From Qipengyuania psychrotolerans (lineage in GTDB: Bacteria > Pseudomonadota > Alphaproteobacteria > Sphingomonadales > Sphingomonadaceae), in assembly GCF_019711355.1 (NCBI RefSeq), contig NZ_CP081297.1, forward strand, positions 1,178,001 through 1,242,000: a DNA stretch of 64,000 nt, written 5' to 3'. The notes beneath the pieces were generated by a model, which worked only from the letters and a program-made list of their open reading frames with translations, searched no databases and had not been told where the DNA came from. Shown piece by piece: positions 1 to 64,000 of this stretch. A program made the translations under genes and the position numbers. Position 1 is the stretch's first letter; the number at the start of each line of letters is the position of its first letter.

Positions 1-271
1 TGACGGTGGTCGCCTGAACAGACTTCGGAAGGCCGGCCTTGATCGAAGCCTGCCGGGCCGGAGCCTGTCCGAGACCGGCGGGGAGCACACAGCCCATGTA
101 TGTACGATCGAATTTGTCCACTGCGACGCCCGAGCGTTCAACCGCTGCCTTGACCGCGGTCGCACCGAGGTCGGTTGCCGAAACGTCTGCAAGTGCACCC
201 TGCATACCCCCCATCGGTGTGCGAGCGTAAGACAGGAAAACGATCGGGTCGTTCGCGGAGAACTGGGTCAT
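1..271 (-). CDS. Acetyl-CoA C-acetyltransferase (thiolase), N-terminal part, cut by window edge
   Basis: The visible 90 residues are the start of a thiolase, which condenses or cleaves acetyl-CoA and acetoacetyl-CoA in fatty acid, ketone or polyhydroxyalkanoate metabolism. The N-terminus shows the family pattern SYARTPMGGMQGALADV, then DLGATAVKAAVERSGV, and the conserved GQAPARQA segment near residue 72. The catalytic cysteine would follow just past the window edge, so activity cannot be judged. The ATG at 271-269 is the only sensible start. The gene diverges from an aldehyde dehydrogenase with a 92-nt gap. Family assignment is firm; the choice between biosynthetic and degradative thiolase is not possible from this fragment. 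Confidence 0.9.
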   Translation of the reverse strand, partial: MTQFSANDPIVFLSYARTPMGGMQGALADVSATDLGATAVKAAVERSGVAVDKFDRTYMGCVLPAGLGQAPARQASIKAGLPKSVQATTV

Positions 272-363
272 GCTTGTGCTAATCCTTCGGTTCTGGAATA
301 TCGGTTGCCAATGGCGACTTATGTGTTGCCCAATAATCTAGTGCTGCATCGCAGCAATATCAA

Positions 364-1806
364 ATGGAGAGAATGATGCCGGACGAGCGTACAGGCGAGA
401 TGGAAGAAATTCTGCGTAAACAGCGCGCTGCCCATCATCAGATGCGGCCCGAGCCGATGGCGCTTCGCAAGGACCGTATCGAACGGGCCAACAAGCTGCT
501 CAAGGATCATTCCGAGGATCTGTGCAAAGCCATGAGCGCGGATTTCGGCAATCGCTCGCCGATGCAATCGATGATGACCGACATTGTAGGGACCATCAAT
601 TTCGGGAAATATTGCCTGAAACGCATGGATGGCTGGGCAAAAGTCGACAAGCGCCACGTCCAGTTCCCGCTCGGCCTGCTCGGTGCAAAAGCCGAGGTCC
701 GATATGAACCCAAGGGCGTCGTGGGTATATTGAGTCCGTGGAATTTCCCGGTCAACCTCACCTTCGGCCCGCTCATGCAGATATTTGCAGCGGGTAACCG
801 GGCGATGATCAAGCCGAGTGAATTCACCGAGAAAACCAGCCAAATGATGAAGGAGTTGGTTGAGCAATACTTCTCGCCTGACGAATGCGCCGTTTTTACT
901 GGTGGACCCGAAATCGCCGCCGCATTTTCCGAACTGCCATTCGATCACCTCGTATTTACAGGCTCGACGCCGACAGGTCGCAAGGTGATGGAGGCTGCTT
1001 CCAAGAACCTCGTCCCGGTGACTTTGGAGCTTGGCGGGAAAAGCCCGGTTTTCATGGGAGAAAGTGCCGACTTCGCCAAGGCGGGGGAACGCATCGCCAT
1101 GGGCAAGATGATGAACGCGGGCCAGATATGCCTGGCACCTGACTATCTGTATGTGCCTGAAAGCAAGCAGGACGAAGCGATCCACGGCGTGTGGCAAGGA
1201 ACAGCGAACATGTATCCCACGCTTCTCGATAACGACGACTACGCCAGTGTCGTCACCGATCGCCATTTCGACAGGCTTCAGGATATGGTTGCCGATGCGC
1301 GCGACAAGGGCGCCGAGGTCATCGAGGTGAATCCTGGCAATGAGGATTTCTCGAACACCAACAGCCGGAAGATGCCGCTCACGATCCTCAAGAATGTCAC
1401 CGAGGACATGAAGGCGATGCAGGAAGAGATTTTCGGGCCGGTCCTGCCCGTCAAAACTTACAAGAACGTCGATGAAGCGATCAACTATGTAAATGAACAC
1501 GATCGCCCGCTCGGCCTGTATTATTTCGGCCAGGATTCGGGCGAGCAATCCAAGGTCCTGTCCAAGACAATCAGTGGCGGCGTGACGGTGAATGATGTGG
1601 TGTTCCATGTTTCTATGGAAGACCTGCCGTTCGGCGGCGTCGGTTCATCGGGCATGGGAAGCTACCACGGGGTGGAGGGTTTTCGCGAATTCAGCCACGC
1701 CCGCAGCGTGTACACCCAGCCAAAGATCGACGTTGCCAAGCTGGCGGGCTTCAAGCCGCCCTATGGCGATGCCACGAAGAAGGCGATCGACAAGATGATG
1801 AAGTGA
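364..1806 (+). CDS. Aldehyde dehydrogenase, coniferyl aldehyde dehydrogenase type
   Basis: A complete NAD(P)-dependent aldehyde dehydrogenase of 480 residues that oxidises an aldehyde to the acid. The sequence shows the nucleotide-binding FTGSTPTGRKV segment (about residue 200), the catalytic glutamate in LELGGKSPV, and the catalytic cysteine in NAGQICLAPDY. The cysteine context ICLAPDY is typical of the ALDH3-like and coniferyl aldehyde dehydrogenase group rather than the larger ALDH1 group. An alternative ATG lies 12 nt downstream at 376. The gene stands alone, with a hairpin just after its stop. The natural substrate is not deducible; a fatty or aromatic aldehyde is likely from the family. 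Confidence 0.9.
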   Translation: MERMMPDERTGEMEEILRKQRAAHHQMRPEPMALRKDRIERANKLLKDHSEDLCKAMSADFGNRSPMQSMMTDIVGTINFGKYCLKRMDGWAKVDKRHVQFPLGLLGAKAEVRYEPKGVVGILSPWNFPVNLTFGPLMQIFAAGNRAMIKPSEFTEKTSQMMKELVEQYFSPDECAVFTGGPEIAAAFSELPFDHLVFTGSTPTGRKVMEAASKNLVPVTLELGGKSPVFMGESADFAKAGERIAMGKMMNAGQICLAPDYLYVPESKQDEAIHGVWQGTANMYPTLLDNDDYASVVTDRHFDRLQDMVADARDKGAEVIEVNPGNEDFSNTNSRKMPLTILKNVTEDMKAMQEEIFGPVLPVKTYKNVDEAINYVNEHDRPLGLYYFGQDSGEQSKVLSKTISGGVTVNDVVFHVSMEDLPFGGVGSSGMGSYHGVEGFREFSHARSVYTQPKIDVAKLAGFKPPYGDATKKAIDKMMK

Positions 1807-1816
1807 TGTTGGGGAA

Positions 1817-1850
1817 GACCGGCGATGTTATCTCGCGAAAATCGCCGGTC
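1817..1850 (+). terminator. Hairpin after the aldehyde dehydrogenase gene, weak intrinsic terminator
   Basis: A perfect 10-bp stem, GACCGGCGAT paired with ATCGCCGGTC around a 14-nt loop, begins 10 nt after the stop codon. It is followed by a poor T-run (GAACCTTCATT), so it may be only a weak terminator or an mRNA-stabilising 3' end. It separates this gene from the nuo operon. Confidence 0.5.
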
Positions 1851-1982
1851 GAACCTTCATTCGCCAGTTATTGGCATTTTGTGCAACCTATCATGCGGGA
1901 ATTGGGCCTTTCCCACCCTTGCACCAGCCACGCGAGGGGCCTAGAGGCGTCCGCGAACCAAGCCCTCGCTTAGGAATCATTC

Positions 1983-2357
1983 GTGGTCGACCTCGAACAA
2001 TATCTACCGATACTGATCTTCCTGTTCATTGCGGCCGTACTTTCGGCGGCATTCGTGTTTCTCCCGATGGGAGTATCGCGTTTGACAGGTGCACACGCTC
2101 CAAATGCGGAAAAGCTCAGCGAGTATGAATGCGGATTTCCCGCGTTCGACGATTCCCGCGGCCAATTCGACGTACGGTTTTATCTCGTGGCGATTTCCTT
2201 CCTCCTGTTCGACCTGGAGGCATCCTTCCTGTTTCCATGGGCGGTGAGCCTGGACGTGACGGGTTGGGCCGGATGGATTTCGATGGTGGTATTCCTCGGC
2301 ATTCTGGCGATCGGCCTCGCTTACGAGTGGAAAATGGGCGCACTGGATTGGGACTGA
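1983..2357 (+). CDS. nuoA: NADH-quinone oxidoreductase subunit A
   Basis: A small integral membrane subunit of complex I at the junction of the hydrophilic and membrane arms. The 124 residues show three hydrophobic helices and the signature loop [20 protein letters not shown] (about residues 48-67), whose acidic and cysteine residues line the quinone region. The start is GTG at 1983, preceded by AGGA at about 1972; no upstream ATG fits. It opens the nuo operon, one base before nuoB. A long-range inverted repeat, GCGAGGG (1932-1938) with CCCTCGC (1963-1969), lies in its leader. Length and motifs are normal. Confidence 0.97.
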
Positions 2358-2358
2358 T

Positions 2359-2937
2359 ATGAGCCAGCAAATGACTTCCAGCCCGCACGGACGCGATGCA
2401 CTGATCCAGCCGACGGCACAGTCGGGCGACGTGCTGCATCCGGATCAGGACTATTTCAACGCGCTTCAAACAGAAGTGAATGACAAGGGCTTCCTCGTCA
2501 CGTCCACGGAAGACCTGTTCCAGTGGGCGCGTACGGGATCGCTATGGTGGATGACCTTCGGGCTTGCCTGCTGCGCGGTCGAGATGATCCATGTGAACAT
2601 GCCGCGGTACGATATGGAGCGTTTCGGCGTCGCCCCGCGCGCTTCGCCGCGTCAGTCTGACGTGATGATTGTTGCCGGTACGCTGTGTAACAAGATGGCT
2701 CCGGCGCTGCGCAAGGTTTACGACCAGATGTCGGAACCGAAATACGTGATCTCGATGGGCAGCTGCGCCAATGGCGGCGGCTACTATCACTACAGTTACA
2801 GCGTCGTGCGTGGCTGTGACCGCATTGTGCCGGTCGACATCTATGTGCCCGGTTGTCCTCCCACTGCGGAAGCACTGCTTTACGGCGTGATGCAGTTGCA
2901 GCGTAAAATTCGCCGCGTCGGCACGATCGAGAGGTAA
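2359..2937 (+). CDS. nuoB: NADH-quinone oxidoreductase subunit B
   Basis: Peripheral-arm subunit carrying iron-sulfur cluster N2, the last electron donor before quinone. The tandem cysteines are visible in [11 protein letters not shown] (about residue 69), with the further cysteines in [12 protein letters not shown] and [14 protein letters not shown]. The length of 192 residues is slightly long because of a 40-residue N-terminal lead (residues 1-40), common in alphaproteobacteria. It follows nuoA by one base and precedes nuoC by 7 nt. Confidence 0.98.
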
Positions 2938-2944
2938 GGGCGAC

Positions 2945-3832
2945 ATGGCTACGCTTCATTCCGCGCCCCGCTTCACGCTGATCGACGGGCTCAAGGACAC
3001 GCTTTCCGGCGTCATCGGAAATGCGCTGGTCGAAGCTCGCGAAGAGCACGGCGAGCTGCTGTTTCACGTAAAGCGCGGCGAAATCGAAAACGTGCTTCGC
3101 ACTCTGCGCGACAATCACGAATACCAGCAGTTGATGGAAATCGCCGGGGTCGATTATCCGAGCCGTGATGAACGGTTCGAGATTGTCTACATGCTGCTTT
3201 CGGTCACCAAGAATAACCGCATCATGGTGAAGTGCACGGCTTCTGAAGAAACGCCTGTGCCGACTGTCACGACGCTTTGGCCCAATGCTGGCTGGCTCGA
3301 GCGCGAAGTGTTCGACATGTACGGCGTGCTGTTCGACGGTAACCCAGATCTGCGCCGCATCCTCACCGATTACGGTTTCGAAGGGCACCCCTTCCGCAAG
3401 GATTTCCCGCTCACCGGCTATGTCGAGCTGCGTTATTCGGAAGACGAGAAGCGCGTGGTTTATGAGCCCGTCGAGCTTGCGCAGGACCTGCGCCAGTTCG
3501 ACTTCATGAGCCCGTGGGAAGGTGCAGACTACGTTCTTCCGGGCGACGAGAAAGCGGACATGCCGCCGATCGACGAGCCGAAGACTACCGAAAGCCCCAA
3601 GCAGACGGGTGCCGGCGCCAAGACGGACGCCAAAGCGGCCGAAAAGGTCAGCGCGGATGCTCCTGCGGAAAAGGATGGCGGCAAAGACTCGCCACCACCG
3701 AAACCGACCGAAAACCGCAAGAGCCGGGCAAAGCGGGTCGGCAAGACGACCGATACCGCGAAAGCGACTAAACCGAAAAAGAAGCCTGCCGCCAAGCGCA
3801 AGCCTGCAGCAAAGAAGAAGGGCGCAGAATGA
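2945..3832 (+). CDS. nuoC: NADH-quinone oxidoreductase subunit C with a long basic C-terminal tail
   Basis: Peripheral-arm subunit (30-kDa family). The conserved core, about residues 1-205, contains the signature [20 protein letters not shown] and the [14 protein letters not shown] segment. After the usual end of the protein ([18 protein letters not shown]) there are about 90 extra residues. They are first acidic and proline-rich, then strongly basic with repeats such as [16 protein letters not shown], resembling a histone H1 tail. Typical NuoC proteins are near 200 residues. The tail is in frame and runs to an ATGA junction with a short downstream ORF. Core function is certain; the tail function is unknown. 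Confidence 0.97.
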
Positions 3833-3897
3833 TGCAGTTCACTCTTCTTTCTGGCGGTAATTCTGCCCCCTATTCCGGCAAGTGGATCTGCGCATGA
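3829..3897 (+). CDS. Possible 22-residue linker ORF between nuoC and nuoD
   Basis: An ATG at 3829 overlaps the nuoC stop by 4 nt (ATGA), and the ORF's own TGA overlaps the ATG of nuoD at 3894. The peptide begins [19 protein letters not shown]. Its only clear feature is this double overlap, which would let ribosomes pass from nuoC to nuoD without leaving the message. It may be a translational coupling device rather than a functional peptide, or chance. I recognise no family. Confidence 0.3.
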
Positions 3898-5111
3898 GCA
3901 CGGGTTTCCAAATCGAAGAATCGCCAACCACTGGCGACGAGACGATCACCAATTACACGATCAATTTTGGGCCCCAGCATCCGGCCGCCCACGGCGTGCT
4001 GCGCATGGTCATGGAGCTTGACGGCGAGATCATCGAACGGATCGATCCGCATGTAGGCCTGCTGCACCGCGGCACCGAGAAGCTGATCGAGCACAAGACC
4101 TATCTGCAGGCGCTGCCGTATTTCGACCGGCTCGATTATTGCTCGCCGCTGGCGCAGGAATACAGCTATATTCTCGCCATCGAGAAGCTGCTCAATATCG
4201 AAGTGCCCGAGCGTGCGCAGTATATTCGCGTGCTGTTCGCGGAGCTGACTCGCATCTGCAACCACATGCTGAACATCGGCGCGCACGTAATGGACGTCGG
4301 CGCGATGACGCCAAACCTGTGGGTGTTCGAACTCCGCGAAGATTGCATGAACTTTTTCGAGCGGATGAGCGGCGCGCGCATGCACCACGCCTATCTGCGT
4401 CCGGGCGGCGTCCACCAGGATGTGCCTGAGAAGTTGCTGGTCGACATCGGCGAGTGGATCGACGGCCGACTTCCCGAGCTTTTCGGCGACGCGATGAGCC
4501 TCGTGCTCGACAACCGCATCTTCAAGCAGCGCAATGTCGATATCGCCGTTGTGAGCAAGGAAGATGCGTTGGCCTGGGGTTTCTCCGGCCCTATGATCCG
4601 CGCTGCCGGTATCCCGTGGGACCTGCGCAAGTCGCAGCCCTATGATGTCTATGACCGGATGCAGTTCGACATTCCCGTCGGCACCAATTCGGATTGCTAT
4701 GACCGCTTCGTGGTGCGCGTGAAGGAAGTCTACGAGAGCGCCAAGATCATCAAGCAGTGTCTTGCTGAGATGCCCACTGGTCCAATCGCGAGCAGCGACC
4801 GCAAGGTTGTCCCGCCCAAGCGCGCCGAGATGAAGCAGTCGATGGAAGCGCTAATCCATCACTTCAAGCTCTACACCGAGGGCTTCCACGTCCCCGCGGG
4901 CGAAGTCTATGTCGCGACCGAAAGCCCGAAGGGCGAGTTCGGCGTGTACCTGGTGAGCGATGGGTCGAACAAACCCTATCGCTGCAAGATCCGTCCGACA
5001 GCCTTCAGCCACCTCCAGGCAATGGATTTCATGTGCAAGGGTCATATGCTGCCTGATGCCACCGCCATTCTCGGCGCCATCGATGTCGTGTTCGGGGAGT
5101 GTGACCGGTGA
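3894..5111 (+). CDS. nuoD: NADH-quinone oxidoreductase subunit D
   Basis: The 49-kDa family subunit that, with NuoB, forms the quinone-binding site; it is derived from the large subunit of NiFe hydrogenases. The N-terminal quinone-site motif [14 protein letters not shown] and the [12 protein letters not shown] segment are intact, and the C-terminus ends with [16 protein letters not shown] chose the ATG at 3894 giving 405 residues. A GTG at 3882 would add four residues but removes the neat overlap with the upstream short ORF. Its stop overlaps the next small gene by 4 nt. Confidence 0.97.
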
Positions 5112-5269
5112 CCAGGTTGCTCATTACTCTTGGGATTGGTTTGAGTACCGGCCTTTTGGCCCTCCGCGTATTTGATCTTACGACGGCTGTGAGCTGCGGT
5201 CTCGCGGGTGGCGTGACCGCTATCGCATGGAGCTATTTGAGAAACTGGAATCGAAAAGCAAATGGCTGA
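5108..5269 (+). CDS. Small membrane protein of 53 residues inside the nuo operon
   Basis: A GTG at 5108 overlaps the nuoD stop (GTGA), and the ORF ends at TGA 5267-5269, overlapping the start of nuoE by 8 nt. The peptide starts with [18 protein letters not shown], has a second hydrophobic segment ([15 protein letters not shown]) and a basic end, RNWNRKANG. This fits one hairpin of two membrane helices with the basic end inside. Overlap on both sides and the exact fit to the gap argue for a real gene. It belongs to no canonical Nuo family that I recognise. An accessory complex I subunit or assembly peptide is an inference from position only. Confidence 0.7.
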
Positions 5270-5933
5270 CCGTAATCCCGCACCCGATACTCCAGAGCTG
5301 CGCGAGCGCTGGGGTGCTTTCGAGTTTACCGAGAGCTACCGCGTCAAGGCAGACAAGGCGATTGCGCGCTATCCCGAGGGGCGTCAGCGCTCCGCCGTGA
5401 TGCCGATGCTCGACCTTGCCCAGCGCCAGGTCGGTGAAGAGACTGATACGCAGGGCTGGCTGCCGCTGCCGGTGATCGAATATGTCGCCGACTATCTCGA
5501 TATGCCGGTCATCCGCGTGCTCGAAGTCGCCAGCTTCTATTTCATGTACAATATGAAGCCGGTCGGTAAGTACCACGTGCAGGTTTGCGGCACGACGCCC
5601 TGCATGCTGCGCGGCTCGGACGGGCTCTTCGAAACCTGCAAGAAGCGCGGTATGAGCAAGGGACATGTCTCGGAAGACGGTCTCTGGACCCTCACGGAAG
5701 TCGAATGCATGGGCAATTGCGCCACCGCGCCGATGGTCCAGATCAACGACGACAACTACGAAGACCTCACGCCTGAGCGCCTCGACGAAATCCTCGATGA
5801 GTTGGCGGCGGGTAAGCAGCCGAAGACCGGTACGCAGATCGAAGGCAAACGCACGAGTGAGCCGGAGGGCGGCCCGACCACGCTGAAGGAAATGGTCGAT
5901 GCGAACCACGATTACCGGGGAGAGTGGAAATGA
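5262..5933 (+). CDS. nuoE: NADH-quinone oxidoreductase subunit E
   Basis: The 24-kDa thioredoxin-like subunit that binds [2Fe-2S] cluster N1a beside the NADH site. Cluster ligands appear as CGTTPC (about residue 109) and CMGNC (about residue 150). Upstream, VIEYVADYLDMPVIRVLEVASFYFMYNM matches the helical N-domain in part. The 223-residue length includes a polar C-terminal extension of about 40 residues, as is common in alphaproteobacteria. Its stop overlaps the next small gene by 4 nt. Confidence 0.97.
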   Translation: MADRNPAPDTPELRERWGAFEFTESYRVKADKAIARYPEGRQRSAVMPMLDLAQRQVGEETDTQGWLPLPVIEYVADYLDMPVIRVLEVASFYFMYNMKPVGKYHVQVCGTTPCMLRGSDGLFETCKKRGMSKGHVSEDGLWTLTEVECMGNCATAPMVQINDDNYEDLTPERLDEILDELAAGKQPKTGTQIEGKRTSEPEGGPTTLKEMVDANHDYRGEWK

Positions 5934-6073
5934 GCGCTGACTGGCTCACCATCATCCTCGCGATCGTCGGCGTGGTCATCGCGTGGAAGGTGCTGAAAGG
6001 CATCGTCAAGACCGTGGCGCTCGTGGCAATCCTGATTGTCGCCGCTATCGTAGTGTTCGGGGGAGGCTTCTGA
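5930..6073 (+). CDS. Small membrane protein of 47 residues between nuoE and nuoF
   Basis: The ATG at 5930 overlaps the nuoE stop (ATGA), and the TGA at 6071-6073 shares a base with the nuoF ATG (TGATG). The peptide is almost wholly hydrophobic: [17 protein letters not shown], a short basic break (KVLKGIVK), then [20 protein letters not shown]. That suggests two short membrane helices. The start and stop overlaps fit translational coupling across this part of nuo. I know of no standard subunit here. By analogy with the unidentified reading frames reported in the Rhodobacter capsulatus nuo operon, it could be an accessory subunit; this is inference. Confidence 0.7.
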
Positions 6074-7365
6074 TGCTCGCCGATAAGGATCGCATCTTTA
6101 CCAACCTGTACGGCTTCCAGGACTGGGGCCTGAAGGCGGCGCAGCAACGCGGCGACTGGGACGATACCAAGTCGCTGATCGCGCGCGGCCACGACAATAT
6201 CATCGAGGAAATGAAGGCTTCAGGCCTTCGCGGACGCGGCGGTGCAGGCTTCCCGACCGGCCTGAAATGGTCGTTCATGCCCAAGGAATCGAAGGACGGT
6301 CGTCCCAGCTTCCTGGTCATCAACGCCGACGAATCCGAGCCCGGTTCCTGCAAGGACCGCGAGATCATTCGCCACGACCCGCACAAGCTGATCGAAGGCG
6401 CACTCATCGCCGGATACGCCATGCGGGCAAGGGCCGCCTACATCTACATTCGCGGTGAATACATCCGCGAAGCCGAGACGATGCAGAAGGCGATCGACGA
6501 AGCTTACGACGCTGGCCTGATCGGCAAGAATGCGTCCAAGTCCGGTTACGACTTCGACGTGTTCCTGCACCGCGGTGCAGGCGCCTACATCTGCGGTGAA
6601 GAAACCGCGATGATCGAAAGCCTGGAAGGCAAGAAGGGCCAGCCCCGGCTCAAGCCGCCATTCCCGGCGGGTGCGGGCCTCTACGGCTGCCCAACCACGG
6701 TCAACAATGTCGAGAGCATCGCGGTCGTCCCGACGATCCTGCGTCGCGGTGCGTCTTGGTTCGCCAGTTTCGGGCGTGAGAACAACAAGGGCACCAAGCT
6801 CTTCCAGATCAGCGGCCACGTCAACAAGCCGTGCGTTGTCGAAGAAGCCCTCAGCATTCCGTTCAGCGAGCTGATCGAGAAGCATTGCGGCGGAATCATC
6901 GGCGGCAAGGAGAACCTGCTCGCCGTGATCCCCGGCGGTTCGTCAGTTCCGCTGGTCCCGGCAGAGCAAATCTGGGACGCGCCGATGGATTTCGACGGCC
7001 TCAAGGAACTCGGCTCGGGCCTCGGCACGGCAGGTGTCATCGTGATGGACAAGTCGACTGACATAGTCCGTGCGATTTCCCGCCTCAGCTACTTCTACAA
7101 GCATGAAAGCTGCGGCCAGTGTACCCCCTGCCGCGAAGGCACTGGCTGGATGTGGCGCATGATGGAACGCCTGCGCACCGGCGATGCTGCAATCGAGGAA
7201 ATCGACATGCTTCAGCAAGTCACCAAGCAGGTCGAAGGCCACACTATTTGCGCGCTTGGCGATGCAGCGGCTTGGCCAATCCAGGGACTCATCCGCCACT
7301 TCCGCCCCGAGCTGGAGCGCCGGATCGAAGAACACAACGCCAGGTTCGCAGAGGCAGCGGAATAA
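6073..7365 (+). CDS. nuoF: NADH-quinone oxidoreductase subunit F
   Basis: The 51-kDa subunit that binds NADH, FMN and [4Fe-4S] cluster N3, the electron entry point of complex I. Visible motifs are the glycine-rich [13 protein letters not shown] (about residue 55), the FMN-site segment [13 protein letters not shown], and the cluster motif [15 protein letters not shown] (about residue 345) with its later cysteine in [13 protein letters not shown]. The start is the ATG at 6073, giving 430 residues, the usual size. An upstream in-frame extension exists but would overlap the small gene before it. Confidence 0.98.
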
Positions 7366-8147
7366 TGAGAAGCGCAGCTATTCTTTTGTCCATCGGAGCA
7401 GTGCTGTCTGCGCCCGTGGCAGAGCCCGTATTGGCGCAAGCGAGCGAACCGCAGATGCGGGGCGACGAGCAACGGATTGGCACTCGCTTCAAGCGTAAGG
7501 CCGAGCAAGCAAACGCTACCCAGTCGCGTCAGATGCAGAAGGACGTGGCGCGCTGTGTAGTATATCGCAACAAGGATCTGTCACGAGAATTGCTCGCGAA
7601 GAGCGATACGGTGTCAATCGATTTCTACCAGATCGATGACCTCACTTCTGACGAGTTGTTTGGTGAGCTCGATGTCGCCGATTGCCTTGGACGGGCGGCA
7701 AAGGGGGGCACCCTTTCGATCAGCATGAGAATACCTTTCCGAACGCTGCGCAACTTGATGACAGAGGAAGTCTACCTGCTGGACCAGAAGGAACAGCTGG
7801 AAATACCTGCGGACGCTCCCGACTATCTCGAAAACCGCTATTATGCCGCTGGCCGCCATCCCGGGGCAATCGCGATGGCTCGCCTCTCGGACTGCCTGAC
7901 AGTGAACGCACCAGTTGCGGGCGATTCATTGCTCCGCAGCCGTCCCGGATCGTCTGATGAAGAAGAGGCTATCGAAGCCCTGTTTCCAGCGCTCATAACA
8001 TGCGCTGGCGAGAAAATTGCCGACACCGAAATCGACACTTCCGCGGTTCGCACCGTGATTGCAGACGGTATGTGGGCACGCTTGCATTATGGCCCGACCG
8101 CTCCGGTCGCGGCTGCCGAAGAGATTACGAAGGACGACGATGCCTAA
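7365..8147 (+). CDS. Predicted exported protein of unknown function inside the nuo operon
   Basis: A 260-residue protein whose ATG at 7365 overlaps the nuoF stop by one base (TAATG) and whose end overlaps nuoG by 8 nt. The N-terminus, [20 protein letters not shown], then a likely cleavage after PVLAQA, looks like a Sec signal peptide, so the protein should be periplasmic. The mature part has four cysteines (RCVVYR, ADCLGR, SDCLTV, ITCAGEK) that could form two disulfides. I see no catalytic motif and no family I can name. It is not a known complex I subunit. Its conserved-looking coupling to nuoF and nuoG suggests co-regulation, but an exported protein is an odd member of this operon. Confidence 0.85.
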   Translation: MRSAAILLSIGAVLSAPVAEPVLAQASEPQMRGDEQRIGTRFKRKAEQANATQSRQMQKDVARCVVYRNKDLSRELLAKSDTVSIDFYQIDDLTSDELFGELDVADCLGRAAKGGTLSISMRIPFRTLRNLMTEEVYLLDQKEQLEIPADAPDYLENRYYAAGRHPGAIAMARLSDCLTVNAPVAGDSLLRSRPGSSDEEEAIEALFPALITCAGEKIADTEIDTSAVRTVIADGMWARLHYGPTAPVAAAEEITKDDDA

Positions 8148-10155
8148 AGTCACCGTAGACGGTCAGGAAATCGAGGTTCCGGACGGCGCGACCGTCCTGC
8201 AAGCCTGTGAGTTGGCTGGTAAGGAAATCCCGCGTTTCTGCTATCATGAACGACTGAGCATCGCCGGTAACTGCCGGATGTGCCTGGTCGAGGTGAAGCC
8301 CGGGCCGCCCAAGCCGCAGGCAAGCTGTGCGCTTCCGGCTACCGAAGGCCAGGAAATTCGCACCGATAGCGAAATGGTGAAGACCGCGCGCGAAGGCGTG
8401 ATGGAATTCCTCCTGATCAACCACCCGCTCGATTGCCCGATTTGTGATCAGGGCGGGGAATGCGATTTGCAGGACCAGTCCGTGGCTTATGGCCGCGGCG
8501 CGACCCGCTATCACGACAGCAAGCGCGCGGTGACCGAGAAGTACATGGGTCCGCTGATCAAGACGGTCATGACCCGCTGCATCCATTGCACCCGCTGCGT
8601 GCGCTTCAGCGAAGAAATCGCTGGTGTCGATGAAATCGGCGCGGTCGGTCGCGGTGAAGACATGCAGATCACAACCTATCTCGAGCAGGCGGCCGAGCAC
8701 GAGCTTTCAGCTAATGTGATCGACCTTTGCCCGGTCGGCGCACTCACTTCGCGCCCCTATGCCTTCGAAGCGCGCCCCTGGGAGCTCAAGAAAACGCTCA
8801 GCATCGATGTTTCGGATGCTGTAGGCGCGAACATCCGTTTGGACAGCCGCGGCCGCGAAGTCATGCGCGCACTTCCGCGCACGAATGACGACGTCAACGA
8901 GGAATGGATTTCCGACAAGGCCCGCTACCAGGTCGATGGCCTTGGCAAGCGCCGCCTCGACAAGGTTTTCATGCGCAGGCGGGGCAAGCTCGAGGCATCC
9001 AGTTGGGACGAGGCTTTCAAGGCCATTGCCAAACAGCTGGAGTCCGACAATTCGAGCATCGCGGCCATCGCTGGCGACTTGGTCGACTGTGAGACCATGT
9101 TTGCTGCCAAGGCACTGCTCAAGGCCTGTGGTTCGACGCTGATCGAAGGCCGTCAGACCGGTATGGATTACGACGTGGGCAACCTTGCAGCGGTCAATTT
9201 CAATTCCGGGTTCGCCGGGATCGAAACTGCCGATGCGATACTGATCGTTGGCAGCCACATTCGTTGGGAAGCCCCGCTGGTGAATGTCCGCATTCGCAAG
9301 GCGGTCAAGCGCGGGGCCAAAGTTTTCGTGGTCGGTCCGCATTGGGAAACGACTTATCCCGCTGAGTTTCTGGGTGAAGACCTTTCGGTTCTTGGCAAGC
9401 TGCCAAAGGGCGCAGCAGACGCGATCAAAAATGCAGAACGTCCAGCCATTATCATGGGCGGGGCGGCCCTTGCCAAGGGCGCATTAGGTGCGGGCCTGTC
9501 ACTTGCCGACAAATTCGGTTTGGTGAAAGATGACTGGAACGGCTTCAACGTCATGCACTTTTCCGCTGCGCGTATGGGCGGGCTGATGCTCGGCTTTGCA
9601 CAATCTGGCGGCATGGCCGACATCGCCGCGGCTGCTCCGAAGGTTGTTCTCGCGCTCGGTGCGGACGAGATGAATTTTGAACCTTATGCCGACAGTCTCA
9701 AGGTCTACATTGGCCACCATGGCGACAAGGGTGCGCATGCGGCAGATATCATTCTCCCCGGTGCAAGCTTCGCCGAGAAGGACGGGACCTACGTCAATAC
9801 AGAAGGCCGTGTGCAGTTCGCCGAAAAGGCCGTGTTTGCTCCGGGCGATGCCCGCGAAGACTGGACAATCCTGCGCGCTCTTGCCGATGCGCTGAAGGTC
9901 GATGTCGGCTTCGACAGCTTCGCTCAGCTTCAAACAGCGATGATCGCGGAAGTTCCGGCGCTGGGCGAAGAAGGCCTTGCAAACTTCGGCGCGCTTCCTG
10001 CAGCGGACAAGAAGGCGAAGGCGGAAGGCATCTTGAATGCTTACCCGATCAAGGATTTCTACCTCACCAACCCCATCGCCCGCGCTAGCGAAGTGATGCA
10101 GCGATGCTCGTCGGAATTGCTTGGCAATAGCGAGCTGGCGGAGGCCGCGGAATGA
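8140..10155 (+). CDS. nuoG: NADH-quinone oxidoreductase subunit G
   Basis: The 75-kDa subunit carrying several iron-sulfur clusters that pass electrons from NuoF toward NuoB. The N-terminal ferredoxin domain shows [19 protein letters not shown]. The next motif is [20 protein letters not shown], and then [16 protein letters not shown] with [14 protein letters not shown]. The rest is a molybdopterin-oxidoreductase-like fold that normally lacks cofactor. At 671 residues it is the shorter alphaproteobacterial and mitochondrial type. The start is the ATG at 8140, overlapping the exported-protein gene by 8 nt. Confidence 0.97.
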
Positions 10156-11207
10156 CCGAATTCTTCCAATCCCTCGGCATGAACTATGAGTGGGCGTGGT
10201 TTGTCGCGACCATCTCGGGCATCCTGCTGATCGCTCTGCCGCTTATGTTGGCAGTGGCGATGATCATTTATGTCGACCGCAAGGTCTGGGCGGCGATCAA
10301 CCTACGCCGAGGCCCCAACGTGGTCGGCCCATTCGGATTGCTGCAAAGCTTCGCTGATGGTCTGAAGGTTTTCCTTCAGGAAACCATCATCCCGAGCGCT
10401 GCGAATAAGGGGATCTTCCTGCTCGCACCGATCGTGACGTTTACGGTGGCGCTTGTTGCGTGGGCGGTCATCCCCTTCAGCGCGACAGCCGTGCTGGCGG
10501 ACATCAACGTCGGCCTGCTGTACATTCTCGCGATCAGCTCGCTGTCGGTATACGGCATCATCATGGCGGGCTGGGCTTCGAATTCGAAGTATCCGTTCTT
10601 TTCCGCGATGCGCGCGTCTGCGCAGATGATCAGCTATGAAGTCTCCATCGGCTTCATTCTGGTCTGCGTCGTGCTGTTTGCTGGCACGTTCAATCTCAAC
10701 GACATTGTTCGCGCGCAGGAAGGCTTCGGACTTGGGTTCATCAACGCCTACGTCGTGCACCCCCTGATCTTCCCGATCTGGGTGATGTTCTTCATCTCCT
10801 GCCTGGCGGAAACACAGCGCGTACCATTCGACCTTACCGAGGCAGAATCGGAGCTCGTTGCTGGCTACCAGACAGAGTACAGCTCAATGAGCTTCGCGCT
10901 CTTCTGGCTGGGCGAATATGCCAACATCCTGCTGATGTGCATCCTGAACGCGATCCTGTTCTTCGGTGGCTGGTTGCCGCCATTCGACTGGGCGCCGCTG
11001 TATTATGTGCCCGGCATCGTGTGGATCCTGCTGAAGACGTTCTTCTTCTTCTTCATGTTCAGCTGGGTCATGGCGACCGTTCCGCGCTATCGCTACGACC
11101 AGTTGATGCGCCTTGGCTGGAAAGTCTTCCTGCCGCTCAGCCTGATGTTCGTCCTCGTCATTTCCGGTTACCTCATGGCGACCGGCCACTTCGGAGCCGC
11201 CGCATGA
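10152..11207 (+). CDS. nuoH: NADH-quinone oxidoreductase subunit H
   Basis: Membrane-arm subunit that forms the quinone chamber with NuoB and NuoD. The protein has 351 residues and about eight or nine membrane helices. Signatures include [20 protein letters not shown] near residue 41 and the acidic loop [20 protein letters not shown] near residue 218. It starts at an ATGA overlap with nuoG and ends at an ATGA overlap with nuoI. Confidence 0.98.
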
Positions 11208-11689
11208 GCGTCGCCCATCTGATCAAGTCATTCACCCTCTGGGAGTTCGTGAAGGCGCATGCCCTCACGCTGAAGTATTTCTTCAAGCCCAAGGTGACGA
11301 TCAATTATCCCTTCGAAAAGAACCCGCTGAGCCCGCGCTTCCGCGGCGAGCATGCATTGCGCCGCTATCCCAACGGGGAAGAACGCTGCATCGCCTGCAA
11401 GCTGTGCGAAGCCGTGTGCCCCGCTCAGGCTATCACTATCGAAGCTGAACCGCGTGAAGACGGCAGCCGCCGTACAACCCGTTACGACATCGATATGACC
11501 AAGTGCATTTACTGCGGCTTCTGCCAGGAAGCCTGCCCGGTGGATGCCGTGGTTGAAGGTCCAAACTTTGAATACGCAACCGAAACCCGCGAAGAGCTGC
11601 TTTATGACAAGGCCAAGCTGCTCGCGAATGGTGACAAGTGGGAGCGGGCAATCGCCGCGAACCTTGAAGCCGACGCACCCTATCGCTAA
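11204..11689 (+). CDS. nuoI: NADH-quinone oxidoreductase subunit I
   Basis: Ferredoxin-like subunit carrying two [4Fe-4S] clusters (N6a and N6b). Both binding motifs are intact: [12 protein letters not shown] near residue 61 and [12 protein letters not shown] near residue 100. The ATG at 11204 overlaps nuoH by 4 nt and gives 161 residues, the usual size. A 27-nt gap follows before nuoJ, one of the few breaks in the operon. Confidence 0.98.
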
Positions 11690-11716
11690 CCGCGCCGCAA
11701 CCGTAACCGGGGCATC

Positions 11717-12337
11717 ATGATCCAGACTATCGCCTTTTACATGTTCGCGATCATAATGATTGCATCGGCCGTGATGGTAATCACGGCCCGCAATCCTGTG
11801 CATTCCGTGCTGTGGCTAATCCTCGCATTCTTCAACGCAGCAGGCCTGATGGTCATCGTCGGGGCCGAGTTCATCGCGATGCTTCTGGTCATCGTGTACG
11901 TGGGCGCAGTTGCGGTGTTGTTCCTGTTCGTGGTCATGATGCTCGACATAGATGTAGCGGCGATGCGCGCAGGGTTCGTGCGCAATTTCCCGCTGGGAAT
12001 CGTCGTCGCGCTCATCCTGCTGGCAGAGCTTGTGCTGGGCATCGGCGCCTATAATGTCGGCGCAATCAATCTGGGCACGCCGCCCGCCGCTGACCTGGCA
12101 GTCGCTGCAGAAAGCAACACCGCAGCAATCGGCGCGCTCCTGTATACCCGGTATGTCTTCCTGTTCGAAATGGCGGGCATCATCTTGCTCGTGGCCATGA
12201 TTGGCGCGATCGTGCTGACGCACCGTCCTTCCAAATCCAAGCGCGGACACCAGGATATTGGCAAGCAGGTTCGCCGCAATCCCGATGAAGCGACCGTCAT
12301 GAAACAACCCGAAGTGGGCAAGGGGATCGAGCTGTGA
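11717..12337 (+). CDS. nuoJ: NADH-quinone oxidoreductase subunit J
   Basis: Membrane subunit of the proton-pumping arm with about five helices. The family pattern [19 protein letters not shown] is present at about residues 27-45, followed by the [19 protein letters not shown] helix with the conserved glycine. The C-terminus after about residue 170 is a charged cytoplasmic tail. It overlaps nuoK by 4 nt (GTGA). Confidence 0.97.
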
Positions 12338-12639
12338 TCGGCATCGAACACTATGTTGTCGTGAGCGCGATCCTGTTCGTGCTCGGCGTGCTGGGAATTT
12401 TTCTCAACCGCAAGAACATCATCATTATTCTTATGGCGATCGAACTCATCCTGCTCGCGGTGAATATCAATCTTGTCGCGTTTAGCGCCTTCCTCGGTGA
12501 TCTTGTCGGACAGGTTTTCGCGATGTTCGTGCTGACAGTTGCCGCTGCCGAGGCCGCGATCGGCCTTGCTATCCTGATGGTCTATTTCCGCGGCCGCGGC
12601 ACGATTGCGGTCGATGACGCGCACCGGATGAAGGGATAA
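12334..12639 (+). CDS. nuoK: NADH-quinone oxidoreductase subunit K
   Basis: Small [14 protein letters not shown] (MrpC-related) membrane subunit of 101 residues with three helices. It contains the conserved membrane glutamate in [16 protein letters not shown] and the second in [13 protein letters not shown], both needed for proton translocation in the family. The start is GTG at 12334 within a GTGA overlap with nuoJ. Confidence 0.97.
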
Positions 12640-12645
12640 ACGACC

Positions 12646-14637
12646 GTGCAATCGATTCTCGTCATCGTGTTTCTGCCGCTGCTCGCTTCAATCATCGCGG
12701 GCCTCGTCAACAAGAGCGCTCCAAGCGTTTTCGCCAAGGGCATAACCACCGGCGCATTGTTCATTGCATGCGCTCTGAGCTGGCCGATTTTCATCTCGTT
12801 CTGGATGGGCGGTGCGGAAGCAACGGTTGTGCCTGTTCTGACCTGGATGCAGTCGGGGGCCTTGAGCTTCGACTGGGCGCTCCGGGTTGATACTTTGACG
12901 GCGGTGATGCTGGTCGTGATTACGACCGTTTCGGCTCTCGTCCACCTGTATAGCTGGGGCTATATGGACGAAGATCCGGATCAGCCGCGCTTCTTCGCTT
13001 ATCTCTCGCTTTTCACCTTCGCCATGCTGATGCTGGTGACCGCCGATAACCTCGTCCAGATGTTCTTCGGATGGGAAGGGGTGGGCCTCGCGTCCTATCT
13101 GCTAATCGGCTTCTGGTTCAAGAAGCCCAGCGCCAATGCTGCGGCCATCAAGGCGTTCGTGGTCAACCGCGTGGGTGACCTTGGCTTCATGATGGGCATT
13201 TTCGGCACGTTCTGGGTGTTCGGCACGGTGTCGATCCCTGAAATTCTCGCTGCAGCGCCCGGCATGAGTGGCGCAACCATCGGCTTCCTCGGCATGCACG
13301 TGCACACGATGGATGTGCTCTGCATCCTGCTGTTTGTCGGCGCGATGGGTAAGTCGGCGCAGCTTGGTCTGCACACATGGCTGCCCGATGCGATGGAAGG
13401 CCCGACACCAGTCTCAGCCCTGATCCACGCCGCTACCATGGTGACCGCGGGCGTGTTCATGGTGGTCCGCCTGTCTCCCATGTTCGAAACTGCACCGATT
13501 GCGCTTGCGATGGTGACCTTCGTGGGTGCTGCGACCTGTATTTTCGCCGCGACTGTCGGCACTGTGCAGTGGGACATCAAGCGGGTCATTGCCTATTCGA
13601 CCTGTTCGCAGCTGGGCTACATGTTCTTTGCTGCTGGCGTGGGCGCGTATGGCGCGGCCATGTTCCATCTGTTCACACATGCATTTTTCAAGGCGCTACT
13701 GTTCCTCGGCGCAGGCTCTGTCATCCACGCGATGCACCACGAGCAGGACATGAAATACTACGGCGGACTGCGTAAGCACATTCCGTTTACGTTCTGGGCG
13801 ATGATGGCCGGTACTCTGGCGATCACGGGCTTTGGCATCTATCACCTTGGCGTCGGCTTCGCTGGTTTCTGGTCGAAGGATGCGATCATCGAGGTAGCGT
13901 TTGCTCGCGGTACAGAACTTGGCAATTTCGCATTCTGGATGGGTGTCTTCGCAGCGCTGTTGACCAGCTTCTACAGCTGGCGCCTGATGTTCCTGACGTT
14001 CTGGGGCAAGCCGCGCTGGATCGAGAGCGAGCATATCCAGCATTCGGTCCACAAAACTCCTGAAGAGGCTGGAGAGGACAAGACCGGCGGCTATCACCCG
14101 CACGAAAGCCCCATGACAATGCTCGTTCCCTTGGGAATATTGTCGATCGGCGCCGTCGCTGCCGGCCAGGTGTTCGCACCGGCCTTCCTCGACAGCGCGG
14201 CATTCTGGGGCGGATCGATCTTCTACAACGAAGCGCTGATCCATGCCATGCACGCAGTTCCGTACGCGGTAAAATACGCTGCGTTGATCGTGATGCTGAT
14301 CGGTCTTTTCGTGGCGTGGCTTGCCTATATCAAGGACACCACCATTCCGGCCAAGGCGGCTGAACAGCTCGGTCCGATTTACCGGTTCCTCTACAACAAG
14401 TGGTATTTCGACGAACTTTATCATTACCTTTTCGTGGTCCCGGCCTTCTGGCTCGGTCGCCAATTCTGGAAGCTCGGCGATATCGGCACAATCGATCGGT
14501 TCGGCCCCAATGGCATCGCCTGGGTGGTCGAAAAGGGCGCGGTCGGTGCCAAAAAGTTCCAGACCGGATATTTGTATAGCTATGCGCTGGTGATGCTCCT
14601 CGGACTTGTCGCGGCCATTACCTGGGTGCTGTTCTGA
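12646..14637 (+). CDS. nuoL: NADH-quinone oxidoreductase subunit L
   Basis: The distal [14 protein letters not shown] proton-pumping subunit, 663 residues, with about 14 core helices plus the long lateral helix at the C-terminus. Recognisable segments include [19 protein letters not shown] (the conserved glutamate), the pump-channel motif [20 protein letters not shown] and the [19 protein letters not shown] region. The start is GTG at 12646. The stop shares one base with the nuoM start. Confidence 0.98.
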
Positions 14638-16181
14638 TGGAGTTTCCCATCCTTTCGCTCATGCTTGCTGTGCCGCTCGTCGGTGCAATCGCCTGCCTGT
14701 TCCTGAATGCTGGCAGTGCCCGCATGGTTGCGCTGTTTGCGACGCTGTTCAATTTGGCGCTCGGCATCCTGCTTTGGGTGAATTACGAGATTGGCGGGGC
14801 ACAGTGGCAGTTCACCGAACGCGCTGAATTGTTTGCGGGCTTCAGCTATGCGCTCGGCATCGACGGGATTGCCCTCATGCTGATCATGCTCAGCGTTTTC
14901 CTGATGCCGATCTGCATCCTCGCCAGCTGGGATTCGATCACCAAGCGGGTGGGCGAGTACATGGCCGCCTTCCTGTTGATGGAAGTGCTGATGATCGGCG
15001 TGTTTGCAGCGCAGGACCTGTTCCTGTTCTACATCTTCTTCGAGGCTGGCCTGATCCCCATGTACCTGATCATCGGCGTGTGGGGCGGCGATAACCGGAT
15101 ATACGCTTCGTACAAATTCTTCCTCTACACGTTGCTTGGCTCGGTCCTGATGCTGATCGCGATGCTGTGGATGGTGAACGAGGCGGGCACCACCGACATT
15201 CCGGTGTTGATGCAGTACGATTTCCCGGTCGGTGCGCAACTTTGGCTCTGGCTTGCATTCTTCGCCAGCTTTGCGGTCAAGATGCCCATGTGGCCCGTTC
15301 ACACCTGGCTTCCTGACGCCCACGTTCAGGCTCCGACTGCGGGCTCGGTTATCCTTGCTGGCGTTTTGCTGAAACTTGGCGGTTACGGATTCATCCGGTT
15401 CAGTCTGCCCATGTTCCCTGATGCCAGTGCGGACCTTGCCTGGCTGGTTTTCGCCCTGTCGATGATCGCGGTAATCTACACCTCGCTGGTGGCGCTGGTG
15501 CAAACTGACATGAAGAAGCTTATCGCTTATTCCTCGGTCGCCCACATGGCGATTGTGACGGTCGGCCTGTTCGCTTTCAACGTGCAAGGCCTGGAAGGCG
15601 CCATGATGGTCATGCTTGGCCACGGGCTGGTATCCGGCGCACTCTTCCTGTGCGTTGGCGTGATTTACGACCGCCTGCACACCCGTGAAATCGCAAGATA
15701 TGGCGGTCTTTCGATCAACATGCCGAAATACGCCGTGTTCTTCCTTTTGTTCACCATGGCCTCCGTTGGCCTGCCGGGCACCAGCAACTTCGTCGGTGAG
15801 TTTCTCGCCCTCGTCGGGATTTACAAGGTTTCGACCTTGGTTGCGCTGGTTTGCACCACCGGTATCATTCTGGGCGCTGCCTACATGCTGTATCTCTACC
15901 GCCGCGTCGCCTTTGGCGAGCAAGTCAATTCGGATGCTGCGCGGATGCCCGATCTCAATGCCCGGGAATGGGCCATGCTGGCGCCGATAGCGGCCGCAGT
16001 TTTGTGGATGGGCGTCTACCCGGAAAGCTTCCTGGCACCGATGCGCCAGGACATCGCCGCGCTTGAAGCTCGTCTCGCTAGTGTCGCTCCGGAGTACGAT
16101 AGCGCTCTGGCCGTTGGCACGCCCAAGGAGCATGCTGCGAATTATATTGCGGCAGAGCACGGCTCGGAGGGAGAGCATTGA
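14637..16181 (+). CDS. nuoM: NADH-quinone oxidoreductase subunit M
   Basis: [14 protein letters not shown] proton-pumping subunit of 514 residues with about 14 helices. It shows FFEAGLIPMYLIIGVWGG near residue 136, the channel lysine region MPMWPVHTWLPDAHVQAPTA, and the SSVAHMAIVTVGLFAFN segment. The ATG at 14637 overlaps the nuoL stop (TGATG). The final A of its TGA stop is the first base of the chosen nuoN ATG. Confidence 0.98.
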   Translation: MEFPILSLMLAVPLVGAIACLFLNAGSARMVALFATLFNLALGILLWVNYEIGGAQWQFTERAELFAGFSYALGIDGIALMLIMLSVFLMPICILASWDSITKRVGEYMAAFLLMEVLMIGVFAAQDLFLFYIFFEAGLIPMYLIIGVWGGDNRIYASYKFFLYTLLGSVLMLIAMLWMVNEAGTTDIPVLMQYDFPVGAQLWLWLAFFASFAVKMPMWPVHTWLPDAHVQAPTAGSVILAGVLLKLGGYGFIRFSLPMFPDASADLAWLVFALSMIAVIYTSLVALVQTDMKKLIAYSSVAHMAIVTVGLFAFNVQGLEGAMMVMLGHGLVSGALFLCVGVIYDRLHTREIARYGGLSINMPKYAVFFLLFTMASVGLPGTSNFVGEFLALVGIYKVSTLVALVCTTGIILGAAYMLYLYRRVAFGEQVNSDAARMPDLNAREWAMLAPIAAAVLWMGVYPESFLAPMRQDIAALEARLASVAPEYDSALAVGTPKEHAANYIAAEHGSEGEH

Positions 16182-17635
16182 TGTCCTACGCAAACTCTCT
16201 CTATCTGACCGGCGCTGAAGTAGGTCTGTCCATTGCAGGCCTGGCTTTGCTGCTCGCGACTGCATGGACTTCGCGCGCTTCGGCTCGCGCCATTACGATT
16301 GCAGCGGTCGCGGCATTGTTCGGGGCGCTGATTTTCAACGTTTCGCAGTTCGATGATGGCGTGGGCGCATATGCATTCGGCGGGCTTTTGAAGATCGATG
16401 CCTTCTCTGTGTTCGCCAAATCACTGGTGTATATCGCAACGATCGCCTGCCTCATTGTGGCCCCGCGTTATTTTCATGATCGCGGCCAGTTCCGCGGCGA
16501 ATATGCGGTCCTCATCCTTTTCAATGCCGTCGGCATGGGCATCATGGTGTCCGCGGTCGATCTGATGACGCTGTATATCGGCCTCGAACTGTCGAGCCTG
16601 TCGTCCTATGTCCTCGCAAGCTTCGCGCGGCGTGATGACAAGTCGAGTGAGGCCGGTCTTAAATATTTCATCCTCGGCGGCCTGGCTTCGGGTATCATCC
16701 TCTACGGTATCAGCCTGGTTTACGGCTTCACGGGCCATACGAGCTACGATGGCATTCGCGCTGCATTCGATGCAGAATTTGCGACCGGTGCATTGTTCGG
16801 CGTCGTGTTCGTCCTGGCAGGCCTTGCGTTCAAGGTGGCTGCGGTTCCGTTCCATATGTGGACGCCCGATGTTTATGAAGGCGCACCCACTCCGGTCACC
16901 GCATTCTTCGCCAGCGCGCCCAAGGCAGCGGCGGTTGCAATGCTTGTCCGGATGGCCGCAGTCCCGTTCGGCGGTGAAGCCGATGCATGGCAGCAGATCG
17001 TTATTTTCGCTGCACTCGCATCGATTATCGTCGGCGCACTTGGCGCGATCGGGCAGCAGAACCTGAAGCGTTTGCTCGCCTATTCTTCGATCAACAACGT
17101 GGGTTTTATTCTGATCGGCCTCGCTGCTGCAACTCCGGAGGGTTTTTCCGGCGTGCTCGTTTACTTGACCATCTATGTTTTCATGACGATCGGCAGCTTC
17201 GTCGCGCTTCTCATGTTGCGTGATCGAAATGGGCAGGCGTTGGCAACGTTCGAGGATATCTCCGGACTGTCGACAACCAGCCCGGCACTTGCCTGGTGCT
17301 TGCTAGCCCTGATGTTCAGCCTCGCCGGTATCCCGCCGCTGTTCGGTTTCTGGGGTAAATTCGTCGTCTTCCAGGCGGCAGTCCAGGCAGATATGATTGC
17401 CTTGGCCGCCATCGGCATCGCGGCCAGTGTCATCGGCGCATTCTACTACATCAAGTTCATCAAGGTTATGTTCTTCGATGAGCCGAAGAATGATGGCCCA
17501 GCCAAGGCGCCTACATCCCACTGGGTGGTTCTGGGGCTTTGCGTACTGGTGATTTCGCCCTTGGGATATCTTCTGACGCCGTGGCTTGGCAGTGTCGCTG
17601 ATGCGGCAGCGCAGGCGCTGTCCCTGATCGCTTGA
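16181..17635 (+). CDS. nuoN: NADH-quinone oxidoreductase subunit N
   Basis: Third [14 protein letters not shown] pump subunit, 484 residues from the ATG at 16181; a TTG three bases earlier is a less likely start. It contains the YIGLELSSLSSYVLASFARR helix with the conserved glutamate and VPFHMWTPDVYEGAPTPVTA. The LLAYSSINNVGFILIGLA segment also matches the family. It is the last nuo gene, but the transcript probably continues because birA overlaps its stop by 4 nt. Confidence 0.98.
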   Translation: MSYANSLYLTGAEVGLSIAGLALLLATAWTSRASARAITIAAVAALFGALIFNVSQFDDGVGAYAFGGLLKIDAFSVFAKSLVYIATIACLIVAPRYFHDRGQFRGEYAVLILFNAVGMGIMVSAVDLMTLYIGLELSSLSSYVLASFARRDDKSSEAGLKYFILGGLASGIILYGISLVYGFTGHTSYDGIRAAFDAEFATGALFGVVFVLAGLAFKVAAVPFHMWTPDVYEGAPTPVTAFFASAPKAAAVAMLVRMAAVPFGGEADAWQQIVIFAALASIIVGALGAIGQQNLKRLLAYSSINNVGFILIGLAAATPEGFSGVLVYLTIYVFMTIGSFVALLMLRDRNGQALATFEDISGLSTTSPALAWCLLALMFSLAGIPPLFGFWGKFVVFQAAVQADMIALAAIGIAASVIGAFYYIKFIKVMFFDEPKNDGPAKAPTSHWVVLGLCVLVISPLGYLLTPWLGSVADAAAQALSLIA

Positions 17636-18354
17636 TAGAGACGCTCGCCGAAACCGGTTCCACGAATGCCGATCTGATCGCACGAGTGCGGTCGGGTGAG
17701 CGCGTGATCGAAGGCAATTGGCTGGTCGCCGATCGCCAGACGGCCGGCAAGGGCAGGCAGGGCCGTACATGGTTCGACGGTGCGGGAAACTTCATGGGCT
17801 CCACGGCGGTATTTCCGCATGAGCGCGACCCTTCTCCGCCGAGTCTCGCGCTCGTCGCGGGATTGGCGCTTTATGAGACTGTGCTTGGGTTGCACGCCAA
17901 ACCTGCTGAACTCAGCCTCAAATGGCCAAACGATCTGCTTCTCAACGGTGCTAAACTGGCAGGAATTCTGCTGGAGCGTGAAGGCGATGCAATCGTGGTC
18001 GGCATTGGGGTGAACCTGGCAAAGGCTCCTGCTCTTCCGGATCGCTGCACTACGGCGCTGTCGAGCTTCGGCCCAGTGCCTGATCGCGATCATTTTGCGC
18101 AGAGCCTTGCCGCCCATTTTGCCAGCGAGTTGGAGCGCTGGCGTCAGTATGGACTGGCCCCGATCATCCGGCGCTGGCTTGCCGCCGCTCACCCGGAAGG
18201 CACGGCATTGCGCGTACATCCACCGGGAGAAGGGTCCGTTGAGGGGACTTTCGCTGGACTCACTGTAGACGGTGCGCTGTCCCTTCGCTTGCCAGACGGT
18301 GAAGCGCGCATCATCCATGCTGGTGATGTAATGCTCGTACAAGAGGAGGGCTAA
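17632..18354 (+). CDS. birA: Biotin--[acetyl-CoA-carboxylase] ligase, monofunctional
   Basis: Attaches biotin to the carboxyl carrier protein of acetyl-CoA carboxylase. The ligase motifs GKGRQGRTW (about residue 43) and LKWPNDLLLNGAKLAGIL are present, followed by IVVGIGVNL and a C-terminal SH3-like part. There is no N-terminal helix-turn-helix, so this is a class I enzyme that does not act as a biotin repressor. The only start giving a full N-terminus (IETLAETGSTN) is TTG at 17632 within a TTGA overlap with nuoN. Its position after nuoN, before coaX and the RNase J gene, is consistent with one transcript. Confidence 0.93.
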   Translation: MIETLAETGSTNADLIARVRSGERVIEGNWLVADRQTAGKGRQGRTWFDGAGNFMGSTAVFPHERDPSPPSLALVAGLALYETVLGLHAKPAELSLKWPNDLLLNGAKLAGILLEREGDAIVVGIGVNLAKAPALPDRCTTALSSFGPVPDRDHFAQSLAAHFASELERWRQYGLAPIIRRWLAAAHPEGTALRVHPPGEGSVEGTFAGLTVDGALSLRLPDGEARIIHAGDVMLVQEEG

Positions 18355-18357
18355 GCT

Positions 18358-19134
18358 ATGCTTTTGGCCGCTGATGTCGGAAATACGAACGTTGTTTTCG
18401 CCTTGTTCGAGGGGCGCGAGATCAAGGCGCGCTGGCGTATCGCCACGGACCCGAGGCGCACGGGTGACGAGTATGCCGTCTGGCTACTGCGCTTGCTTGA
18501 ACTCGAAGGTCACGACCGCGATGACATCACCCAGATCATCTTTGGTTCGGTCGTTCCGCGCTCGATCCACAACCTCACCGTTCTTGCCCAGAAGTATTTT
18601 GGAATTGAACCAATCGTTGCGGGTCAGGGCGATGCCGAATGGGGTATCGCGATCGACGTGGACGATCCGCGTACGCTCGGAGCCGACAGGGCGCTCAACA
18701 CTATTGCTGCACACGAGAAATACGAAGGCGATCTGATCGTGATCGATTTCGGAACCGCGACCACCATCGACGCGGTCGATTTCACAGGCGCATACAAGGG
18801 CGGGATAATTGCCCCGGGCATCAACTTGTCGCTCGATGCATTGGTCGGAAACACAGCCAAGTTGCCGCGGATCGCCATTCGCAAGCCCGAGAGCGACAGC
18901 GTGGTGGGTCGCAACACAGAAGACCAGATGCTGATCGGCGTATTCTGGGGCTATGTATCTCTCATCGAAGGGCTGGTAGCCCGTATGCGAAGCGAAATCG
19001 GGCGGCCCGCCAAGGTTGTGGCCACCGGGGGTCTCGCCCTGCTTTTTGACGAAACGACACAGCTTTTTGACGAGGTCGATAGTGACCTCACTCTGGATGG
19101 CCTTGCCATTCTTGCCGAAAGGGCAATTACTTGA
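18358..19134 (+). CDS. coaX: Type III pantothenate kinase
   Basis: Phosphorylates pantothenate, the first step of coenzyme A synthesis. The ASKHA-fold phosphate motif [14 protein letters not shown] is at the N-terminus. The pantothenate-site segment [15 protein letters not shown] and the catalytic [14 protein letters not shown] follow. The 258-residue length is normal. It starts 3 nt after birA and overlaps the RNase J gene by 4 nt. Confidence 0.96.
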
Positions 19135-20786
19135 AAAAGAATTTCGCACCCGAAGACGAACTTCTGTTCCTGGCCCTCGGCGGGTCCGGCGAGATCGGAA
19201 TGAACGTCAACCTTTACGGGTGCCAGGGCCGATGGCTGATGGTTGACCTCGGGATGACGTTTTCCGGCGGAGAATATCCCGGCGTCGACCTTGTATTTGC
19301 AGATCTGGAATTCATCGAAGAACGGCTCGACCAACTTGAGGCCATCGTGCTGACCCATGCGCATGAGGACCATATTGGCGCCGTGCCATATTTCGCGGCT
19401 GACCTGGGCGTCCCGATCTATGCCACGCCGTTCACGATGGACCTCGTGCGTCGTAAGCTGGAAGAAGCAGGCGTTCTGGGGGAAGTCGAACTGCACACGA
19501 TCCCGGACGATCACGGTAGCTTCGAAGTAGGGCCCTTCGAGGTGACCTATATCCCGCTTGCTCACTCAATCGCCGAGGGCAACGCGTTGCTGATCGACAC
19601 ACCGCATGGCAGGATTTTTCATACTGGGGACTGGAAACTCGACGAAGATCCGATCATCGGCGAACCCGCCACGGAAGAAGAGCTTACCGAGCTGGGCGAC
19701 AAAGGCATTCTTGCACTGGTTTGTGACAGCACCAACGTTTTCAATCCCGCGCCAAGCGGCTCCGAAGGGGCCGTTTATAAAGGGCTCCTGGAAGAGGCGC
19801 AGCGGCATTCGGGCAAACGCATCCTGGTCACGACTTTCGCCAGCAATGTCGCCCGGCTCCACACCTTGGGCGAAGTGGCCAAGGAAACCGGGCGCCAACT
19901 TTGTGTTGCAGGTCGTTCGCTTGACCGCATCATCGAAGTTGCGCAGGCCAACGGCTATCTGGATGACTTCCCGGATCCTGTTGATTTCGACACTGCCATG
20001 GGCCTGCCACGCGGCGAGGTCTTGATCCTTGCAACCGGGGGGCAGGGCGAGCCGCGCGCTGCTCTTTCCAGGATTTCTGAAGACAACCATCCACTTCAAC
20101 TCGTTTCAGGCGACGTGGTTCTTTTCTCGACGCGCCAGATTCCCGGCAACGAACTTTCGATTGGGGCCGTACAGAACCGACTGGCGGCCAAGGGCATCAC
20201 GATGGTCACCGACCGTCAGAGTATGATCCACGTATCTGGCCACCCGGGCCGTCCTGAACTGGAGGCGCTCTATGGCTGGATCAGACCGGATGTGCTGGTC
20301 CCGGTCCATGGCGAAATGCGTCACATGCAAGAACAAGGACGGCTTGGAAAAGCGAATGGCATTGCAGATGCTGTCGTCCAGCAGAACGGTGACATCGTAA
20401 GGCTCGCTCCTGGAGCACCCGGCACCATCGCACAGGTCAGGGCGGGGCGGCTCGTGCTCGACGGTGATATTATTGCGCCAGCGGGCGGTGATGCCATCGT
20501 GATGCGTCGGCGCATCATGCAGGAGGGCGTCATGATAGTTGCGCTGGACAGCCGTCTCGACCCGCAGATCGATAGCCTGGGCCTTCCGCTTGACGAAGAC
20601 TATGATGATTTCATTGCGGAAACCAAAGAAGACGTCGTCAACGCAATCGCGAAACTGAAGGGCAAGGATCGCAGCACCGCTTCGTCGGTCCACGAAGCGG
20701 CACGCCTTGCTGCGCGCCGTGCGGCACAGCGCTGGTCCGGAAAGCGTCCGCAGGTCCGCGTGATCTTGCCGGCGAGCATGGGGTAG
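19131..20786 (+). CDS. rnj: Ribonuclease J
   Basis: Metallo-beta-lactamase/beta-CASP ribonuclease with 5'-to-3' exo- and endonuclease activity, used in rRNA maturation and mRNA decay in alphaproteobacteria. The zinc motif [14 protein letters not shown] is near residue 75. Further conserved segments are [29 protein letters not shown] and the beta-CASP serine region [15 protein letters not shown]. The start is TTG at 19131 in a TTGA overlap with coa[21 protein letters not shown] follows, as expected for the family. The 551-residue length is normal. Confidence 0.95.
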
Positions 20787-20790
20787 GGAC

Positions 20791-21075
20791 ATGGAACTCC
20801 CGATGCAGTGGACCTCAATCCTCGCGATCTATGTGTTGTTCTGGGTCGTGAGCGCGTTTGTTCTGCTGCCTTTCGGTGTGCAGACTCATGACGAGGCCGG
20901 GATCGAAAAGATACCCGGACAGGCTGACAGCGCACCGGCCAATTTCCGTCCCGGCAAGGTGGCACTGAGAGCCACCTTCCTCGGGGCAGTGCTGACCACC
21001 TTATACATCCTGAATTATGCCTATGGCTGGATCGTACCTGAAGATCTGATCTTCTGGGGTCCCAGCACGCGCTGA
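20791..21075 (+). CDS. DUF1467 family small membrane protein
   Basis: A 94-residue protein with one N-terminal membrane helix (SILAIYVLFWVVSAFVLLPF), the family signature GVQTHDEAG immediately after it, and a second helix near residues 65-85. DUF1467 proteins are widespread in alphaproteobacteria and have no established function. It lies 4 nt after the RNase J stop, so it closes the nuo-birA-coaX-rnj unit. It meets the convergent coiled-coil gene only 4 nt later. Confidence 0.85.
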   Translation: MELPMQWTSILAIYVLFWVVSAFVLLPFGVQTHDEAGIEKIPGQADSAPANFRPGKVALRATFLGAVLTTLYILNYAYGWIVPEDLIFWGPSTR

Positions 21076-21079
21076 TCTT

Positions 21080-23701
21080 CTACTGGCGTAGACGCTCGAG
21101 CGCTTGCGCCATCACCACATAAAGCTTGCCCATATCGCTGGAGAGCAGCGTGACGCTTAGCGCGTTGCCATCACGAGTGGACAGTAGGTTTCGCAGCATC
21201 GCTTCGAAGTCATGGATGTAGCGATTTACGTGCTCCCGGAAGTCTGGGTCGGCATCGTAGAGCTCCGCAATTTCCCGAGCTTCACCATTGTCTATCAGGC
21301 GGACTGCACGGCGGGTAAATATGCCCCGGTCGCCCCTGAGATAGCTTGACCAAGCTGTATCAGTAACCTCGGCGGACAATGCCTTGGAAATGTCGATTGC
21401 GTTCGAGTTGAGGCTTTCAGTTATGAGAGCCACGCGGCGTGCGAAATCACCGTCCACTGTATCAGCCGCCTGCTCCCGGGCGTGGGCAATACGGGCCTCA
21501 AGATTGCCGGTGAGATCATTCAGGCGGGCCAATTGATCGCGTAGTTCGCGTGTTGTTGCGCGGGCAGCCTCCGTTGATTTGTTACGTGCAGCATCCAGCT
21601 TGGCCAGTGCTTCATCCGTGTGTTCGGCCAGCGCCTTGTCGATTGCCGCACTGCTACGCTCGCCGACTTTCTCTGCAAGCGCGGTGATCCGAGCGGCGTT
21701 TTCCGTTTCCAGTGCGTCGAGGGCGCCCTTGGCGCTATTTTCCAGAGCAGCGATGGCTTCGCGCAGCTCAACCTGGACGCGCTGAGCGAGCTGTTCGCTT
21801 TCCTCGCGCAGCGACACCACGCCGGAGCGCAGGCGCTCAACCCCTTCGATCTGGGCATTTGCCGTATCGCCGAAGTCCGATTGGAACCTCTCGAAACCCT
21901 CGATCGCGTCCAGGGTGCGCTTCTCGATCTCCGCCATGCCTTCGGTTAGGCGTTCACCCGATATACGCGCTTCATTGAGCAGGCCGCGGACGGCCGCAGT
22001 CCGAGTTTCAATTTGGGCGAGCCGGCCTTCGGAGGCATCCATCGCAATGGGCAGGTCCTCCCTGCTGTGACGCGCGCTGGCCTGGATCAGTTCAAGCAGC
22101 CGGACACTCGCGTCGGTCAGTGCTGCAACGGCCTGATCGGTCCCGTCCAAAGCTTCTCGGCTGCCGATCAGCGTTTCGTTAAGGGAAGCGACACCGCTTG
22201 CCACGGTCTCGCTCGCTTCCCGGCCCTGCTCGGTCACCGTATCGAATGTCGAGGCGAGGGCAGCGAACCTGGTATCGAGGACATCGCCCTGTTCCATCAG
22301 GATGCCCATCTGCTCCCTTTGCGCTTCGCGGCGGTGCGCAATAGCGATATCAAGCGCTTCCAGCTTGTCGCTCAATTCCTGCGACAGCTGGTCTTGCGAG
22401 TGCGCAATTGCATCAAGGCGCGCTTTCCCCTCGGTATCCAATACTTCGGCGTTTTCGCGGACCATCGCCTTGATCGATTCCGCTTCTGCGCCCAAGGCGT
22501 TGAAGCGCGCCAGAGCCGCTTCTTTCAACGAATTCTCGATTGTCTCAATCTTGTCCGCGGTCTCCGCCAGCCTCAACTTCATTGCGTCGACCTGGCTGGC
22601 CCATTTTGCAATAGCGCCGTCTTCACCTGCACGAACGGCCGCGGCAATTTTGGTCGCTTCATCACGGAACCTTGCAAGGCGTTCGCGCAAGGAGGCAAGT
22701 GCAAGCTCCTCCTCCGCACTGGCAGTCTGATGCGCTTCGGCAAGTTCGCTGCGAAGCGTCGCCGAACGCTCGCGAATAGCGGCGAGTGCTTCAACTTCAC
22801 GCGCGTCCAGAGCCGAGCGGAACTGGTCGCTTTCCTCGCGCAGAACGGCAAACCTTTGGGCGGAAATCTTCTCGAGGTCTCCGGCCTGGGCTGAGAAGGC
22901 CTCCAGCGCATCATCCACGCGCATTTGCAGCGACACGACCTGACGTTCGCTTGCCGCACCAAATTCGTTGAGACGATCGAAACCTTCCACCAACTTGTCG
23001 AGCTGATCCTGCGAAGTTCTACCTGCGCCAGCGATCTGGTTGGATACGTCCTTGGCAGAGTTTGCGATAACCGGAAGATTATCACGCAGGCGGGTCATGT
23101 TCTCGAGCGCGGCACCGCTTACGCTGGCAATCGCTTCGACCTGCTCGCCATTCTCACGCACTAGGCCCTGGAGGCGATCTGCATGCTCCGAAAGACGTTC
23201 ACCTGCGGAGCGGCCGAGAAACTCCAGTTCACGCGACTGACTGCCCAGGAATTCACGCGCAAGGCTCAATTCGCGGTTTACCGTGGCGAGCCGAACCTCA
23301 AGCTGAGCAGATTCTTCTGCGAGAGAGCGAGCGATTTCACCGAAGCGCTTCGATTCTGCCGTCGAGTTGCGGCTCGCCAAGAGCCAGGCCGCCAGAAGCA
23401 GCAAAACCGGCATCGCCCAAGCGGTGATCCAGCCAGTCCATGCTTGCGCTGATCCACCGGCGAGCATCTCGGCACGGTGCGCCCATGCGAAGAATGCCGT
23501 CCAGCCAGCAATCGCTGTCGTGGCGAGGACTGGGGCAATCCAAGCCGAAATATTTGCGCTTGGAGGAGCATACTCGCTCCACTCCTCGGACTCGTAGACC
23601 TCGTCTTCCAGCTCCAGGGCCGTTGCCTCAGGCGCGTCGACAGGAGAAGCGGCATTTTCCTGCTCACCTTCTACAACCGAAATATGCGAACGTTTTCTCA
23701 T
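21080..23701 (-). CDS. Large membrane-anchored coiled-coil protein of unknown function
   Basis: An 873-residue protein. After an acidic N-terminus there are two hydrophobic segments, about residues 50-75 and 88-110 (the second includes MPVLLLLAAWLLAS). From about 115 to 780 it is a long alpha-helical coiled coil rich in Ala, Glu, Arg and Leu, broadly like apolipoprotein- or kinesin-type repeats. The last 90 residues look globular (for example YDADPDFREHVNRYIHDFEA). The architecture suggests a membrane-tethered structural or signalling scaffold. It is divergent from the HPt-like gene across a 70-nt promoter with three TTAA motifs. I cannot assign a function. Confidence 0.85.
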   Translation of the reverse strand: MRKRSHISVVEGEQENAASPVDAPEATALELEDEVYESEEWSEYAPPSANISAWIAPVLATTAIAGWTAFFAWAHRAEMLAGGSAQAWTGWITAWAMPVLLLLAAWLLASRNSTAESKRFGEIARSLAEESAQLEVRLATVNRELSLAREFLGSQSRELEFLGRSAGERLSEHADRLQGLVRENGEQVEAIASVSGAALENMTRLRDNLPVIANSAKDVSNQIAGAGRTSQDQLDKLVEGFDRLNEFGAASERQVVSLQMRVDDALEAFSAQAGDLEKISAQRFAVLREESDQFRSALDAREVEALAAIRERSATLRSELAEAHQTASAEEELALASLRERLARFRDEATKIAAAVRAGEDGAIAKWASQVDAMKLRLAETADKIETIENSLKEAALARFNALGAEAESIKAMVRENAEVLDTEGKARLDAIAHSQDQLSQELSDKLEALDIAIAHRREAQREQMGILMEQGDVLDTRFAALASTFDTVTEQGREASETVASGVASLNETLIGSREALDGTDQAVAALTDASVRLLELIQASARHSREDLPIAMDASEGRLAQIETRTAAVRGLLNEARISGERLTEGMAEIEKRTLDAIEGFERFQSDFGDTANAQIEGVERLRSGVVSLREESEQLAQRVQVELREAIAALENSAKGALDALETENAARITALAEKVGERSSAAIDKALAEHTDEALAKLDAARNKSTEAARATTRELRDQLARLNDLTGNLEARIAHAREQAADTVDGDFARRVALITESLNSNAIDISKALSAEVTDTAWSSYLRGDRGIFTRRAVRLIDNGEAREIAELYDADPDFREHVNRYIHDFEAMLRNLLSTRDGNALSVTLLSSDMGKLYVVMAQALERLRQ

Positions 23702-23719
23702 GGTTGGACGCTACCACGT

Positions 23720-23745
23720 TTAAATTATCCTTAAAGCCTCTTTAA
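23720..23745. promoter_or_regulatory. Tandem CtrA-like binding sites, TTAA-N7-TTAA-N7-TTAA
   Basis: TTAA occurs at 23720, 23731 and 23742, each separated by exactly seven bases. CtrA, the cell-cycle response regulator of alphaproteobacteria, binds TTAA-N7-TTAA. Three half-sites in helical phase in a G+C-rich background are unlikely by chance. They lie between the divergent coiled-coil gene (start 23701) and the HPt-like gene (start 23772). Confidence 0.65.
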
Positions 23746-23771
23746 CGATCAACCGTGTATCGCTGTGGGCG

Positions 23772-24071
23772 ATGGCCTATCATTCTCCCAGCTTTGACAG
23801 CGCACTGGGTGCGGCAGCCGGAGAAGATCCGAAGCTTGCGGCCGAATTGCGTGCTGCGTTTCTCGCAAGTCTGAAGCAGAGGCTGGACCTCCTCAAGCGC
23901 GCCCGGTGTGATGCCAATTGGTACCAAGCAGCTGAACGCATACGAGGGCTGGCGGCCAGCTTTTCAGCAGTGGAGCTTATAGAGTTGGCGGAATTGGCGC
24001 TTGAATCAGCTCCGGGAGAGCCGACTGTGATCAGTTCAATCGAGAGGTTTGCCGATAATTTCGGGGAATAG
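23772..24071 (+). CDS. HPt-like protein lacking the phospho-acceptor histidine
   Basis: A 99-residue all-helical protein resembling a histidine phosphotransfer (HPt) domain. The segment AAERIRGLAASFSAVELIELA lines up with the HPt consensus AAHRLKGAAASFG, but the phosphorylated histidine is replaced by Glu-55 (codon at 23934-23936). It should therefore not carry phosphate, though Glu could mimic a phosphorylated state or leave a pure binding domain. The resemblance is by eye from the spacing of the helix around this motif. A histidine-kinase-like gene 2.2 kb downstream also lacks its histidine. The gene lies just downstream of the CtrA-like sites. There is no strong ribosome site before the ATG. 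Confidence 0.7.
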   Translation: MAYHSPSFDSALGAAAGEDPKLAAELRAAFLASLKQRLDLLKRARCDANWYQAAERIRGLAASFSAVELIELAELALESAPGEPTVISSIERFADNFGE

Positions 24072-24152
24072 GGCGGACACGCTCATACGAGTGCTTTCCA
24101 GCCCAGTCTGTGGCTCCTAAGGTGAAATTCCTTCCTCGGGAGAGATTTTCAC

Positions 24153-25331
24153 GTGCGTATAGCTTTGCTTTCTACCATCGACCGGGACCCAAAGCCCGGG
24201 AAGATGAGGGCAGCGTACGTCAACTTCGCAGGCGCACGTGTCGTCGAACGGCAACTCGATCTGGCGTTAAGCCTTGGCTGCGAAACAGTAGCTTGCCTTG
24301 CCGACGGCATTAGCCGTGAGGTTATTGAGCTGCAGCACCGCGCAGAGCGGTCATGCGCAAAGTTTGTCACCATCCGCGACCACGCAAAGCTGTCCGGCCT
24401 GATTACTGCAGCGGACGAGATCGTGGTTATCGCCCCTGGGGTGCTTCCTGATACTGCGACCGTTGAAAGACTGCTGGTGAAGCCTTCAGTCATCGGATTT
24501 CCAGCCGATATCGCGGTGCCGGCCGGTTTTGAACGGATCGACGCAGAGTTCGCATGGGGCGGAGTGCTGCTGGCGCGGGGCAACCTGATCGAGAGACTCG
24601 CCGAATTGCCAGCGGACATTGATGTGCCTTCGGCCCTGATGCGGTTGGCCTTGCAGGCAGGAACCCGCCTAGTGCCCGCAGAACGCAAACTGGTAGACGA
24701 GAACGACTGGACGATAGATGCACCTCGCGAAGCGTTGATCGTTCGCGAGAAGAAATGGATCGAGGCGCAGCGCGAAGCGGTGCCCTTCAACGCACCTGGA
24801 ATTGCCGTGGCCGAGAGAGTCGGGACGCGGCTTGCACAAGACGTCGTTGGACGGCGCAGCGAGACGGGTCCAGCAGTGGCTGGCGGCGTTTTCGGCCTCT
24901 TTGCAATCGCCGCCGGGGCTTTCGGTATGCCTGCAACTGGCCTTGGCCTCGCTACCGCCGCCGCTTTCCTTGCTCGAATAGGTTCAGTGATAGAGCGCGT
25001 GGCCCGTAAAGGGCAGGTAGCCAGCAAACGCGGTCCGCTTTTGAAACTTCTCGATTACGCCTTAGACCCTATCTTTATCTTACTGATTTTCTTGGCATCT
25101 CCGGATCTTCCTGACCTTATGCGCATATTTGTGCCGTTGATGCTTTTTGGCATACTCAGGCTGGGTGCTACCCACGGTAGCGAGAAATGGCGGCGAACTT
25201 ACGCGGATCGTATCCTTCTTGGCTTTGTCCTAGTGCCGGCCGCGTTTCTAGGTTTCGCACCGGAGGCAGCGGCACTAATTGCTTTGATGGTTTTGGCCTC
25301 AAGATTTTTTGACAGCTTTCGCGGTGACTAA
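24153..25331 (+). CDS. Nucleotidyltransferase-like domain fused to a multi-spanning membrane domain
   Basis: A 392-residue protein from a GTG at 24153, with GGGAGAG just upstream. The N-terminal half (about 1-200) has the look of an NTP-transferase fold, for example GARVVERQLDLALSLGCETV, but lacks the glycine-rich GGxxxR loop. The C-terminal part from about residue 245 has roughly five hydrophobic segments. The order resembles bifunctional sugar-alcohol cytidylyltransferase/CDP-alcohol transferase proteins, but I do not find the DG-AR-G-D-D motif of the latter. Function unknown; a role in envelope lipid or polyol synthesis would be speculation. Confidence 0.65.
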   Translation: MRIALLSTIDRDPKPGKMRAAYVNFAGARVVERQLDLALSLGCETVACLADGISREVIELQHRAERSCAKFVTIRDHAKLSGLITAADEIVVIAPGVLPDTATVERLLVKPSVIGFPADIAVPAGFERIDAEFAWGGVLLARGNLIERLAELPADIDVPSALMRLALQAGTRLVPAERKLVDENDWTIDAPREALIVREKKWIEAQREAVPFNAPGIAVAERVGTRLAQDVVGRRSETGPAVAGGVFGLFAIAAGAFGMPATGLGLATAAAFLARIGSVIERVARKGQVASKRGPLLKLLDYALDPIFILLIFLASPDLPDLMRIFVPLMLFGILRLGATHGSEKWRRTYADRILLGFVLVPAAFLGFAPEAAALIALMVLASRFFDSFRGD

Positions 25332-25346
25332 CCTCGAATTAACCAC
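25328..25346. promoter_or_regulatory. Second CtrA-like site upstream of the 25368 gene
   Basis: CTAA at 25328, seven bases, then TTAACCAC at 25339-25346. The right half matches 7 of 8 bases of the CtrA half-site TTAACCAT, and the left half matches 3 of 4. It lies about 22 nt before the next gene. It is weaker than the tandem site but in the same cluster. Confidence 0.4.
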
Positions 25347-25367
25347 GCAACTGCTACGCGCGGGCAT

Positions 25368-26330
25368 ATGACGATGGCAAAAGATCGAGCCGAACGGATA
25401 AGTTCAGCGCAGGATGAACTGCGTTGTGCGCTTGCGCGGGGCGATCGTACGCTGTCGAAGATCGAACCAATCCTCGGGCACCTGCTTTCCACGCCCGACC
25501 ACTCGCTTTTCAGTGACGAGATCATCGCACGCCTGCGAGGCATGCTGAATGACCTGGCATGGCAGATCCTTCGGGTTCAAGCCGAAGCAACGGGGCAATC
25601 CGGGCGCGAGGCATTTGCTGAGCGTCACGGCGAGGCGTTGGCCGCTCATTTCCAGAGCCGTGGAGCCTTGTTGTCTCATTGCCATGCACTGGCAGTCGAA
25701 TGGCAACTGACCGAAAGGTTGGAAACGCAAAATGGGCTGGATCCCGTACTGTCGCCGGTACTCCAGGCACTTATCGCGCATCCTGACCCGTCCATGGCCA
25801 GCGCGGCGATGTCCGCCCTTGCTGCCCAGGCGCGCTTCGCTCAAGCGCAGCGTCGGATGGAGTTGCCGCTGGCCGAACTTCCCGCAGACCTGTTCCACGA
25901 AACATTGCTGGCCTGGCGTGCTTATAACGGAGAGCGCGCCTCCGACGCACTGACACGTGCTGAGAGCAAGTTACGGTCCGGTTACGATGAGAGCGCTGGC
26001 CGCCTCGCTCTGTTCGCGAGGCTTATCGCGGGTGCGGGCAAGGATGGCCTGGATGCGCTCATTCCCGACCAAGCGGGAGCCGGACTGTTTTTCACGGCCC
26101 TTGCCGCAAGGTCGGGTCAGGATCGTGTCTTTGCCATTCTTTCAAGCAACGCGCGCCAGATTGCGCGCTTGGCACTGGGTCTGCGCGCTGCCGGCCTTGA
26201 TGCCGGGCAGATCGACGAGGTTCTCCTGCGATTGCATCCACAAGCTGCACCTGTACCCGAACTCGATCGGATTAGCGGCGAAGATGCGCGTAGAATGCTG
26301 GCCGAAATTTTGAATGAGGGTCGGCCATGA
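25368..26330 (+). CDS. Helical protein, DUF2336-like
   Basis: A 320-residue predicted soluble, mostly alpha-helical protein. The middle region, with SMASAAMSALAAQARFAQAQ and LPLAELPADLFHETLLAWRA, recalls the repeated helices of DUF2336 proteins of alphaproteobacteria, which often contain ELP-x-LLH motifs. I am not certain of the match. No catalytic motif is visible. An alternative ATG is at 25374. It overlaps the histidine-kinase-like gene by 4 nt (ATGA), so the two are almost certainly co-translated and probably act together. Confidence 0.65.
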   Translation: MTMAKDRAERISSAQDELRCALARGDRTLSKIEPILGHLLSTPDHSLFSDEIIARLRGMLNDLAWQILRVQAEATGQSGREAFAERHGEALAAHFQSRGALLSHCHALAVEWQLTERLETQNGLDPVLSPVLQALIAHPDPSMASAAMSALAAQARFAQAQRRMELPLAELPADLFHETLLAWRAYNGERASDALTRAESKLRSGYDESAGRLALFARLIAGAGKDGLDALIPDQAGAGLFFTALAARSGQDRVFAILSSNARQIARLALGLRAAGLDAGQIDEVLLRLHPQAAPVPELDRISGEDARRMLAEILNEGRP

Positions 26331-27745
26331 ACGTTGCAACGCAGACAATTGCGCAAGGGCGCAGTGACGCGCAGGATCGGCTTATCGAAGCGGACGGCCC
26401 CCTGGCGGACCTCCAACATGATTGCGGTGGTCGGATTGGTGGGACAATCGCCATCCCCGCATTGCTTGCATTGGTCGAAAAGGCCCGCTCATACGGTTTG
26501 AGAATTGCCCGTCAGTTTGAGGCGGTCGATGACCAGAACAGGATTACCGCCTGGGCCGAGATTTCGCCGGTTGATGGCGGGAAAGATGGCTGCGAGATTG
26601 TCATCGCAAGCTGGCAAACGCAGCCCCTTCCTCCGGAAAACAGCGTCGAAGCGGATCGCCGGAAAGTTGAGATAAACCGCCATCTGGCGGAGTGTACAGC
26701 GCGGCTCGATCCATCTCAGGCTCTGCTTTCTGTCGATACCGAGGCTGCAGATCTGACGGATTTTGCCAGCAAGGCCCTGACTTCCATCGGAAAGCCTTGG
26801 ACCGATCTGGTGGAACTGCCGGGCAATGCTCATGAGCAACCGATGCACTGGCGGCTTCTTGATGGCGCGAAGTGCAAGATACCGGGCTCCAAGCGGGAAT
26901 GGACCGCGCACCTCGAGCCGCTCGGCCAGCCAAACCCTGGCAGTGCAGGGTTTGTGCTTCACCTGAATGCAACCACTCCACTCGCCGATGTGGGAGAGCA
27001 GGATGCGGGCGAAACTCCCTCAATGGGGCGCGACCTGACGCCGGTTCTGCGCCAACCGATCAATCGCATCATCGCCAACGCGGAAACGATCCGCACCAAA
27101 CTCGCCGGACCGCTGGCGGAGGAATACAGCCAGTACGCCGCTGATATTGCGAGCGCGGGCCAGCATTTGCTGGCACTGGTGGATGACCTTTCCGATCTCG
27201 AAATCGTCGAATCCGAGGACTTCGTCACCGAGCCTGACCGGATTGAGCTGGCAGACGTCGCTCGGCGCGCTTGCGGAATTCTAGGGGTGAGAGCGCAAGA
27301 GCGCGGCATCACACTCGTCCCGCCCGCCGAAGGTGAGAGCCAATTGGCCATCGCCGAGTTCAGGCGCGTACTGCAGATCATGCTCAACTTGGTTGGCAAC
27401 GCGATCCGCTACTCGCCAGAAGAGAGTCAGGTCTGGATCAGGCTTGATTGTATCGGCTCGCGAGCGATGATCACCGTTGCCGACCAAGGGAAGGGCCTTG
27501 ATGAAGCGCAACAGGCGAAAGTTTTCGAGAAATTCGAAAGACTGGGCCGAAGCGGTGACGGCGGGTCTGGGCTTGGTCTCTATATTTCCCGCCGGATCGC
27601 GAGGGCGATGGACGGCGACCTGACGGTGGAGAGCGCGCCGGGATTGGGCGCTCGTTTCACCCTGTCAGTGCCTGCTGCGGATGACTTGCGGAGTGAGCAG
27701 CGTGACGGGCCGGGCAGCAACGTTCCAAAGCCGGACGGAAAATAG
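26327..27745 (+). CDS. Histidine-kinase-like protein lacking the H-box histidine
   Basis: A 472-residue cytosolic protein with an N-terminal region of unclear fold (about 1-225), a dimerisation-type helix pair (about 230-300) and a full C-terminal HATPase domain. The ATP motifs are intact: N-box MLNLVGNAIRYSPEES, G1 VADQGKGLDEAQ and G2 GSGLGLYISRRIA. In the H-box the usual SHELRTPLNAII reads TPVLRQPINRII, so the phosphorylated histidine position is proline (about residue 239). It may be an allosteric regulator or a kinase using another residue. No membrane helices are seen. It ends a set that includes the histidine-less HPt protein. Confidence 0.85.
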   Translation: MNVATQTIAQGRSDAQDRLIEADGPLADLQHDCGGRIGGTIAIPALLALVEKARSYGLRIARQFEAVDDQNRITAWAEISPVDGGKDGCEIVIASWQTQPLPPENSVEADRRKVEINRHLAECTARLDPSQALLSVDTEAADLTDFASKALTSIGKPWTDLVELPGNAHEQPMHWRLLDGAKCKIPGSKREWTAHLEPLGQPNPGSAGFVLHLNATTPLADVGEQDAGETPSMGRDLTPVLRQPINRIIANAETIRTKLAGPLAEEYSQYAADIASAGQHLLALVDDLSDLEIVESEDFVTEPDRIELADVARRACGILGVRAQERGITLVPPAEGESQLAIAEFRRVLQIMLNLVGNAIRYSPEESQVWIRLDCIGSRAMITVADQGKGLDEAQQAKVFEKFERLGRSGDGGSGLGLYISRRIARAMDGDLTVESAPGLGARFTLSVPAADDLRSEQRDGPGSNVPKPDGK

Positions 27746-27750
27746 ACTGC

Positions 27751-27778
27751 CAAGAAAAAGGGGCGCCGAAGCGCCCCT
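27751..27778 (-). terminator. Intrinsic terminator of gltA
   Basis: On the minus strand an 8-bp stem AGGGGCGC/GCGCCCCT closes a TTCG tetraloop and is followed by TTTTTC, a textbook Rho-independent terminator 23 nt after the gltA stop. The hairpin could also slow transcription leaving the kinase-like gene on the plus strand. Confidence 0.92.
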
Positions 27779-27800
27779 GATCCGTAAAAGTTGAATGTTC

Positions 27801-29087
27801 TCAGCGCTGGTCCATCGGGACGTAATCGCGCTGCGTCGGTCCAGTGTAAAGCTGGCGCGGACGGCCGATGACCTGGCCGGGATCGGAAATCATCTCGTTC
27901 CACTGTGCAACCCATCCGACGGTACGGGCGAGGGCGAAGAGGGCGGTGAACATCGTCGTCGGGAAGCCGATTGCCGAAAGGATGATGCCGGAATAGAAAT
28001 CCACGTTCGGGAACAGCTTCTTTTCCTTGAAATAATCGTCATTGAGAGCGAGTTCTTCAAGCTGAAGCGCGGTTTCGAACACCGGATCCTTGACGTTCAG
28101 GGCGTCAAACACCTCACGGACAGTTTTCTGCATGACCGTGGCGCGCGGATCGTAGTTCTTATAAACCCGGTGGCCGAAGCCCATGAGGCGGAACGGATCG
28201 TTCTTGTCTTTCGCACGCTCGATATAATGCGGAATGCGATCGGGAGTGCCGATTTCCTGCAGCATGTTGAGCGCGGCTTCGTTCGCTCCGCCGTGCGCAG
28301 GGCCCCAGAGACACGCGATGCCAGCGGCGGTGCAGGCGAACGGATTAGCGCCCGACGAACCAGCAAGCCTTACGGTCGACGTCGATGCGTTCTGTTCGTG
28401 ATCGGCATGGAGGATGAAGATGCGATCCATGGCCTTCTCGACGGCCGGGTGCAGCTCATACTCTTCTGCAGGAACACCAAAAGTCATGCGCAGGAAGTTG
28501 CCCGTGTAGCTGAGGTCATTCCTCGGCTGCATGAACGGTTGGCCGATCGAGTACTTGTAAGCCCAAGCTGCAATTGTCGGCATCTTAGCGATCAGCCGGT
28601 GGCTGCTGATCTTGCGATGTTCCGGATCCGAAATATCCGTGCTGTCATGGTAGAACGCCGACAGCGCGCCAACGACACCGCACATGATTGCCATCGGGTG
28701 CGCATCGCGGCGGAAGCCCTGATAAAACTGGCGCAGCTGATCGTGCAGCATTGTGTGGCGGGTGATGGTGTAATCGAAGTCGCCAAGTTCATCCGGGCTC
28801 GGCAGTTCGCCATTGAGCAGCAGGTAGGCAACTTCCATGAAGCTCGAATTTTCGGCCAGTTGCCCGATCGGATAACCACGGTGCAGCAACACACCTTCTT
28901 CACCGTCGATATATGTCAGCGCGCTTTCGCAGCTTGCTGTGGACTTGTAGCCCGGATCATAGGTGAATGTGCCAGTCGTGCCGTAGAGCTTGCGGATGTC
29001 GATGACATCGGGCCCAACGCTTCCCTCAAGAATGGGAAAATTCTGGCTCTGTCCGCCAAGATCGAGAGTTGCCTGTTTATCGGCCAC
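27801..29087 (-). CDS. gltA: Citrate synthase
   Basis: Condenses acetyl-CoA and oxaloacetate, the entry step of the citric acid cycle. The 428-residue protein has the N-terminal beta extension of the type II hexameric enzyme. Active-site segments are [19 protein letters not shown] (about residue 266) and the [15 protein letters not shown] motif with the second catalytic histidine near residue 309; the catalytic aspartate falls in DVDFYSGI. It lies 14 nt after gltX on the same strand, so it may be partly co-transcribed with it, and has a strong terminator. Confidence 0.98.
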
Positions 29088-29101
29088 GCGAGTCTCCTTA
29101 A

Positions 29102-30556
29102 TCAGCCGTTCTGTCCGGTACCTGCCGAGGATGCCTGCGCGTCGATGCGCGCCAGCGATTCCTCCTTGCCCAACAGGACCAGAACATCGAAAATTCCGGG
29201 CGACGTGGTTGTGCCCGTAAGTGCCGCACGCATGGGCTGCGCGAGCTTGCCCAGGCCCAATTCAAGCGCCTCGGCATATGATTTGGTAGTGGCTTCGAGA
29301 GCCTCGATTGTCCAGCTATTTTCCGCTCTCAAACGCTCGGCAAGTTCGCCGAGACGGGCACGCGTTTCCGCATTCAAAAGTTCAGCTGCTTTCTCGGTCA
29401 TTTCCAGCGGCCGTTTCTTGAACAAAAAGGCTGCACCTTCAGATAGTTCGTGCACGGTCTTGGCACGAGTTTTGAGGACCGGCATCGCCTCTGTCAGAAT
29501 TTGCTCATCGGCATCATCGCCAATTTCCGCAGCAACCAGCGAAGCAAGTCGGGCATCATCGGCCTCGCGGATATAGTGTGCGTTGAGATTCAACAGCTTC
29601 TTGATGTCGAAGCGAGAAGGACTTTTCCCGACCCCGTCGAGGTCGAACAGCTTGATCGCCTCGTCACGGGTGATCTCTTCGCGGTCACCGTGGGCCCAGC
29701 CAAGCCGAAGCAGGTAATTGAACAGGGCTTCAGGAAGGATGCCTTCTTCGTCGCGGTAAGCTTCCACTCCGATCGCGCCGTGACGTTTTGACAATTTCGC
29801 TCCGTCCGATCCATGGATCAGCGGAACATGGACATAGACCGGATCGGGCCAACCCCCTTCGATCTCGTTCATTGCCCGTATTACGGGCATCTGGCGAAAG
29901 GCATTGTTGAGATGATCGTCGCCCCGGATGATGTGGGTCACACCCATATCGTGATCGTCGACAACGACCGCCAGCATATACGTTGGTGTGCCGTCGGCGC
30001 GCAGCAGGATGTAATCGTCAATTTCGGCGTTCTTGACGGTAACGCTGCCCTGGACGGCATCGTCGATGGTCATCTCACCGTGTTCAGGTACCTTTAGACG
30101 AATGACGAATGGAGCACCTTCGGGCGCGTCGGCGGGATCGCGCTCTCTCCACCGGCGGTCATACCGCATGGGCTGCTTGTTGGCGCGCTGTTCGGCGCGC
30201 ATCTGTTCGAGCTCTTCAGATGTCGCATAGCACTTGTAGGCATGTCCTGCCTCCAGAAGCTTGTAGGCCACTTCGCTGTGGCGAGCTGCGCGGTCGGATT
30301 GAAATACTGGCGGTTCGTCATAATCGAGGCCAAGCCAGTCGAGACCTTCAAGGATCTTGTCGATGGCTTCCTGCGTGCTGCGCTTTTTGTCGGTGTCTTC
30401 GATGCGTAGCAGTGCCTTGCCGCCATAATGGCGGGCAAATAGCCAATTGAAAAGCGCGGTGCGCGCTCCACCAATGTGAAGGAAACCGGTCGGCGAGGGT
30501 GCAAATCGAGTAACGACCTGTCCAGCGGGTGTTGTTTTCCCGGTTTCGCTTGCCAT
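29102..30556 (-). CDS. gltX: Glutamyl-tRNA synthetase
   Basis: Charges tRNA-Glu. The class I signatures are intact: the HIGH-like [14 protein letters not shown] near residue 20 and the KMSKS-like AKLSKRHGA near residue 250. I chose the ATG at 30556 ([21 protein letters not shown]), giving 484 residues. An upstream in-frame extension would overlap the divergent comEC start and lacks family similarity. The gap to comEC is only 28 nt, so the promoters of the two must overlap. Confidence 0.97.
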
Positions 30557-30584
30557 TCTCTTTGCTTTCCTTTCAGAGACTTCC

Positions 30585-32774
30585 ATGGCGAATGACGGGA
30601 CGCCGATGGTACCATTTGGCGCGCCTGACGGCCCCGCCGATGCTGCAGTGCAGCGCCATTGGCGCATGCGCGCCATATTGTCCAGAACGGGCGATCATAC
30701 AGAGAAGTTTCTGGTCCAATCCGGGTTCGATAGGGGGCCTTGGCTCGCCGTGGCGTTTGCCGCTGGAATCGGTGCGTGGTTCTTGCTCGCGATGCCGTGG
30801 CAATGGATTGCCGGCTTGGTGATTGCTTTGGCTGCCGCCGTGTTTTCTCATGCGATCTGGCGCGGCGCGGAGGGTCGGCAGCACTTACGGCTTGCTGTCG
30901 GTGCGCTTGGATTGGCATTCGCACTAGGACTGACCACCGTGTGGGTGCGATCGGAGATGGTCGGAGCAGAGCCGATATCCCGGCCGATGCTTATGAAGCT
31001 CGATGCACGTATACTCGAGCGCACGGAACAGCCTTCGGAAGATAGGGTTCGGCTTGTCCTTGCCGCGCGGGACGCCGAAGCAGGGCGAGCGATCCGTGTG
31101 AGGGTGAATGTCCCAAACGACCATGACATGCCCGAACTTCGCGAAGGCGCGAGGGTAGAACTGCGAGCGCGCCTGATGCCGCCATCTCCGCCCCTGCTCC
31201 CCGGCGCTTATGATTTCGCGCGGGATGCATGGTTCAAAGGTTTCGCGGCTACCGGTTCGTTAGTCGGCGAGGTGCGAGTGACCGAGCCTGCAGAAGCCAA
31301 TGATGGCTGGCTGGCCGGAAAACAACGTGATCTTTCTGCGCATGTCCGATCGCGACTAAGCGGAGCACCGGGAACCATCGCGGCTGCATTTGCAACCGGA
31401 GACCGCGGAGGAATTGCGAAGGCCGATGAAGAGGCCATGCGGGATGCCGGCTTGACCCATCTTCTCTCAATCAGCGGATTGCACGTAAGCGCGGTAATCG
31501 CAGCGGCATATTTTCTGGCTATCAAGCTGCTTGCCTTGTGGCCTTGGCTGGCCCTGCGCGCCAGGCTGCCATTGCTGGCCGCTGCCGCTGCCGCGGGTGT
31601 GGGCATCGCCTATACGCTCCTTACCGGCGCTCAGGTTCCCACCGTAAGAAGTTGCATCGGGGCCGTTCTGGTTCTGGGCGCGCTAGCCCTGGGACGTGAG
31701 CCTTTGTCCCTGCGAATGGTGGCCGTAGCAGCGGGGGCCGTCTTGGTGCTATGGCCAGAATCTCTCGTTGGCCCAAGTTTCCAGATGAGTTTTTCTGCGG
31801 TCATTGCAATCGTAGCGCTCCATAATTCACAGCCAGTGAGGGATTTCCTGGCGCCCCGTGAGGAAGGCTGGACGAGAGTGATGTCCAGGCGCGTTCTGAT
31901 GTTGTTCATTACCGGCTTGGTGATCGAGATAGCCCTCACACCTATCGTGTTATTCCATTTCCATCGTTCTGGTCTCTACGGCGCATTTGCGAATGTTTTC
32001 GCAATTCCATTGGTCACGTTCTTGTCGATGCCACTGATTGCGCTCGCGCTATTTTTCGACCTTGTCGGAGCGGGCGCGCCGTTCTGGTGGCTCGCAGGCA
32101 AATCGCTCGAAATTCTCATTGCGATGGCGCATTTCACATCGTCACAGCCTGGAGCTGTCAAGCTCGTGCCGCATATGGGGCTAGGGATAATCTCTCTGTT
32201 CGTTGGGGGAGGGCTGTGGCTTGCCTTGTGGAGGGGCAGGGCGCGCTTGTTGGGCCTTGTTCCAGCGGCAATTGGCACAATTGCATTGGTGCTTAGCCCC
32301 GTCCCGGATCTGCTTATCACACGTGATGGGCGCAATGTCGGAATTACAAATCAGGACGGGCATCTCTTCGTTCTGCGCGGTGCGCCGGGCTCTTATTCGA
32401 GAACCAACATTGTCGAACTGGCAGGGAGCGAGGCCGAGGCCATGCCCATAGAGGAATATCCCGGCGCGCGGTGCAGCGCAGATTTTTGCTCCATCGGGCT
32501 CAGCAGAGGGGAACGGGACTGGTCGATTCTTGTCGCCCTCAACCGTCAGAGGATTGATGAGCGCCAGTTAGCCGCTGCGTGCGAGCTGTCTGATCTTGTC
32601 ATTGCAGATCGGTGGCTGCCGAGAAGTTGCAAGCCCAAATGGGCGAAGATCGACGGCCGCTTCGTAGCAGAGAATGGCGGTACATCTGTGTACCTGGCAG
32701 ACGAACGGATCGACACCGTTGCATCGGCTCAGGGGCAACATGGCTGGTGGAAAACGGACGCCGAAAAATATTGA
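30585..32774 (+). CDS. comEC: ComEC/Rec2 family competence protein
   Basis: Predicted inner-membrane channel for uptake of single-stranded DNA. The 729-residue protein has a DUF4131-like N-terminal part with three membrane segments (about 45-110), a soluble OB-like region (to about 230), then the Competence domain with the signature LTHLLSISGLHVSAVIAAAY and about seven further helices. After the last helix there is a short C-terminal region without a metallo-beta-lactamase HxHxDH motif, as in many alphaproteobacterial members. No other competence genes are in the window, so uptake ability is not established. Confidence 0.92.
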   Translation: MANDGTPMVPFGAPDGPADAAVQRHWRMRAILSRTGDHTEKFLVQSGFDRGPWLAVAFAAGIGAWFLLAMPWQWIAGLVIALAAAVFSHAIWRGAEGRQHLRLAVGALGLAFALGLTTVWVRSEMVGAEPISRPMLMKLDARILERTEQPSEDRVRLVLAARDAEAGRAIRVRVNVPNDHDMPELREGARVELRARLMPPSPPLLPGAYDFARDAWFKGFAATGSLVGEVRVTEPAEANDGWLAGKQRDLSAHVRSRLSGAPGTIAAAFATGDRGGIAKADEEAMRDAGLTHLLSISGLHVSAVIAAAYFLAIKLLALWPWLALRARLPLLAAAAAAGVGIAYTLLTGAQVPTVRSCIGAVLVLGALALGREPLSLRMVAVAAGAVLVLWPESLVGPSFQMSFSAVIAIVALHNSQPVRDFLAPREEGWTRVMSRRVLMLFITGLVIEIALTPIVLFHFHRSGLYGAFANVFAIPLVTFLSMPLIALALFFDLVGAGAPFWWLAGKSLEILIAMAHFTSSQPGAVKLVPHMGLGIISLFVGGGLWLALWRGRARLLGLVPAAIGTIALVLSPVPDLLITRDGRNVGITNQDGHLFVLRGAPGSYSRTNIVELAGSEAEAMPIEEYPGARCSADFCSIGLSRGERDWSILVALNRQRIDERQLAAACELSDLVIADRWLPRSCKPKWAKIDGRFVAENGGTSVYLADERIDTVASAQGQHGWWKTDAEKY

Positions 32775-32804
32775 AAAAAAGGGCGCCCGCATCAGCAAGC
32801 GCCC
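32774..32804 (-). terminator. Intrinsic terminator of lexA
   Basis: Read on the minus strand, GGGCGC pairs with GCGCCC around a 12-nt loop and is followed by seven T residues (32780-32774). It overlaps the last base of comEC and lies 24 nt after the lexA stop. A single hairpin serves this convergent pair. Confidence 0.85.
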
Positions 32805-32827
32805 CATTTCAATTCAAGTATCTCAGA

Positions 32828-33532
32828 TCAATGGTAGCGACGCAGCAGTCCAGCCAGCTTACCTTGGACCTGCACTCGGCTCGCTTCGTAAACCTGAGGT
32901 TCGTATGCGCCATTGGCGGGGTCGAGGCGGACCATCGGACCCTCTTTGCGGAGGTACTTGAGGGTCGCTTCCTCATTGTCGACCAGTGCGACCACAATTT
33001 CACCATCCCGGGCAGTTTCGGTGCGCTGCACTAGCGCAAAATCACCGTCGAAAATTCCCGCTTCGATCATGGAATCACCTGAAACTTCGAGCGCATAGTG
33101 ATCGCCCGGGCCAAGCAGGGCCGCAGGTACTGGCATGCTGGACTGGCCTTCGATGGCTTCAATCGGTGCACCGGCCGCAATCCTGCCATGCAATGGGACG
33201 TCGATAATGTCATTTGCCGCTCGCGGCGCAATCGCTTTAGCGGCGTGCGCGGCGACAATGGTATCATTTGCTGATGACACCTTTGCCGGTTGAGCGGAGG
33301 CTGGCAGCGTGACCGCATCTTCTGGCAACTTGATCACTTCAAGCGCCCGAGCCCGATTGGGAAGCCGCCGGATGAAGCCGCGTTCTTCAAGCGCGGAAAT
33401 CAGGCGGTGCACGCCAGACTTGCTCTTCAAATCAAGCGCTTCTTTCATTTCTTCGAAAGAAGGCGAAATGCCGGTATCTTCCAGCTTCTGCTGGATGAAC
33501 CGAATTAATTCGTGCTGCTTTGCGGTCAGCAT
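32828..33532 (-). CDS. lexA: LexA repressor
   Basis: SOS-response repressor that self-cleaves when RecA is activated. The 234-residue protein has an N-terminal winged helix-turn-helix ([20 protein letters not shown]), a linker, then the S24 protease domain. The cleavage pair Ala-Gly is in [14 protein letters not shown]. The catalytic serine is in SGDSMIEAG, and the lysine region is [15 protein letters not shown]. Length suits alphaproteobacterial LexA, whose linker is long. A GAAC-N7-GAAC box lies 34-48 nt upstream, so autoregulation is expected. Confidence 0.97.
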
Positions 33533-33565
33533 CAGGTCACTCCCTGGTTCCAGTTCACTTAATGC

Positions 33566-33580
33566 GAACGAATGTGGAAC
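33566..33580 (-). promoter_or_regulatory. Alphaproteobacterial LexA box upstream of lexA
   Basis: GAAC at 33566-33569, seven bases, GAAC at 33577-33580. On the coding strand it reads GTTC-N7-GTTC, the direct-repeat SOS box known for alphaproteobacteria. It is 34 nt before the lexA start, where a repressor would block RNA polymerase. Confidence 0.85.
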
Positions 33581-33638
33581 AATTAGGCAACCATTTTTTC
33601 AAAGTCAAGCAATTCAGCCATTTCTGGGCAATGGAACG

Positions 33639-33650
33639 GAACAGGTGTTC
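33639..33650. promoter_or_regulatory. Inverted GAAC-N4-GTTC element in the lexA leader region
   Basis: GAACAGGTGTTC is a perfect palindrome of the form GAAC-N4-GTTC, the SOS-box shape of Gram-positive bacteria. A further GAAC is at 33634. It lies just after the moaC stop and about 107 nt upstream of lexA. It may be a second operator or chance. Confidence 0.35.
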
Positions 33651-33655
33651 CCGTT

Positions 33656-34129
33656 TCAGTCCTGTGCTCGCCAGTGTCCTGACTTGCCTCCGACCTTTTC
33701 CAAGAGCCGAATACCCTCGATACGCATCCCTTTATCGATAGCTTTGCCCATATCGTAGAGCGTCAACAGTGCTACCGAAACGGCAGTGAGCGCTTCCATC
33801 TCGATCCCGGTTTTGCCGACCAGTCTGGCAGTGGCCTGGACGCGAATGGCTCGCTCTTCAATCTCGATATCGACGACCATCGAATCGAGCCCCAGTGGGT
33901 GACAAAGCGGAATGAGTTCGCCGGTCCGCTTGGCCGCCAGAATGCCGGCAATACGAGCGGCCGCGACTGCATCGCCTTTTGGATTTCCACCGGATGAAAG
34001 TGCCTCAAGCGCCTCTTGTGACATCACGATGCGCCCTTCGGCGGTTGCACTGCGCTCGGTCTCAGGCTTTGTAGAAACATCCACCATCCTTGCGGCACCG
34101 CTTTCATCAAGATGCGTCAGGCGTGTCAT
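33656..34129 (-). CDS. moaC: Cyclic pyranopterin monophosphate synthase
   Basis: Second step of molybdenum cofactor synthesis, making cyclic pyranopterin monophosphate. The 157-residue protein shows [20 protein letters not shown], the [20 protein letters not shown] strand, and the C-terminal signature [20 protein letters not shown] followed by [12 protein letters not shown] with the catalytic Lys and Asp. It overlaps trpC by 4 nt as the last gene of the trp block. No other moa genes are nearby; coupling of moaC to trpDC also occurs in other alphaproteobacteria. Confidence 0.96.
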
Positions 34130-34929
34130 AATGAGCTGTCAGAACCTGGGGAAAGAAGAGTGCGGGTCGCCAGTTCAACGTCGGCCTGCCGCATCAGGCT
34201 TTCTCCGACGAGAAATGTATTCACTCCTGCACGCGAAAGACGGTTGCAGTCATCATTCGTGAAAATGCCGCTTTCGCCAACAATGAGCGACCCTGCCGGG
34301 GCGAGCGGAGCAAGTGCTTCAGTGATACCCAAGTCAGTTTCGAAGGTCTTCAGGTTGCGGTTATTAATGCCGATCAGTCGTGACTGAAGGCGTGCGGCGC
34401 GCTCCAGTTCTTCGGCATCGTGAACCTCGACCAGCACGTCCATTCCGCGCTCGACGGCAGCGGCTTCGATCTCATGCATGACTCCATCTTCAAGCGCAGC
34501 GACGATAATCAGGATCGCATCGGCACCAATGGATCGCGCTTCTGAAACTTGCCACGGGTCAACCATGAAGTCCTTGCGAAGAACCGGCAAAGTGCAAGCT
34601 GCCCTCGCTTCGATCAGATAGCTTTCATGGCCCTGGAAATACGGAGCGTCTGTGAGAACCGACAGGCATGCCGCACCGCCGCGTTCATACGCCTTCGCGT
34701 GATCGGCGGGGTCAAAGTGTTCACGAATGAGGCCTTTGGAAGGGGAGGCTTTCTTGATCTCGGCGATCAGACCAAAGCCGCTCTTTTGCGCTTCCTCAAG
34801 GGCATTGCGGAAGCCTCTGGGCGCATCGATATTGCGCGAACCCAGATCAAGCTGCGAGAGACTTGCCTTGGTTTTGCGCGCAGCCACTTCATCGCGCTTG
34901 GTGGCACAAATTTCCTCGAGTTTATTCAC
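34126..34929 (-). CDS. trpC: Indole-3-glycerol phosphate synthase
   Basis: Closes the indole ring in tryptophan synthesis. The TIM-barrel motifs [15 protein letters not shown] (about residue 56), [13 protein letters not shown] and [15 protein letters not shown] are intact, with the C-terminal phosphate site [11 protein letters not shown]. The 267-residue enzyme is monofunctional, not fused to TrpF. The gene overlaps both neighbours by 4 nt. Confidence 0.97.
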
Positions 34930-35918
34930 TGCGCCATCTCGATCCAGTTTGCGAGGAGCTCTTTCGCCCTCCCGCTATCGAGTGCTTCTGCGCCAGTTTC
35001 GGCGGCTTCTGTCCAGTCTTCGGTACGTCCCGCTACAATCAGGGTCGCAGCTGCATTGAACAGCACTGCGTCGCGGTAGGGTCCCGGTGTGCCTAGCAAC
35101 AGAGCCTCGAGCGCTTTCGCGTTATGCACCGGATCACCGCCGCGAATGGCTTCGACCGGTGCGTGCGGCAAGTTTGCCTGAACCGCGAGCACGCGGCGCA
35201 TTTCGAAATCGTTGCCAGAGACATCAGCGAGTTCGTTGCCGCCCGCGAGAGACAATTCGTCGAGACCTTCGTCGCCCGAAGCGATAAAAGTGCGCTCCGT
35301 ACCGAGCATCGCCTTGGCCTTCGCATAGATGGGTACATAGGCTGGGCGAGCGATGCCGATCAGCTGGCGCTTTACGCCTGCCGGATTGGAAAGCGGACCC
35401 ATCAGATTGAAAATGGTCCGGACCCCCAGTTTTTGGCGGATCGGTTGGATGCGGCCCATCGCAGGGTGATGGTTCTTGGCGAACAGGAAGCAAATTCCCA
35501 GCTCTGCCAGTGTCTTCTCCGCCGTTCTTCCCGCCGCCTCCATGTCGAGACCCAAGGCTTCAAGGGTGTCCGCAGCGCCCGATTTCGAGCTAGCAGCACG
35601 GTTACCGTGCTTGGCGACACTTACCCCGCAGGCCGCGACAACAAGGCTAACGGCGGTTGAAACATTGAGTGTATGGTGGCCGTCGCCGCCGGTCCCGCAA
35701 CAATCGACCGTGCCATCTGGCGCGTTGATCGGGATCAGGCGGGCTCGGAGAGCGCGGGCGGCGCCAGCGATTTCCTCAGCCGTTTCGCTTCGGGCTGACA
35801 TATCTACCAGGAAGCGGGCAATCTCATCATCGGAAGTTTCACCGTCCAGGATCCAGCCAAAGACTTCTTCTGCCTTTTCAGCATCGAGGTGGATGTCGGC
35901 TGCGGGTAGTTGCTTCAT
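34926..35918 (-). CDS. trpD: Anthranilate phosphoribosyltransferase
   Basis: Transfers phosphoribose to anthranilate. The PRPP motif [15 protein letters not shown] is near residue 79, followed by [21 protein letters not shown] and the conserved [15 protein letters not shown]. The 330-residue protein is the standalone enzyme, with the glutaminase encoded separately by trpG. It overlaps trpG and trpC by 4 nt each. Confidence 0.97.
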
Positions 35919-36529
35919 GCTGGAACCTGGGCCTCAATGCCGCAAATGTGGAGGAAATTGGCGAGCAAGGCGTGACCATGCTCGGTCGCGATACTTTCCG
36001 GGTGGAACTGTACGCCATGAATAGGAAGGGTTTTGTGGCGGAACCCCATGACGCTCGAACCATCAAGGCCGGGGGTCTCGCTTTGTGCGTTGATCTCGAG
36101 GCAGTCGGGAATGTCTTCAACAACGAGCGAGTGATAACGGGTAGCGAGATAGGGTGATGGCAAACCTGCAAAGACGCCGCTGCCGTTGTGGGTGACGTCA
36201 CTGGTTTTGCCATGCATCAAGCCGCCGCGCACAACGCGCCCGCCGAAGTGTTGACCGATGGCCTGGTGGCCAAGGCACACCCCGAGGAGGGGCTTCCCTG
36301 CTTCGGCGCAAGCTGCAACCAGATCGAGGCTCATGCCGGCTTCGTTTGGCGTGCAGGGTCCAGGTGAAATGAGGTAGCCATCAGCATTGGCGGCAATGGC
36401 CTCTGCGGCGGTAACCGCATCATTGCGGACCACTTTCACCTCCGCGCCCAGTTCCATCAGGTAATGGACGAGGTTGAAAGTGAAGCTATCGTAGTTGTCT
36501 ACGACGAAGATTGTCCGGCTGTCGGTCAT
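35915..36529 (-). CDS. trpG: Anthranilate synthase glutaminase component
   Basis: Class I glutamine amidotransferase that supplies ammonia to TrpE. The catalytic cysteine lies in [17 protein letters not shown], with the His and Glu in [15 protein letters not shown]. The N-terminus [17 protein letters not shown] is typical. I use the ATG at 36529 (204 residues) rather than a TTG 12 nt upstream. It is separated from trpE by two unrelated genes. A dual role with aminodeoxychorismate synthase is possible in such genomes. Confidence 0.96.
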
Positions 36530-36588
36530 GTATGGCGTCAATGGCGCTGCGCGTGATCGGTTTCAAGCAATCAAAACCAGTCGCGACG

Positions 36589-37551
36589 TCAAACCTGCTT
36601 GCCGGCCAGTTTGTCAGTCGCTCTGACAAGCCCATCGATAATGCCCGGTTCGCTGGCGCTGTGACCGGCATCGTGAACGATCCACAGCCCTGCTTCGGGC
36701 CACGCTTTCTTGAGCGCCCACGCACTGGTTGGCGGAGTACATATGTCGTGACGCCCCTGGACAATGATGCCCGGAATGCCTTCAAGCTTGTCGACATCGG
36801 CGAGCAACTGGGCTTCTTCGAGATAGAAATCATTCAGGAAATAGCGCGCGCAGATGCGGGCGAATGGCACGGCTTTCGACGCATCCGCGAAGCTGTCGAG
36901 CAGGTCGGTATCAGGCAGCAAAGTTGCGACCTGGCCCTCCCAGATAGACCATGCTTTCGCTGCCGTCAGACGGGTTTCCTCGTCATCGCTGGTAAGCCTC
37001 GTGTGGAATGCTTCCACTAGGTTGCCCCGTTCGCACTCCGGTATGACGCTGATAAAATCGTCCCATGCCTCGGCCATGATCTCACTTGCGCCGTAACTAT
37101 AGAGCCATTGTTTTTCCTTGGCGCGCGCGAGGAACACACCGCGCAGTACGAGTTCGCTCACACGTTCCGGATGCTTTTGGGCGTAGGCGAGGGCGAGTGT
37201 CGATCCCCAACTGCCGCCGAATGCCTGCCATTTCTCGTGGCCGCACATTTCGCGCAAGCGTTCGATATCGGCCACGATGCGCCATGTGTCGTTGTTCTCG
37301 ATCTCTGCAAATGGGAGCGATTTACCGCAGCCGCGCTGGTCGAAAAGCAGAACGTCGTAAAGTTCGGGATCCCACTGCCGGCGATGTGAGGGGCTCATCC
37401 CTCCGCCAGGGCCGCCATGAAGGAACACAGCAGGCTTCGCCCCCGGTGTCCCTACGCGTTCGTAATAGAGCGAGTGACCTTCACCGACGTCCAGCATCCC
37501 CGTCTCGTATGGTTCGATCTCGGGATACAGATTTCGCCGCGTGTCACTCAT
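36589..37551 (-). CDS. pip: Proline iminopeptidase
   Basis: Alpha/beta hydrolase (S33 family) that removes N-terminal proline from peptides. The oxyanion motif HGGPGGGMSPSHRRQWDPE is near residue 44, the nucleophile elbow GGSWGSTLALAYAQKHP near residue 110, and the catalytic histidine in HDAGHSASEPG near the end. I chose the ATG at 37551 (MSDTRRNLYPEIEPYETG), giving 320 residues, the normal size. It overlaps the upstream lipoprotein gene by 8 nt, so it is translated within the trpE-trpG block. Confidence 0.93.
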   Translation of the reverse strand: MSDTRRNLYPEIEPYETGMLDVGEGHSLYYERVGTPGAKPAVFLHGGPGGGMSPSHRRQWDPELYDVLLFDQRGCGKSLPFAEIENNDTWRIVADIERLREMCGHEKWQAFGGSWGSTLALAYAQKHPERVSELVLRGVFLARAKEKQWLYSYGASEIMAEAWDDFISVIPECERGNLVEAFHTRLTSDDEETRLTAAKAWSIWEGQVATLLPDTDLLDSFADASKAVPFARICARYFLNDFYLEEAQLLADVDKLEGIPGIIVQGRHDICTPPTSAWALKKAWPEAGLWIVHDAGHSASEPGIIDGLVRATDKLAGKQV

Positions 37552-38386
37552 CGTCAGAGACCTTTCTTTCGACGGCCACAATCGGGCCAATTGGAGCGCC
37601 GGTATCGAGCCGGTCGGTTGCCGGGTTCCATAGCCCTGAAACATTCCCGTCAAGATAAAGAGCGTCTGACACTTTCAGCTCGTCACGATAGAAACGGGCA
37701 AGCTTTCCAAACGAGATCGGGGCATTGGAAATGACAAAGTGCGCCCGTCCGCGGTCATCGATACCGACACCGTTCCGCACCAGCCGGGAGGGGCCATCCT
37801 GACTGATTTCCGGATGAATCTTTCCGTCAATCACGAGCATCGGTCCGGACTGTGTGCCGAATTCGGGACGATCGCTGACATTTGCCAGGAAATCTTCGGT
37901 GGTCCTGATTTCCCAAGAGTCGCCCGTGCCGAAAAACACGCCGTTGGGCTTCAGGTGGAAGTTGCCTTCCCCGTCATTCGTATTGAGTGCCTTCAATCGC
38001 TCGGAATTCACGACGAAGTAGCCGATTGGCTGGCCTTCCTCGTCGTACATTCCTGCATTCATTGCAAAAGCCATTTCCACAGGATCACGCGAGCGCGAGT
38101 AGGCCGAGAGGCTGCGGTAAGTTACGCCTTCGTCGCTGGCGAGCGCCATTCGGATGCGGTGCCTTGAAGGCACGGCAAGACAGTGAGTTAGCGAAGTATC
38201 CTCGAAAATGATCGAGCGGCAGGCGCTTTCCACCTGGCTTGCGACCAAGGGGGTTTCGCTTGGCGTAGGGCTGGGGGTTGCCTCAGCCTGACCGTCAATT
38301 CGCGTCCGCGTAACAGGCTCTCCGCCCTGCGGTGGTTCGCATGCGGACAGGATCATCAATGGTAATGCGACCAGAAGGTATTTCAT
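37544..38386 (-). CDS. Lipoprotein with a phosphodiester-glycosidase-like (DUF2233) domain
   Basis: A 280-residue predicted lipoprotein. The ATG at 38386 gives MKYLLVALPLMILSACEPPQ with a lipobox LSAC, so it should be anchored in the envelope after cleavage before the cysteine. A short Pro/Thr/Ser linker follows. The main domain has the NAGPA/DUF2233 signatures AFAMNAGMYDEEGQPIGYFV and SGPMLVIDGKIHP, and near the end ALYLDGNVSGLWNP. The family includes phosphodiester glycosidases acting on envelope or exported polysaccharide. The start overlaps the trpE stop (ATGA). Its presence inside a trp operon is unexpected. Confidence 0.85.
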   Translation of the reverse strand: MKYLLVALPLMILSACEPPQGGEPVTRTRIDGQAEATPSPTPSETPLVASQVESACRSIIFEDTSLTHCLAVPSRHRIRMALASDEGVTYRSLSAYSRSRDPVEMAFAMNAGMYDEEGQPIGYFVVNSERLKALNTNDGEGNFHLKPNGVFFGTGDSWEIRTTEDFLANVSDRPEFGTQSGPMLVIDGKIHPEISQDGPSRLVRNGVGIDDRGRAHFVISNAPISFGKLARFYRDELKVSDALYLDGNVSGLWNPATDRLDTGAPIGPIVAVERKVSDDE

Positions 38387-39897
38387 TGTCCGAAACCGGG
38401 TTCCTTGGCGATTCTTACCGCTTCTTTGGCGGCTGCAAATAATGCTCCGGCCTTGGCCTCGCATTCCTGCTGCTCATAATCCGGATCGCTGTCGGCGACT
38501 ATCCCTGCACCGGCCTGAACATGCATTATTCCGTCTTTCACAACCGCTGTTCTGAGCACGATGCAGCTGTCTAGCGAACCATCGGGCGAGAAGTATCCGA
38601 CACCGCCAGCGTAGGGACCGCGTTTCGCAGTCTCGAGTTCGGCGATAATCTCGCATGCACGCACCTTGGGCGCTCCGCTGACTGTCCCCGCCGGGAACCC
38701 GGCAAACAACGCATCAATCGCGTCATGATCGGGTGAAAGCTGGCCGGTTACATTGCTGACAATGTGCATCACATGACTGTAGCGTTCGACCTTGAAGCTG
38801 TCTGTCACAGTCACCGTGCCGCTTTGCGCCACGCGTCCGACATCATTTCGGCCCAGATCCAACAGCATAAGGTGTTCGGCCCGCTCTTTCGGATCAGCGA
38901 GCAGCGATTCTTCCGCCGCGCGATCCTCAGCAGCGTTTGCGCCGCGCCTGCGGGTGCCGGCAATCGGGCGAATGGTTACCTCGTTATCGCGGACCCTCAC
39001 CAGAATTTCGGGGCTTGAGCCAACAACCGCGAATCCCGGCAAATCGAGGAAGTATAGGAACGGTGAAGGGTTCACCCTTCGAAGCGACCTGTAGAGCGCC
39101 ATCGGGGGCAGGGTGAACGGGGCCGTGAAGCGCTGCGACAAGACCACCTGGAATATGTCTCCAGCGGTGATGTACTCTTTCGCACGCTCCACCATGCCCC
39201 GGTATTCTGCAGAAGGCATCACGGGTTCAGGGTCGCAGGATGCGAGGTCTTCTGCACAAGTGCGCTCGTCAGGCGTGGCAGCGCCCAGCTGCGACAGGGC
39301 CGCGTCCACCCGCTCGGCTGCGCGTTCCAGTTTCCCTTCGACATCGTCATCGGATGGCCAAAGCGGCGCGATGCAAAAGAGTTCGTCGCTCAAGCTGTCG
39401 ATGACGAGCAATAGCGTCGGACGAACGAACAGCATGTCCGGAACATCCAGCACAGCCTCTCCGGCCGCAGGCAGCTTCTCTACCAGCCCGATCGTTTCAT
39501 ATCCAAAATAGCCCACCAGGCACGCAAGCGCCGGGGGGAGCTGCTCAGGCACGTCGATCCGGCATTCAGCGAGCAGCGTGCGCAGCGCGTCCAATGTCGG
39601 TTGGTTGGAAGGCTCGAATCCGAGCCGGTTCAACCGCCATTCCCGGTTGATCTCGGCAGAATTGCCTTCGGCACGAAAGACAAGGTCGGGGTCGAGGCCA
39701 AGTAGGCTGTATCGCCCGCGGACTTCGCCGCCCTCGACCGATTCCAGCAGAAAATCGCCGCGTCCCTCTTTGATCAGGCGAAGAGCAGCGCCGACCGGCG
39801 TGACAGTATCGGCAACAATTCGGCGCCAAGTGAGTGCGGGCCTGCCGTCGCGAAGTGCCTGTCGTGCGCGTTCGAGACCTTCCAATGGCTGTCCCAA
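38383..39897 (-). CDS. trpE: Anthranilate synthase component I
   Basis: Makes anthranilate from chorismate with TrpG, the first committed step of tryptophan synthesis. The 504-residue protein has the allosteric N-domain (including LLESVEGGEVRGRYSLLG) and the chorismate-binding core: FQVVLSQRFT, IRPIAGTRRRG, and FPAGTVSGAPKVRACEI. LLESVEG is the usual tryptophan-sensing motif, so feedback inhibition is expected. The start is uncertain: TTG at 39897, 9 nt after the ppiD stop, or TTG at 39885. No ATG fits. I see no obvious Trp-rich leader peptide in the short gap. Confidence 0.95.
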   Translation of the reverse strand: MGQPLEGLERARQALRDGRPALTWRRIVADTVTPVGAALRLIKEGRGDFLLESVEGGEVRGRYSLLGLDPDLVFRAEGNSAEINREWRLNRLGFEPSNQPTLDALRTLLAECRIDVPEQLPPALACLVGYFGYETIGLVEKLPAAGEAVLDVPDMLFVRPTLLLVIDSLSDELFCIAPLWPSDDDVEGKLERAAERVDAALSQLGAATPDERTCAEDLASCDPEPVMPSAEYRGMVERAKEYITAGDIFQVVLSQRFTAPFTLPPMALYRSLRRVNPSPFLYFLDLPGFAVVGSSPEILVRVRDNEVTIRPIAGTRRRGANAAEDRAAEESLLADPKERAEHLMLLDLGRNDVGRVAQSGTVTVTDSFKVERYSHVMHIVSNVTGQLSPDHDAIDALFAGFPAGTVSGAPKVRACEIIAELETAKRGPYAGGVGYFSPDGSLDSCIVLRTAVVKDGIMHVQAGAGIVADSDPDYEQQECEAKAGALFAAAKEAVRIAKEPGFGQ

Positions 39898-39905
39898 TAG
39901 CTGGC

Positions 39906-41843
39906 TCAGTTCGTTTCGCCGAGAAGCTGGCGGCGAACAGCTTCAATGGCGTCCGAATTGCGCTCTACGCCAACTTCTGCACGCATGGCTGCAAGCAGTT
40001 GCTCGGTATATTCACCAGACCAGCCCTGGGCAATCTGGGTGCGAGCCTGACCAATAAGCGGATCGTTCTCTTCGAGTTTGCCAAGCGAAATGTCGTCTAG
40101 CTGGACAATGTACCAGCCCTGATCGCCAGAACCTTCAAGCTTCTTCGTCGTGCCTTCAGCCATGGCGAAGAAGAGCGCGAAAGCGGCAGGCACCCTGGCA
40201 TTCCCGAGCCGGGCAAGCTCCTCGCGGCTTAGGTTGACGCTTTCTGGCGCAGGAATCGAAACGTCTTCGGCGGCGATCGCTTCTGCGAGCGATTGCCCTT
40301 TCTCCACCCGGGCCAGAACCCGGGCAGCAGCTGCTTCTGCACCTTTGTTGCCTCTCACGCGGCGCCATTCACTGATGACACTGTTCCGAACCTCGGCGAG
40401 GGGCGCGGCTGCCGCAGGTGTGATCGAGGCAACTTCGTAGACAACAAAGTTCTGTCCATCAGGCAGAGCCGCGATTTCCGGCTCGCCTTCCTCAATTTCA
40501 AACGCGAAATCCAGGGTGGCCATAACCTGGGCAGGGGCCTGCTGCTCCGTCCCATAGACCAAGCCCAATGCGGTAATGGCCGGAGAGGTCTGCAAATTGA
40601 GATCAAGCTCTTCGGCAAGCGCAGTCAGGGAGGCGCCGTCAAGCAGCCGGTCTTCGATTGTCGTTGCCAGTTCGGCGATCCCGCGCTGCCGGTTTCGTTC
40701 GCTGAGAACCGCGACGATATCATCACGCACACTCGCCAAGGACTGAGCGGGAACATTCGTAATATCGTTGACGCGCGCAATGTGCCAGCCAAGCGGGCTG
40801 CGCGCAGGCGCGGTCAGACCGCCTTCTTTGGCACTGAAATAGGCGTTAGCGACAGAGGCGCTGGCTTGCTCGAGGACGGTGTCACGCTCCTGGTCTTCGA
40901 GGTCCGCAGTCCGGAAACCCGCTTCGGCAGCGGCGGCCGCGAAACTCTGACCTCCGCGAACCCTTTCAGCAATTGCCTCGGCGCCCTGGCGGGTCGCGAC
41001 GATAAGTTGAGTGAAGCTGCGCGTTTCGCGTGCCGCATACTCATCTGCGTTGGCAGTGAAATATTCCCGGATTTGCGCGTCTGTTGGCTGAATCGAATCG
41101 CCCAAAGCATCGGTGCCAAAACTTGCGTAACGTAGCGTACGACGCTCAGGCCTGATGAACCGGGTTTCGTTTTCCGCATAGAACTTTTGGAGCTGCGCGT
41201 CGGTCGGATTGCCTTTCGGTGCGAAAGCGGCTGCCGGAATTGCCGCGATTGCCCCTTGGCGGCGCTCTTTGAATGTTTGTGCGTAAGTCCGCGCAATCGA
41301 ATCTGGAACGGTCGCCCCGTATGCTGCAGGAATGACCGCTTGGCGGAAAAACAGGGACGTGCGTATCTGTTGACGAAGCTGCGCATCCGTCAGGCTCTGA
41401 GCCTGCAAGAAGGCTTGATAGGCAGCTTCTTCGAAATTCCCGCTGGGTCCGCGGGCACCCGGTAGCTGGCGAATCTCGCTGTTCACGAGATTTCGGCCCG
41501 AACGCAGGTCGTTTTGTTCGCCCCAGGCAATCAAGACGTAACGGTCGATTAGGCCATCGAGTACCTGATCCAGTCCGCCGTTTGCGAGCAATGTCTGCAT
41601 CGTGGCTTCTGGATTTTGCTGCCGCGCGCGGCGCAGTGCTTCGCTAGCTCCATCGTTCAGCACCGTCGTGGAAATCTTCTCGTCACCCACCACGGCAACA
41701 CGTTCACCGCCCGCGACACCGCCGAAAGCACCGGTGCTCGAGACGTCCATGCTCGCGAATGCGAAACCGATCAGGGCAAGGAAGGCCAGGGCAATAGCGA
41801 GGCCAATCTTCGTTTTGAAGAAATTCCGGAAAAAAGTGAGCAT
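39906..41843 (-). CDS. ppiD: SurA N-terminal domain/PpiD-like peptidyl-prolyl isomerase
   Basis: Inner-membrane-anchored periplasmic folding factor. The N-terminus FFKTKIGLAIALAFLALIGFAF is a single signal anchor. A SurA-N-like domain follows (about 40-190), then a parvulin rotamase region (about 255-370, with AARETRSFTQLIVATRQGAE and APARSPLGWHIARVNDI). A second, degenerate parvulin-like part lies nearer the C-terminus. The 645-residue length is typical of PpiD. It starts the leftward trp block, 9 nt before trpE; this order is common in sphingomonads. Confidence 0.92.
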   Translation of the reverse strand: MLTFFRNFFKTKIGLAIALAFLALIGFAFASMDVSSTGAFGGVAGGERVAVVGDEKISTTVLNDGASEALRRARQQNPEATMQTLLANGGLDQVLDGLIDRYVLIAWGEQNDLRSGRNLVNSEIRQLPGARGPSGNFEEAAYQAFLQAQSLTDAQLRQQIRTSLFFRQAVIPAAYGATVPDSIARTYAQTFKERRQGAIAAIPAAAFAPKGNPTDAQLQKFYAENETRFIRPERRTLRYASFGTDALGDSIQPTDAQIREYFTANADEYAARETRSFTQLIVATRQGAEAIAERVRGGQSFAAAAAEAGFRTADLEDQERDTVLEQASASVANAYFSAKEGGLTAPARSPLGWHIARVNDITNVPAQSLASVRDDIVAVLSERNRQRGIAELATTIEDRLLDGASLTALAEELDLNLQTSPAITALGLVYGTEQQAPAQVMATLDFAFEIEEGEPEIAALPDGQNFVVYEVASITPAAAAPLAEVRNSVISEWRRVRGNKGAEAAAARVLARVEKGQSLAEAIAAEDVSIPAPESVNLSREELARLGNARVPAAFALFFAMAEGTTKKLEGSGDQGWYIVQLDDISLGKLEENDPLIGQARTQIAQGWSGEYTEQLLAAMRAEVGVERNSDAIEAVRRQLLGETN

Positions 41844-42058
41844 GACTTGCGGTCGGGCCTCTTCGATGCTTTGGAGCGCGCCGCTTCCGGATGGAAAGCG
41901 TTGCAGAGAAGGTTTAAGGAGCGCGCTTTATCCGCCCTGCGACCTCCCCGCAACAGGTCCCGTCCGGTTTTGGCGCATAAACAAGCATGGTCTGGCGATT
42001 ACTCGCCGGGCCACTATATAGCGCCAGCTCGCCCCGAAGACGTGACAGGAAATTAAGC

Positions 42059-42820
42059 ATGGCCGAACGGCCCTATATTGTTGGCAATTGGAAAATGAAC
42101 GGGACGCGCGCGATGTTGAGCGAAGCGCGTGCCATCGACCGTGCTGCACAGCGGTACATGAAAGCAGAAGTCGCTGTAGCTCCGCCATACACGCTGATTC
42201 ATGCTGTCCACCGTGAGGCAGAGCAAATCGGAGTAGGTGCACAGGATTGCCACGCGGGGGCCGAAGGTCCGCATACTGGCGATATCGCTGCATCCATGTT
42301 GGCTGATGCCGGCGCGAAATTCGTGATTCTCGGTCACAGCGAGCGCCGCGGCGACCACGGCGAATCGAACGAACTGATCAATGCCAAGATCGACAGCGCG
42401 CTCGAAGCGGGGCTGCGCATCATTCTTTGCTGTGGTGAAAGCCTCGACATTCGCGACGCCGGCAAGGCGGAAGATTTCGTGCTGGACCAGCTCAGGGCGA
42501 GCCTGCCGCACATCAAGGATCCGATAGAGCGTCTGACGATTGCTTACGAGCCCATCTGGGCAATTGGTACAGGCCGGACCGCAACGATCGAGGACATCAA
42601 GGCGATGCACGCTGCGATCCGCAAACTGCTCGATGAAACCTACGGGGAAGAAGCCTCCTCGAAGGTTCGCATTCTGTACGGCGGTTCGGTGAAGCCGGAA
42701 AATGCGGGCGAAATCCTCAGCACCCCGGAAGTAGGCGGAGCCCTTGTTGGTGGAGCCAGCCTTTCAGCGGAGAGCTTCCTCGGAATCGTCGTGGCCGCAT
42801 CCGAGGCTGAAGACGCCTGA
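42059..42820 (+). CDS. tpiA: Triosephosphate isomerase
   Basis: Interconverts dihydroxyacetone phosphate and glyceraldehyde 3-phosphate. The substrate motif VGNWKMNGTR is at the N-terminus, the catalytic histidine in FVILGHSERRGDHGE, the catalytic glutamate in TIAYEPIWAIGTGRTAT, and the phosphate loop in RILYGGSVKPENAGE. I chose the ATG at 42059 (MAERPYIVGNWKM), 253 residues, over a longer in-frame extension that lacks family similarity. The divergent 215-nt gap to ppiD should contain promoters for both; I cannot place them confidently. Confidence 0.97.
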   Translation: MAERPYIVGNWKMNGTRAMLSEARAIDRAAQRYMKAEVAVAPPYTLIHAVHREAEQIGVGAQDCHAGAEGPHTGDIAASMLADAGAKFVILGHSERRGDHGESNELINAKIDSALEAGLRIILCCGESLDIRDAGKAEDFVLDQLRASLPHIKDPIERLTIAYEPIWAIGTGRTATIEDIKAMHAAIRKLLDETYGEEASSKVRILYGGSVKPENAGEILSTPEVGGALVGGASLSAESFLGIVVAASEAEDA

Positions 42821-42896
42821 CCCGAAACCTTGCCGTATCGGGCGTACGCGCCTAGATGCGGCCTGCAATCAATTTATTCGATAGAGTACGCGTTTC

Positions 42897-43259
42897 ATGT
42901 TCCTCTTCCTCACCGTGGTCCAGACGATCGTCGCCGCAGCGCTTGTCGGCGTTATCCTCATGCAACGCAGCGAAGGCGGCGGTCTAGGCATCGGCGGCAG
43001 TCCATCCGGCATGCTAAGCGCCCGCGGCGCGGCTGACTTCCTGACTCGCTCGACCAAATGGTTGGCGGTTGCTTTCGTCGCGCTGTCGATCGCTCTGGCG
43101 GCAATGGCGGTCAAAGACGTGGGTGCTGGCGGTATCGAATCGACACTCGATCGCAGCGTAACTCCGGCAGAAACTGTTGATCCGCTTGGCGGGTCGGACG
43201 CAGCGCCTGTACCGGCTCCGGCACAGCCCGCTGAAAATTCGGATCCGCTGGCGGAATAA
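42897..43259 (+). CDS. secG: Preprotein translocase subunit SecG
   Basis: Accessory membrane subunit of the SecYEG channel. The two helices are visible: MFLFLTVVQTIVAAALVGVI at the N-terminus and TKWLAVAFVALSIALAAMAV near residue 55. Between them is the loop LMQRSEGGGLGIGGSPSGM. The C-terminus is a Pro/Ala-rich tail, as is usual. The tpiA-secG-pyrG order is frequently conserved in alphaproteobacteria. Confidence 0.95.
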   Translation: MFLFLTVVQTIVAAALVGVILMQRSEGGGLGIGGSPSGMLSARGAADFLTRSTKWLAVAFVALSIALAAMAVKDVGAGGIESTLDRSVTPAETVDPLGGSDAAPVPAPAQPAENSDPLAE

Positions 43260-43279
43260 CCTCCGAAATTTCGCCATTT

Positions 43280-43293
43280 CACAGGCGCCTGTG
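43280..43293. repeat. 14-bp perfect palindrome between secG and pyrG
   Basis: CACAGGCGCCTGTG is a perfect 14-bp palindrome, starting 21 nt after the secG stop. A small hairpin CGCGC-TTCT-GCGCG (43301-43314) follows, with TCTTTATCC after it. Together they could be an operator for pyrG, a weak terminator after secG, or chance. No factor can be named. Confidence 0.4.
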
Positions 43294-43350
43294 GACGGTG
43301 CGCGCTTCTGCGCGTCTTTATCCTTGCGCCGACTCCTAACGCACGCTTAA

Positions 43351-44997
<1,647 letters not shown>

Positions 44998-45075
44998 GTT
45001 TTTTTTTACAACCGTTGTGAGCGTAAACATCTGTTTTCACTCACGGCTGAATCATCCGAATTGTATAAAAACGAC

Positions 45076-45114
45076 AGAGCGCCACTCCTCAGGGAATGGC
45101 GCTCTTTATCTTTT
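45076..45114 (+). terminator. Intrinsic terminator of pyrG
   Basis: AGAGCGCCA (45076-45084) pairs with TGGCGCTCT (45097-45105) around a 12-nt loop, followed by TTATCTTTT. It lies about 80 nt after the pyrG stop and is a good Rho-independent terminator. Confidence 0.9.
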
Positions 45115-45174
45115 GTTGCATTTGATGCAAAAAGGCTGGGTTCAGCGGTCGCAGACCCTTGAATTTAAAGATTT

Positions 45175-45259
45175 ACGCTGCGTCAGCAAGCGGGTGGGCT
45201 TGCCTCGAACCCGATCGTCTTCTGCGACCCGGACGATCGAATTTGGGGCTTGGCGGCGT
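45175..45259 (+). ncRNA. Candidate structured small RNA, possibly 6S-like
   Basis: The 320-nt gap between pyrG and hsp20 has no gene I can support. Between the pyrG terminator and a second hairpin it holds a folded core. ACGCTGC (45175-45181) and CAAGC (45187-45191) pair with GCTTG (45248-45252) and GCGGCGT (45253-45259), enclosing an unpaired region. An apical stem CGATCGTC/GACGATCG (45212-45219 with 45232-45239) caps it. The 5' side contains GCAAGCGGG, which as I recall also occurs in Escherichia coli 6S RNA. Closing stem, bubble and apical stem recall 6S architecture, but the core is short and I cannot confirm the family. A terminator-like hairpin follows at 45269. Confidence 0.35.
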
Positions 45260-45268
45260 TAACGTCGC

Positions 45269-45305
45269 GGGGGCGGGATCTTCGGATCCCGCCCCCTATC
45301 GTTTT
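45269..45305 (+). terminator. Strong hairpin with TTCG tetraloop downstream of the candidate RNA
   Basis: A perfect 12-bp stem, GGGGGCGGGATC paired with GATCCCGCCCCC around a TTCG loop, is followed by TATCGTTTT on the plus strand. There is no T-run on the minus-strand side, so it reads best as a rightward terminator, although hsp20 converges on it from the right. With pyrG already terminated, it suggests a separate rightward transcript. Confidence 0.7.
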
Positions 45306-45317
45306 CGACGTTGGTTT

Positions 45318-45788
45318 TTACGCTGCGGCGCTGCCCTCGTCATCGCCTTTGACGATTTCGAGCGGCTTTTGCGCGCCGATCGAGATTTTCTTCGGCTTCA
45401 TCGCATCGGGCACTTCGCGCACGAGGTCGATGACGAGCATGCCGTCGCTCAGATCAGCGTTTTGAACGCGTACGTAATCAGCGAGATCGAAGCGGCGCTC
45501 AAATCCGCGATTGGCAATGCCTACGTGAAGCATGTCGCCGTCAATCTGTTCGTCACGCTTCCGGCCCTGAATGACGAGCAGGTTCTGCTGTGCCGTTATA
45601 TCAAGGTCTTCGGGGCGAAACCCGGCCACCGCCAAGGTGATCCGGTACTCGTCATCACCGCGGCGCTCGATATTGAAGGGTGGGTAATTATCCCCGCCGG
45701 CATTACGTGCCTGGCGCTCCATCAAGTCGAAAAGCCGGTCGAATCCGACGGTGGAACGGCGATATGGGGTAGTGTCAAAACGGTTCAT
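45318..45788 (-). CDS. Small heat shock protein, Hsp20 family
   Basis: ATP-independent chaperone that holds unfolding proteins. The 156-residue protein has the alpha-crystallin domain from about residue 30: RGDDEYRITLAVAGFRPEDL, then LVIQGRKRDE, and ending with the DGMLVIDLVREVPDAMKPKKI strand. The start MNRFDTTPYRRSTVGFDRLF is typical of the IbpA-like class A group in alphaproteobacteria. I chose the ATG at 45788, since the longer frame runs through an RpoH promoter and a thermosensor leader. Expression is expected to be heat-induced at both transcription and translation. Confidence 0.95.
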   Translation of the reverse strand: MNRFDTTPYRRSTVGFDRLFDLMERQARNAGGDNYPPFNIERRGDDEYRITLAVAGFRPEDLDITAQQNLLVIQGRKRDEQIDGDMLHVGIANRGFERRFDLADYVRVQNADLSDGMLVIDLVREVPDAMKPKKISIGAQKPLEIVKGDDEGSAAA

Positions 45789-45870
45789 TGAAACAAATCC
45801 TCTTGTGAGCAATTTGAGATGTATGGGAGCCCGAAGTTGGCGCTCCCGCGTCTCTGCAACATGCAACGAC
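45789..45870 (-). promoter_or_regulatory. ROSE-like RNA thermometer in the hsp20 leader
   Basis: On the minus strand the last hairpin before the ATG pairs CAAATTGCTC (45816-45807) with GAGGATTTG (45802-45794) around an ACAA loop, leaving one unpaired G. The ribosome site GAGGA is thereby buried opposite TTGCT. This is the defining arrangement of ROSE elements: a U(U/C)GCU opposite the Shine-Dalgarno with a bulged G. A second stem, GGGAGC with GCTCCC (45847-45825), lies just upstream. Heating should open the weak hairpin and permit translation. Confidence 0.85.
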
Positions 45871-45877
45871 AGAAATA

Positions 45878-45905
45878 ACATAGGGGTGCTGCAAAAGCTT
45901 TCAAG
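45878..45905 (-). promoter_or_regulatory. RpoH (sigma-32) promoter of hsp20
   Basis: Read on the minus strand: CTTG (45905-45902), 17 bases, CCTATGT (45884-45878). This matches the alphaproteobacterial RpoH consensus CTTG-N17-18-CYTATNT. The predicted start of transcription is near 45870, giving a leader of about 80 nt that contains the ROSE hairpins. Confidence 0.85.
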
Positions 45906-45955
45906 CACCTCGATCTAGCCCTAAATCGGGCCTTGGAAATTTGACGGGGATCATG

Positions 45956-46219
45956 ATGAGCCAACCGACTATCGACATCTACACCAAGTTCGGCTGCGGC
46001 TTCTGCTTCCGTGCAAAACGCTTGCTCGACGAGAAAGGCGCGGATTACCAAGAGCATGACATCACGATGGGCGGTCCCAAGCGTGACGAAATGCTGCAAC
46101 GCGCGCCAAACGCCCGGACCGTACCGCAGATCTTCATTGGCGATACCTACGTTGGCGGATCCGACGAGCTGGCGGCCCTGGAACGTGCCGGCAAGCTTGA
46201 TGCCTTACTGGCTGACTGA
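45956..46219 (+). CDS. grxC: Glutaredoxin 3 (GrxC type)
   Basis: Small thiol-disulfide oxidoreductase of 87 residues using glutathione. The active site is GCGFC, an unusual middle pair compared with the common CPYC. The TVPQIFIGDTYVGGSDELAAL segment, with cis-proline and the GG-D glutathione-binding motif, is intact. I use the ATG at 45956, 5 nt after GGGGA. An ATG 3 nt earlier and a TTG at 45941 are alternatives. It precedes the nitrilase-family gene directly, with the start codon adjacent to its stop. Confidence 0.95.
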   Translation: MSQPTIDIYTKFGCGFCFRAKRLLDEKGADYQEHDITMGGPKRDEMLQRAPNARTVPQIFIGDTYVGGSDELAALERAGKLDALLAD

Positions 46220-47035
46220 ATGACGCGAATTGCGCTCTATCAGGCAAACACCGGAATTGATCCGCATGCGAATGCTGCGGCATTGGTCGACGCTGTCAGG
46301 GAGGCGAGCGGGGAGGAAGCCGAAATGCTCTTCACTCCCGAGATGTCGGGATTACTCGACCGGAATCGCAAGCGAGCGTCAATCCACATAGTCGCAGAAG
46401 AGGATAACCCGACTCTCGCTGCCGTAAGGGATGCCTGCGCGAGGGAAGGGATCTGGACCTGTCTAGGATCTCTCGCAGTGGATGCCGGCGATGGAATGTG
46501 GGCGAACCGGTGTTTCCTGATTGACGACACTGGCGATATCTCTGCACGATATGACAAGATCCACATGTTCGATGTCGATCTGGACAGCGGCGAAAGCTGG
46601 CGGGAATCCAACGCGTATCGGGCGGGGGAGAAGGTCGTCACCGCACAGACACCGCTTGGCCGTCTCGGTCTTTCAATTTGCTACGATCTGAGATTTCCAG
46701 GTCTGTTCGAGGCTCTCGGTCAGGCGCAGTGCGATATTATCTCGATACCCGCAGCATTTACAGTCCCAACCGGCACAGCGCATTGGCATGTGCTCCAGCG
46801 TGCGCGAGCCATTGAGGCGAGTGCCTTCGTAATTGCCGCTGCACAGGTCGGTCGGCACGAGGACGGCCGCACAACCTTTGGCCATAGTCTGGTGGTGGAT
46901 CCATGGGGCGAGGTGCTCCTGGATATGGGCAGCGACCAGGCAGGCCTTGGTTTCGCCGATATTGACCTGTCGCGGATCAAAGAAGTGCGCGACCAGGTTC
47001 CAAGCCTTGCCAATCGCCGGAAAATAGTCATTTAG
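46220..47035 (+). CDS. Carbon-nitrogen hydrolase, nitrilase superfamily (Nit-type)
   Basis: A 271-residue C-N hydrolase with the catalytic triad visible: Glu in LFTPEMSGL (about residue 41), Lys in RYDKIHMFDVDL (about 113) and Cys in LSICYDLRFPGLF (about 154). The sequence resembles the Nit1/Nit2 and deaminated-glutathione-amidase branch, which hydrolyses deaminated glutathione or omega-amides. It begins right after the glutaredoxin stop and is followed 6 nt later by the DUF1178 gene. A glutathione-repair role with glutaredoxin fits the neighbourhood, but that is inference. Confidence 0.92.
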   Translation: MTRIALYQANTGIDPHANAAALVDAVREASGEEAEMLFTPEMSGLLDRNRKRASIHIVAEEDNPTLAAVRDACAREGIWTCLGSLAVDAGDGMWANRCFLIDDTGDISARYDKIHMFDVDLDSGESWRESNAYRAGEKVVTAQTPLGRLGLSICYDLRFPGLFEALGQAQCDIISIPAAFTVPTGTAHWHVLQRARAIEASAFVIAAAQVGRHEDGRTTFGHSLVVDPWGEVLLDMGSDQAGLGFADIDLSRIKEVRDQVPSLANRRKIVI

Positions 47036-47041
47036 GCCGCC

Positions 47042-47509
47042 ATGATCGTCTTCGACCTCCACTGCGAAAATGGCCACAAGTTTGAAGGCTGGTTCGGCTC
47101 GTCTGCCGATTACGATCAGCAGCGCGAACGCGGCTTGGTCGATTGCCCCGAATGCGGATGCAGCAACGTGGGCAAGGCGCCCATGGCACCGGCTGTGCCA
47201 GCAAAAGCCAATGCGTCGGTTGATACCCGTTCCGCCAAGGCAGAGGCACAATTGTCGAATGCCCCGATGCCGCCGCAGGTAAAAGAGGCGCTGGAGGTGC
47301 TGGCCAAGGCCCAAGCAAAGGCGCTCGAGAAGAGCACCTGGGTCGGCAACAAGTTCGCAGAAGAAGCCAGGTCTCAGCACTATGGCGAGACAGAAGATAC
47401 CCCGATCCACGGCAAGGCATCGAAGGAAGAGGCCGAAGAGCTTGCGGCTGAAGGCATCGCCGTTGCACCGATCCTTTTCCCGATCGCTCCCCCTGACGAA
47501 TTGAACTGA
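47042..47509 (+). CDS. DUF1178 family protein
   Basis: A 155-residue protein with the family's N-terminal domain: FDLHCENGHKFEGWFGSSADY and the CPECGCSNVGKAPMAP segment. Four cysteines (HCENGH, DCPECGC) suggest a zinc ribbon. The C-terminal part, VGNKFAEEARSQHYGETED followed by IHGKASKEEAEELAAEGI, is also conserved in the family. No function is established. The grxC-nit-DUF1178 order is common in alphaproteobacteria. Confidence 0.93.
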   Translation: MIVFDLHCENGHKFEGWFGSSADYDQQRERGLVDCPECGCSNVGKAPMAPAVPAKANASVDTRSAKAEAQLSNAPMPPQVKEALEVLAKAQAKALEKSTWVGNKFAEEARSQHYGETEDTPIHGKASKEEAEELAAEGIAVAPILFPIAPPDELN

Positions 47510-47546
47510 TTGCCACGCGATTCCCAGTCGCTATACGGAGCAGCGG

Positions 47547-47623
47547 GCGCCCGTAGCTCAGTCGGATAGAGCATCAGATTCCTAATCTGGGGGCCACAGG
47601 TTCGAATCCTGTCGGGCGCACCA
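47547..47623 (+). tRNA. tRNA-Arg (anticodon CCT)
   Basis: A complete 77-nt cloverleaf. The acceptor stem GCGCCCG pairs with CGGGCGC, and the 3' end ACCA is encoded. The anticodon stem TCAGA/TCTGG encloses the loop TTCCTAA with anticodon CCT, reading AGG. The T-arm contains GGTTCGAATCC. The MFS gene stop codon begins at the very next base on the opposite strand, so there is no spacer. Confidence 0.97.
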
Positions 47624-48799
47624 TCATCTTCCATACCGGGTGGCAAAAGCCGCCAATACCGTAAGCAATGCGGAAGAGACGCCGAGCATGATGCAGGTTC
47701 CCGCCCACCCATAGGCGTCATAGACCGTAGTTCCGACCAGGCTGCCTATCCCGCCACCGATAAACATCAGGACGACATAGATCGTCGTGAGCCTCGTGCG
47801 CACGGCAGGCTCCAAAGACAGAAAAGTCATTCTTCCGGTCACATCAATGCCCGGCCCCACCAGATTGATCAGGACAAGCGGCACCAGCATGGCCCAAATA
47901 TTCCCGCCCAATGGCCAGAAGAGAATGATGCCGACCAACTGGATGATTGCGAAAATGAAGCGGGCCTTGCGGGCACCAACCAGGTCTGCCCAGCGACCAA
48001 GTCTTGGAGTAGACAAGATGCTGACTGCGGCGATCGCGGCAAGATAGCCCACTGTATCGGTCCCGTAGTTGAACGGCGGATCAGTCAGATAGAGCGCAAG
48101 GGCGAGCCATAGCCCGATAAATTGGGCAAAGTTCAGCGCCTGGATTAATCCCGACAGCACGACTTCGCGGTGCGATTTCAAGAGCGGGGCGATGGAGACA
48201 ACAAGTTTCCAATAGGCCCCGGAACCACTTGAACGCGAACCACCTTCCATCAGCCGGGGCAGGGCGATGGTGACTGTCAGCATAAGGCCTGTGGCGATCC
48301 AGTACACCAGGCGCCAGCCGTAATGTTCTGCGATCCAGCCCGCTCCGACGCGGGCGATGAGTATGCCCAATATGACACCGGCCGTAAGCAGGGCGGTGAC
48401 GTGGCCGAGCCTTTCTGGCGCGACCCGTTTGGATGCGTAAGCGGGCAGCAGATACGGCGCGATCGTAAAGAAGCCCAGCAAGGTCGAGCCTGCGACAAAA
48501 AGAGTAAACTGCTCGGCGAAAGTCATCATCGCCAGACCGGTCGTTTGTCCTATTGCGAACAGGATTGTGAGCCGCCTGTTGGAATATCGATCGCCCAGCG
48601 GCAGGAGCAACAGGATGCCAATGGCAAGCGCCAGCTGGTTAAGTGCCGGCACGAGCCCGATACGCGCCTCGCTAACCGAGAAATGCTGCGCTACATCGCC
48701 GATGATCGGATGGATATAATATGCATTGGCCGTCACCACCGCGGCGACGACAGCCAACAGGTATTCCTGTGTCCGAGTGAGCAGCGCTGGACTGCTCAC
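47624..48799 (-). CDS. Major facilitator superfamily transporter
   Basis: A 391-residue integral membrane protein with about twelve helices. The loop between helices 2 and 3 has LLLPLGDRYSNRRLTILFAI, a recognisable variant of the MFS motif A G-x-x-x-D-R-x-x-R-R. The sequence resembles the drug/metabolite proton antiporter branch (YgaY-like). The start is GTG at 48799 in a 4-nt overlap with the upstream dehalogenase-like gene, so the two are co-translated and may share a substrate. The stop abuts tRNA-Arg. Confidence 0.88.
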   Translation of the reverse strand: MSSPALLTRTQEYLLAVVAAVVTANAYYIHPIIGDVAQHFSVSEARIGLVPALNQLALAIGILLLLPLGDRYSNRRLTILFAIGQTTGLAMMTFAEQFTLFVAGSTLLGFFTIAPYLLPAYASKRVAPERLGHVTALLTAGVILGILIARVGAGWIAEHYGWRLVYWIATGLMLTVTIALPRLMEGGSRSSGSGAYWKLVVSIAPLLKSHREVVLSGLIQALNFAQFIGLWLALALYLTDPPFNYGTDTVGYLAAIAAVSILSTPRLGRWADLVGARKARFIFAIIQLVGIILFWPLGGNIWAMLVPLVLINLVGPGIDVTGRMTFLSLEPAVRTRLTTIYVVLMFIGGGIGSLVGTTVYDAYGWAGTCIMLGVSSALLTVLAAFATRYGR

Positions 48800-49710
48800 C
48801 CCAGGTGGCCAGCCTTGCGAGCCATCTCGATAATACCTTTAGCCAGTTCCTGCGGCCGGTCTTCCTGGCAAAAGTGCCCGCATCCCGGCAGCGTTCGGTG
48901 CGACAAGCCTTCAGCGCCAGCGATCCGGTCGATCAGGAATTTCTCGCTACCCCGGGTAATCGGATCATCCTCTCCGAACAACGTCAGGAAAGGCTTGTCA
49001 TATGCCGCCAGAGATGGCCAGGCGGCCTTGTTGTCTTCGACGCCTGGCATACCGTCTTCGACAGGTACCAAGGCGGGAAACGCTCTGGCAGCTGCTTTGA
49101 AGGCTTCTTTGGGGAAGGGGGCATCATAGGCTGCGACCTCTGCTTCGGTCAGTTCTGTGACCGTCGAGCGCTGCAAGAGCGGACCAATCCGGAAATCATC
49201 CGTCGTCCGCGCGTACTCGCGCCAGGCGAGAAATGCTTTGGAAGGCGTCCCGCCTGCGGGCAGGAAGGTGTTGCTCGCCACGACACAAACGAATTGCTCG
49301 GGGTCGTGTGCGACCATCCTCAGGCCAAGGAGGCCGCCCCAATCCTGACAGAAAAGGGCCGCGGGTCTTGGTTCAACCGCACTGCGCCACTGCTTGAGCC
49401 AATCGACGTGGCGCGCGTAGGTAAAGAATTCTGGATCGTCAGGTTTGTCACTTTTCCCGAAGCCGATCAGGTCGGGTGCAAGCACTCTCAGGCCTGCATC
49501 AACAAGGATCGGGATCATCTTGCGATATAGGAAGGACCAGCTGGGTTCGCCGTGGAACAGTAAAACCGGCGGAGCTTCGGGGGAGCCTTCATCTACGTAA
49601 TGCTGCCGAGCAGTCTGACCGTTGCCCAGATCTACCTCAAACCAGTTCTCGGCAAAATCAAACCCCGGGAGGTTTTCAAACTGCTCCGAAGGTGTTCGCA
49701 GGATTTTCAT
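48796..49710 (-). CDS. Haloalkane-dehalogenase-like alpha/beta hydrolase
   Basis: A 304-residue alpha/beta hydrolase close to subfamily I haloalkane dehalogenases (DhlA/DhmA type). The oxyanion region HGEPSWSFLYRKM (about residue 54), the nucleophile elbow FCQDWGGLLGLRM with the aspartate nucleophile (about residue 123) and adjacent halide-binding Trp, and the catalytic histidine in PGCGHFCQEDRP are all present. I use the ATG at 49710 with GGAGAG upstream. Haloalkane conversion to alcohol and halide is likely from the motif set but unproven. It is coupled to an MFS transporter. Confidence 0.85.
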   Translation of the reverse strand: MKILRTPSEQFENLPGFDFAENWFEVDLGNGQTARQHYVDEGSPEAPPVLLFHGEPSWSFLYRKMIPILVDAGLRVLAPDLIGFGKSDKPDDPEFFTYARHVDWLKQWRSAVEPRPAALFCQDWGGLLGLRMVAHDPEQFVCVVASNTFLPAGGTPSKAFLAWREYARTTDDFRIGPLLQRSTVTELTEAEVAAYDAPFPKEAFKAAARAFPALVPVEDGMPGVEDNKAAWPSLAAYDKPFLTLFGEDDPITRGSEKFLIDRIAGAEGLSHRTLPGCGHFCQEDRPQELAKGIIEMARKAGHLG

Positions 49711-49776
49711 CGGTCTCTCCCCGATACCGGAACTAAGCGGCACCGTGCAGCTCAATTCGGTCTCTGTTCGAAACCC

Positions 49777-50655
49777 TTAAGGCGCGCGTTTGCCTGTGTC
49801 ACCTAGCTGGCTAACGGGTACCGTTTCCTTGAAGGTGTGCGTGACATACGGGAAGGGAATCTCGATCCCGGCCTCGTCGAGCGCGGCCTTGACCTTCCGC
49901 ACGACCTTGTCCTTGCTTTCCCATCCGGAACGCGGTGTTGATCCGGCCCACCATCGGACGAGGAAATCGACCGAGCTGGAATTGAATTCCTGCGCGAAAA
50001 TATCAACGCCCTTGCTCGCGAGCACATCGTCGATGCCCTCGACGGCACGGCGGATAACATCTGCCGCGTGATCGAGGTTCGTGTCGTAGGAAACGCCGAC
50101 CACAACCTCGTGTCGGCGCTGGTCGACATCGGTCAAAATCTCGACCGGGTTCTTGAACAGGATCGAGTTTGGAACGACCGACAGCTCACCCGATAGCTTG
50201 CGTACATGGGTTTCGCGCAAGGTGATATGTTCTACCTTCCCGGTAATGCCTTCGCACTCAATGATATCACCGATACGCATCTTTTCGCGCACCATGATGA
50301 GGACGCCTGCAAGGAAGTTCTCGAAGATATCCTGGAACGCAAAGCCAATGGCGACTGCGCCGATGCCAAGTCCGGCAAGCAGACTGGCGGGGGTCAGGGT
50401 GGGGATGACGACAACTGCTGCGATGAAAAGTCCGGTCAGCCAGATCGCTAGCTTCACGATTGTATCGATCAGGTTCTTCAGGCTGCTGCGAATTTCGGTG
50501 CGGCCAACAATTGCATCCGAAATCTTCACGCCGAAACGTGCGACGATCCACGTGACCAGCATGATGAAGATCGCAATCGCGAGGCTGGGCATGGTTTCGA
50601 CGAAACTCGTACCCATTTCCCGCAACTGATCGCGCAGTGTGTCGATGTAATTCAA
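49777..50655 (-). CDS. Small-conductance mechanosensitive channel, MscS family
   Basis: Membrane channel that opens on osmotic downshift. The 292-residue protein has three N-terminal helices, including the pore-lining TM3 pattern AGLGIGAVAIGFAFQDIFEN. The beta domain with VREKMRIGDIIECEGITGKV and the alpha/beta C-terminal domain follow. Start: TTG at 50655 (LNYIDTLRDQ) with GGGAG 7 nt before is preferred to a TTG 24 nt upstream. It is a single gene between two catabolic units. Confidence 0.93.
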   Translation of the reverse strand: MNYIDTLRDQLREMGTSFVETMPSLAIAIFIMLVTWIVARFGVKISDAIVGRTEIRSSLKNLIDTIVKLAIWLTGLFIAAVVVIPTLTPASLLAGLGIGAVAIGFAFQDIFENFLAGVLIMVREKMRIGDIIECEGITGKVEHITLRETHVRKLSGELSVVPNSILFKNPVEILTDVDQRRHEVVVGVSYDTNLDHAADVIRRAVEGIDDVLASKGVDIFAQEFNSSSVDFLVRWWAGSTPRSGWESKDKVVRKVKAALDEAGIEIPFPYVTHTFKETVPVSQLGDTGKRAP

Positions 50656-50738
50656 GCGGAGACTCCCTTTGCGGGCCAACGATGTGGACCGCTTAGGGTT
50701 CCGGATTGCCCAAATAACGTGGTTTTCAACTCTTAGGC

Positions 50739-51311
50739 TTAATTACCGCCGTGCTCCTTGCGGGCGATTTCATGCAGCCAGTCGGCATGGCGCGGAGCCT
50801 TCTTGGTTTCGCTCCATTCCTCCAGCATCATCGGAGCGACACGCTTCAGCTCGGCGTATTGTTCGTCAGTTCCGATGTCTGCGGCCAGTTCAACCCGGTG
50901 ACCATTGGGATCGAAGAAGTAGATCGATTTGAAGATCCCGTGGTGCGTCGGCCCGAGCACATCGATGCCGAGGCTTTCGATGTGTTCTTTTGCAGCAAGC
51001 AGTTCAGCTTCCGATGCGACCCGAAAGGCGAGGTGCTGGACCCATGCGGGGGTATTTTCGTCGCGGCCCATGTCTTTCTGGTTGGGCAGTTCGAAGAAGG
51101 CGAGGATGTTGCCATTCCCAGCGTCGAGGAAGACATGCATGTACGGATCATAGGCGCCCGTCGACGGGACGTGATCTTCGGCAAAGGCTGTCGTGTAGTC
51201 CATGCCCAGCACCTTGCCGTACCATTCGACGGTCTCTTTGGCGTCCTTGCAACGATAGGCTGCATGATGGACGCCGCCGAGCTTGACGGGATGGGTGATT
51301 GCTTCGCTCAT
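50739..51311 (-). CDS. VOC family (glyoxalase-fold) protein
   Basis: A 190-residue vicinal oxygen chelate protein. Metal-ligand candidates are in [20 protein letters not shown] (His), [12 protein letters not shown] (His) and [12 protein letters not shown] (Glu). Its ATG overlaps the stop of the upstream 4-hydroxyphenylpyruvate dioxygenase gene by 4 nt, so the two are a transcription unit. A role in tyrosine breakdown or removal of a by-product is plausible; the exact reaction is unknown. Confidence 0.85.
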
Positions 51312-52411
51312 TCGGCAGGCTCCGCTTCTACTTCGAGAACGCCGCGCTTGATCTGGTCGCGTTCCATGCTTTCGAACAACGCCTTGAAATTGCCTTCGCC
51401 GAAGCCTTCGTCACCCTTGCGCTGGATGAACTCGAAGAACACGGGGCCGACTTGTGCTTCTGCGAAAATCTGCAGCAACAGGCGCGGTTGTCCGCCTTCG
51501 GTCGTGCCGTCCAGCAGGATGCCGCGCATCTTGAGCTCGTCCACGTTCTCGCCGTGGTTGGGCAAACGTTCGGACAGCATTTCGTAATAGGTTTCGGGCG
51601 GAGCGGTCATGAAAGGTACGCCGAGCTGCTTGAGGTTGTCCCAGCACTGAAGCAGATCGTCGCAAATCAGCGCGATATGCTGAATGCCTTCGCCATTGAA
51701 TTCGCGGAGGAATTCTTCGATCTGGCCCTTGCCGCCTTCGCCCTCTTCGTTGAGCGGGATGCGGATTTTTCCGTCAGGTGCAGTCAGCGCCTTGGAAGTG
51801 AGGCCGGTATATTCGCCCTTGATGTCGAAGAAGCGGATTTCGCGGAAGTTGAAGAGCGTCTCATAATAATCCGCCCAGTACTTCATGCGTCCGTTGTAAA
51901 CGTTGTGCGTGAGGTGATCGATGACATTGAAGCCTGCGCCGACCGGGAATTGCTCAACGCCCGGAAGATATTCGAAATCAATGTCATAAATCGACAGGCC
52001 TTCCCCGTTTTCGTCGGAATAGCGGTCGATCAGATATACGATCGCTCCGCCGATGCCGCGGATTGCGGGAATGCGGAGTTCCATCGGGCCTGGCTCGTTG
52101 GCGACCGGCTCTGCCCCGCGCTCGATAAGCTCGGCATAGGCTTTCTTCGCATCGCGAACGCGGAAACCCATGCCGCAAGCGGATGGGCCATGTTCGCGGG
52201 CGAAGAACCATGCAGCGCTCTTGGGTTCGTAGTTGACGATGAGGTTGATCTGACCCTGACGCCACAGGTTCACGTCTTTCGAGCGGTGCGTTGCGACATG
52301 AGTAAAGCCCATGGCTTCGAAAACCGGCTCGATGACACCTTTTTGGGGTGCGCAGAATTCGACGAATTCAAAACCGTCGAGGCCAATGGGATTTTCGAAA
52401 AGGTCAGGCAT
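51308..52411 (-). CDS. hpd: 4-Hydroxyphenylpyruvate dioxygenase
   Basis: Fe(II) dioxygenase converting 4-hydroxyphenylpyruvate to homogentisate in tyrosine degradation. The 367-residue protein has two VOC halves. Iron ligands fit the histidine of [16 protein letters not shown], the histidine in [14 protein letters not shown] and the glutamate of [19 protein letters not shown]. The last segment is the family's diagnostic C-terminal motif. Homogentisate could also feed tocopherol-like or pyomelanin products. No hmgA is in the window. It is divergent from the acyl-CoA dehydrogenase across a 128-nt gap. Confidence 0.95.
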
Positions 52412-52539
52412 TTGTTTCCTCTGTCCGCTAAATTAGTTTCAATGGAAACCAGTTACGTGCTGGTGCCGGTTCTGTCAAGAAACCAACGCGCGCGAAAATG
52501 CGTCGTTCCGGCGGATTGCCTTGTCGGCAAGGTGAGTCC

Positions 52540-53706
52540 ATGAGTGCCGATATGGCCAATGAAGAACTTGATGAAATCCGCCGTGCGGTCCGTGCTGTAT
52601 GTTCCGAATTTCCCGGAGAATATTGGCGGGAAAAGGATCGCGAACGGGATTACCCCGCCGAGTTTGTCGATGCCATCACCAGGGCAGGATTCTTGGCTGC
52701 CCTCATTCCCGAGGAATTTGGCGGAAGCGGGCTCAAGCTGGATGCCGCCGCAGTCATCATGGAAGAGATTCAGGCTGCTGGGTGCAATGGCGCCGCTGCT
52801 CACGCTCAGATGTACGTGATGAATACCCTTCTGCGTTACGGGAGCGAAGAGCAAAAGCAGACTTTTCTCCCTGCCATCGCGACTGGCGAGCTGCGCTTGC
52901 AGGCCTTCGGGGTATCAGAACCAACCAGCGGCACAGACACTCTTTCGCTCCGCACCTTTGCCAAGCGAGAAGGCGATGAATACATCGTCAACGGACAGAA
53001 GATCTGGACGAGCCGGGCCGAACATTCGGACCTCATGGTCCTGCTGGCCAGAACGACCCCGCGCGATGAAGTGGCCAAAAAGACCGAAGGCCTCTCCTTG
53101 TTTCTGATCGACATGAGGAAGGTTGTCGGAAACGGGATGACCATCAAGCCCATCCGAACGATGATGAACCACTCCACCACGGAAGTGTTCTTCGACGATA
53201 TGCGCATTCCTGCTTCTGCCCTGATCGGCGAAGAGGGGAAGGGCTTCCGTTACATCCTGTCGGGGATGAACGCTGAGCGTATCCTGATCGGTGCCGAATG
53301 CATCGGCGATGCGAAGTGGTTCATCGAACAAGCCAGCAAATACGCCAGCGATCGGCAGGTATTCGGCCGGCCGATCGGGCAGAACCAGGGCGTCCAGTTT
53401 CCAATCGCTCGCTGCTACGCGCAGACGCGCGCCGCAGAGCTGATGGTCCATGAAGCAGCGCGCGTTTTCGATGAGGGCGGCAATGCGGGTGCGGAAGCAA
53501 ACATGGCCAAGATGCTTGCCAGCGAGGCAAGCTGGGCCGCGGCCGACATGTGCGTCCAGACGCTGGGCGGTTTCGGTTTCGCGGAGGAATACGATGTCGA
53601 ACGCAAATTTCGTGAGGCGCGGCTTTATACCGTCGCCCCAATCAGCACCAACCTGATCCTGAGTTACCTGGCCGAACATGTCCTTGGCTTGCCGCGTTCG
53701 TACTAG
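52540..53706 (+). CDS. Acyl-CoA dehydrogenase
   Basis: A flavoenzyme of 388 residues that oxidises acyl-CoA to enoyl-CoA. Signatures include the FAD-region AFGVSEPTSGTDTLSLRTFA (about residue 124) and NGQKIWTSRAEHSDLMVLLA, then DRQVFGRPIGQNQGVQFPIA and the C-terminal catalytic-base region QTLGGFGFAEEYDVERKFRE. Substrate chain length is not deducible. I chose the ATG at 52540 with AAGGTGAG upstream rather than an in-frame upstream extension. It is divergent from hpd. Confidence 0.94.
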   Translation: MSADMANEELDEIRRAVRAVCSEFPGEYWREKDRERDYPAEFVDAITRAGFLAALIPEEFGGSGLKLDAAAVIMEEIQAAGCNGAAAHAQMYVMNTLLRYGSEEQKQTFLPAIATGELRLQAFGVSEPTSGTDTLSLRTFAKREGDEYIVNGQKIWTSRAEHSDLMVLLARTTPRDEVAKKTEGLSLFLIDMRKVVGNGMTIKPIRTMMNHSTTEVFFDDMRIPASALIGEEGKGFRYILSGMNAERILIGAECIGDAKWFIEQASKYASDRQVFGRPIGQNQGVQFPIARCYAQTRAAELMVHEAARVFDEGGNAGAEANMAKMLASEASWAAADMCVQTLGGFGFAEEYDVERKFREARLYTVAPISTNLILSYLAEHVLGLPRSY

Positions 53707-53758
53707 GAGCTCACAAAATCCGCTTGCGCGCGATGGTTAACTGTGATTCTGTAGCGTT

Positions 53759-54073
53759 ATGCGGGGCAAGATGAGACTCAACATTCGGCAAAGGCAGCAT
53801 GCGACGCAAAGCGCGGCGCTGGCAGCTTTGCTTGTGATGGGTGGAATTGCGATTGCTGGCCCGTCAGGCTTTCTTGCGTGGAGCGAGAATTTGCGCTTGC
53901 TCGACCAGCGCGAAGCTCAGTTGGAAGAGCTGCAGAAGGAACGTCTGGCCCTGAAGAACAAGGTCGCGCTCCTGCACCCCGACCATGCTGATCCCGACAT
54001 GGTTGGCGAATTGCTGCGCAGTCAGCTCAACGTGGTTCATCCTGACGAAGTCGTGATCCAGCTCGACGACTGA
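53759..54073 (+). CDS. ftsB: FtsB/DivIC-like septum formation protein
   Basis: Small division protein of 104 residues in the FtsQ-FtsB-FtsL complex. It has a short cytoplasmic N-terminus, one membrane helix (about residues 18-40, AALAALLVMGGIAIAGPSGF) and then a coiled coil, LLDQREAQLEELQKERLAL. The C-terminal part, LLRSQLNVVHPDEVVIQLDD, fits the family. The start may be the ATG at 53759 or 53771. It sits just before pdhA, an order common in alphaproteobacteria. Confidence 0.88.
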   Translation: MRGKMRLNIRQRQHATQSAALAALLVMGGIAIAGPSGFLAWSENLRLLDQREAQLEELQKERLALKNKVALLHPDHADPDMVGELLRSQLNVVHPDEVVIQLDD

Positions 54074-54200
54074 TCGGGCACTAGAAGCTTCCATTTCCGT
54101 AAGGTTTTCGTATGCGCAGCCAGCAGGGCGTTGCGTGCGCCGCATGGCTGTGCCTATAGCTCTGGCACATTCCTCCCCGGAAGATGAAGGAACCGAGATT

Positions 54201-55283
54201 TTGGCTAAAGCCCCGAATAAGAAGGCGTCAGACAAGGCTGCACAAAGCCCCGCCGAAGATACGGATTTCGAACTGCGCTCGCTCCAGGTGGAGCTTGAAA
54301 AGAAGAAGCGCTTCGATGCCACCAAAGATCAAATGCATCACTTCTACGAACAGATGCTCCTTATCCGCCGGTTCGAAGAACGCGCTGGCCAGCTCTATGG
54401 CCTTGGTCTGATTGGCGGCTTCTGCCACCTTTACATCGGACAGGAAGCGGTCGCCATCGGACTTCAGTCCGCGCTTGATGGGGACAAGGACAGCGTGATC
54501 ACGGGATACCGCGATCACGGTCACATGCTCGCTTACGGCATTGATCCCAAGGTCATCATGGCCGAGCTCACTGGCCGTGAAGCCGGCATTTCCAAGGGCA
54601 AGGGCGGGTCGATGCACATGTTCTCGACCGAGCACAAATTCTACGGCGGGCACGGCATCGTCGGCGCGCAGGTTTCGCTGGGTGGCGGTTTGGCGCTGGC
54701 ACATCAGTACAACAATGATGGGGGCCTGTGCCTCGCCTATTTCGGTGACGGTGCGGCGAACCAGGGCCAGGTCTATGAGACCTTTAATATGGCTGCCCTG
54801 TGGAAGCTGCCGATCGTGTTCGTGGTGGAAAACAACCAGTACGCCATGGGGACCGCCGTCGGTCGCAGTTCGGCAGAAACAGAGTTTTACCGGCGCGGGA
54901 CGGCATTCCGGATTCCCGGGATGAAGGTCAACGGTATGGACGTGCTCGAAGTGCGTCAGGCTGCAGAAATCGCATTCAAGCACGTGCGCGAAGGCAAGGG
55001 ACCTGTCCTGATGGAGTGCGAGACCTACCGTTATCGTGGGCACTCCATGTCCGACCCGGCGAAGTATCGCAGCCGTGAAGAGGTCCAGGACATGAAAGAC
55101 CACAAGGATCCCATCGAGGGCCTCAAGAGGGCCTTGATCGAGCAGGGGAGCAGCGAAGATGAGCTGAAAGCTATCGACAAGGACATCCGCAAAACGGTGA
55201 GCGCTGCAGCAGATTTCGCGGAAAATTCGCCGGAACCGGACCCTAGCGAACTCTATACCGAAATTCTGGTCGAGGAGTATTGA
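54201..55283 (+). CDS. pdhA: Pyruvate dehydrogenase E1 component, alpha subunit
   Basis: Thiamine-diphosphate-dependent decarboxylase half of the pyruvate dehydrogenase complex. The thiamine motif GDGAANQGQVYETFNMAALW (about residue 175), ENNQYAMGTAV, and the phosphorylatable loop region ETYRYRGHSMSDPAKYR (about residue 272) are present. The TTG start at 54201 gives 360 residues (LAKAPNKKAS...), the usual size, with AAGGA about 10 nt upstream. An ATG at 54144 would add 19 residues. It is followed 3 nt later by pdhB. Confidence 0.95.
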   Translation: MAKAPNKKASDKAAQSPAEDTDFELRSLQVELEKKKRFDATKDQMHHFYEQMLLIRRFEERAGQLYGLGLIGGFCHLYIGQEAVAIGLQSALDGDKDSVITGYRDHGHMLAYGIDPKVIMAELTGREAGISKGKGGSMHMFSTEHKFYGGHGIVGAQVSLGGGLALAHQYNNDGGLCLAYFGDGAANQGQVYETFNMAALWKLPIVFVVENNQYAMGTAVGRSSAETEFYRRGTAFRIPGMKVNGMDVLEVRQAAEIAFKHVREGKGPVLMECETYRYRGHSMSDPAKYRSREEVQDMKDHKDPIEGLKRALIEQGSSEDELKAIDKDIRKTVSAAADFAENSPEPDPSELYTEILVEEY

Positions 55284-55286
55284 TCC

Positions 55287-56669
55287 ATGGCCATTGAACT
55301 CAAGATGCCCGCTCTTTCACCAACAATGGAAGAAGGCACGCTCGCCAAGTGGCTCAAGTCGGAAGGTGACGAGATCGCGATTGGCGACATCATCGCCGAG
55401 ATCGAAACCGACAAGGCGACGATGGAATTCGAGGCGGTGGACGAAGGCACCCTTGGCAAGATCCTGGTTGAGGAAGGTGCAGAAGGCGTGAAGGTCGGCA
55501 CCGTCATCGCGATGCTCGCGGCCGAGGGCGAAGACGCCTCAGCGATGGAGGCTCCCTCCTCAAGCGAAGTCGACGATGTGCCCGGTGAGGGCAAGGATGT
55601 TGGCCGCGAGGCTTCGGAGGCAGAGATCACTAAGCCCGCCAAGAAATCCAATGTGCAGGATCCTGAAATCCCGCATGGCACCAATATGGCCAGCGTTTCC
55701 GTACGCGAAGCGCTGCGCGATGCCATGGCGGAAGAAATGCGCCGCGACGAGCGCGTGTTCGTCATGGGTGAGGAAGTCGCGCAATATCAGGGTGCATATA
55801 AGGTCACTCAGGGCCTTCTGGATGAATTCGGTCCCAAGCGGATAATCGACACTCCGATCACGGAATACGGGTTTGCCGGTATCGGTACCGGTGCTGCGAT
55901 GGGCGGACTTCGCCCGGTGGTCGAGTTCATGACCTTCAATTTCGCGATGCAGGCCATCGACCACATCATCAACTCTGCGGCCAAGACCAATTACATGTCT
56001 GGCGGACAGATGCGGTGTCCGGTGGTATTCCGCGGACCCAACGGGGCTGCCAGCCGCGTTGGAGCGCAGCATAGCCAGAACTACGGACCCTGGTACGCCA
56101 GCGTGCCCGGCCTGATTGTTATCGCACCCTACGATAGCTCCGATGCCAAAGGCTTGCTCAAGGCAGCCATCCGCTGCGAAGATCCGGTTGTCTTCCTCGA
56201 GAACGAGCTTGTTTATGGACGCAGCTTCGAGCTACCCGAACTCGACGATCACGTCCTGCCCATCGGCAAGGCACGGATCATGCGCGAGGGTTCGGACGTC
56301 ACCATTGTAGCGTATTCGATCGCTGTTGGACTGGCGCTGGAAGCTGCCGAGAAACTGGCAGATGAAGACATTGATGCCGAGGTTATCGATCTGCGCACCC
56401 TGCGCCCGCTCGACAAGGAAACGGTGCTCGAAAGCCTTGCTAAGACCAATCGCCTGGTGATTGCGGAAGAAGGCTGGCCGACCTGCTCGATCGCGTCTGA
56501 AATCACCACGATTTGCATGGAAGAAGGCTTCGATCATCTCGACGCGCCGGTCACCCGCGTGTGCAACGAAGATGTGCCGCTGCCTTATGCGGCCAATTTG
56601 GAAAAGCTGGCGCTTATCGACAGCGACCGGATTGTGCAGGCGGTGAAGAAAGTCACTTATCGCGACTAG
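55287..56669 (+). CDS. pdhB: Pyruvate dehydrogenase E1 component, beta subunit with N-terminal lipoyl domain
   Basis: Beta subunit of E1, 460 residues. Residues 1-80 form a lipoyl domain with the lipoylation lysine in [17 protein letters not shown] (about residue 42), followed by an acidic linker to about 130. The transketolase-like region then begins with [20 protein letters not shown], continues with [19 protein letters not shown] and ends with the C-terminal domain, including [20 protein letters not shown] lipoyl domain on E1-beta is the known alphaproteobacterial arrangement. The E2 and E3 genes are not in the window. Confidence 0.95.
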
Positions 56670-56696
56670 GTTCGGATCCCTTTCGCTTCCACTTGG

Positions 56697-56733
56697 AAAG
56701 GCCGCGGTGCTTCATGTTGCCGCGGCCTTTTTT
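56697..56733 (+). terminator. Intrinsic terminator after pdhB
   Basis: AAAGGCCGCGG (56697-56707) pairs with CCGCGGCCTTT (56720-56730) around a 12-nt loop and is followed by TTT. It lies 27 nt after the pdhB stop. Confidence 0.93.
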
Positions 56734-56876
56734 GTGCGCAAAGCGATTCGTTATTATGTTGCGCGCGCCCGAACTATTGGTTTCGCGCATTCCGAGCGAC
56801 AAGGATCGATTAACCTTTGCCGCACAAAGCGTATCGGCAGAACTCCGCGCATCTCAGATATAAAATGCGTGCGATT

Positions 56877-56891
56877 TTAACCTGTCCTTAG
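56877..56891 (+). promoter_or_regulatory. CtrA-like site upstream of the Tad-type gene
   Basis: TTAA, seven bases, TTAG at 56877-56891, a 7-of-8 match to TTAA-N7-TTAA. It lies 57 nt before the Tad-type gene at 56948, and a lone TTAACC sits upstream at 56810. CtrA is known to control pilus genes in Caulobacter. The 278-nt gap from 56670 otherwise holds the pdhB terminator and no gene that I see. Confidence 0.45.
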
Positions 56892-56947
56892 GCCTGCTGT
56901 TTTACTTCGCCCACATTCCGGGGAGTTATAACCGGAACCTCGAATAT

Positions 56948-58231
56948 ATGGATATGAGGTTCAGAATGCTTCGCAGTGCAATGCAATTCTTGAAGCAAGT
57001 CCGCAACGACAAGCGCGGTAACGTGCTTGTCATGGTCGCCGCTTCGCTCGTGCCGATTGTCGGTACGATGGGCCTAGCCGTGGATGCTGCGCAGTGGCTT
57101 AGCTGGCGCCGTGACCTCCATAGCGCGGCTGATGCCGGCGCGATGGCCGGTGCGATTGCAATGAAGAACGGTGAAGACGTGAACGCCGTCGTCACCAAAG
57201 TTCTCGGGGTCAACAATCAGCACACCTACACTATCGACGCGATTGAAACTCCTCCTACTGCGGGTGATTTTGTCGGCGATAACAGCATGGTTCGCGTTGT
57301 GCTCAGCACATCGCAGGCGCTCCCGTTCTCGAGCCTTTTCCTTGCCAATGCACCAACCATCAGTGTGGAAGCAGTGGCGCAAAGCAGCTCGGAAGTTCCC
57401 AACTGCATGATCGCTCTGGATACCTTGACGGTCGGCCTGACGGTTTCTGGCTCTGCAACGGTGAACATGAATTGCGGCATGGCGTCCAATTCGAATTTCG
57501 ATGCCACGGCAACCGCCCCTGGTAGCCAGGTCGCGATCACCGCTGGCGCCCTGTCAGCCGTGGGATCGGTCAATGCGACCGGCGACATCGCGACCACGAC
57601 GGCAATTAACGACGCGGCCCCGGCGGCTGTAGATCCCTATGCAGGCCAGTTTTCGGACCCGAATATGGTGTGCAACAATTGGCCGTTATATAGCGGTTCG
57701 GGCAACGTCCTCGGGCCCGGCGGTTGCTTCAAAGGAATTCAAGTCCAGTCGAACTCAACGCTGACCCTTCTTCCGGGTACATACTATCTCGGGGAAAAAG
57801 GGCTGTCGGTAGGCGGTAACGCTACGGTTATTGGTAACGAAGTAACTTTGGTCTTCACCAACACCAGTTCGCCTTTCAACGCGAACAAGATCGGCACTTT
57901 CGGTGCCCAGGGCACCTCCAACATCCAGCTTACGGCTCCGACTACGGGTCAGTACGCGGGCATCATAATGGTGCAGGACAGCAGAACGGTTCCCTCAAAC
58001 ACTAACCGGATGATGATCACCGGAGACAGCGGCTCGGTATTCGATGGCACGATCTATGCGCCGACCAACGCGGTTACCTTCAGCGGTAACAGCAACATGA
58101 CGACCGACTGCCTGCAGATCATCGCAACGTACATCACCTTCACCGGTAATACGAACGTTCAGAACAACTGCCCTGCCGGTCGCGGTGTGGCCTCGTTCAG
58201 CGGTGACCAGTATTTGAGGCTCCGCCAATGA
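56948..58231 (+). CDS. Tad domain-containing protein with beta-rich passenger region
   Basis: A 427-residue predicted exported or membrane-anchored protein. The N-terminus KRGNVLVMVAASLVPIVGTM is a TadE/TadG-type pilin-like helix, followed by the Tad motif QWLSWRRDLHSAADAGAMAG. From about residue 240 to the end it is rich in Gly, Asn, Thr and Ser (for example NSTLTLLPGTYYLGEKGLSV), which suggests a beta-helix or surface domain. Several cysteines occur as potential disulfides. There is no von Willebrand domain. It overlaps the next gene by 4 nt. The start is the ATG at 56948 or 56954. Confidence 0.82.
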   Translation: MDMRFRMLRSAMQFLKQVRNDKRGNVLVMVAASLVPIVGTMGLAVDAAQWLSWRRDLHSAADAGAMAGAIAMKNGEDVNAVVTKVLGVNNQHTYTIDAIETPPTAGDFVGDNSMVRVVLSTSQALPFSSLFLANAPTISVEAVAQSSSEVPNCMIALDTLTVGLTVSGSATVNMNCGMASNSNFDATATAPGSQVAITAGALSAVGSVNATGDIATTTAINDAAPAAVDPYAGQFSDPNMVCNNWPLYSGSGNVLGPGGCFKGIQVQSNSTLTLLPGTYYLGEKGLSVGGNATVIGNEVTLVFTNTSSPFNANKIGTFGAQGTSNIQLTAPTTGQYAGIIMVQDSRTVPSNTNRMMITGDSGSVFDGTIYAPTNAVTFSGNSNMTTDCLQIIATYITFTGNTNVQNNCPAGRGVASFSGDQYLRLRQ

Positions 58232-58686
58232 TCCAGAAATTCGCAACCATCCTGTGGGATAAGCGCGGAAATGCTGCCGTGGAAGTCGCTATGGTGATGC
58301 CACTTGTGCTGATGATGGCGCTGGGCGGCATCGATTTCGGCATGGGATTCCGTCACAAGATAGAAGTGCAACAGCACGCGCAGACTGGCGCGGAATACGT
58401 TATGGGCACGCTTGAAACGTTGCCAGCGGCGGTCGACGTCCGGCAGGCGATCTCGGATTCCTCGGGCTATCCAATGGGGCAAATCACCGCCACTTACTGG
58501 ATTGAGTGCGACGGTGTGAAGCCAACCGTACCTGCGCCTGTGTGCGTTAACCCGACTGCAGTGAAAACTCAGTATCTCACAATTACTGTCAGCGACCAGT
58601 GGACGCCGATGTTGAACATCGACGGGATCGCGGATTTCGCAACCACGCAGACACACGTCGGATCGGTTACACTGAGGACGGAATGA
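58228..58686 (+). CDS. TadE/TadG-like protein
   Basis: A 152-residue pseudopilin-like protein. The pattern KRGNAAVEVAMVMPLVLMMA near the N-terminus is the TadE-type helix, with the acidic Glu five residues into it. The rest is a small periplasmic domain with two cysteines (ECDGVK, PVCVNP). It overlaps both neighbours by 4 nt. Confidence 0.88.
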   Translation: MIQKFATILWDKRGNAAVEVAMVMPLVLMMALGGIDFGMGFRHKIEVQQHAQTGAEYVMGTLETLPAAVDVRQAISDSSGYPMGQITATYWIECDGVKPTVPAPVCVNPTAVKTQYLTITVSDQWTPMLNIDGIADFATTQTHVGSVTLRTE

Positions 58687-59090
58687 TGCTTACTCGTTTC
58701 AAACGCCTATTGCACAATCAGCGCGGCGTCGCTGCTGTCGAATTTGCAATGGTCTTGCCGATTACGCTGACCATGCTGCTCGGCGCACTGAACATGGGTA
58801 TTTACATCTTCTTCCAGAACTCGCTTTCGTCTGCTTTGGACGAAGCAGCGCGAGAAGTATCCGTCTGGCCCACGCCGTCGGACACGGAATTGCAGACAGA
58901 ATTCACAGATAACCTGCTGAGCGCCCAGGCGTTCGGAAATGCCACGCTGGCGGTTGCCCATGGGACCGACACGTTCGGCCGCGACTACGTCGATCTCACC
59001 GCCTCTGGCGGGATAGATGTGAACCTGGTGTTCGTGAACCTCGGCACCATGCCCGTGAGCATGACGAAGAGGTCATACCCGCAGCTTTAA
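58683..59090 (+). CDS. TadE/TadG-like protein
   Basis: A 135-residue TadE-like protein starting at the ATG at 58683 (or 58686) in an ATGA overlap. The diagnostic N-terminal helix is RGVAAVEFAMVLPITLTMLL with the conserved Glu. It differs from its neighbour in the globular part (DEAAREVSVWP). The three genes form a cassette of minor pilins, but no TadA, TadB, TadC, CpaB or RcpC genes are within the window. Confidence 0.88.
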   Translation: MMLTRFKRLLHNQRGVAAVEFAMVLPITLTMLLGALNMGIYIFFQNSLSSALDEAAREVSVWPTPSDTELQTEFTDNLLSAQAFGNATLAVAHGTDTFGRDYVDLTASGGIDVNLVFVNLGTMPVSMTKRSYPQL

Positions 59091-59155
59091 ACGATTGCTG
59101 GGGGGCGGGGCGATGCGGTCTTGCAGATCGCGTCGAGCGCGGTCATGGCTCGAAA

Positions 59156-59827
59156 ATGACGGGCCAAGATAACATCGCTGACAATACGCTGCCTGACGAA
59201 ATCCGGGTCGCGCTCGCCTACGCTTCTCCCGCTGACAGGGTGCATTACCGGGCGCTCTTTGAACTGGACCGCCGGCTTGCGGAAATCGTATCAGGCAGCA
59301 GCGAAACGATGATCGGCCAGCTTCGATTGGCATGGTGGCGCGACACCCTGTCCAGACCGATTGGCGCTCTCCCCGAGGGTGAACCGCTGATCAAGGCTCT
59401 TGCGAACAGCTGGGGGCACAACATTCCAGCACTTACAGGACTCGTCGATGGCTGGGAATCTCTGCTCGCGGCGGAGCAGCTTGACCTTGCAACAATCGAA
59501 GCCTTTTCCAGGGGGCGTGAAGATGCGTGGCAGGCTCTAGCGCGGGATTGCCTGGGGTACGACGAACCCAATGGAGCCGTCAGCGCTGCAAGGCTTTGGT
59601 CGCTCGCTGATCTGGCTTCGCACATGTCGGATGAGACAGAGCGCAATCTAATCCTTTCGGCGGCGAAGTCGGGTTCAGGTCAAATGGACCCGCTGCCCAA
59701 ACGGCTGCGTCCATTCGCGGTGCTGGCGGCGCTGGGCAAACGTGCCATTGGCCGAGGGGGACGTCCACTGATGGAAGGGCGCCGCGCGGCATTAGTGGCC
59801 TTGCGGGTCGGTGCGATTGGGCGCTAG
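59156..59827 (+). CDS. Squalene/phytoene synthase family protein (NDUFAF6-like)
   Basis: A 223-residue protein of the trans-isoprenyl-diphosphate-synthase fold. The segment GQLRLAWWRDTLSR (about residue 53) is the best clue: it matches the squalene/phytoene synthase superfamily and especially the NDUFAF6-like complex I assembly group. The Asp-rich motifs DxxxD of true synthases are not evident, so catalysis is doubtful. This is a short member; true synthases are near 300 residues. An assembly-factor role for complex I is an inference from this resemblance. Confidence 0.7.
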   Translation: MTGQDNIADNTLPDEIRVALAYASPADRVHYRALFELDRRLAEIVSGSSETMIGQLRLAWWRDTLSRPIGALPEGEPLIKALANSWGHNIPALTGLVDGWESLLAAEQLDLATIEAFSRGREDAWQALARDCLGYDEPNGAVSAARLWSLADLASHMSDETERNLILSAAKSGSGQMDPLPKRLRPFAVLAALGKRAIGRGGRPLMEGRRAALVALRVGAIGR

Positions 59828-59858
59828 ACAAAATACTGAAAATTCAGGGGGTCGCACT

Positions 59859-60329
59859 TTGAAGAACGCTGTTACTGGCGCACTCGTGACGTTGCTCGCC
59901 ATGGCTATCGGCATGTTCTGGTACCAGGGCAGGGCAGAAGTCGAAACGGCGGCGCCGCCGCCAAGTTTGCTCACTGCCGAGGATGAAAAGCCGGACCCCA
60001 ACAACCTGCCCATTGTCGATGCGCAGGACATGGTTGGTCCTGCACCGCCAGAGGCAAGCGAATTGACCAAAGAGCAGCAACGCTTTTTCCGCTATGACCG
60101 TGACCGTGACTGGCGGATCACCCGGACAGAAATGCTGGCTACCCGAAGCAGCGCATTCCGCAAACTCGACAAGGACGGCAATAACTTGCTGACCTTCGAG
60201 GAATGGGCCGTCGCCACGGTCGACAAGTTCGAAGGCGCTGACGCGAACTCCGACAACGAACTTACGCCCCGCGAATTCCTCACCACGCAGCCCAAGCCCG
60301 CCAAACGCAAGCCAAGCTGCGCGTGCTGA
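59859..60329 (+). CDS. EF-hand domain protein with N-terminal membrane anchor
   Basis: A 156-residue protein with an N-terminal signal anchor (ALVTLLAMAIGMFWYQG), a proline-rich linker and three EF-hand-like loops: DRDRDWRITRTEM, DKDGNNLLTFEEW and DANSDNELTPREF. The middle loop (D-x-D-x-N-x-x-x-x-x-x-E) is the most canonical. It probably binds calcium in the periplasm. The C-terminus ends CAC. I prefer the TTG at 59859 with GGGGG upstream; an ATG at 59811 would overlap the previous gene. The stop abuts the trmFO stop exactly (TGATCA). Confidence 0.8.
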   Translation: MKNAVTGALVTLLAMAIGMFWYQGRAEVETAAPPPSLLTAEDEKPDPNNLPIVDAQDMVGPAPPEASELTKEQQRFFRYDRDRDWRITRTEMLATRSSAFRKLDKDGNNLLTFEEWAVATVDKFEGADANSDNELTPREFLTTQPKPAKRKPSCAC

Positions 60330-61697
60330 TCAAGCCGGGACAGGTTCGCTAGCAGCGAGCCATTCTCCGAACTCAGCCTTCGCGCGCGAAGTATAGGCTT
60401 CCTTGCGCTGCTTCTTCTTCACATCATGGAGCGGCGGGAAGAGGCCGAAATTAACGTTCATGGGCTGAAAGGTCTCAGCCTCCGCATCGCCGGTTATGTG
60501 GCTCAGTAGTGCACCGAATGCCGTCGTTCGGGGCGGCGGAGTAAACTCGCGGCCGCCCATTTCTGCGGCCGCCATGATCCCGGCCATCAGTCCGACGGCC
60601 GAGCTTTCTACGTATCCTTCGCAGCCGGTAATCTGCCCGGCGAACCTGATATGTTCAGCGCCGCGCAAACGCAGCTGCCGGTCGAGGACCAAGGGCGAAT
60701 TGATGAAAGTGTTGCGGTGCAGTCCGCCGAGCCGGGCAAACTCTGCATTCTGGAGGCCCGGAATGGTGCGGAATAGTTCGACCTGCGCGCCGTATTTCAG
60801 CTTGGTCTGGAAGCCGACCATGTTCCACAGCGTTCCAAGCTTGTTATCCTGACGCAGCTGGACAACCGCGTGCGGCCAGCGGCCCTGCGGGAATTCGGGT
60901 GTGGCGTCGTGGGGATTATCGAGCCCGACCGGCTTCATCGGACCGAATCGCAGGGTGTCGACGCCGCGCGATGCCATCACTTCGATCGGCATACAGCCAT
61001 CGAAATAGGGCGTGTTAGCTTCCCACTCGCGGAATTCGGTCTTCTCGCCGTCCATCAACCCTTGATGGAACGCGAGGTATTGGTCCTTGGTCATCGGGCA
61101 ATTGATATAATCGCCCTCTTCGTTTGAGGCTTCTGTCCGCTTGTTCCAGCGTGACTGAATCCAGCAAACGCTCATATCGATGCTGTCGCGGTGAACAATA
61201 GGAGCGATGGCATCGAAGAACGCGAGCCTGTCTTGGCCGGTCGCCCCGACGATACTTTCAGCAAGCGATTGCGCCGTCAGTGGGCCGGTCGAGACGATCG
61301 TGGGACCAGACGAGGGAAGGGTATCCACGCGTTCTCTGACAACCGTCACGTTAGGATGTTCCTCGAGGGTGCGCTGCACTTCGGCGGAGAACACGTCGCG
61401 GTCGACCGCCATGGCGCTGCCGGCAGGCACCCTCGCAATTTCGCCGGCGCGCATAACAATACTGTCGAGCCGGCGCATTTCGTCATGCAATAGACCGACG
61501 GCATTCTTGTCGCTGTCATCGGACCGGAAGCTGTTTGAGCAAACAAGCTCGGCCAGCCCATCAGTCTGATGGGCCGCGGTCATTTCTCCGCTGCCGCGCA
61601 TTTCGGACAAGCGAACCTTGTACCCGCGCTGTGCAAGTTGCCACGCTGCTTCGCTTCCTGCGAGGCCGCCGCCGATTATCTGTATGTCATGTGCCAT
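60330..61697 (-). CDS. trmFO: Methylenetetrahydrofolate--tRNA-(uracil-5-)-methyltransferase
   Basis: Folate- and FAD-dependent enzyme that makes ribothymidine at position 54 of tRNA. The FAD motif [21 protein letters not shown] is at the N-terminus in part. Other signatures are [31 protein letters not shown] and [20 protein letters not shown]. The 455-residue length is normal. I use the ATG at 61697 ([10 protein letters not shown]). It is convergent with the EF-hand gene and its promoter region is shared with the lysoplasmalogenase-like gene. Confidence 0.95.
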
Positions 61698-61766
61698 GGT
61701 GAGGCGCACCTAGTGCTTGCATGCCCCCTCTATCAAGGCATACCGGAAATGAACGAGGGGAATCTC

Positions 61767-62423
61767 ATGCCGAAACGTGCATTATCAGAGCACCGTCCAT
61801 ACCTTCTGGCCAGCCTTGCGGCTGCAATCAGCTATTTCTTCGTGATGGACAGCGCCATCGGGGGCATCTGGCTGATGGCATGGAAAGGTGCAGGGGTCGC
61901 GTTTCTTGCGCTCTATGCGGCCCATCGCGGCAAAGGGGTCGATGCGGCTTTGATTGCATTGGTCATGGCTTTTGGTGCGCTCGGTGACGTCTTGCTGGAA
62001 ATAAGTTTCCTTGTTGGCGGAGGGCTGTTTGCGGTGGGTCACATCATCGCAATCGCCCTCTACATGCGTAATCGGCGAACTCATCCCACCGGCAGTCAGA
62101 CGATGGCCGGGTTGGCTCTGGTCGCCCTCACTCCGGTGGTGGCTGCCCTTATGACCTATCCATTGCCGAATTGGCAGACGGCGACGGGTTATTCGCTTTT
62201 GGTAGGCGCAATGGCGGCATGTGCCTGGACGAGCAGTTTCCCGCGCTACCGCGTGGGCTCCGGCGCAGTGCTGTTCGTGGTGAGTGACCTGCTGATATTC
62301 GCCCGCGAGACCGGGCACATATCTCAGGAGTTAGGTTCCTGGCTGGTTTGGCCGATCTACTACGGCGCCCAGTTCCTGATCGTCACAGGGGTCGTCCAGA
62401 CACTTAGGACCCGTGCTGCCTAA
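61767..62423 (+). CDS. Lysoplasmalogenase-like (YhhN/TMEM86) membrane protein
   Basis: A 218-residue protein with about seven or eight membrane helices. The conserved acidic residues lie in MAFGALGDVLLEISFLVGGG (about residue 70) and VVSDLLIFARE (about residue 172), which match the YhhN family. Family members hydrolyse lysoplasmalogens; plasmalogens are rare in aerobes, so the true substrate may differ. The ATG at 61767 has GAGGGG upstream. The stop touches the next gene stop with no gap. Confidence 0.82.
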   Translation: MPKRALSEHRPYLLASLAAAISYFFVMDSAIGGIWLMAWKGAGVAFLALYAAHRGKGVDAALIALVMAFGALGDVLLEISFLVGGGLFAVGHIIAIALYMRNRRTHPTGSQTMAGLALVALTPVVAALMTYPLPNWQTATGYSLLVGAMAACAWTSSFPRYRVGSGAVLFVVSDLLIFARETGHISQELGSWLVWPIYYGAQFLIVTGVVQTLRTRAA

Positions 62424-63266
62424 TCAAGCCGTCCAAGCCGCGATGGTCGTCCGGTGCAGTTCTCGCCGGTGGCCTTCATAACCGCCCGTAGCCTTGTGGA
62501 GCAGTGAACGATTGTCCCACATGAGAAGCATGTCGTTTTCCCACTCGTGTCGGTATACGAATTCCTCTCGGGATTGCCATTGAGCAAGCTCGCTTAGCAG
62601 CGCGATGGCATCGCGCTGCGCCATTCCTTCGATCCCGATGATATAGCCCAGTGTGGAGTACAGTGTTTCCTCGCCCGTTTCCGGGTGCGCTTGCACAAGA
62701 GGATGCGTCCGGGTCTCTAGCGCCGAAATGTCAGGGCGGATGGCCATGGAGCGATCTTTGTCACGGTCGCCGTATGTGCCGTCTGGCGCATAAGCGAGCT
62801 GCGCGCTGTGAACTGCCGTAAGCGACCTGAGGTAATCCTTCCGATCTTCCGGGAGAGCGCGGAATGCGGCCGCTTGGTCAGCGAAAAGCGTGTCACCGCC
62901 ATGTGGCGGGATATCGATAGCCAGAAGGCAGGTGCCCGAAGGAGGCGCTGGCAGAAAGCTCCAGTCGCTATGCCAATTTTCAGCGAAAAGCGGGCTGCGC
63001 TCATCCGCCTCACGCAGGATTGCCGCTATATGTTGCCGGCCGGGTATCGGATCGAAGAAAGGGTCCTCACCAAAGCCGCCCATTGCGATCGTGAATGCTT
63101 CAAGGGCATCATCTCCCATCGCCTGTCCCGGGAAGGCAATGACTTTGTGTTCCAGCCAGATCGAACGAATTTGTTCGGCTAAGTCAGGAGCGATGGGGTG
63201 ACTGAGATCGAGCCCGGACACGCGCGCACCGCACGCCTGTCCGCTAGGCTCGATCTTCAGGGTCAT
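62424..63266 (-). CDS. TauD/TfdA family Fe(II)/2-oxoglutarate dioxygenase
   Basis: A 280-residue oxygenase that uses 2-oxoglutarate. The iron ligands are the H-x-D of AENWHSDWSFLPAPP (about residue 98) and the histidine in NRSLLHKATGGYEGHRRELH, which also holds the 2-oxoglutarate-binding arginine. The start GACGARVSGLDLSHPIAPDL is typical. Substrates range from taurine to aromatic ethers and sulfates, and cannot be told here. It starts inside the last codons of gyrA (4-nt overlap), so it is transcribed with gyrase. Confidence 0.9.
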   Translation of the reverse strand: MTLKIEPSGQACGARVSGLDLSHPIAPDLAEQIRSIWLEHKVIAFPGQAMGDDALEAFTIAMGGFGEDPFFDPIPGRQHIAAILREADERSPLFAENWHSDWSFLPAPPSGTCLLAIDIPPHGGDTLFADQAAAFRALPEDRKDYLRSLTAVHSAQLAYAPDGTYGDRDKDRSMAIRPDISALETRTHPLVQAHPETGEETLYSTLGYIIGIEGMAQRDAIALLSELAQWQSREEFVYRHEWENDMLLMWDNRSLLHKATGGYEGHRRELHRTTIAAWTA

Positions 63267-64000
63267 TCGCCGGGTTCGTCCTCGATGTTGTCGTCAGAAT
63301 GCAGAGTTGTGTGGGGCGTTGTGACGTCGCCTCCGCCCCTGCGCTCTACCATTTCCTCGACCACCGCTTCTTCGGCCTCGTTTTCGGGATCTTCGGTCTC
63401 GTCGATCAATGCGGCGCCGACGATCTGTTCGCCTTTCGACACATTGAAGATGCGCACACCGGACGAACCGCGGCCTGACACTGAATAGCCGTCGTGATTT
63501 TCGAAACCGCCGGGCAGCATATGCCGGAAATCTATCGGTAGACGGATGAGCTTGGCCTGGTCGGTTACCAGCATCAGCTGCGAACCATGTTTGACCGGGA
63601 AGCTGCCTACGACAGGACCATTGCGTTCCGGATTGCTATCCGGAGTGCCGATGTTGGTGAGGCCTTGTCCGCCGCGTCCGATGGTCCGGTATTCATAGGC
63701 AGAAGATATCTTGCCGTAACCGTTGGCCGTCAAAGTGAGGATGAATTCTTCACCCTCGGCCATTTCAGCGACCTTTTCTGGCGGCAGAGTGGCTTCGGCA
63801 TCGTTGTTCTTCCATGCCGCAGCCCTGAGATATGCGTCCCGCACCTCGGTATCGCGTTCTCCCGCATCCAGGACGGCCATCGAAACGACTTTGGCGCCGT
63901 TCTTCAATGTCATGCCGCGTACACCGATACCGGTCCGGCTCTTGGTTTCGCGCGCATCAGAGGCGGCAAAGCGAATGGCTTTCCCTGAATCCGATGCCAG
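63263..64000 (-). CDS. gyrA: DNA gyrase subunit A, C-terminal part, cut by window edge
   Basis: The visible 245 residues are the C-terminal beta-pinwheel DNA-wrapping domain of GyrA. The repeated blade motif is seen as RTIGRGGQGLTNIGTP near the middle, with the upstream TKSRTGIGVRGMTLKNGAKV at the window edge. The acidic tail EDPENEAEEAVVEEMVERRG is normal for GyrA. The catalytic domain lies outside the window. The gene ends overlapping the TauD-like gene by 4 nt. Confidence 0.93.
   Translation of the reverse strand: MASDSGKAIRFAASDARETKSRTGIGVRGMTLKNGAKVVSMAVLDAGERDTEVRDAYLRAAAWKNNDAEATLPPEKVAEMAEGEEFILTLTANGYGKISSAYEYRTIGRGGQGLTNIGTPDSNPERNGPVVGSFPVKHGSQLMLVTDQAKLIRLPIDFRHMLPGGFENHDGYSVSGRGSSGVRIFNVSKGEQIVGAALIDETEDPENEAEEAVVEEMVERRGGGDVTTPHTTLHSDDNIEDEPGE

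Follow-up and report, generated by a model that had tools for sequence, protein, structure and literature searches.

Absence of the phosphorylatable histidine from both the HPt-like and the histidine kinase-like protein of a conserved gene cluster in Qipengyuania and its relatives

The gene cluster

In this work, we have analysed a stretch of 64,000 nucleotides, hereafter the window, which covers positions 1,178,001-1,242,000 of a one-contig genome of 2.74 Mb; where the nearest protein relatives are named records, they come from Qipengyuania and Erythrobacter. The cluster comprises, in this order, a DUF1467 gene (+), the gene of an 873-aa protein (-), those of an HPt-like protein of 99 aa, a 392-aa protein, a DUF2336-like protein of 320 aa and a kinase-like protein of 472 aa (all +), and a citrate synthase gene (-). 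Its features, in window coordinates, are as follows.

21080..23701, - strand: 873-aa protein, constant divergent neighbour, kept in 146/149 family genomes
23772..24071, + strand: 99-aa protein of HPt fold (predicted) without the phospho-His (pseudo-HPt)
23934..23936, + strand: codon 55, GAA (Glu), at the HPt His site, read in the sequence
24153..25331, + strand: 392-aa protein, with a nucleotidyltransferase-like N-part and a degenerate CDP-alcohol phosphotransferase-like C-part (profile-profile comparison)
24961..25068 (approximate), + strand: segment of the 392-aa protein aligned to the DG(x2)AR motif, motif residues absent
25368..26330, + strand: DUF2336-like all-helical protein, 320 aa
26327..26330, + strand: ATGA stop/start overlap of the DUF2336-like and kinase genes, read in the sequence
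26327..27745, + strand: HisKA/HATPase kinase-like protein without the phospho-His (pseudo-histidine kinase), 472 aa (Pfam)
27041..27043, + strand: codon 239, CCG (Pro), at the H-box His site, read in the sequence
27386..27418, + strand: kinase N box, N354 to N358 (N358 in 117/117 scored family members)
27482..27496, + strand: kinase G1 box, D386, G388 and G390 (the first two in 117/117, G390 in 115)
27524..27538, + strand: kinase F box, F400 to E404 (F400 in 117/117)
27563..27577, + strand: kinase G2 box, G413, G415 and G417 (each in 117/117)
27801..29087, - strand: citrate synthase gene (gltA, named by eye), convergent neighbour and orthology marker

The three open reading frames on which a sequence-only reading of this DNA had built (23772-24071, 25368-26330 and 26327-27745, of 99, 320 and 472 aa) are present, as is the ATGA at 26327-26330 by which it had coupled the DUF2336-like gene to the kinase gene. 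Among the 87 relatives having a long upstream open reading frame, and taking the first in-frame start codon, 20 show such a 4-base overlap. By eye, the 873-aa protein has a hydrophobic N-terminal part followed by a long coiled-coil-like part, an architecture that we take to resemble that of the polarity protein TipN.

The kinase-like and HPt-like proteins

The replacement of the H-box His by Pro, which the sequence-only reading had proposed, is borne out by the CCG codon at 27041-27043, which encodes residue 239 in the context TPVLRQPINRII. The Pfam HisKA profile matches the protein with 32.5 bits, above the cut-off of 26.9, from just past the His site onwards, and HATPase_c matches it with 94 bits, also above cut-off. 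Pro-239 occurs in all 121 near rows (the best 120 of 6002 matches plus the query). In the family set of 118 rows, 117 of them scorable, the site holds Pro (70), Arg (12), Ala (9), Gln (5), His (5), Glu (4), Lys (3), Thr (3), Gly (2) and four residues seen once each; 112 of the 117 members thus lack the His and five have it. Tyr, the residue found in DivL, was not seen at this site among the 117.

The ATP-binding boxes were said to be kept, and they are, well beyond this genome: N358, D386, G388, F400, G413, G415 and G417 are present in every one of the 117 scored family members. The intactness of these seven residues would suit a heterodimer, in which the ATP domain of the kinase-like protein phosphorylates the His of a canonical kinase in trans, or in which the protein tunes that kinase, and the same genome has 16 further HisKA matches: the search pattern recognised a His box in ten of them, one has Tyr, and the box of the other five went unrecognised. 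The pseudokinase ChrS, which works with HrrS, offers a precedent, although what ChrS lost is its ATP domain and not its His (PMC9491836). However, a further kinase gene is not seen in the conserved block, and in both helix 1 and the ATP lid the protein has departed from the His-bearing kinases; we consider a heterodimer unlikely.

A second possibility is that the protein acts only as a HisKA phosphatase, removing the phosphate from a response regulator. The amide of Gln-243, at His+4, occupies the phosphatase position, and it is found in all 121 near rows (again the best 120 of 6002 matches plus the query); moreover, HisKA phosphatase activity can do without the His, according to PMC12632262. 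Yet Gln-243 is present in only 56 of the 70 Pro rows and in 63 of 112 members family-wide, the residue at His+1 is mostly Val or Ala and not Glu or Asp, and the same paper argues against phosphatase activity as the general role of pseudo-histidine kinases (PMC12632262). A phosphatase-only protein is therefore quite unlikely.

The Glu-55 that had been noticed at the HPt His site is likewise encoded as read (codon 55, GAA), and lies in an xRLKG-type context, A-E-R-I-R-G-L-A-A-S-F. The identification of the 99-aa protein as an HPt depended on the method: its predicted structure is the HPt helical bundle, whereas the match from sequence is weak (Pfam Hpt, PF01627, E 0.061; 14 bits, under the cut-off of 24.6). 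The Hpt profile matches 19 of 40 relatives at E of 1 or less, the best at 0.0018, and the Sphingosinicella orthologue passes the Pfam cut-off with 33.8 bits. Site 55 holds Gln (52), Met (30), Glu (18), Leu (15) and His (1) in the 121 near rows, and Met (20), Leu (19), Gln (18), Trp (10), Glu (2), His (2), Ala (2) and five single residues in 78 family rows. Altogether the His is absent from 81 of 86 HPts of the family and present in five, to which genome G005 adds another. Most docking positions (Lys or Arg at His+3, Gly at His+4) are kept in the HPt-like protein, and the residue that replaces the His is usually bulky.

Invariance of the two replacements, which had been put forward as a check, is seen for Pro-239 in the near rows (121/121) and is lost family-wide (70/117), and Glu-55 is not invariant even in near rows (18/121). 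The idea of an unusual phospho-residue finds no support, as HPt site 55 wanders among Gln, Met, Leu, Trp and Glu, and the kinase site among Pro, Arg, Ala, Gln, Glu, Lys and Thr.

The DUF2336-like and 392-aa proteins

The name DUF2336 is justified by descent, not by the window protein itself, which has no Pfam match; nor has the whole genome any match to PF10098. That profile is matched by relatives at the same place: 15 of 23 aligned proteins encoded upstream of the kinase do so at E of 0.001 or better (best 2.2e-64), in a set that wrongly includes one member (L131), to judge by eye a protein of the 392-aa type. The model of the window protein is all-helical, with a pLDDT of 89.2, and no solved structural relative of it was seen. 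The usual position of the gene is directly upstream of the kinase. In nine of 87 relatives, however, the nearest long upstream open reading frame is of the 392-aa type, and in five of these no more than 60 bases separate it from the kinase, so that these loci lack DUF2336 (L110, G127; L111, G035; L133, G050; L142, G031; L146, G118).

The 392-aa protein of the window has no Pfam match either. Its Sphingosinicella homologue, encoded at the same place, has 479 aa and matches PF01066 over the cut-off, and profile-profile comparison ties the two through an intermediate group: window group against Sphingosinicella type, E 9e-23 over 261 columns; window against intermediate group, E 8e-35 over 383 columns; intermediate group against Sphingosinicella type, E 3e-66 over 419 columns. 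The two links by way of the intermediate group extend along almost the entire protein. It is through this 479-aa homologue that the family resembles the CDP-alcohol phosphotransferases with inositol substrates (PF01066); the homologue itself scores far below the cut-offs of the inositol-phosphate transferase models (NCBIfam DIPP and PIP synthase). The DG(x2)AR motif that marks a CDP-alcohol phosphotransferase is not found in the 392-aa protein; unlike in those enzymes, it is missing in 102 of 104 family genomes and kept in two. The motif Asp and Gly are both aligned in three genomes (G085, G017 and G104), of which G104 lacks the following Ala-Arg, hence the count of two. The alignment of the membrane part is loose in the window's own group, where the absence of the motif is plain and the exact replacements are not. 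The 392-aa protein is thus a probable third pseudoenzyme of the cluster.

In S. microcystinivorans, the interval between the HPt and the DUF2336-kinase pair (L300:3177-8775) holds an inositol-1-phosphate synthase gene, a cytidylyltransferase-like gene, two CDP-alcohol phosphotransferase-like genes and the gene of a 486-aa protein, possibly a set for an inositol lipid or glycan.

Distribution in the family

With thresholds of E 1e-40 or better for the kinase and E 0.001 for the HPt, 116 of 149 family genomes have the kinase, 96 the HPt, 94 both and 31 neither, a co-occurrence with p = 1.7e-15 when phylogeny is not corrected for. Just two genomes have an HPt and no kinase match, one of them with a divergent kinase and the other running off the contig. 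The kinase occurs without a detected HPt in 22 of the 149, including the same-genus genome G146, and without an adjacent DUF2336 in at least five, so the three proteins are not obligate partners. Where both genes lie inside the fetched DNA, kinase and gltA are convergent within 1 kb in 101 of 102 genomes; among these 101 kinases, 97 lack the His, three have it (G085, G024 and G109) and one is unscorable.

For the 33 genomes without a kinase match, 16 loci were fetched through the 873-aa gene, plus that of G099. Neither HPt nor DUF2336-kinase is present in 11 of the 16, and the spacing of the 873-aa gene, the 392-aa gene and gltA is too tight to fit them in G036, G053, G129, G125 and G045; the HPt and the DUF2336-kinase pair therefore tend to leave together, while the 392-aa gene stays. 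As for the other five loci, G012 stops at a contig edge, G117 runs off the contig at the kinase, G052 and G077 do have the kinase, and G005 has a His-bearing HPt with no adjoining kinase. In G005 this HPt (L262:2462-2749) lies between the 873-aa gene and, after it, a long gene of opposite strand, putA-like by eye; no DUF2336-kinase pair was seen at that locus.

Ancestry and order of the losses

Outside the family, 17 loci were collected from DUF2336 matches, and in 14 of them a kinase stands beside DUF2336 (12 in other families of the order, two elsewhere in the class). All 14 kinases have the His in a SHEL(R/K)TPLNA box. No homologues of gltA, HPt or the 392-aa gene were found near these loci, and the coiled-coil gene appeared in one, which has no kinase. 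Inside the family, the canonical kinase box occurs in G085, G040 and G052. The G085 kinase is 100% identical to that of a Sphingosinicella MAG record, 93% to that of S. microcystinivorans and 89% to that of S. soli, which identifies G085 as Sphingosinicella. These three Sphingosinicella records carry the 873-aa gene, an HPt with AAHRLKGAA, further genes, DUF2336, a kinase with SHELRTPL and gltA; two more, MAG records on short contigs, keep only DUF2336, kinase and gltA.

In a tree of 130 kinases, drawn from its midpoint and with bootstrap not settled, the kinases of G085, G040 and G052 join the outgroup, and one clade of 72 rows (98/94) has Pro in 70 of them and Ser and Ala in one row each. 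The two genomes of genus g25, of 2.1 Mb, have a His in DHSFKPPL or DHSFKPSI, with no acidic residue at His+1 (L139 and L271 in G109, L140 in G024), on a long stem among His-less rows; this His may have been retained or regained. The fewest His changes on the tree are two for the kinase and three for the HPt. As for the joint states in 85 genomes, two have both His (G040 and G085), three that of the HPt only (G034, G127 and G099), none that of the kinase only, and 80 neither.

Two separate losses, as had been claimed from the window, are what these data point to: the basal genus Sphingosinicella still carries both His at this locus, the kinase His is present in 14 of 14 pairs outside the family, and three genomes of 85 keep only the HPt His against none in the reverse state. 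We infer from these three genomes, of which G099 is very divergent, that the kinase lost its His first and the HPt later. His in homologues, named beforehand as what would count against the earlier reading, does exist in a few relatives (5/117 kinases, 5/86 HPts plus G005, 1/121 near HPt rows); being basal or sporadic, these states speak of ancestry and not of an error in that reading. The His of g25 and the sporadic HPt His (1/121 near rows; G034 and G127) further indicate that neither site is closed to His.

Constraint on the remaining residues

Nei-Gojobori dN/dS ratios in twelve congeneric pairs, which are rough, some dS values exceeding 1, were 0.06-0.24 for the kinase (12 values), 0.04-0.21 for the HPt (7), 0.08-0.35 for the DUF2336-like protein (8), 0.07-0.41 for the 392-aa protein (11), the least constrained, and 0.02-0.14 for gltA (8). 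The cluster genes are under purifying selection. These values bear on the view that what is left here is a relic in decay, with enzymes that are losing their activity by drift. The upper ratio of 0.41 for the 392-aa protein agrees with decay, as do the free variation of sites 55 and 239 outside the Pro clade and the joint absence of HPt and DUF2336-kinase from 11 of the 16 loci fetched via the coiled-coil gene in genomes without a kinase match; the range of 0.04-0.24 for kinase and HPt, the ATP-box residues in 117/117 members and the Pro in 70/72 rows of one clade do not, which makes decay very unlikely.

Taking as newly fixed those positions shared by 90% or more of the 70 Pro rows, against 16 His-bearing kinases, the Pro clade has 26 in the kinase, 14 of them in the H-box helix (six: 239, 247, 250, 251, 254 and 255) or the ATP lid (eight, within 404-414), and the pocket residues are unchanged between the two sets. 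In the ATP domain the newly fixed residues include Tyr-362, Asp-411, Ser-414 and Tyr-419, and in the H-box helix Thr-254 (94%) is the sole newly fixed hydroxyl residue. With its pocket intact, the ATP domain could be that of an atypical kinase, phosphorylating a Ser, Thr, Tyr or other residue of its own, such as Thr-254, or of a partner. But a third of the other His-less kinases have Thr-254 too, and no residue is fixed at the HPt His site, which leaves an atypical kinase highly improbable.

Discussion

We take the cluster to descend from a histidine phosphorelay module, made up of the DUF2336 protein, a HisKA kinase and an HPt, whose His-bearing form survives in Sphingosinicella. The His has gone from both proteins, while folds and profiles, ATP pocket, gene order and purifying selection have been kept, and together with the Sphingosinicella form this leads us to propose that the module has turned into a contact-based switch, a proposal to which we give about even chances. 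The kinase-like dimer, jointly with the product of the DUF2336 gene that precedes its own, would bind ATP and change shape with a signal; it would not phosphorylate itself on the DHp histidine and would pass the signal on by contact, by analogy with DivL. The HPt-like protein would most likely dock on a receiver or a kinase, to block it or read it, as plant AHP6 does; three other HPts of the same genome match over the cut-off and are possible competitors in a competition of the AHP6 type. Working by binding is compatible with the observations, and the intact ATP pocket, which goes beyond the needs of a pure scaffold, leaves room for trans-phosphorylation or phosphatase activity. A wider form of the proposal, that the whole locus shifted from catalysis to contact, is more tentative and we would not favour it over its negation: histidine kinase, HPt and CDP-alcohol phosphotransferase-like membrane protein would all have lost catalytic residues in one family, with gene order and proteins kept and intermediates in living genera, and the product would be a non-catalytic, ATP-gated, membrane-associated complex.

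His-less proteins of both kinds have precedents. DivL, the pseudo-histidine kinase of Caulobacter, is a His-less HisKA protein able to work as a binding sensor and, like the kinase-like protein described here, an alphaproteobacterial protein with HisKA-type dimerisation and ATP domains and H, N, G1, F and G2 boxes; DivL acts by binding, as our protein would. At the His site of DivL, which binds ATP weakly, stands a conserved Tyr (Ala in Magnetospirillum), where here the residue is Pro or varies freely (PMC4211667). Unlike DivL, the kinase gene studied here usually has a DUF2336 gene directly upstream and a pseudo-HPt in its cluster. AHP6 of Arabidopsis, an HPt that also lacks the phospho-His, is a negative regulator that competes for kinases and regulators (PMC6963811); it is a plant protein, while the bacterial pseudo-HPt is clustered with a kinase-like gene. 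RcsD (YojN) of E. coli shares with our kinase a phosphorelay transmitter domain without the conserved His (PMC3842833). It can be compared with the intermediate state, in which the kinase His is lost and the HPt His kept, and not with the window. RcsD carries a His-bearing HPt domain in the same protein. The DUF2336-HisKA pairs of other Sphingomonadales families and of Sphingosinicella are the same adjacent pair, homologous over both genes, and differ from that of the window in their canonical SHEL(R/K)TPLNA box.

Loss of the phospho-His is rare: a survey found it missing in 0.9% of HisKA domains (722/76,471) and in 0.9% of Hpt domains (90/10,312), and single cases of each are already known and counted (PMC12632262). 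We found in the literature searched no description of a family-wide locus with both losses and intermediates. Here both are lost together across much of one family of soil and sea bacteria, with named strains of Sphingosinicella keeping both His and other genomes in mixed states, so that the route from a phosphorelay to a binding switch, and the order of catalytic loss, become directly testable by orthologue swaps. Database names such as 'sensor histidine kinase' and 'Hpt domain-containing protein' promise an activity that these proteins probably lack.

The genome of the window also encodes a separate HisKA protein whose His site holds Tyr (SYEFRTPL; G000:C1:1535226-1535429, L285), which may be DivL itself.
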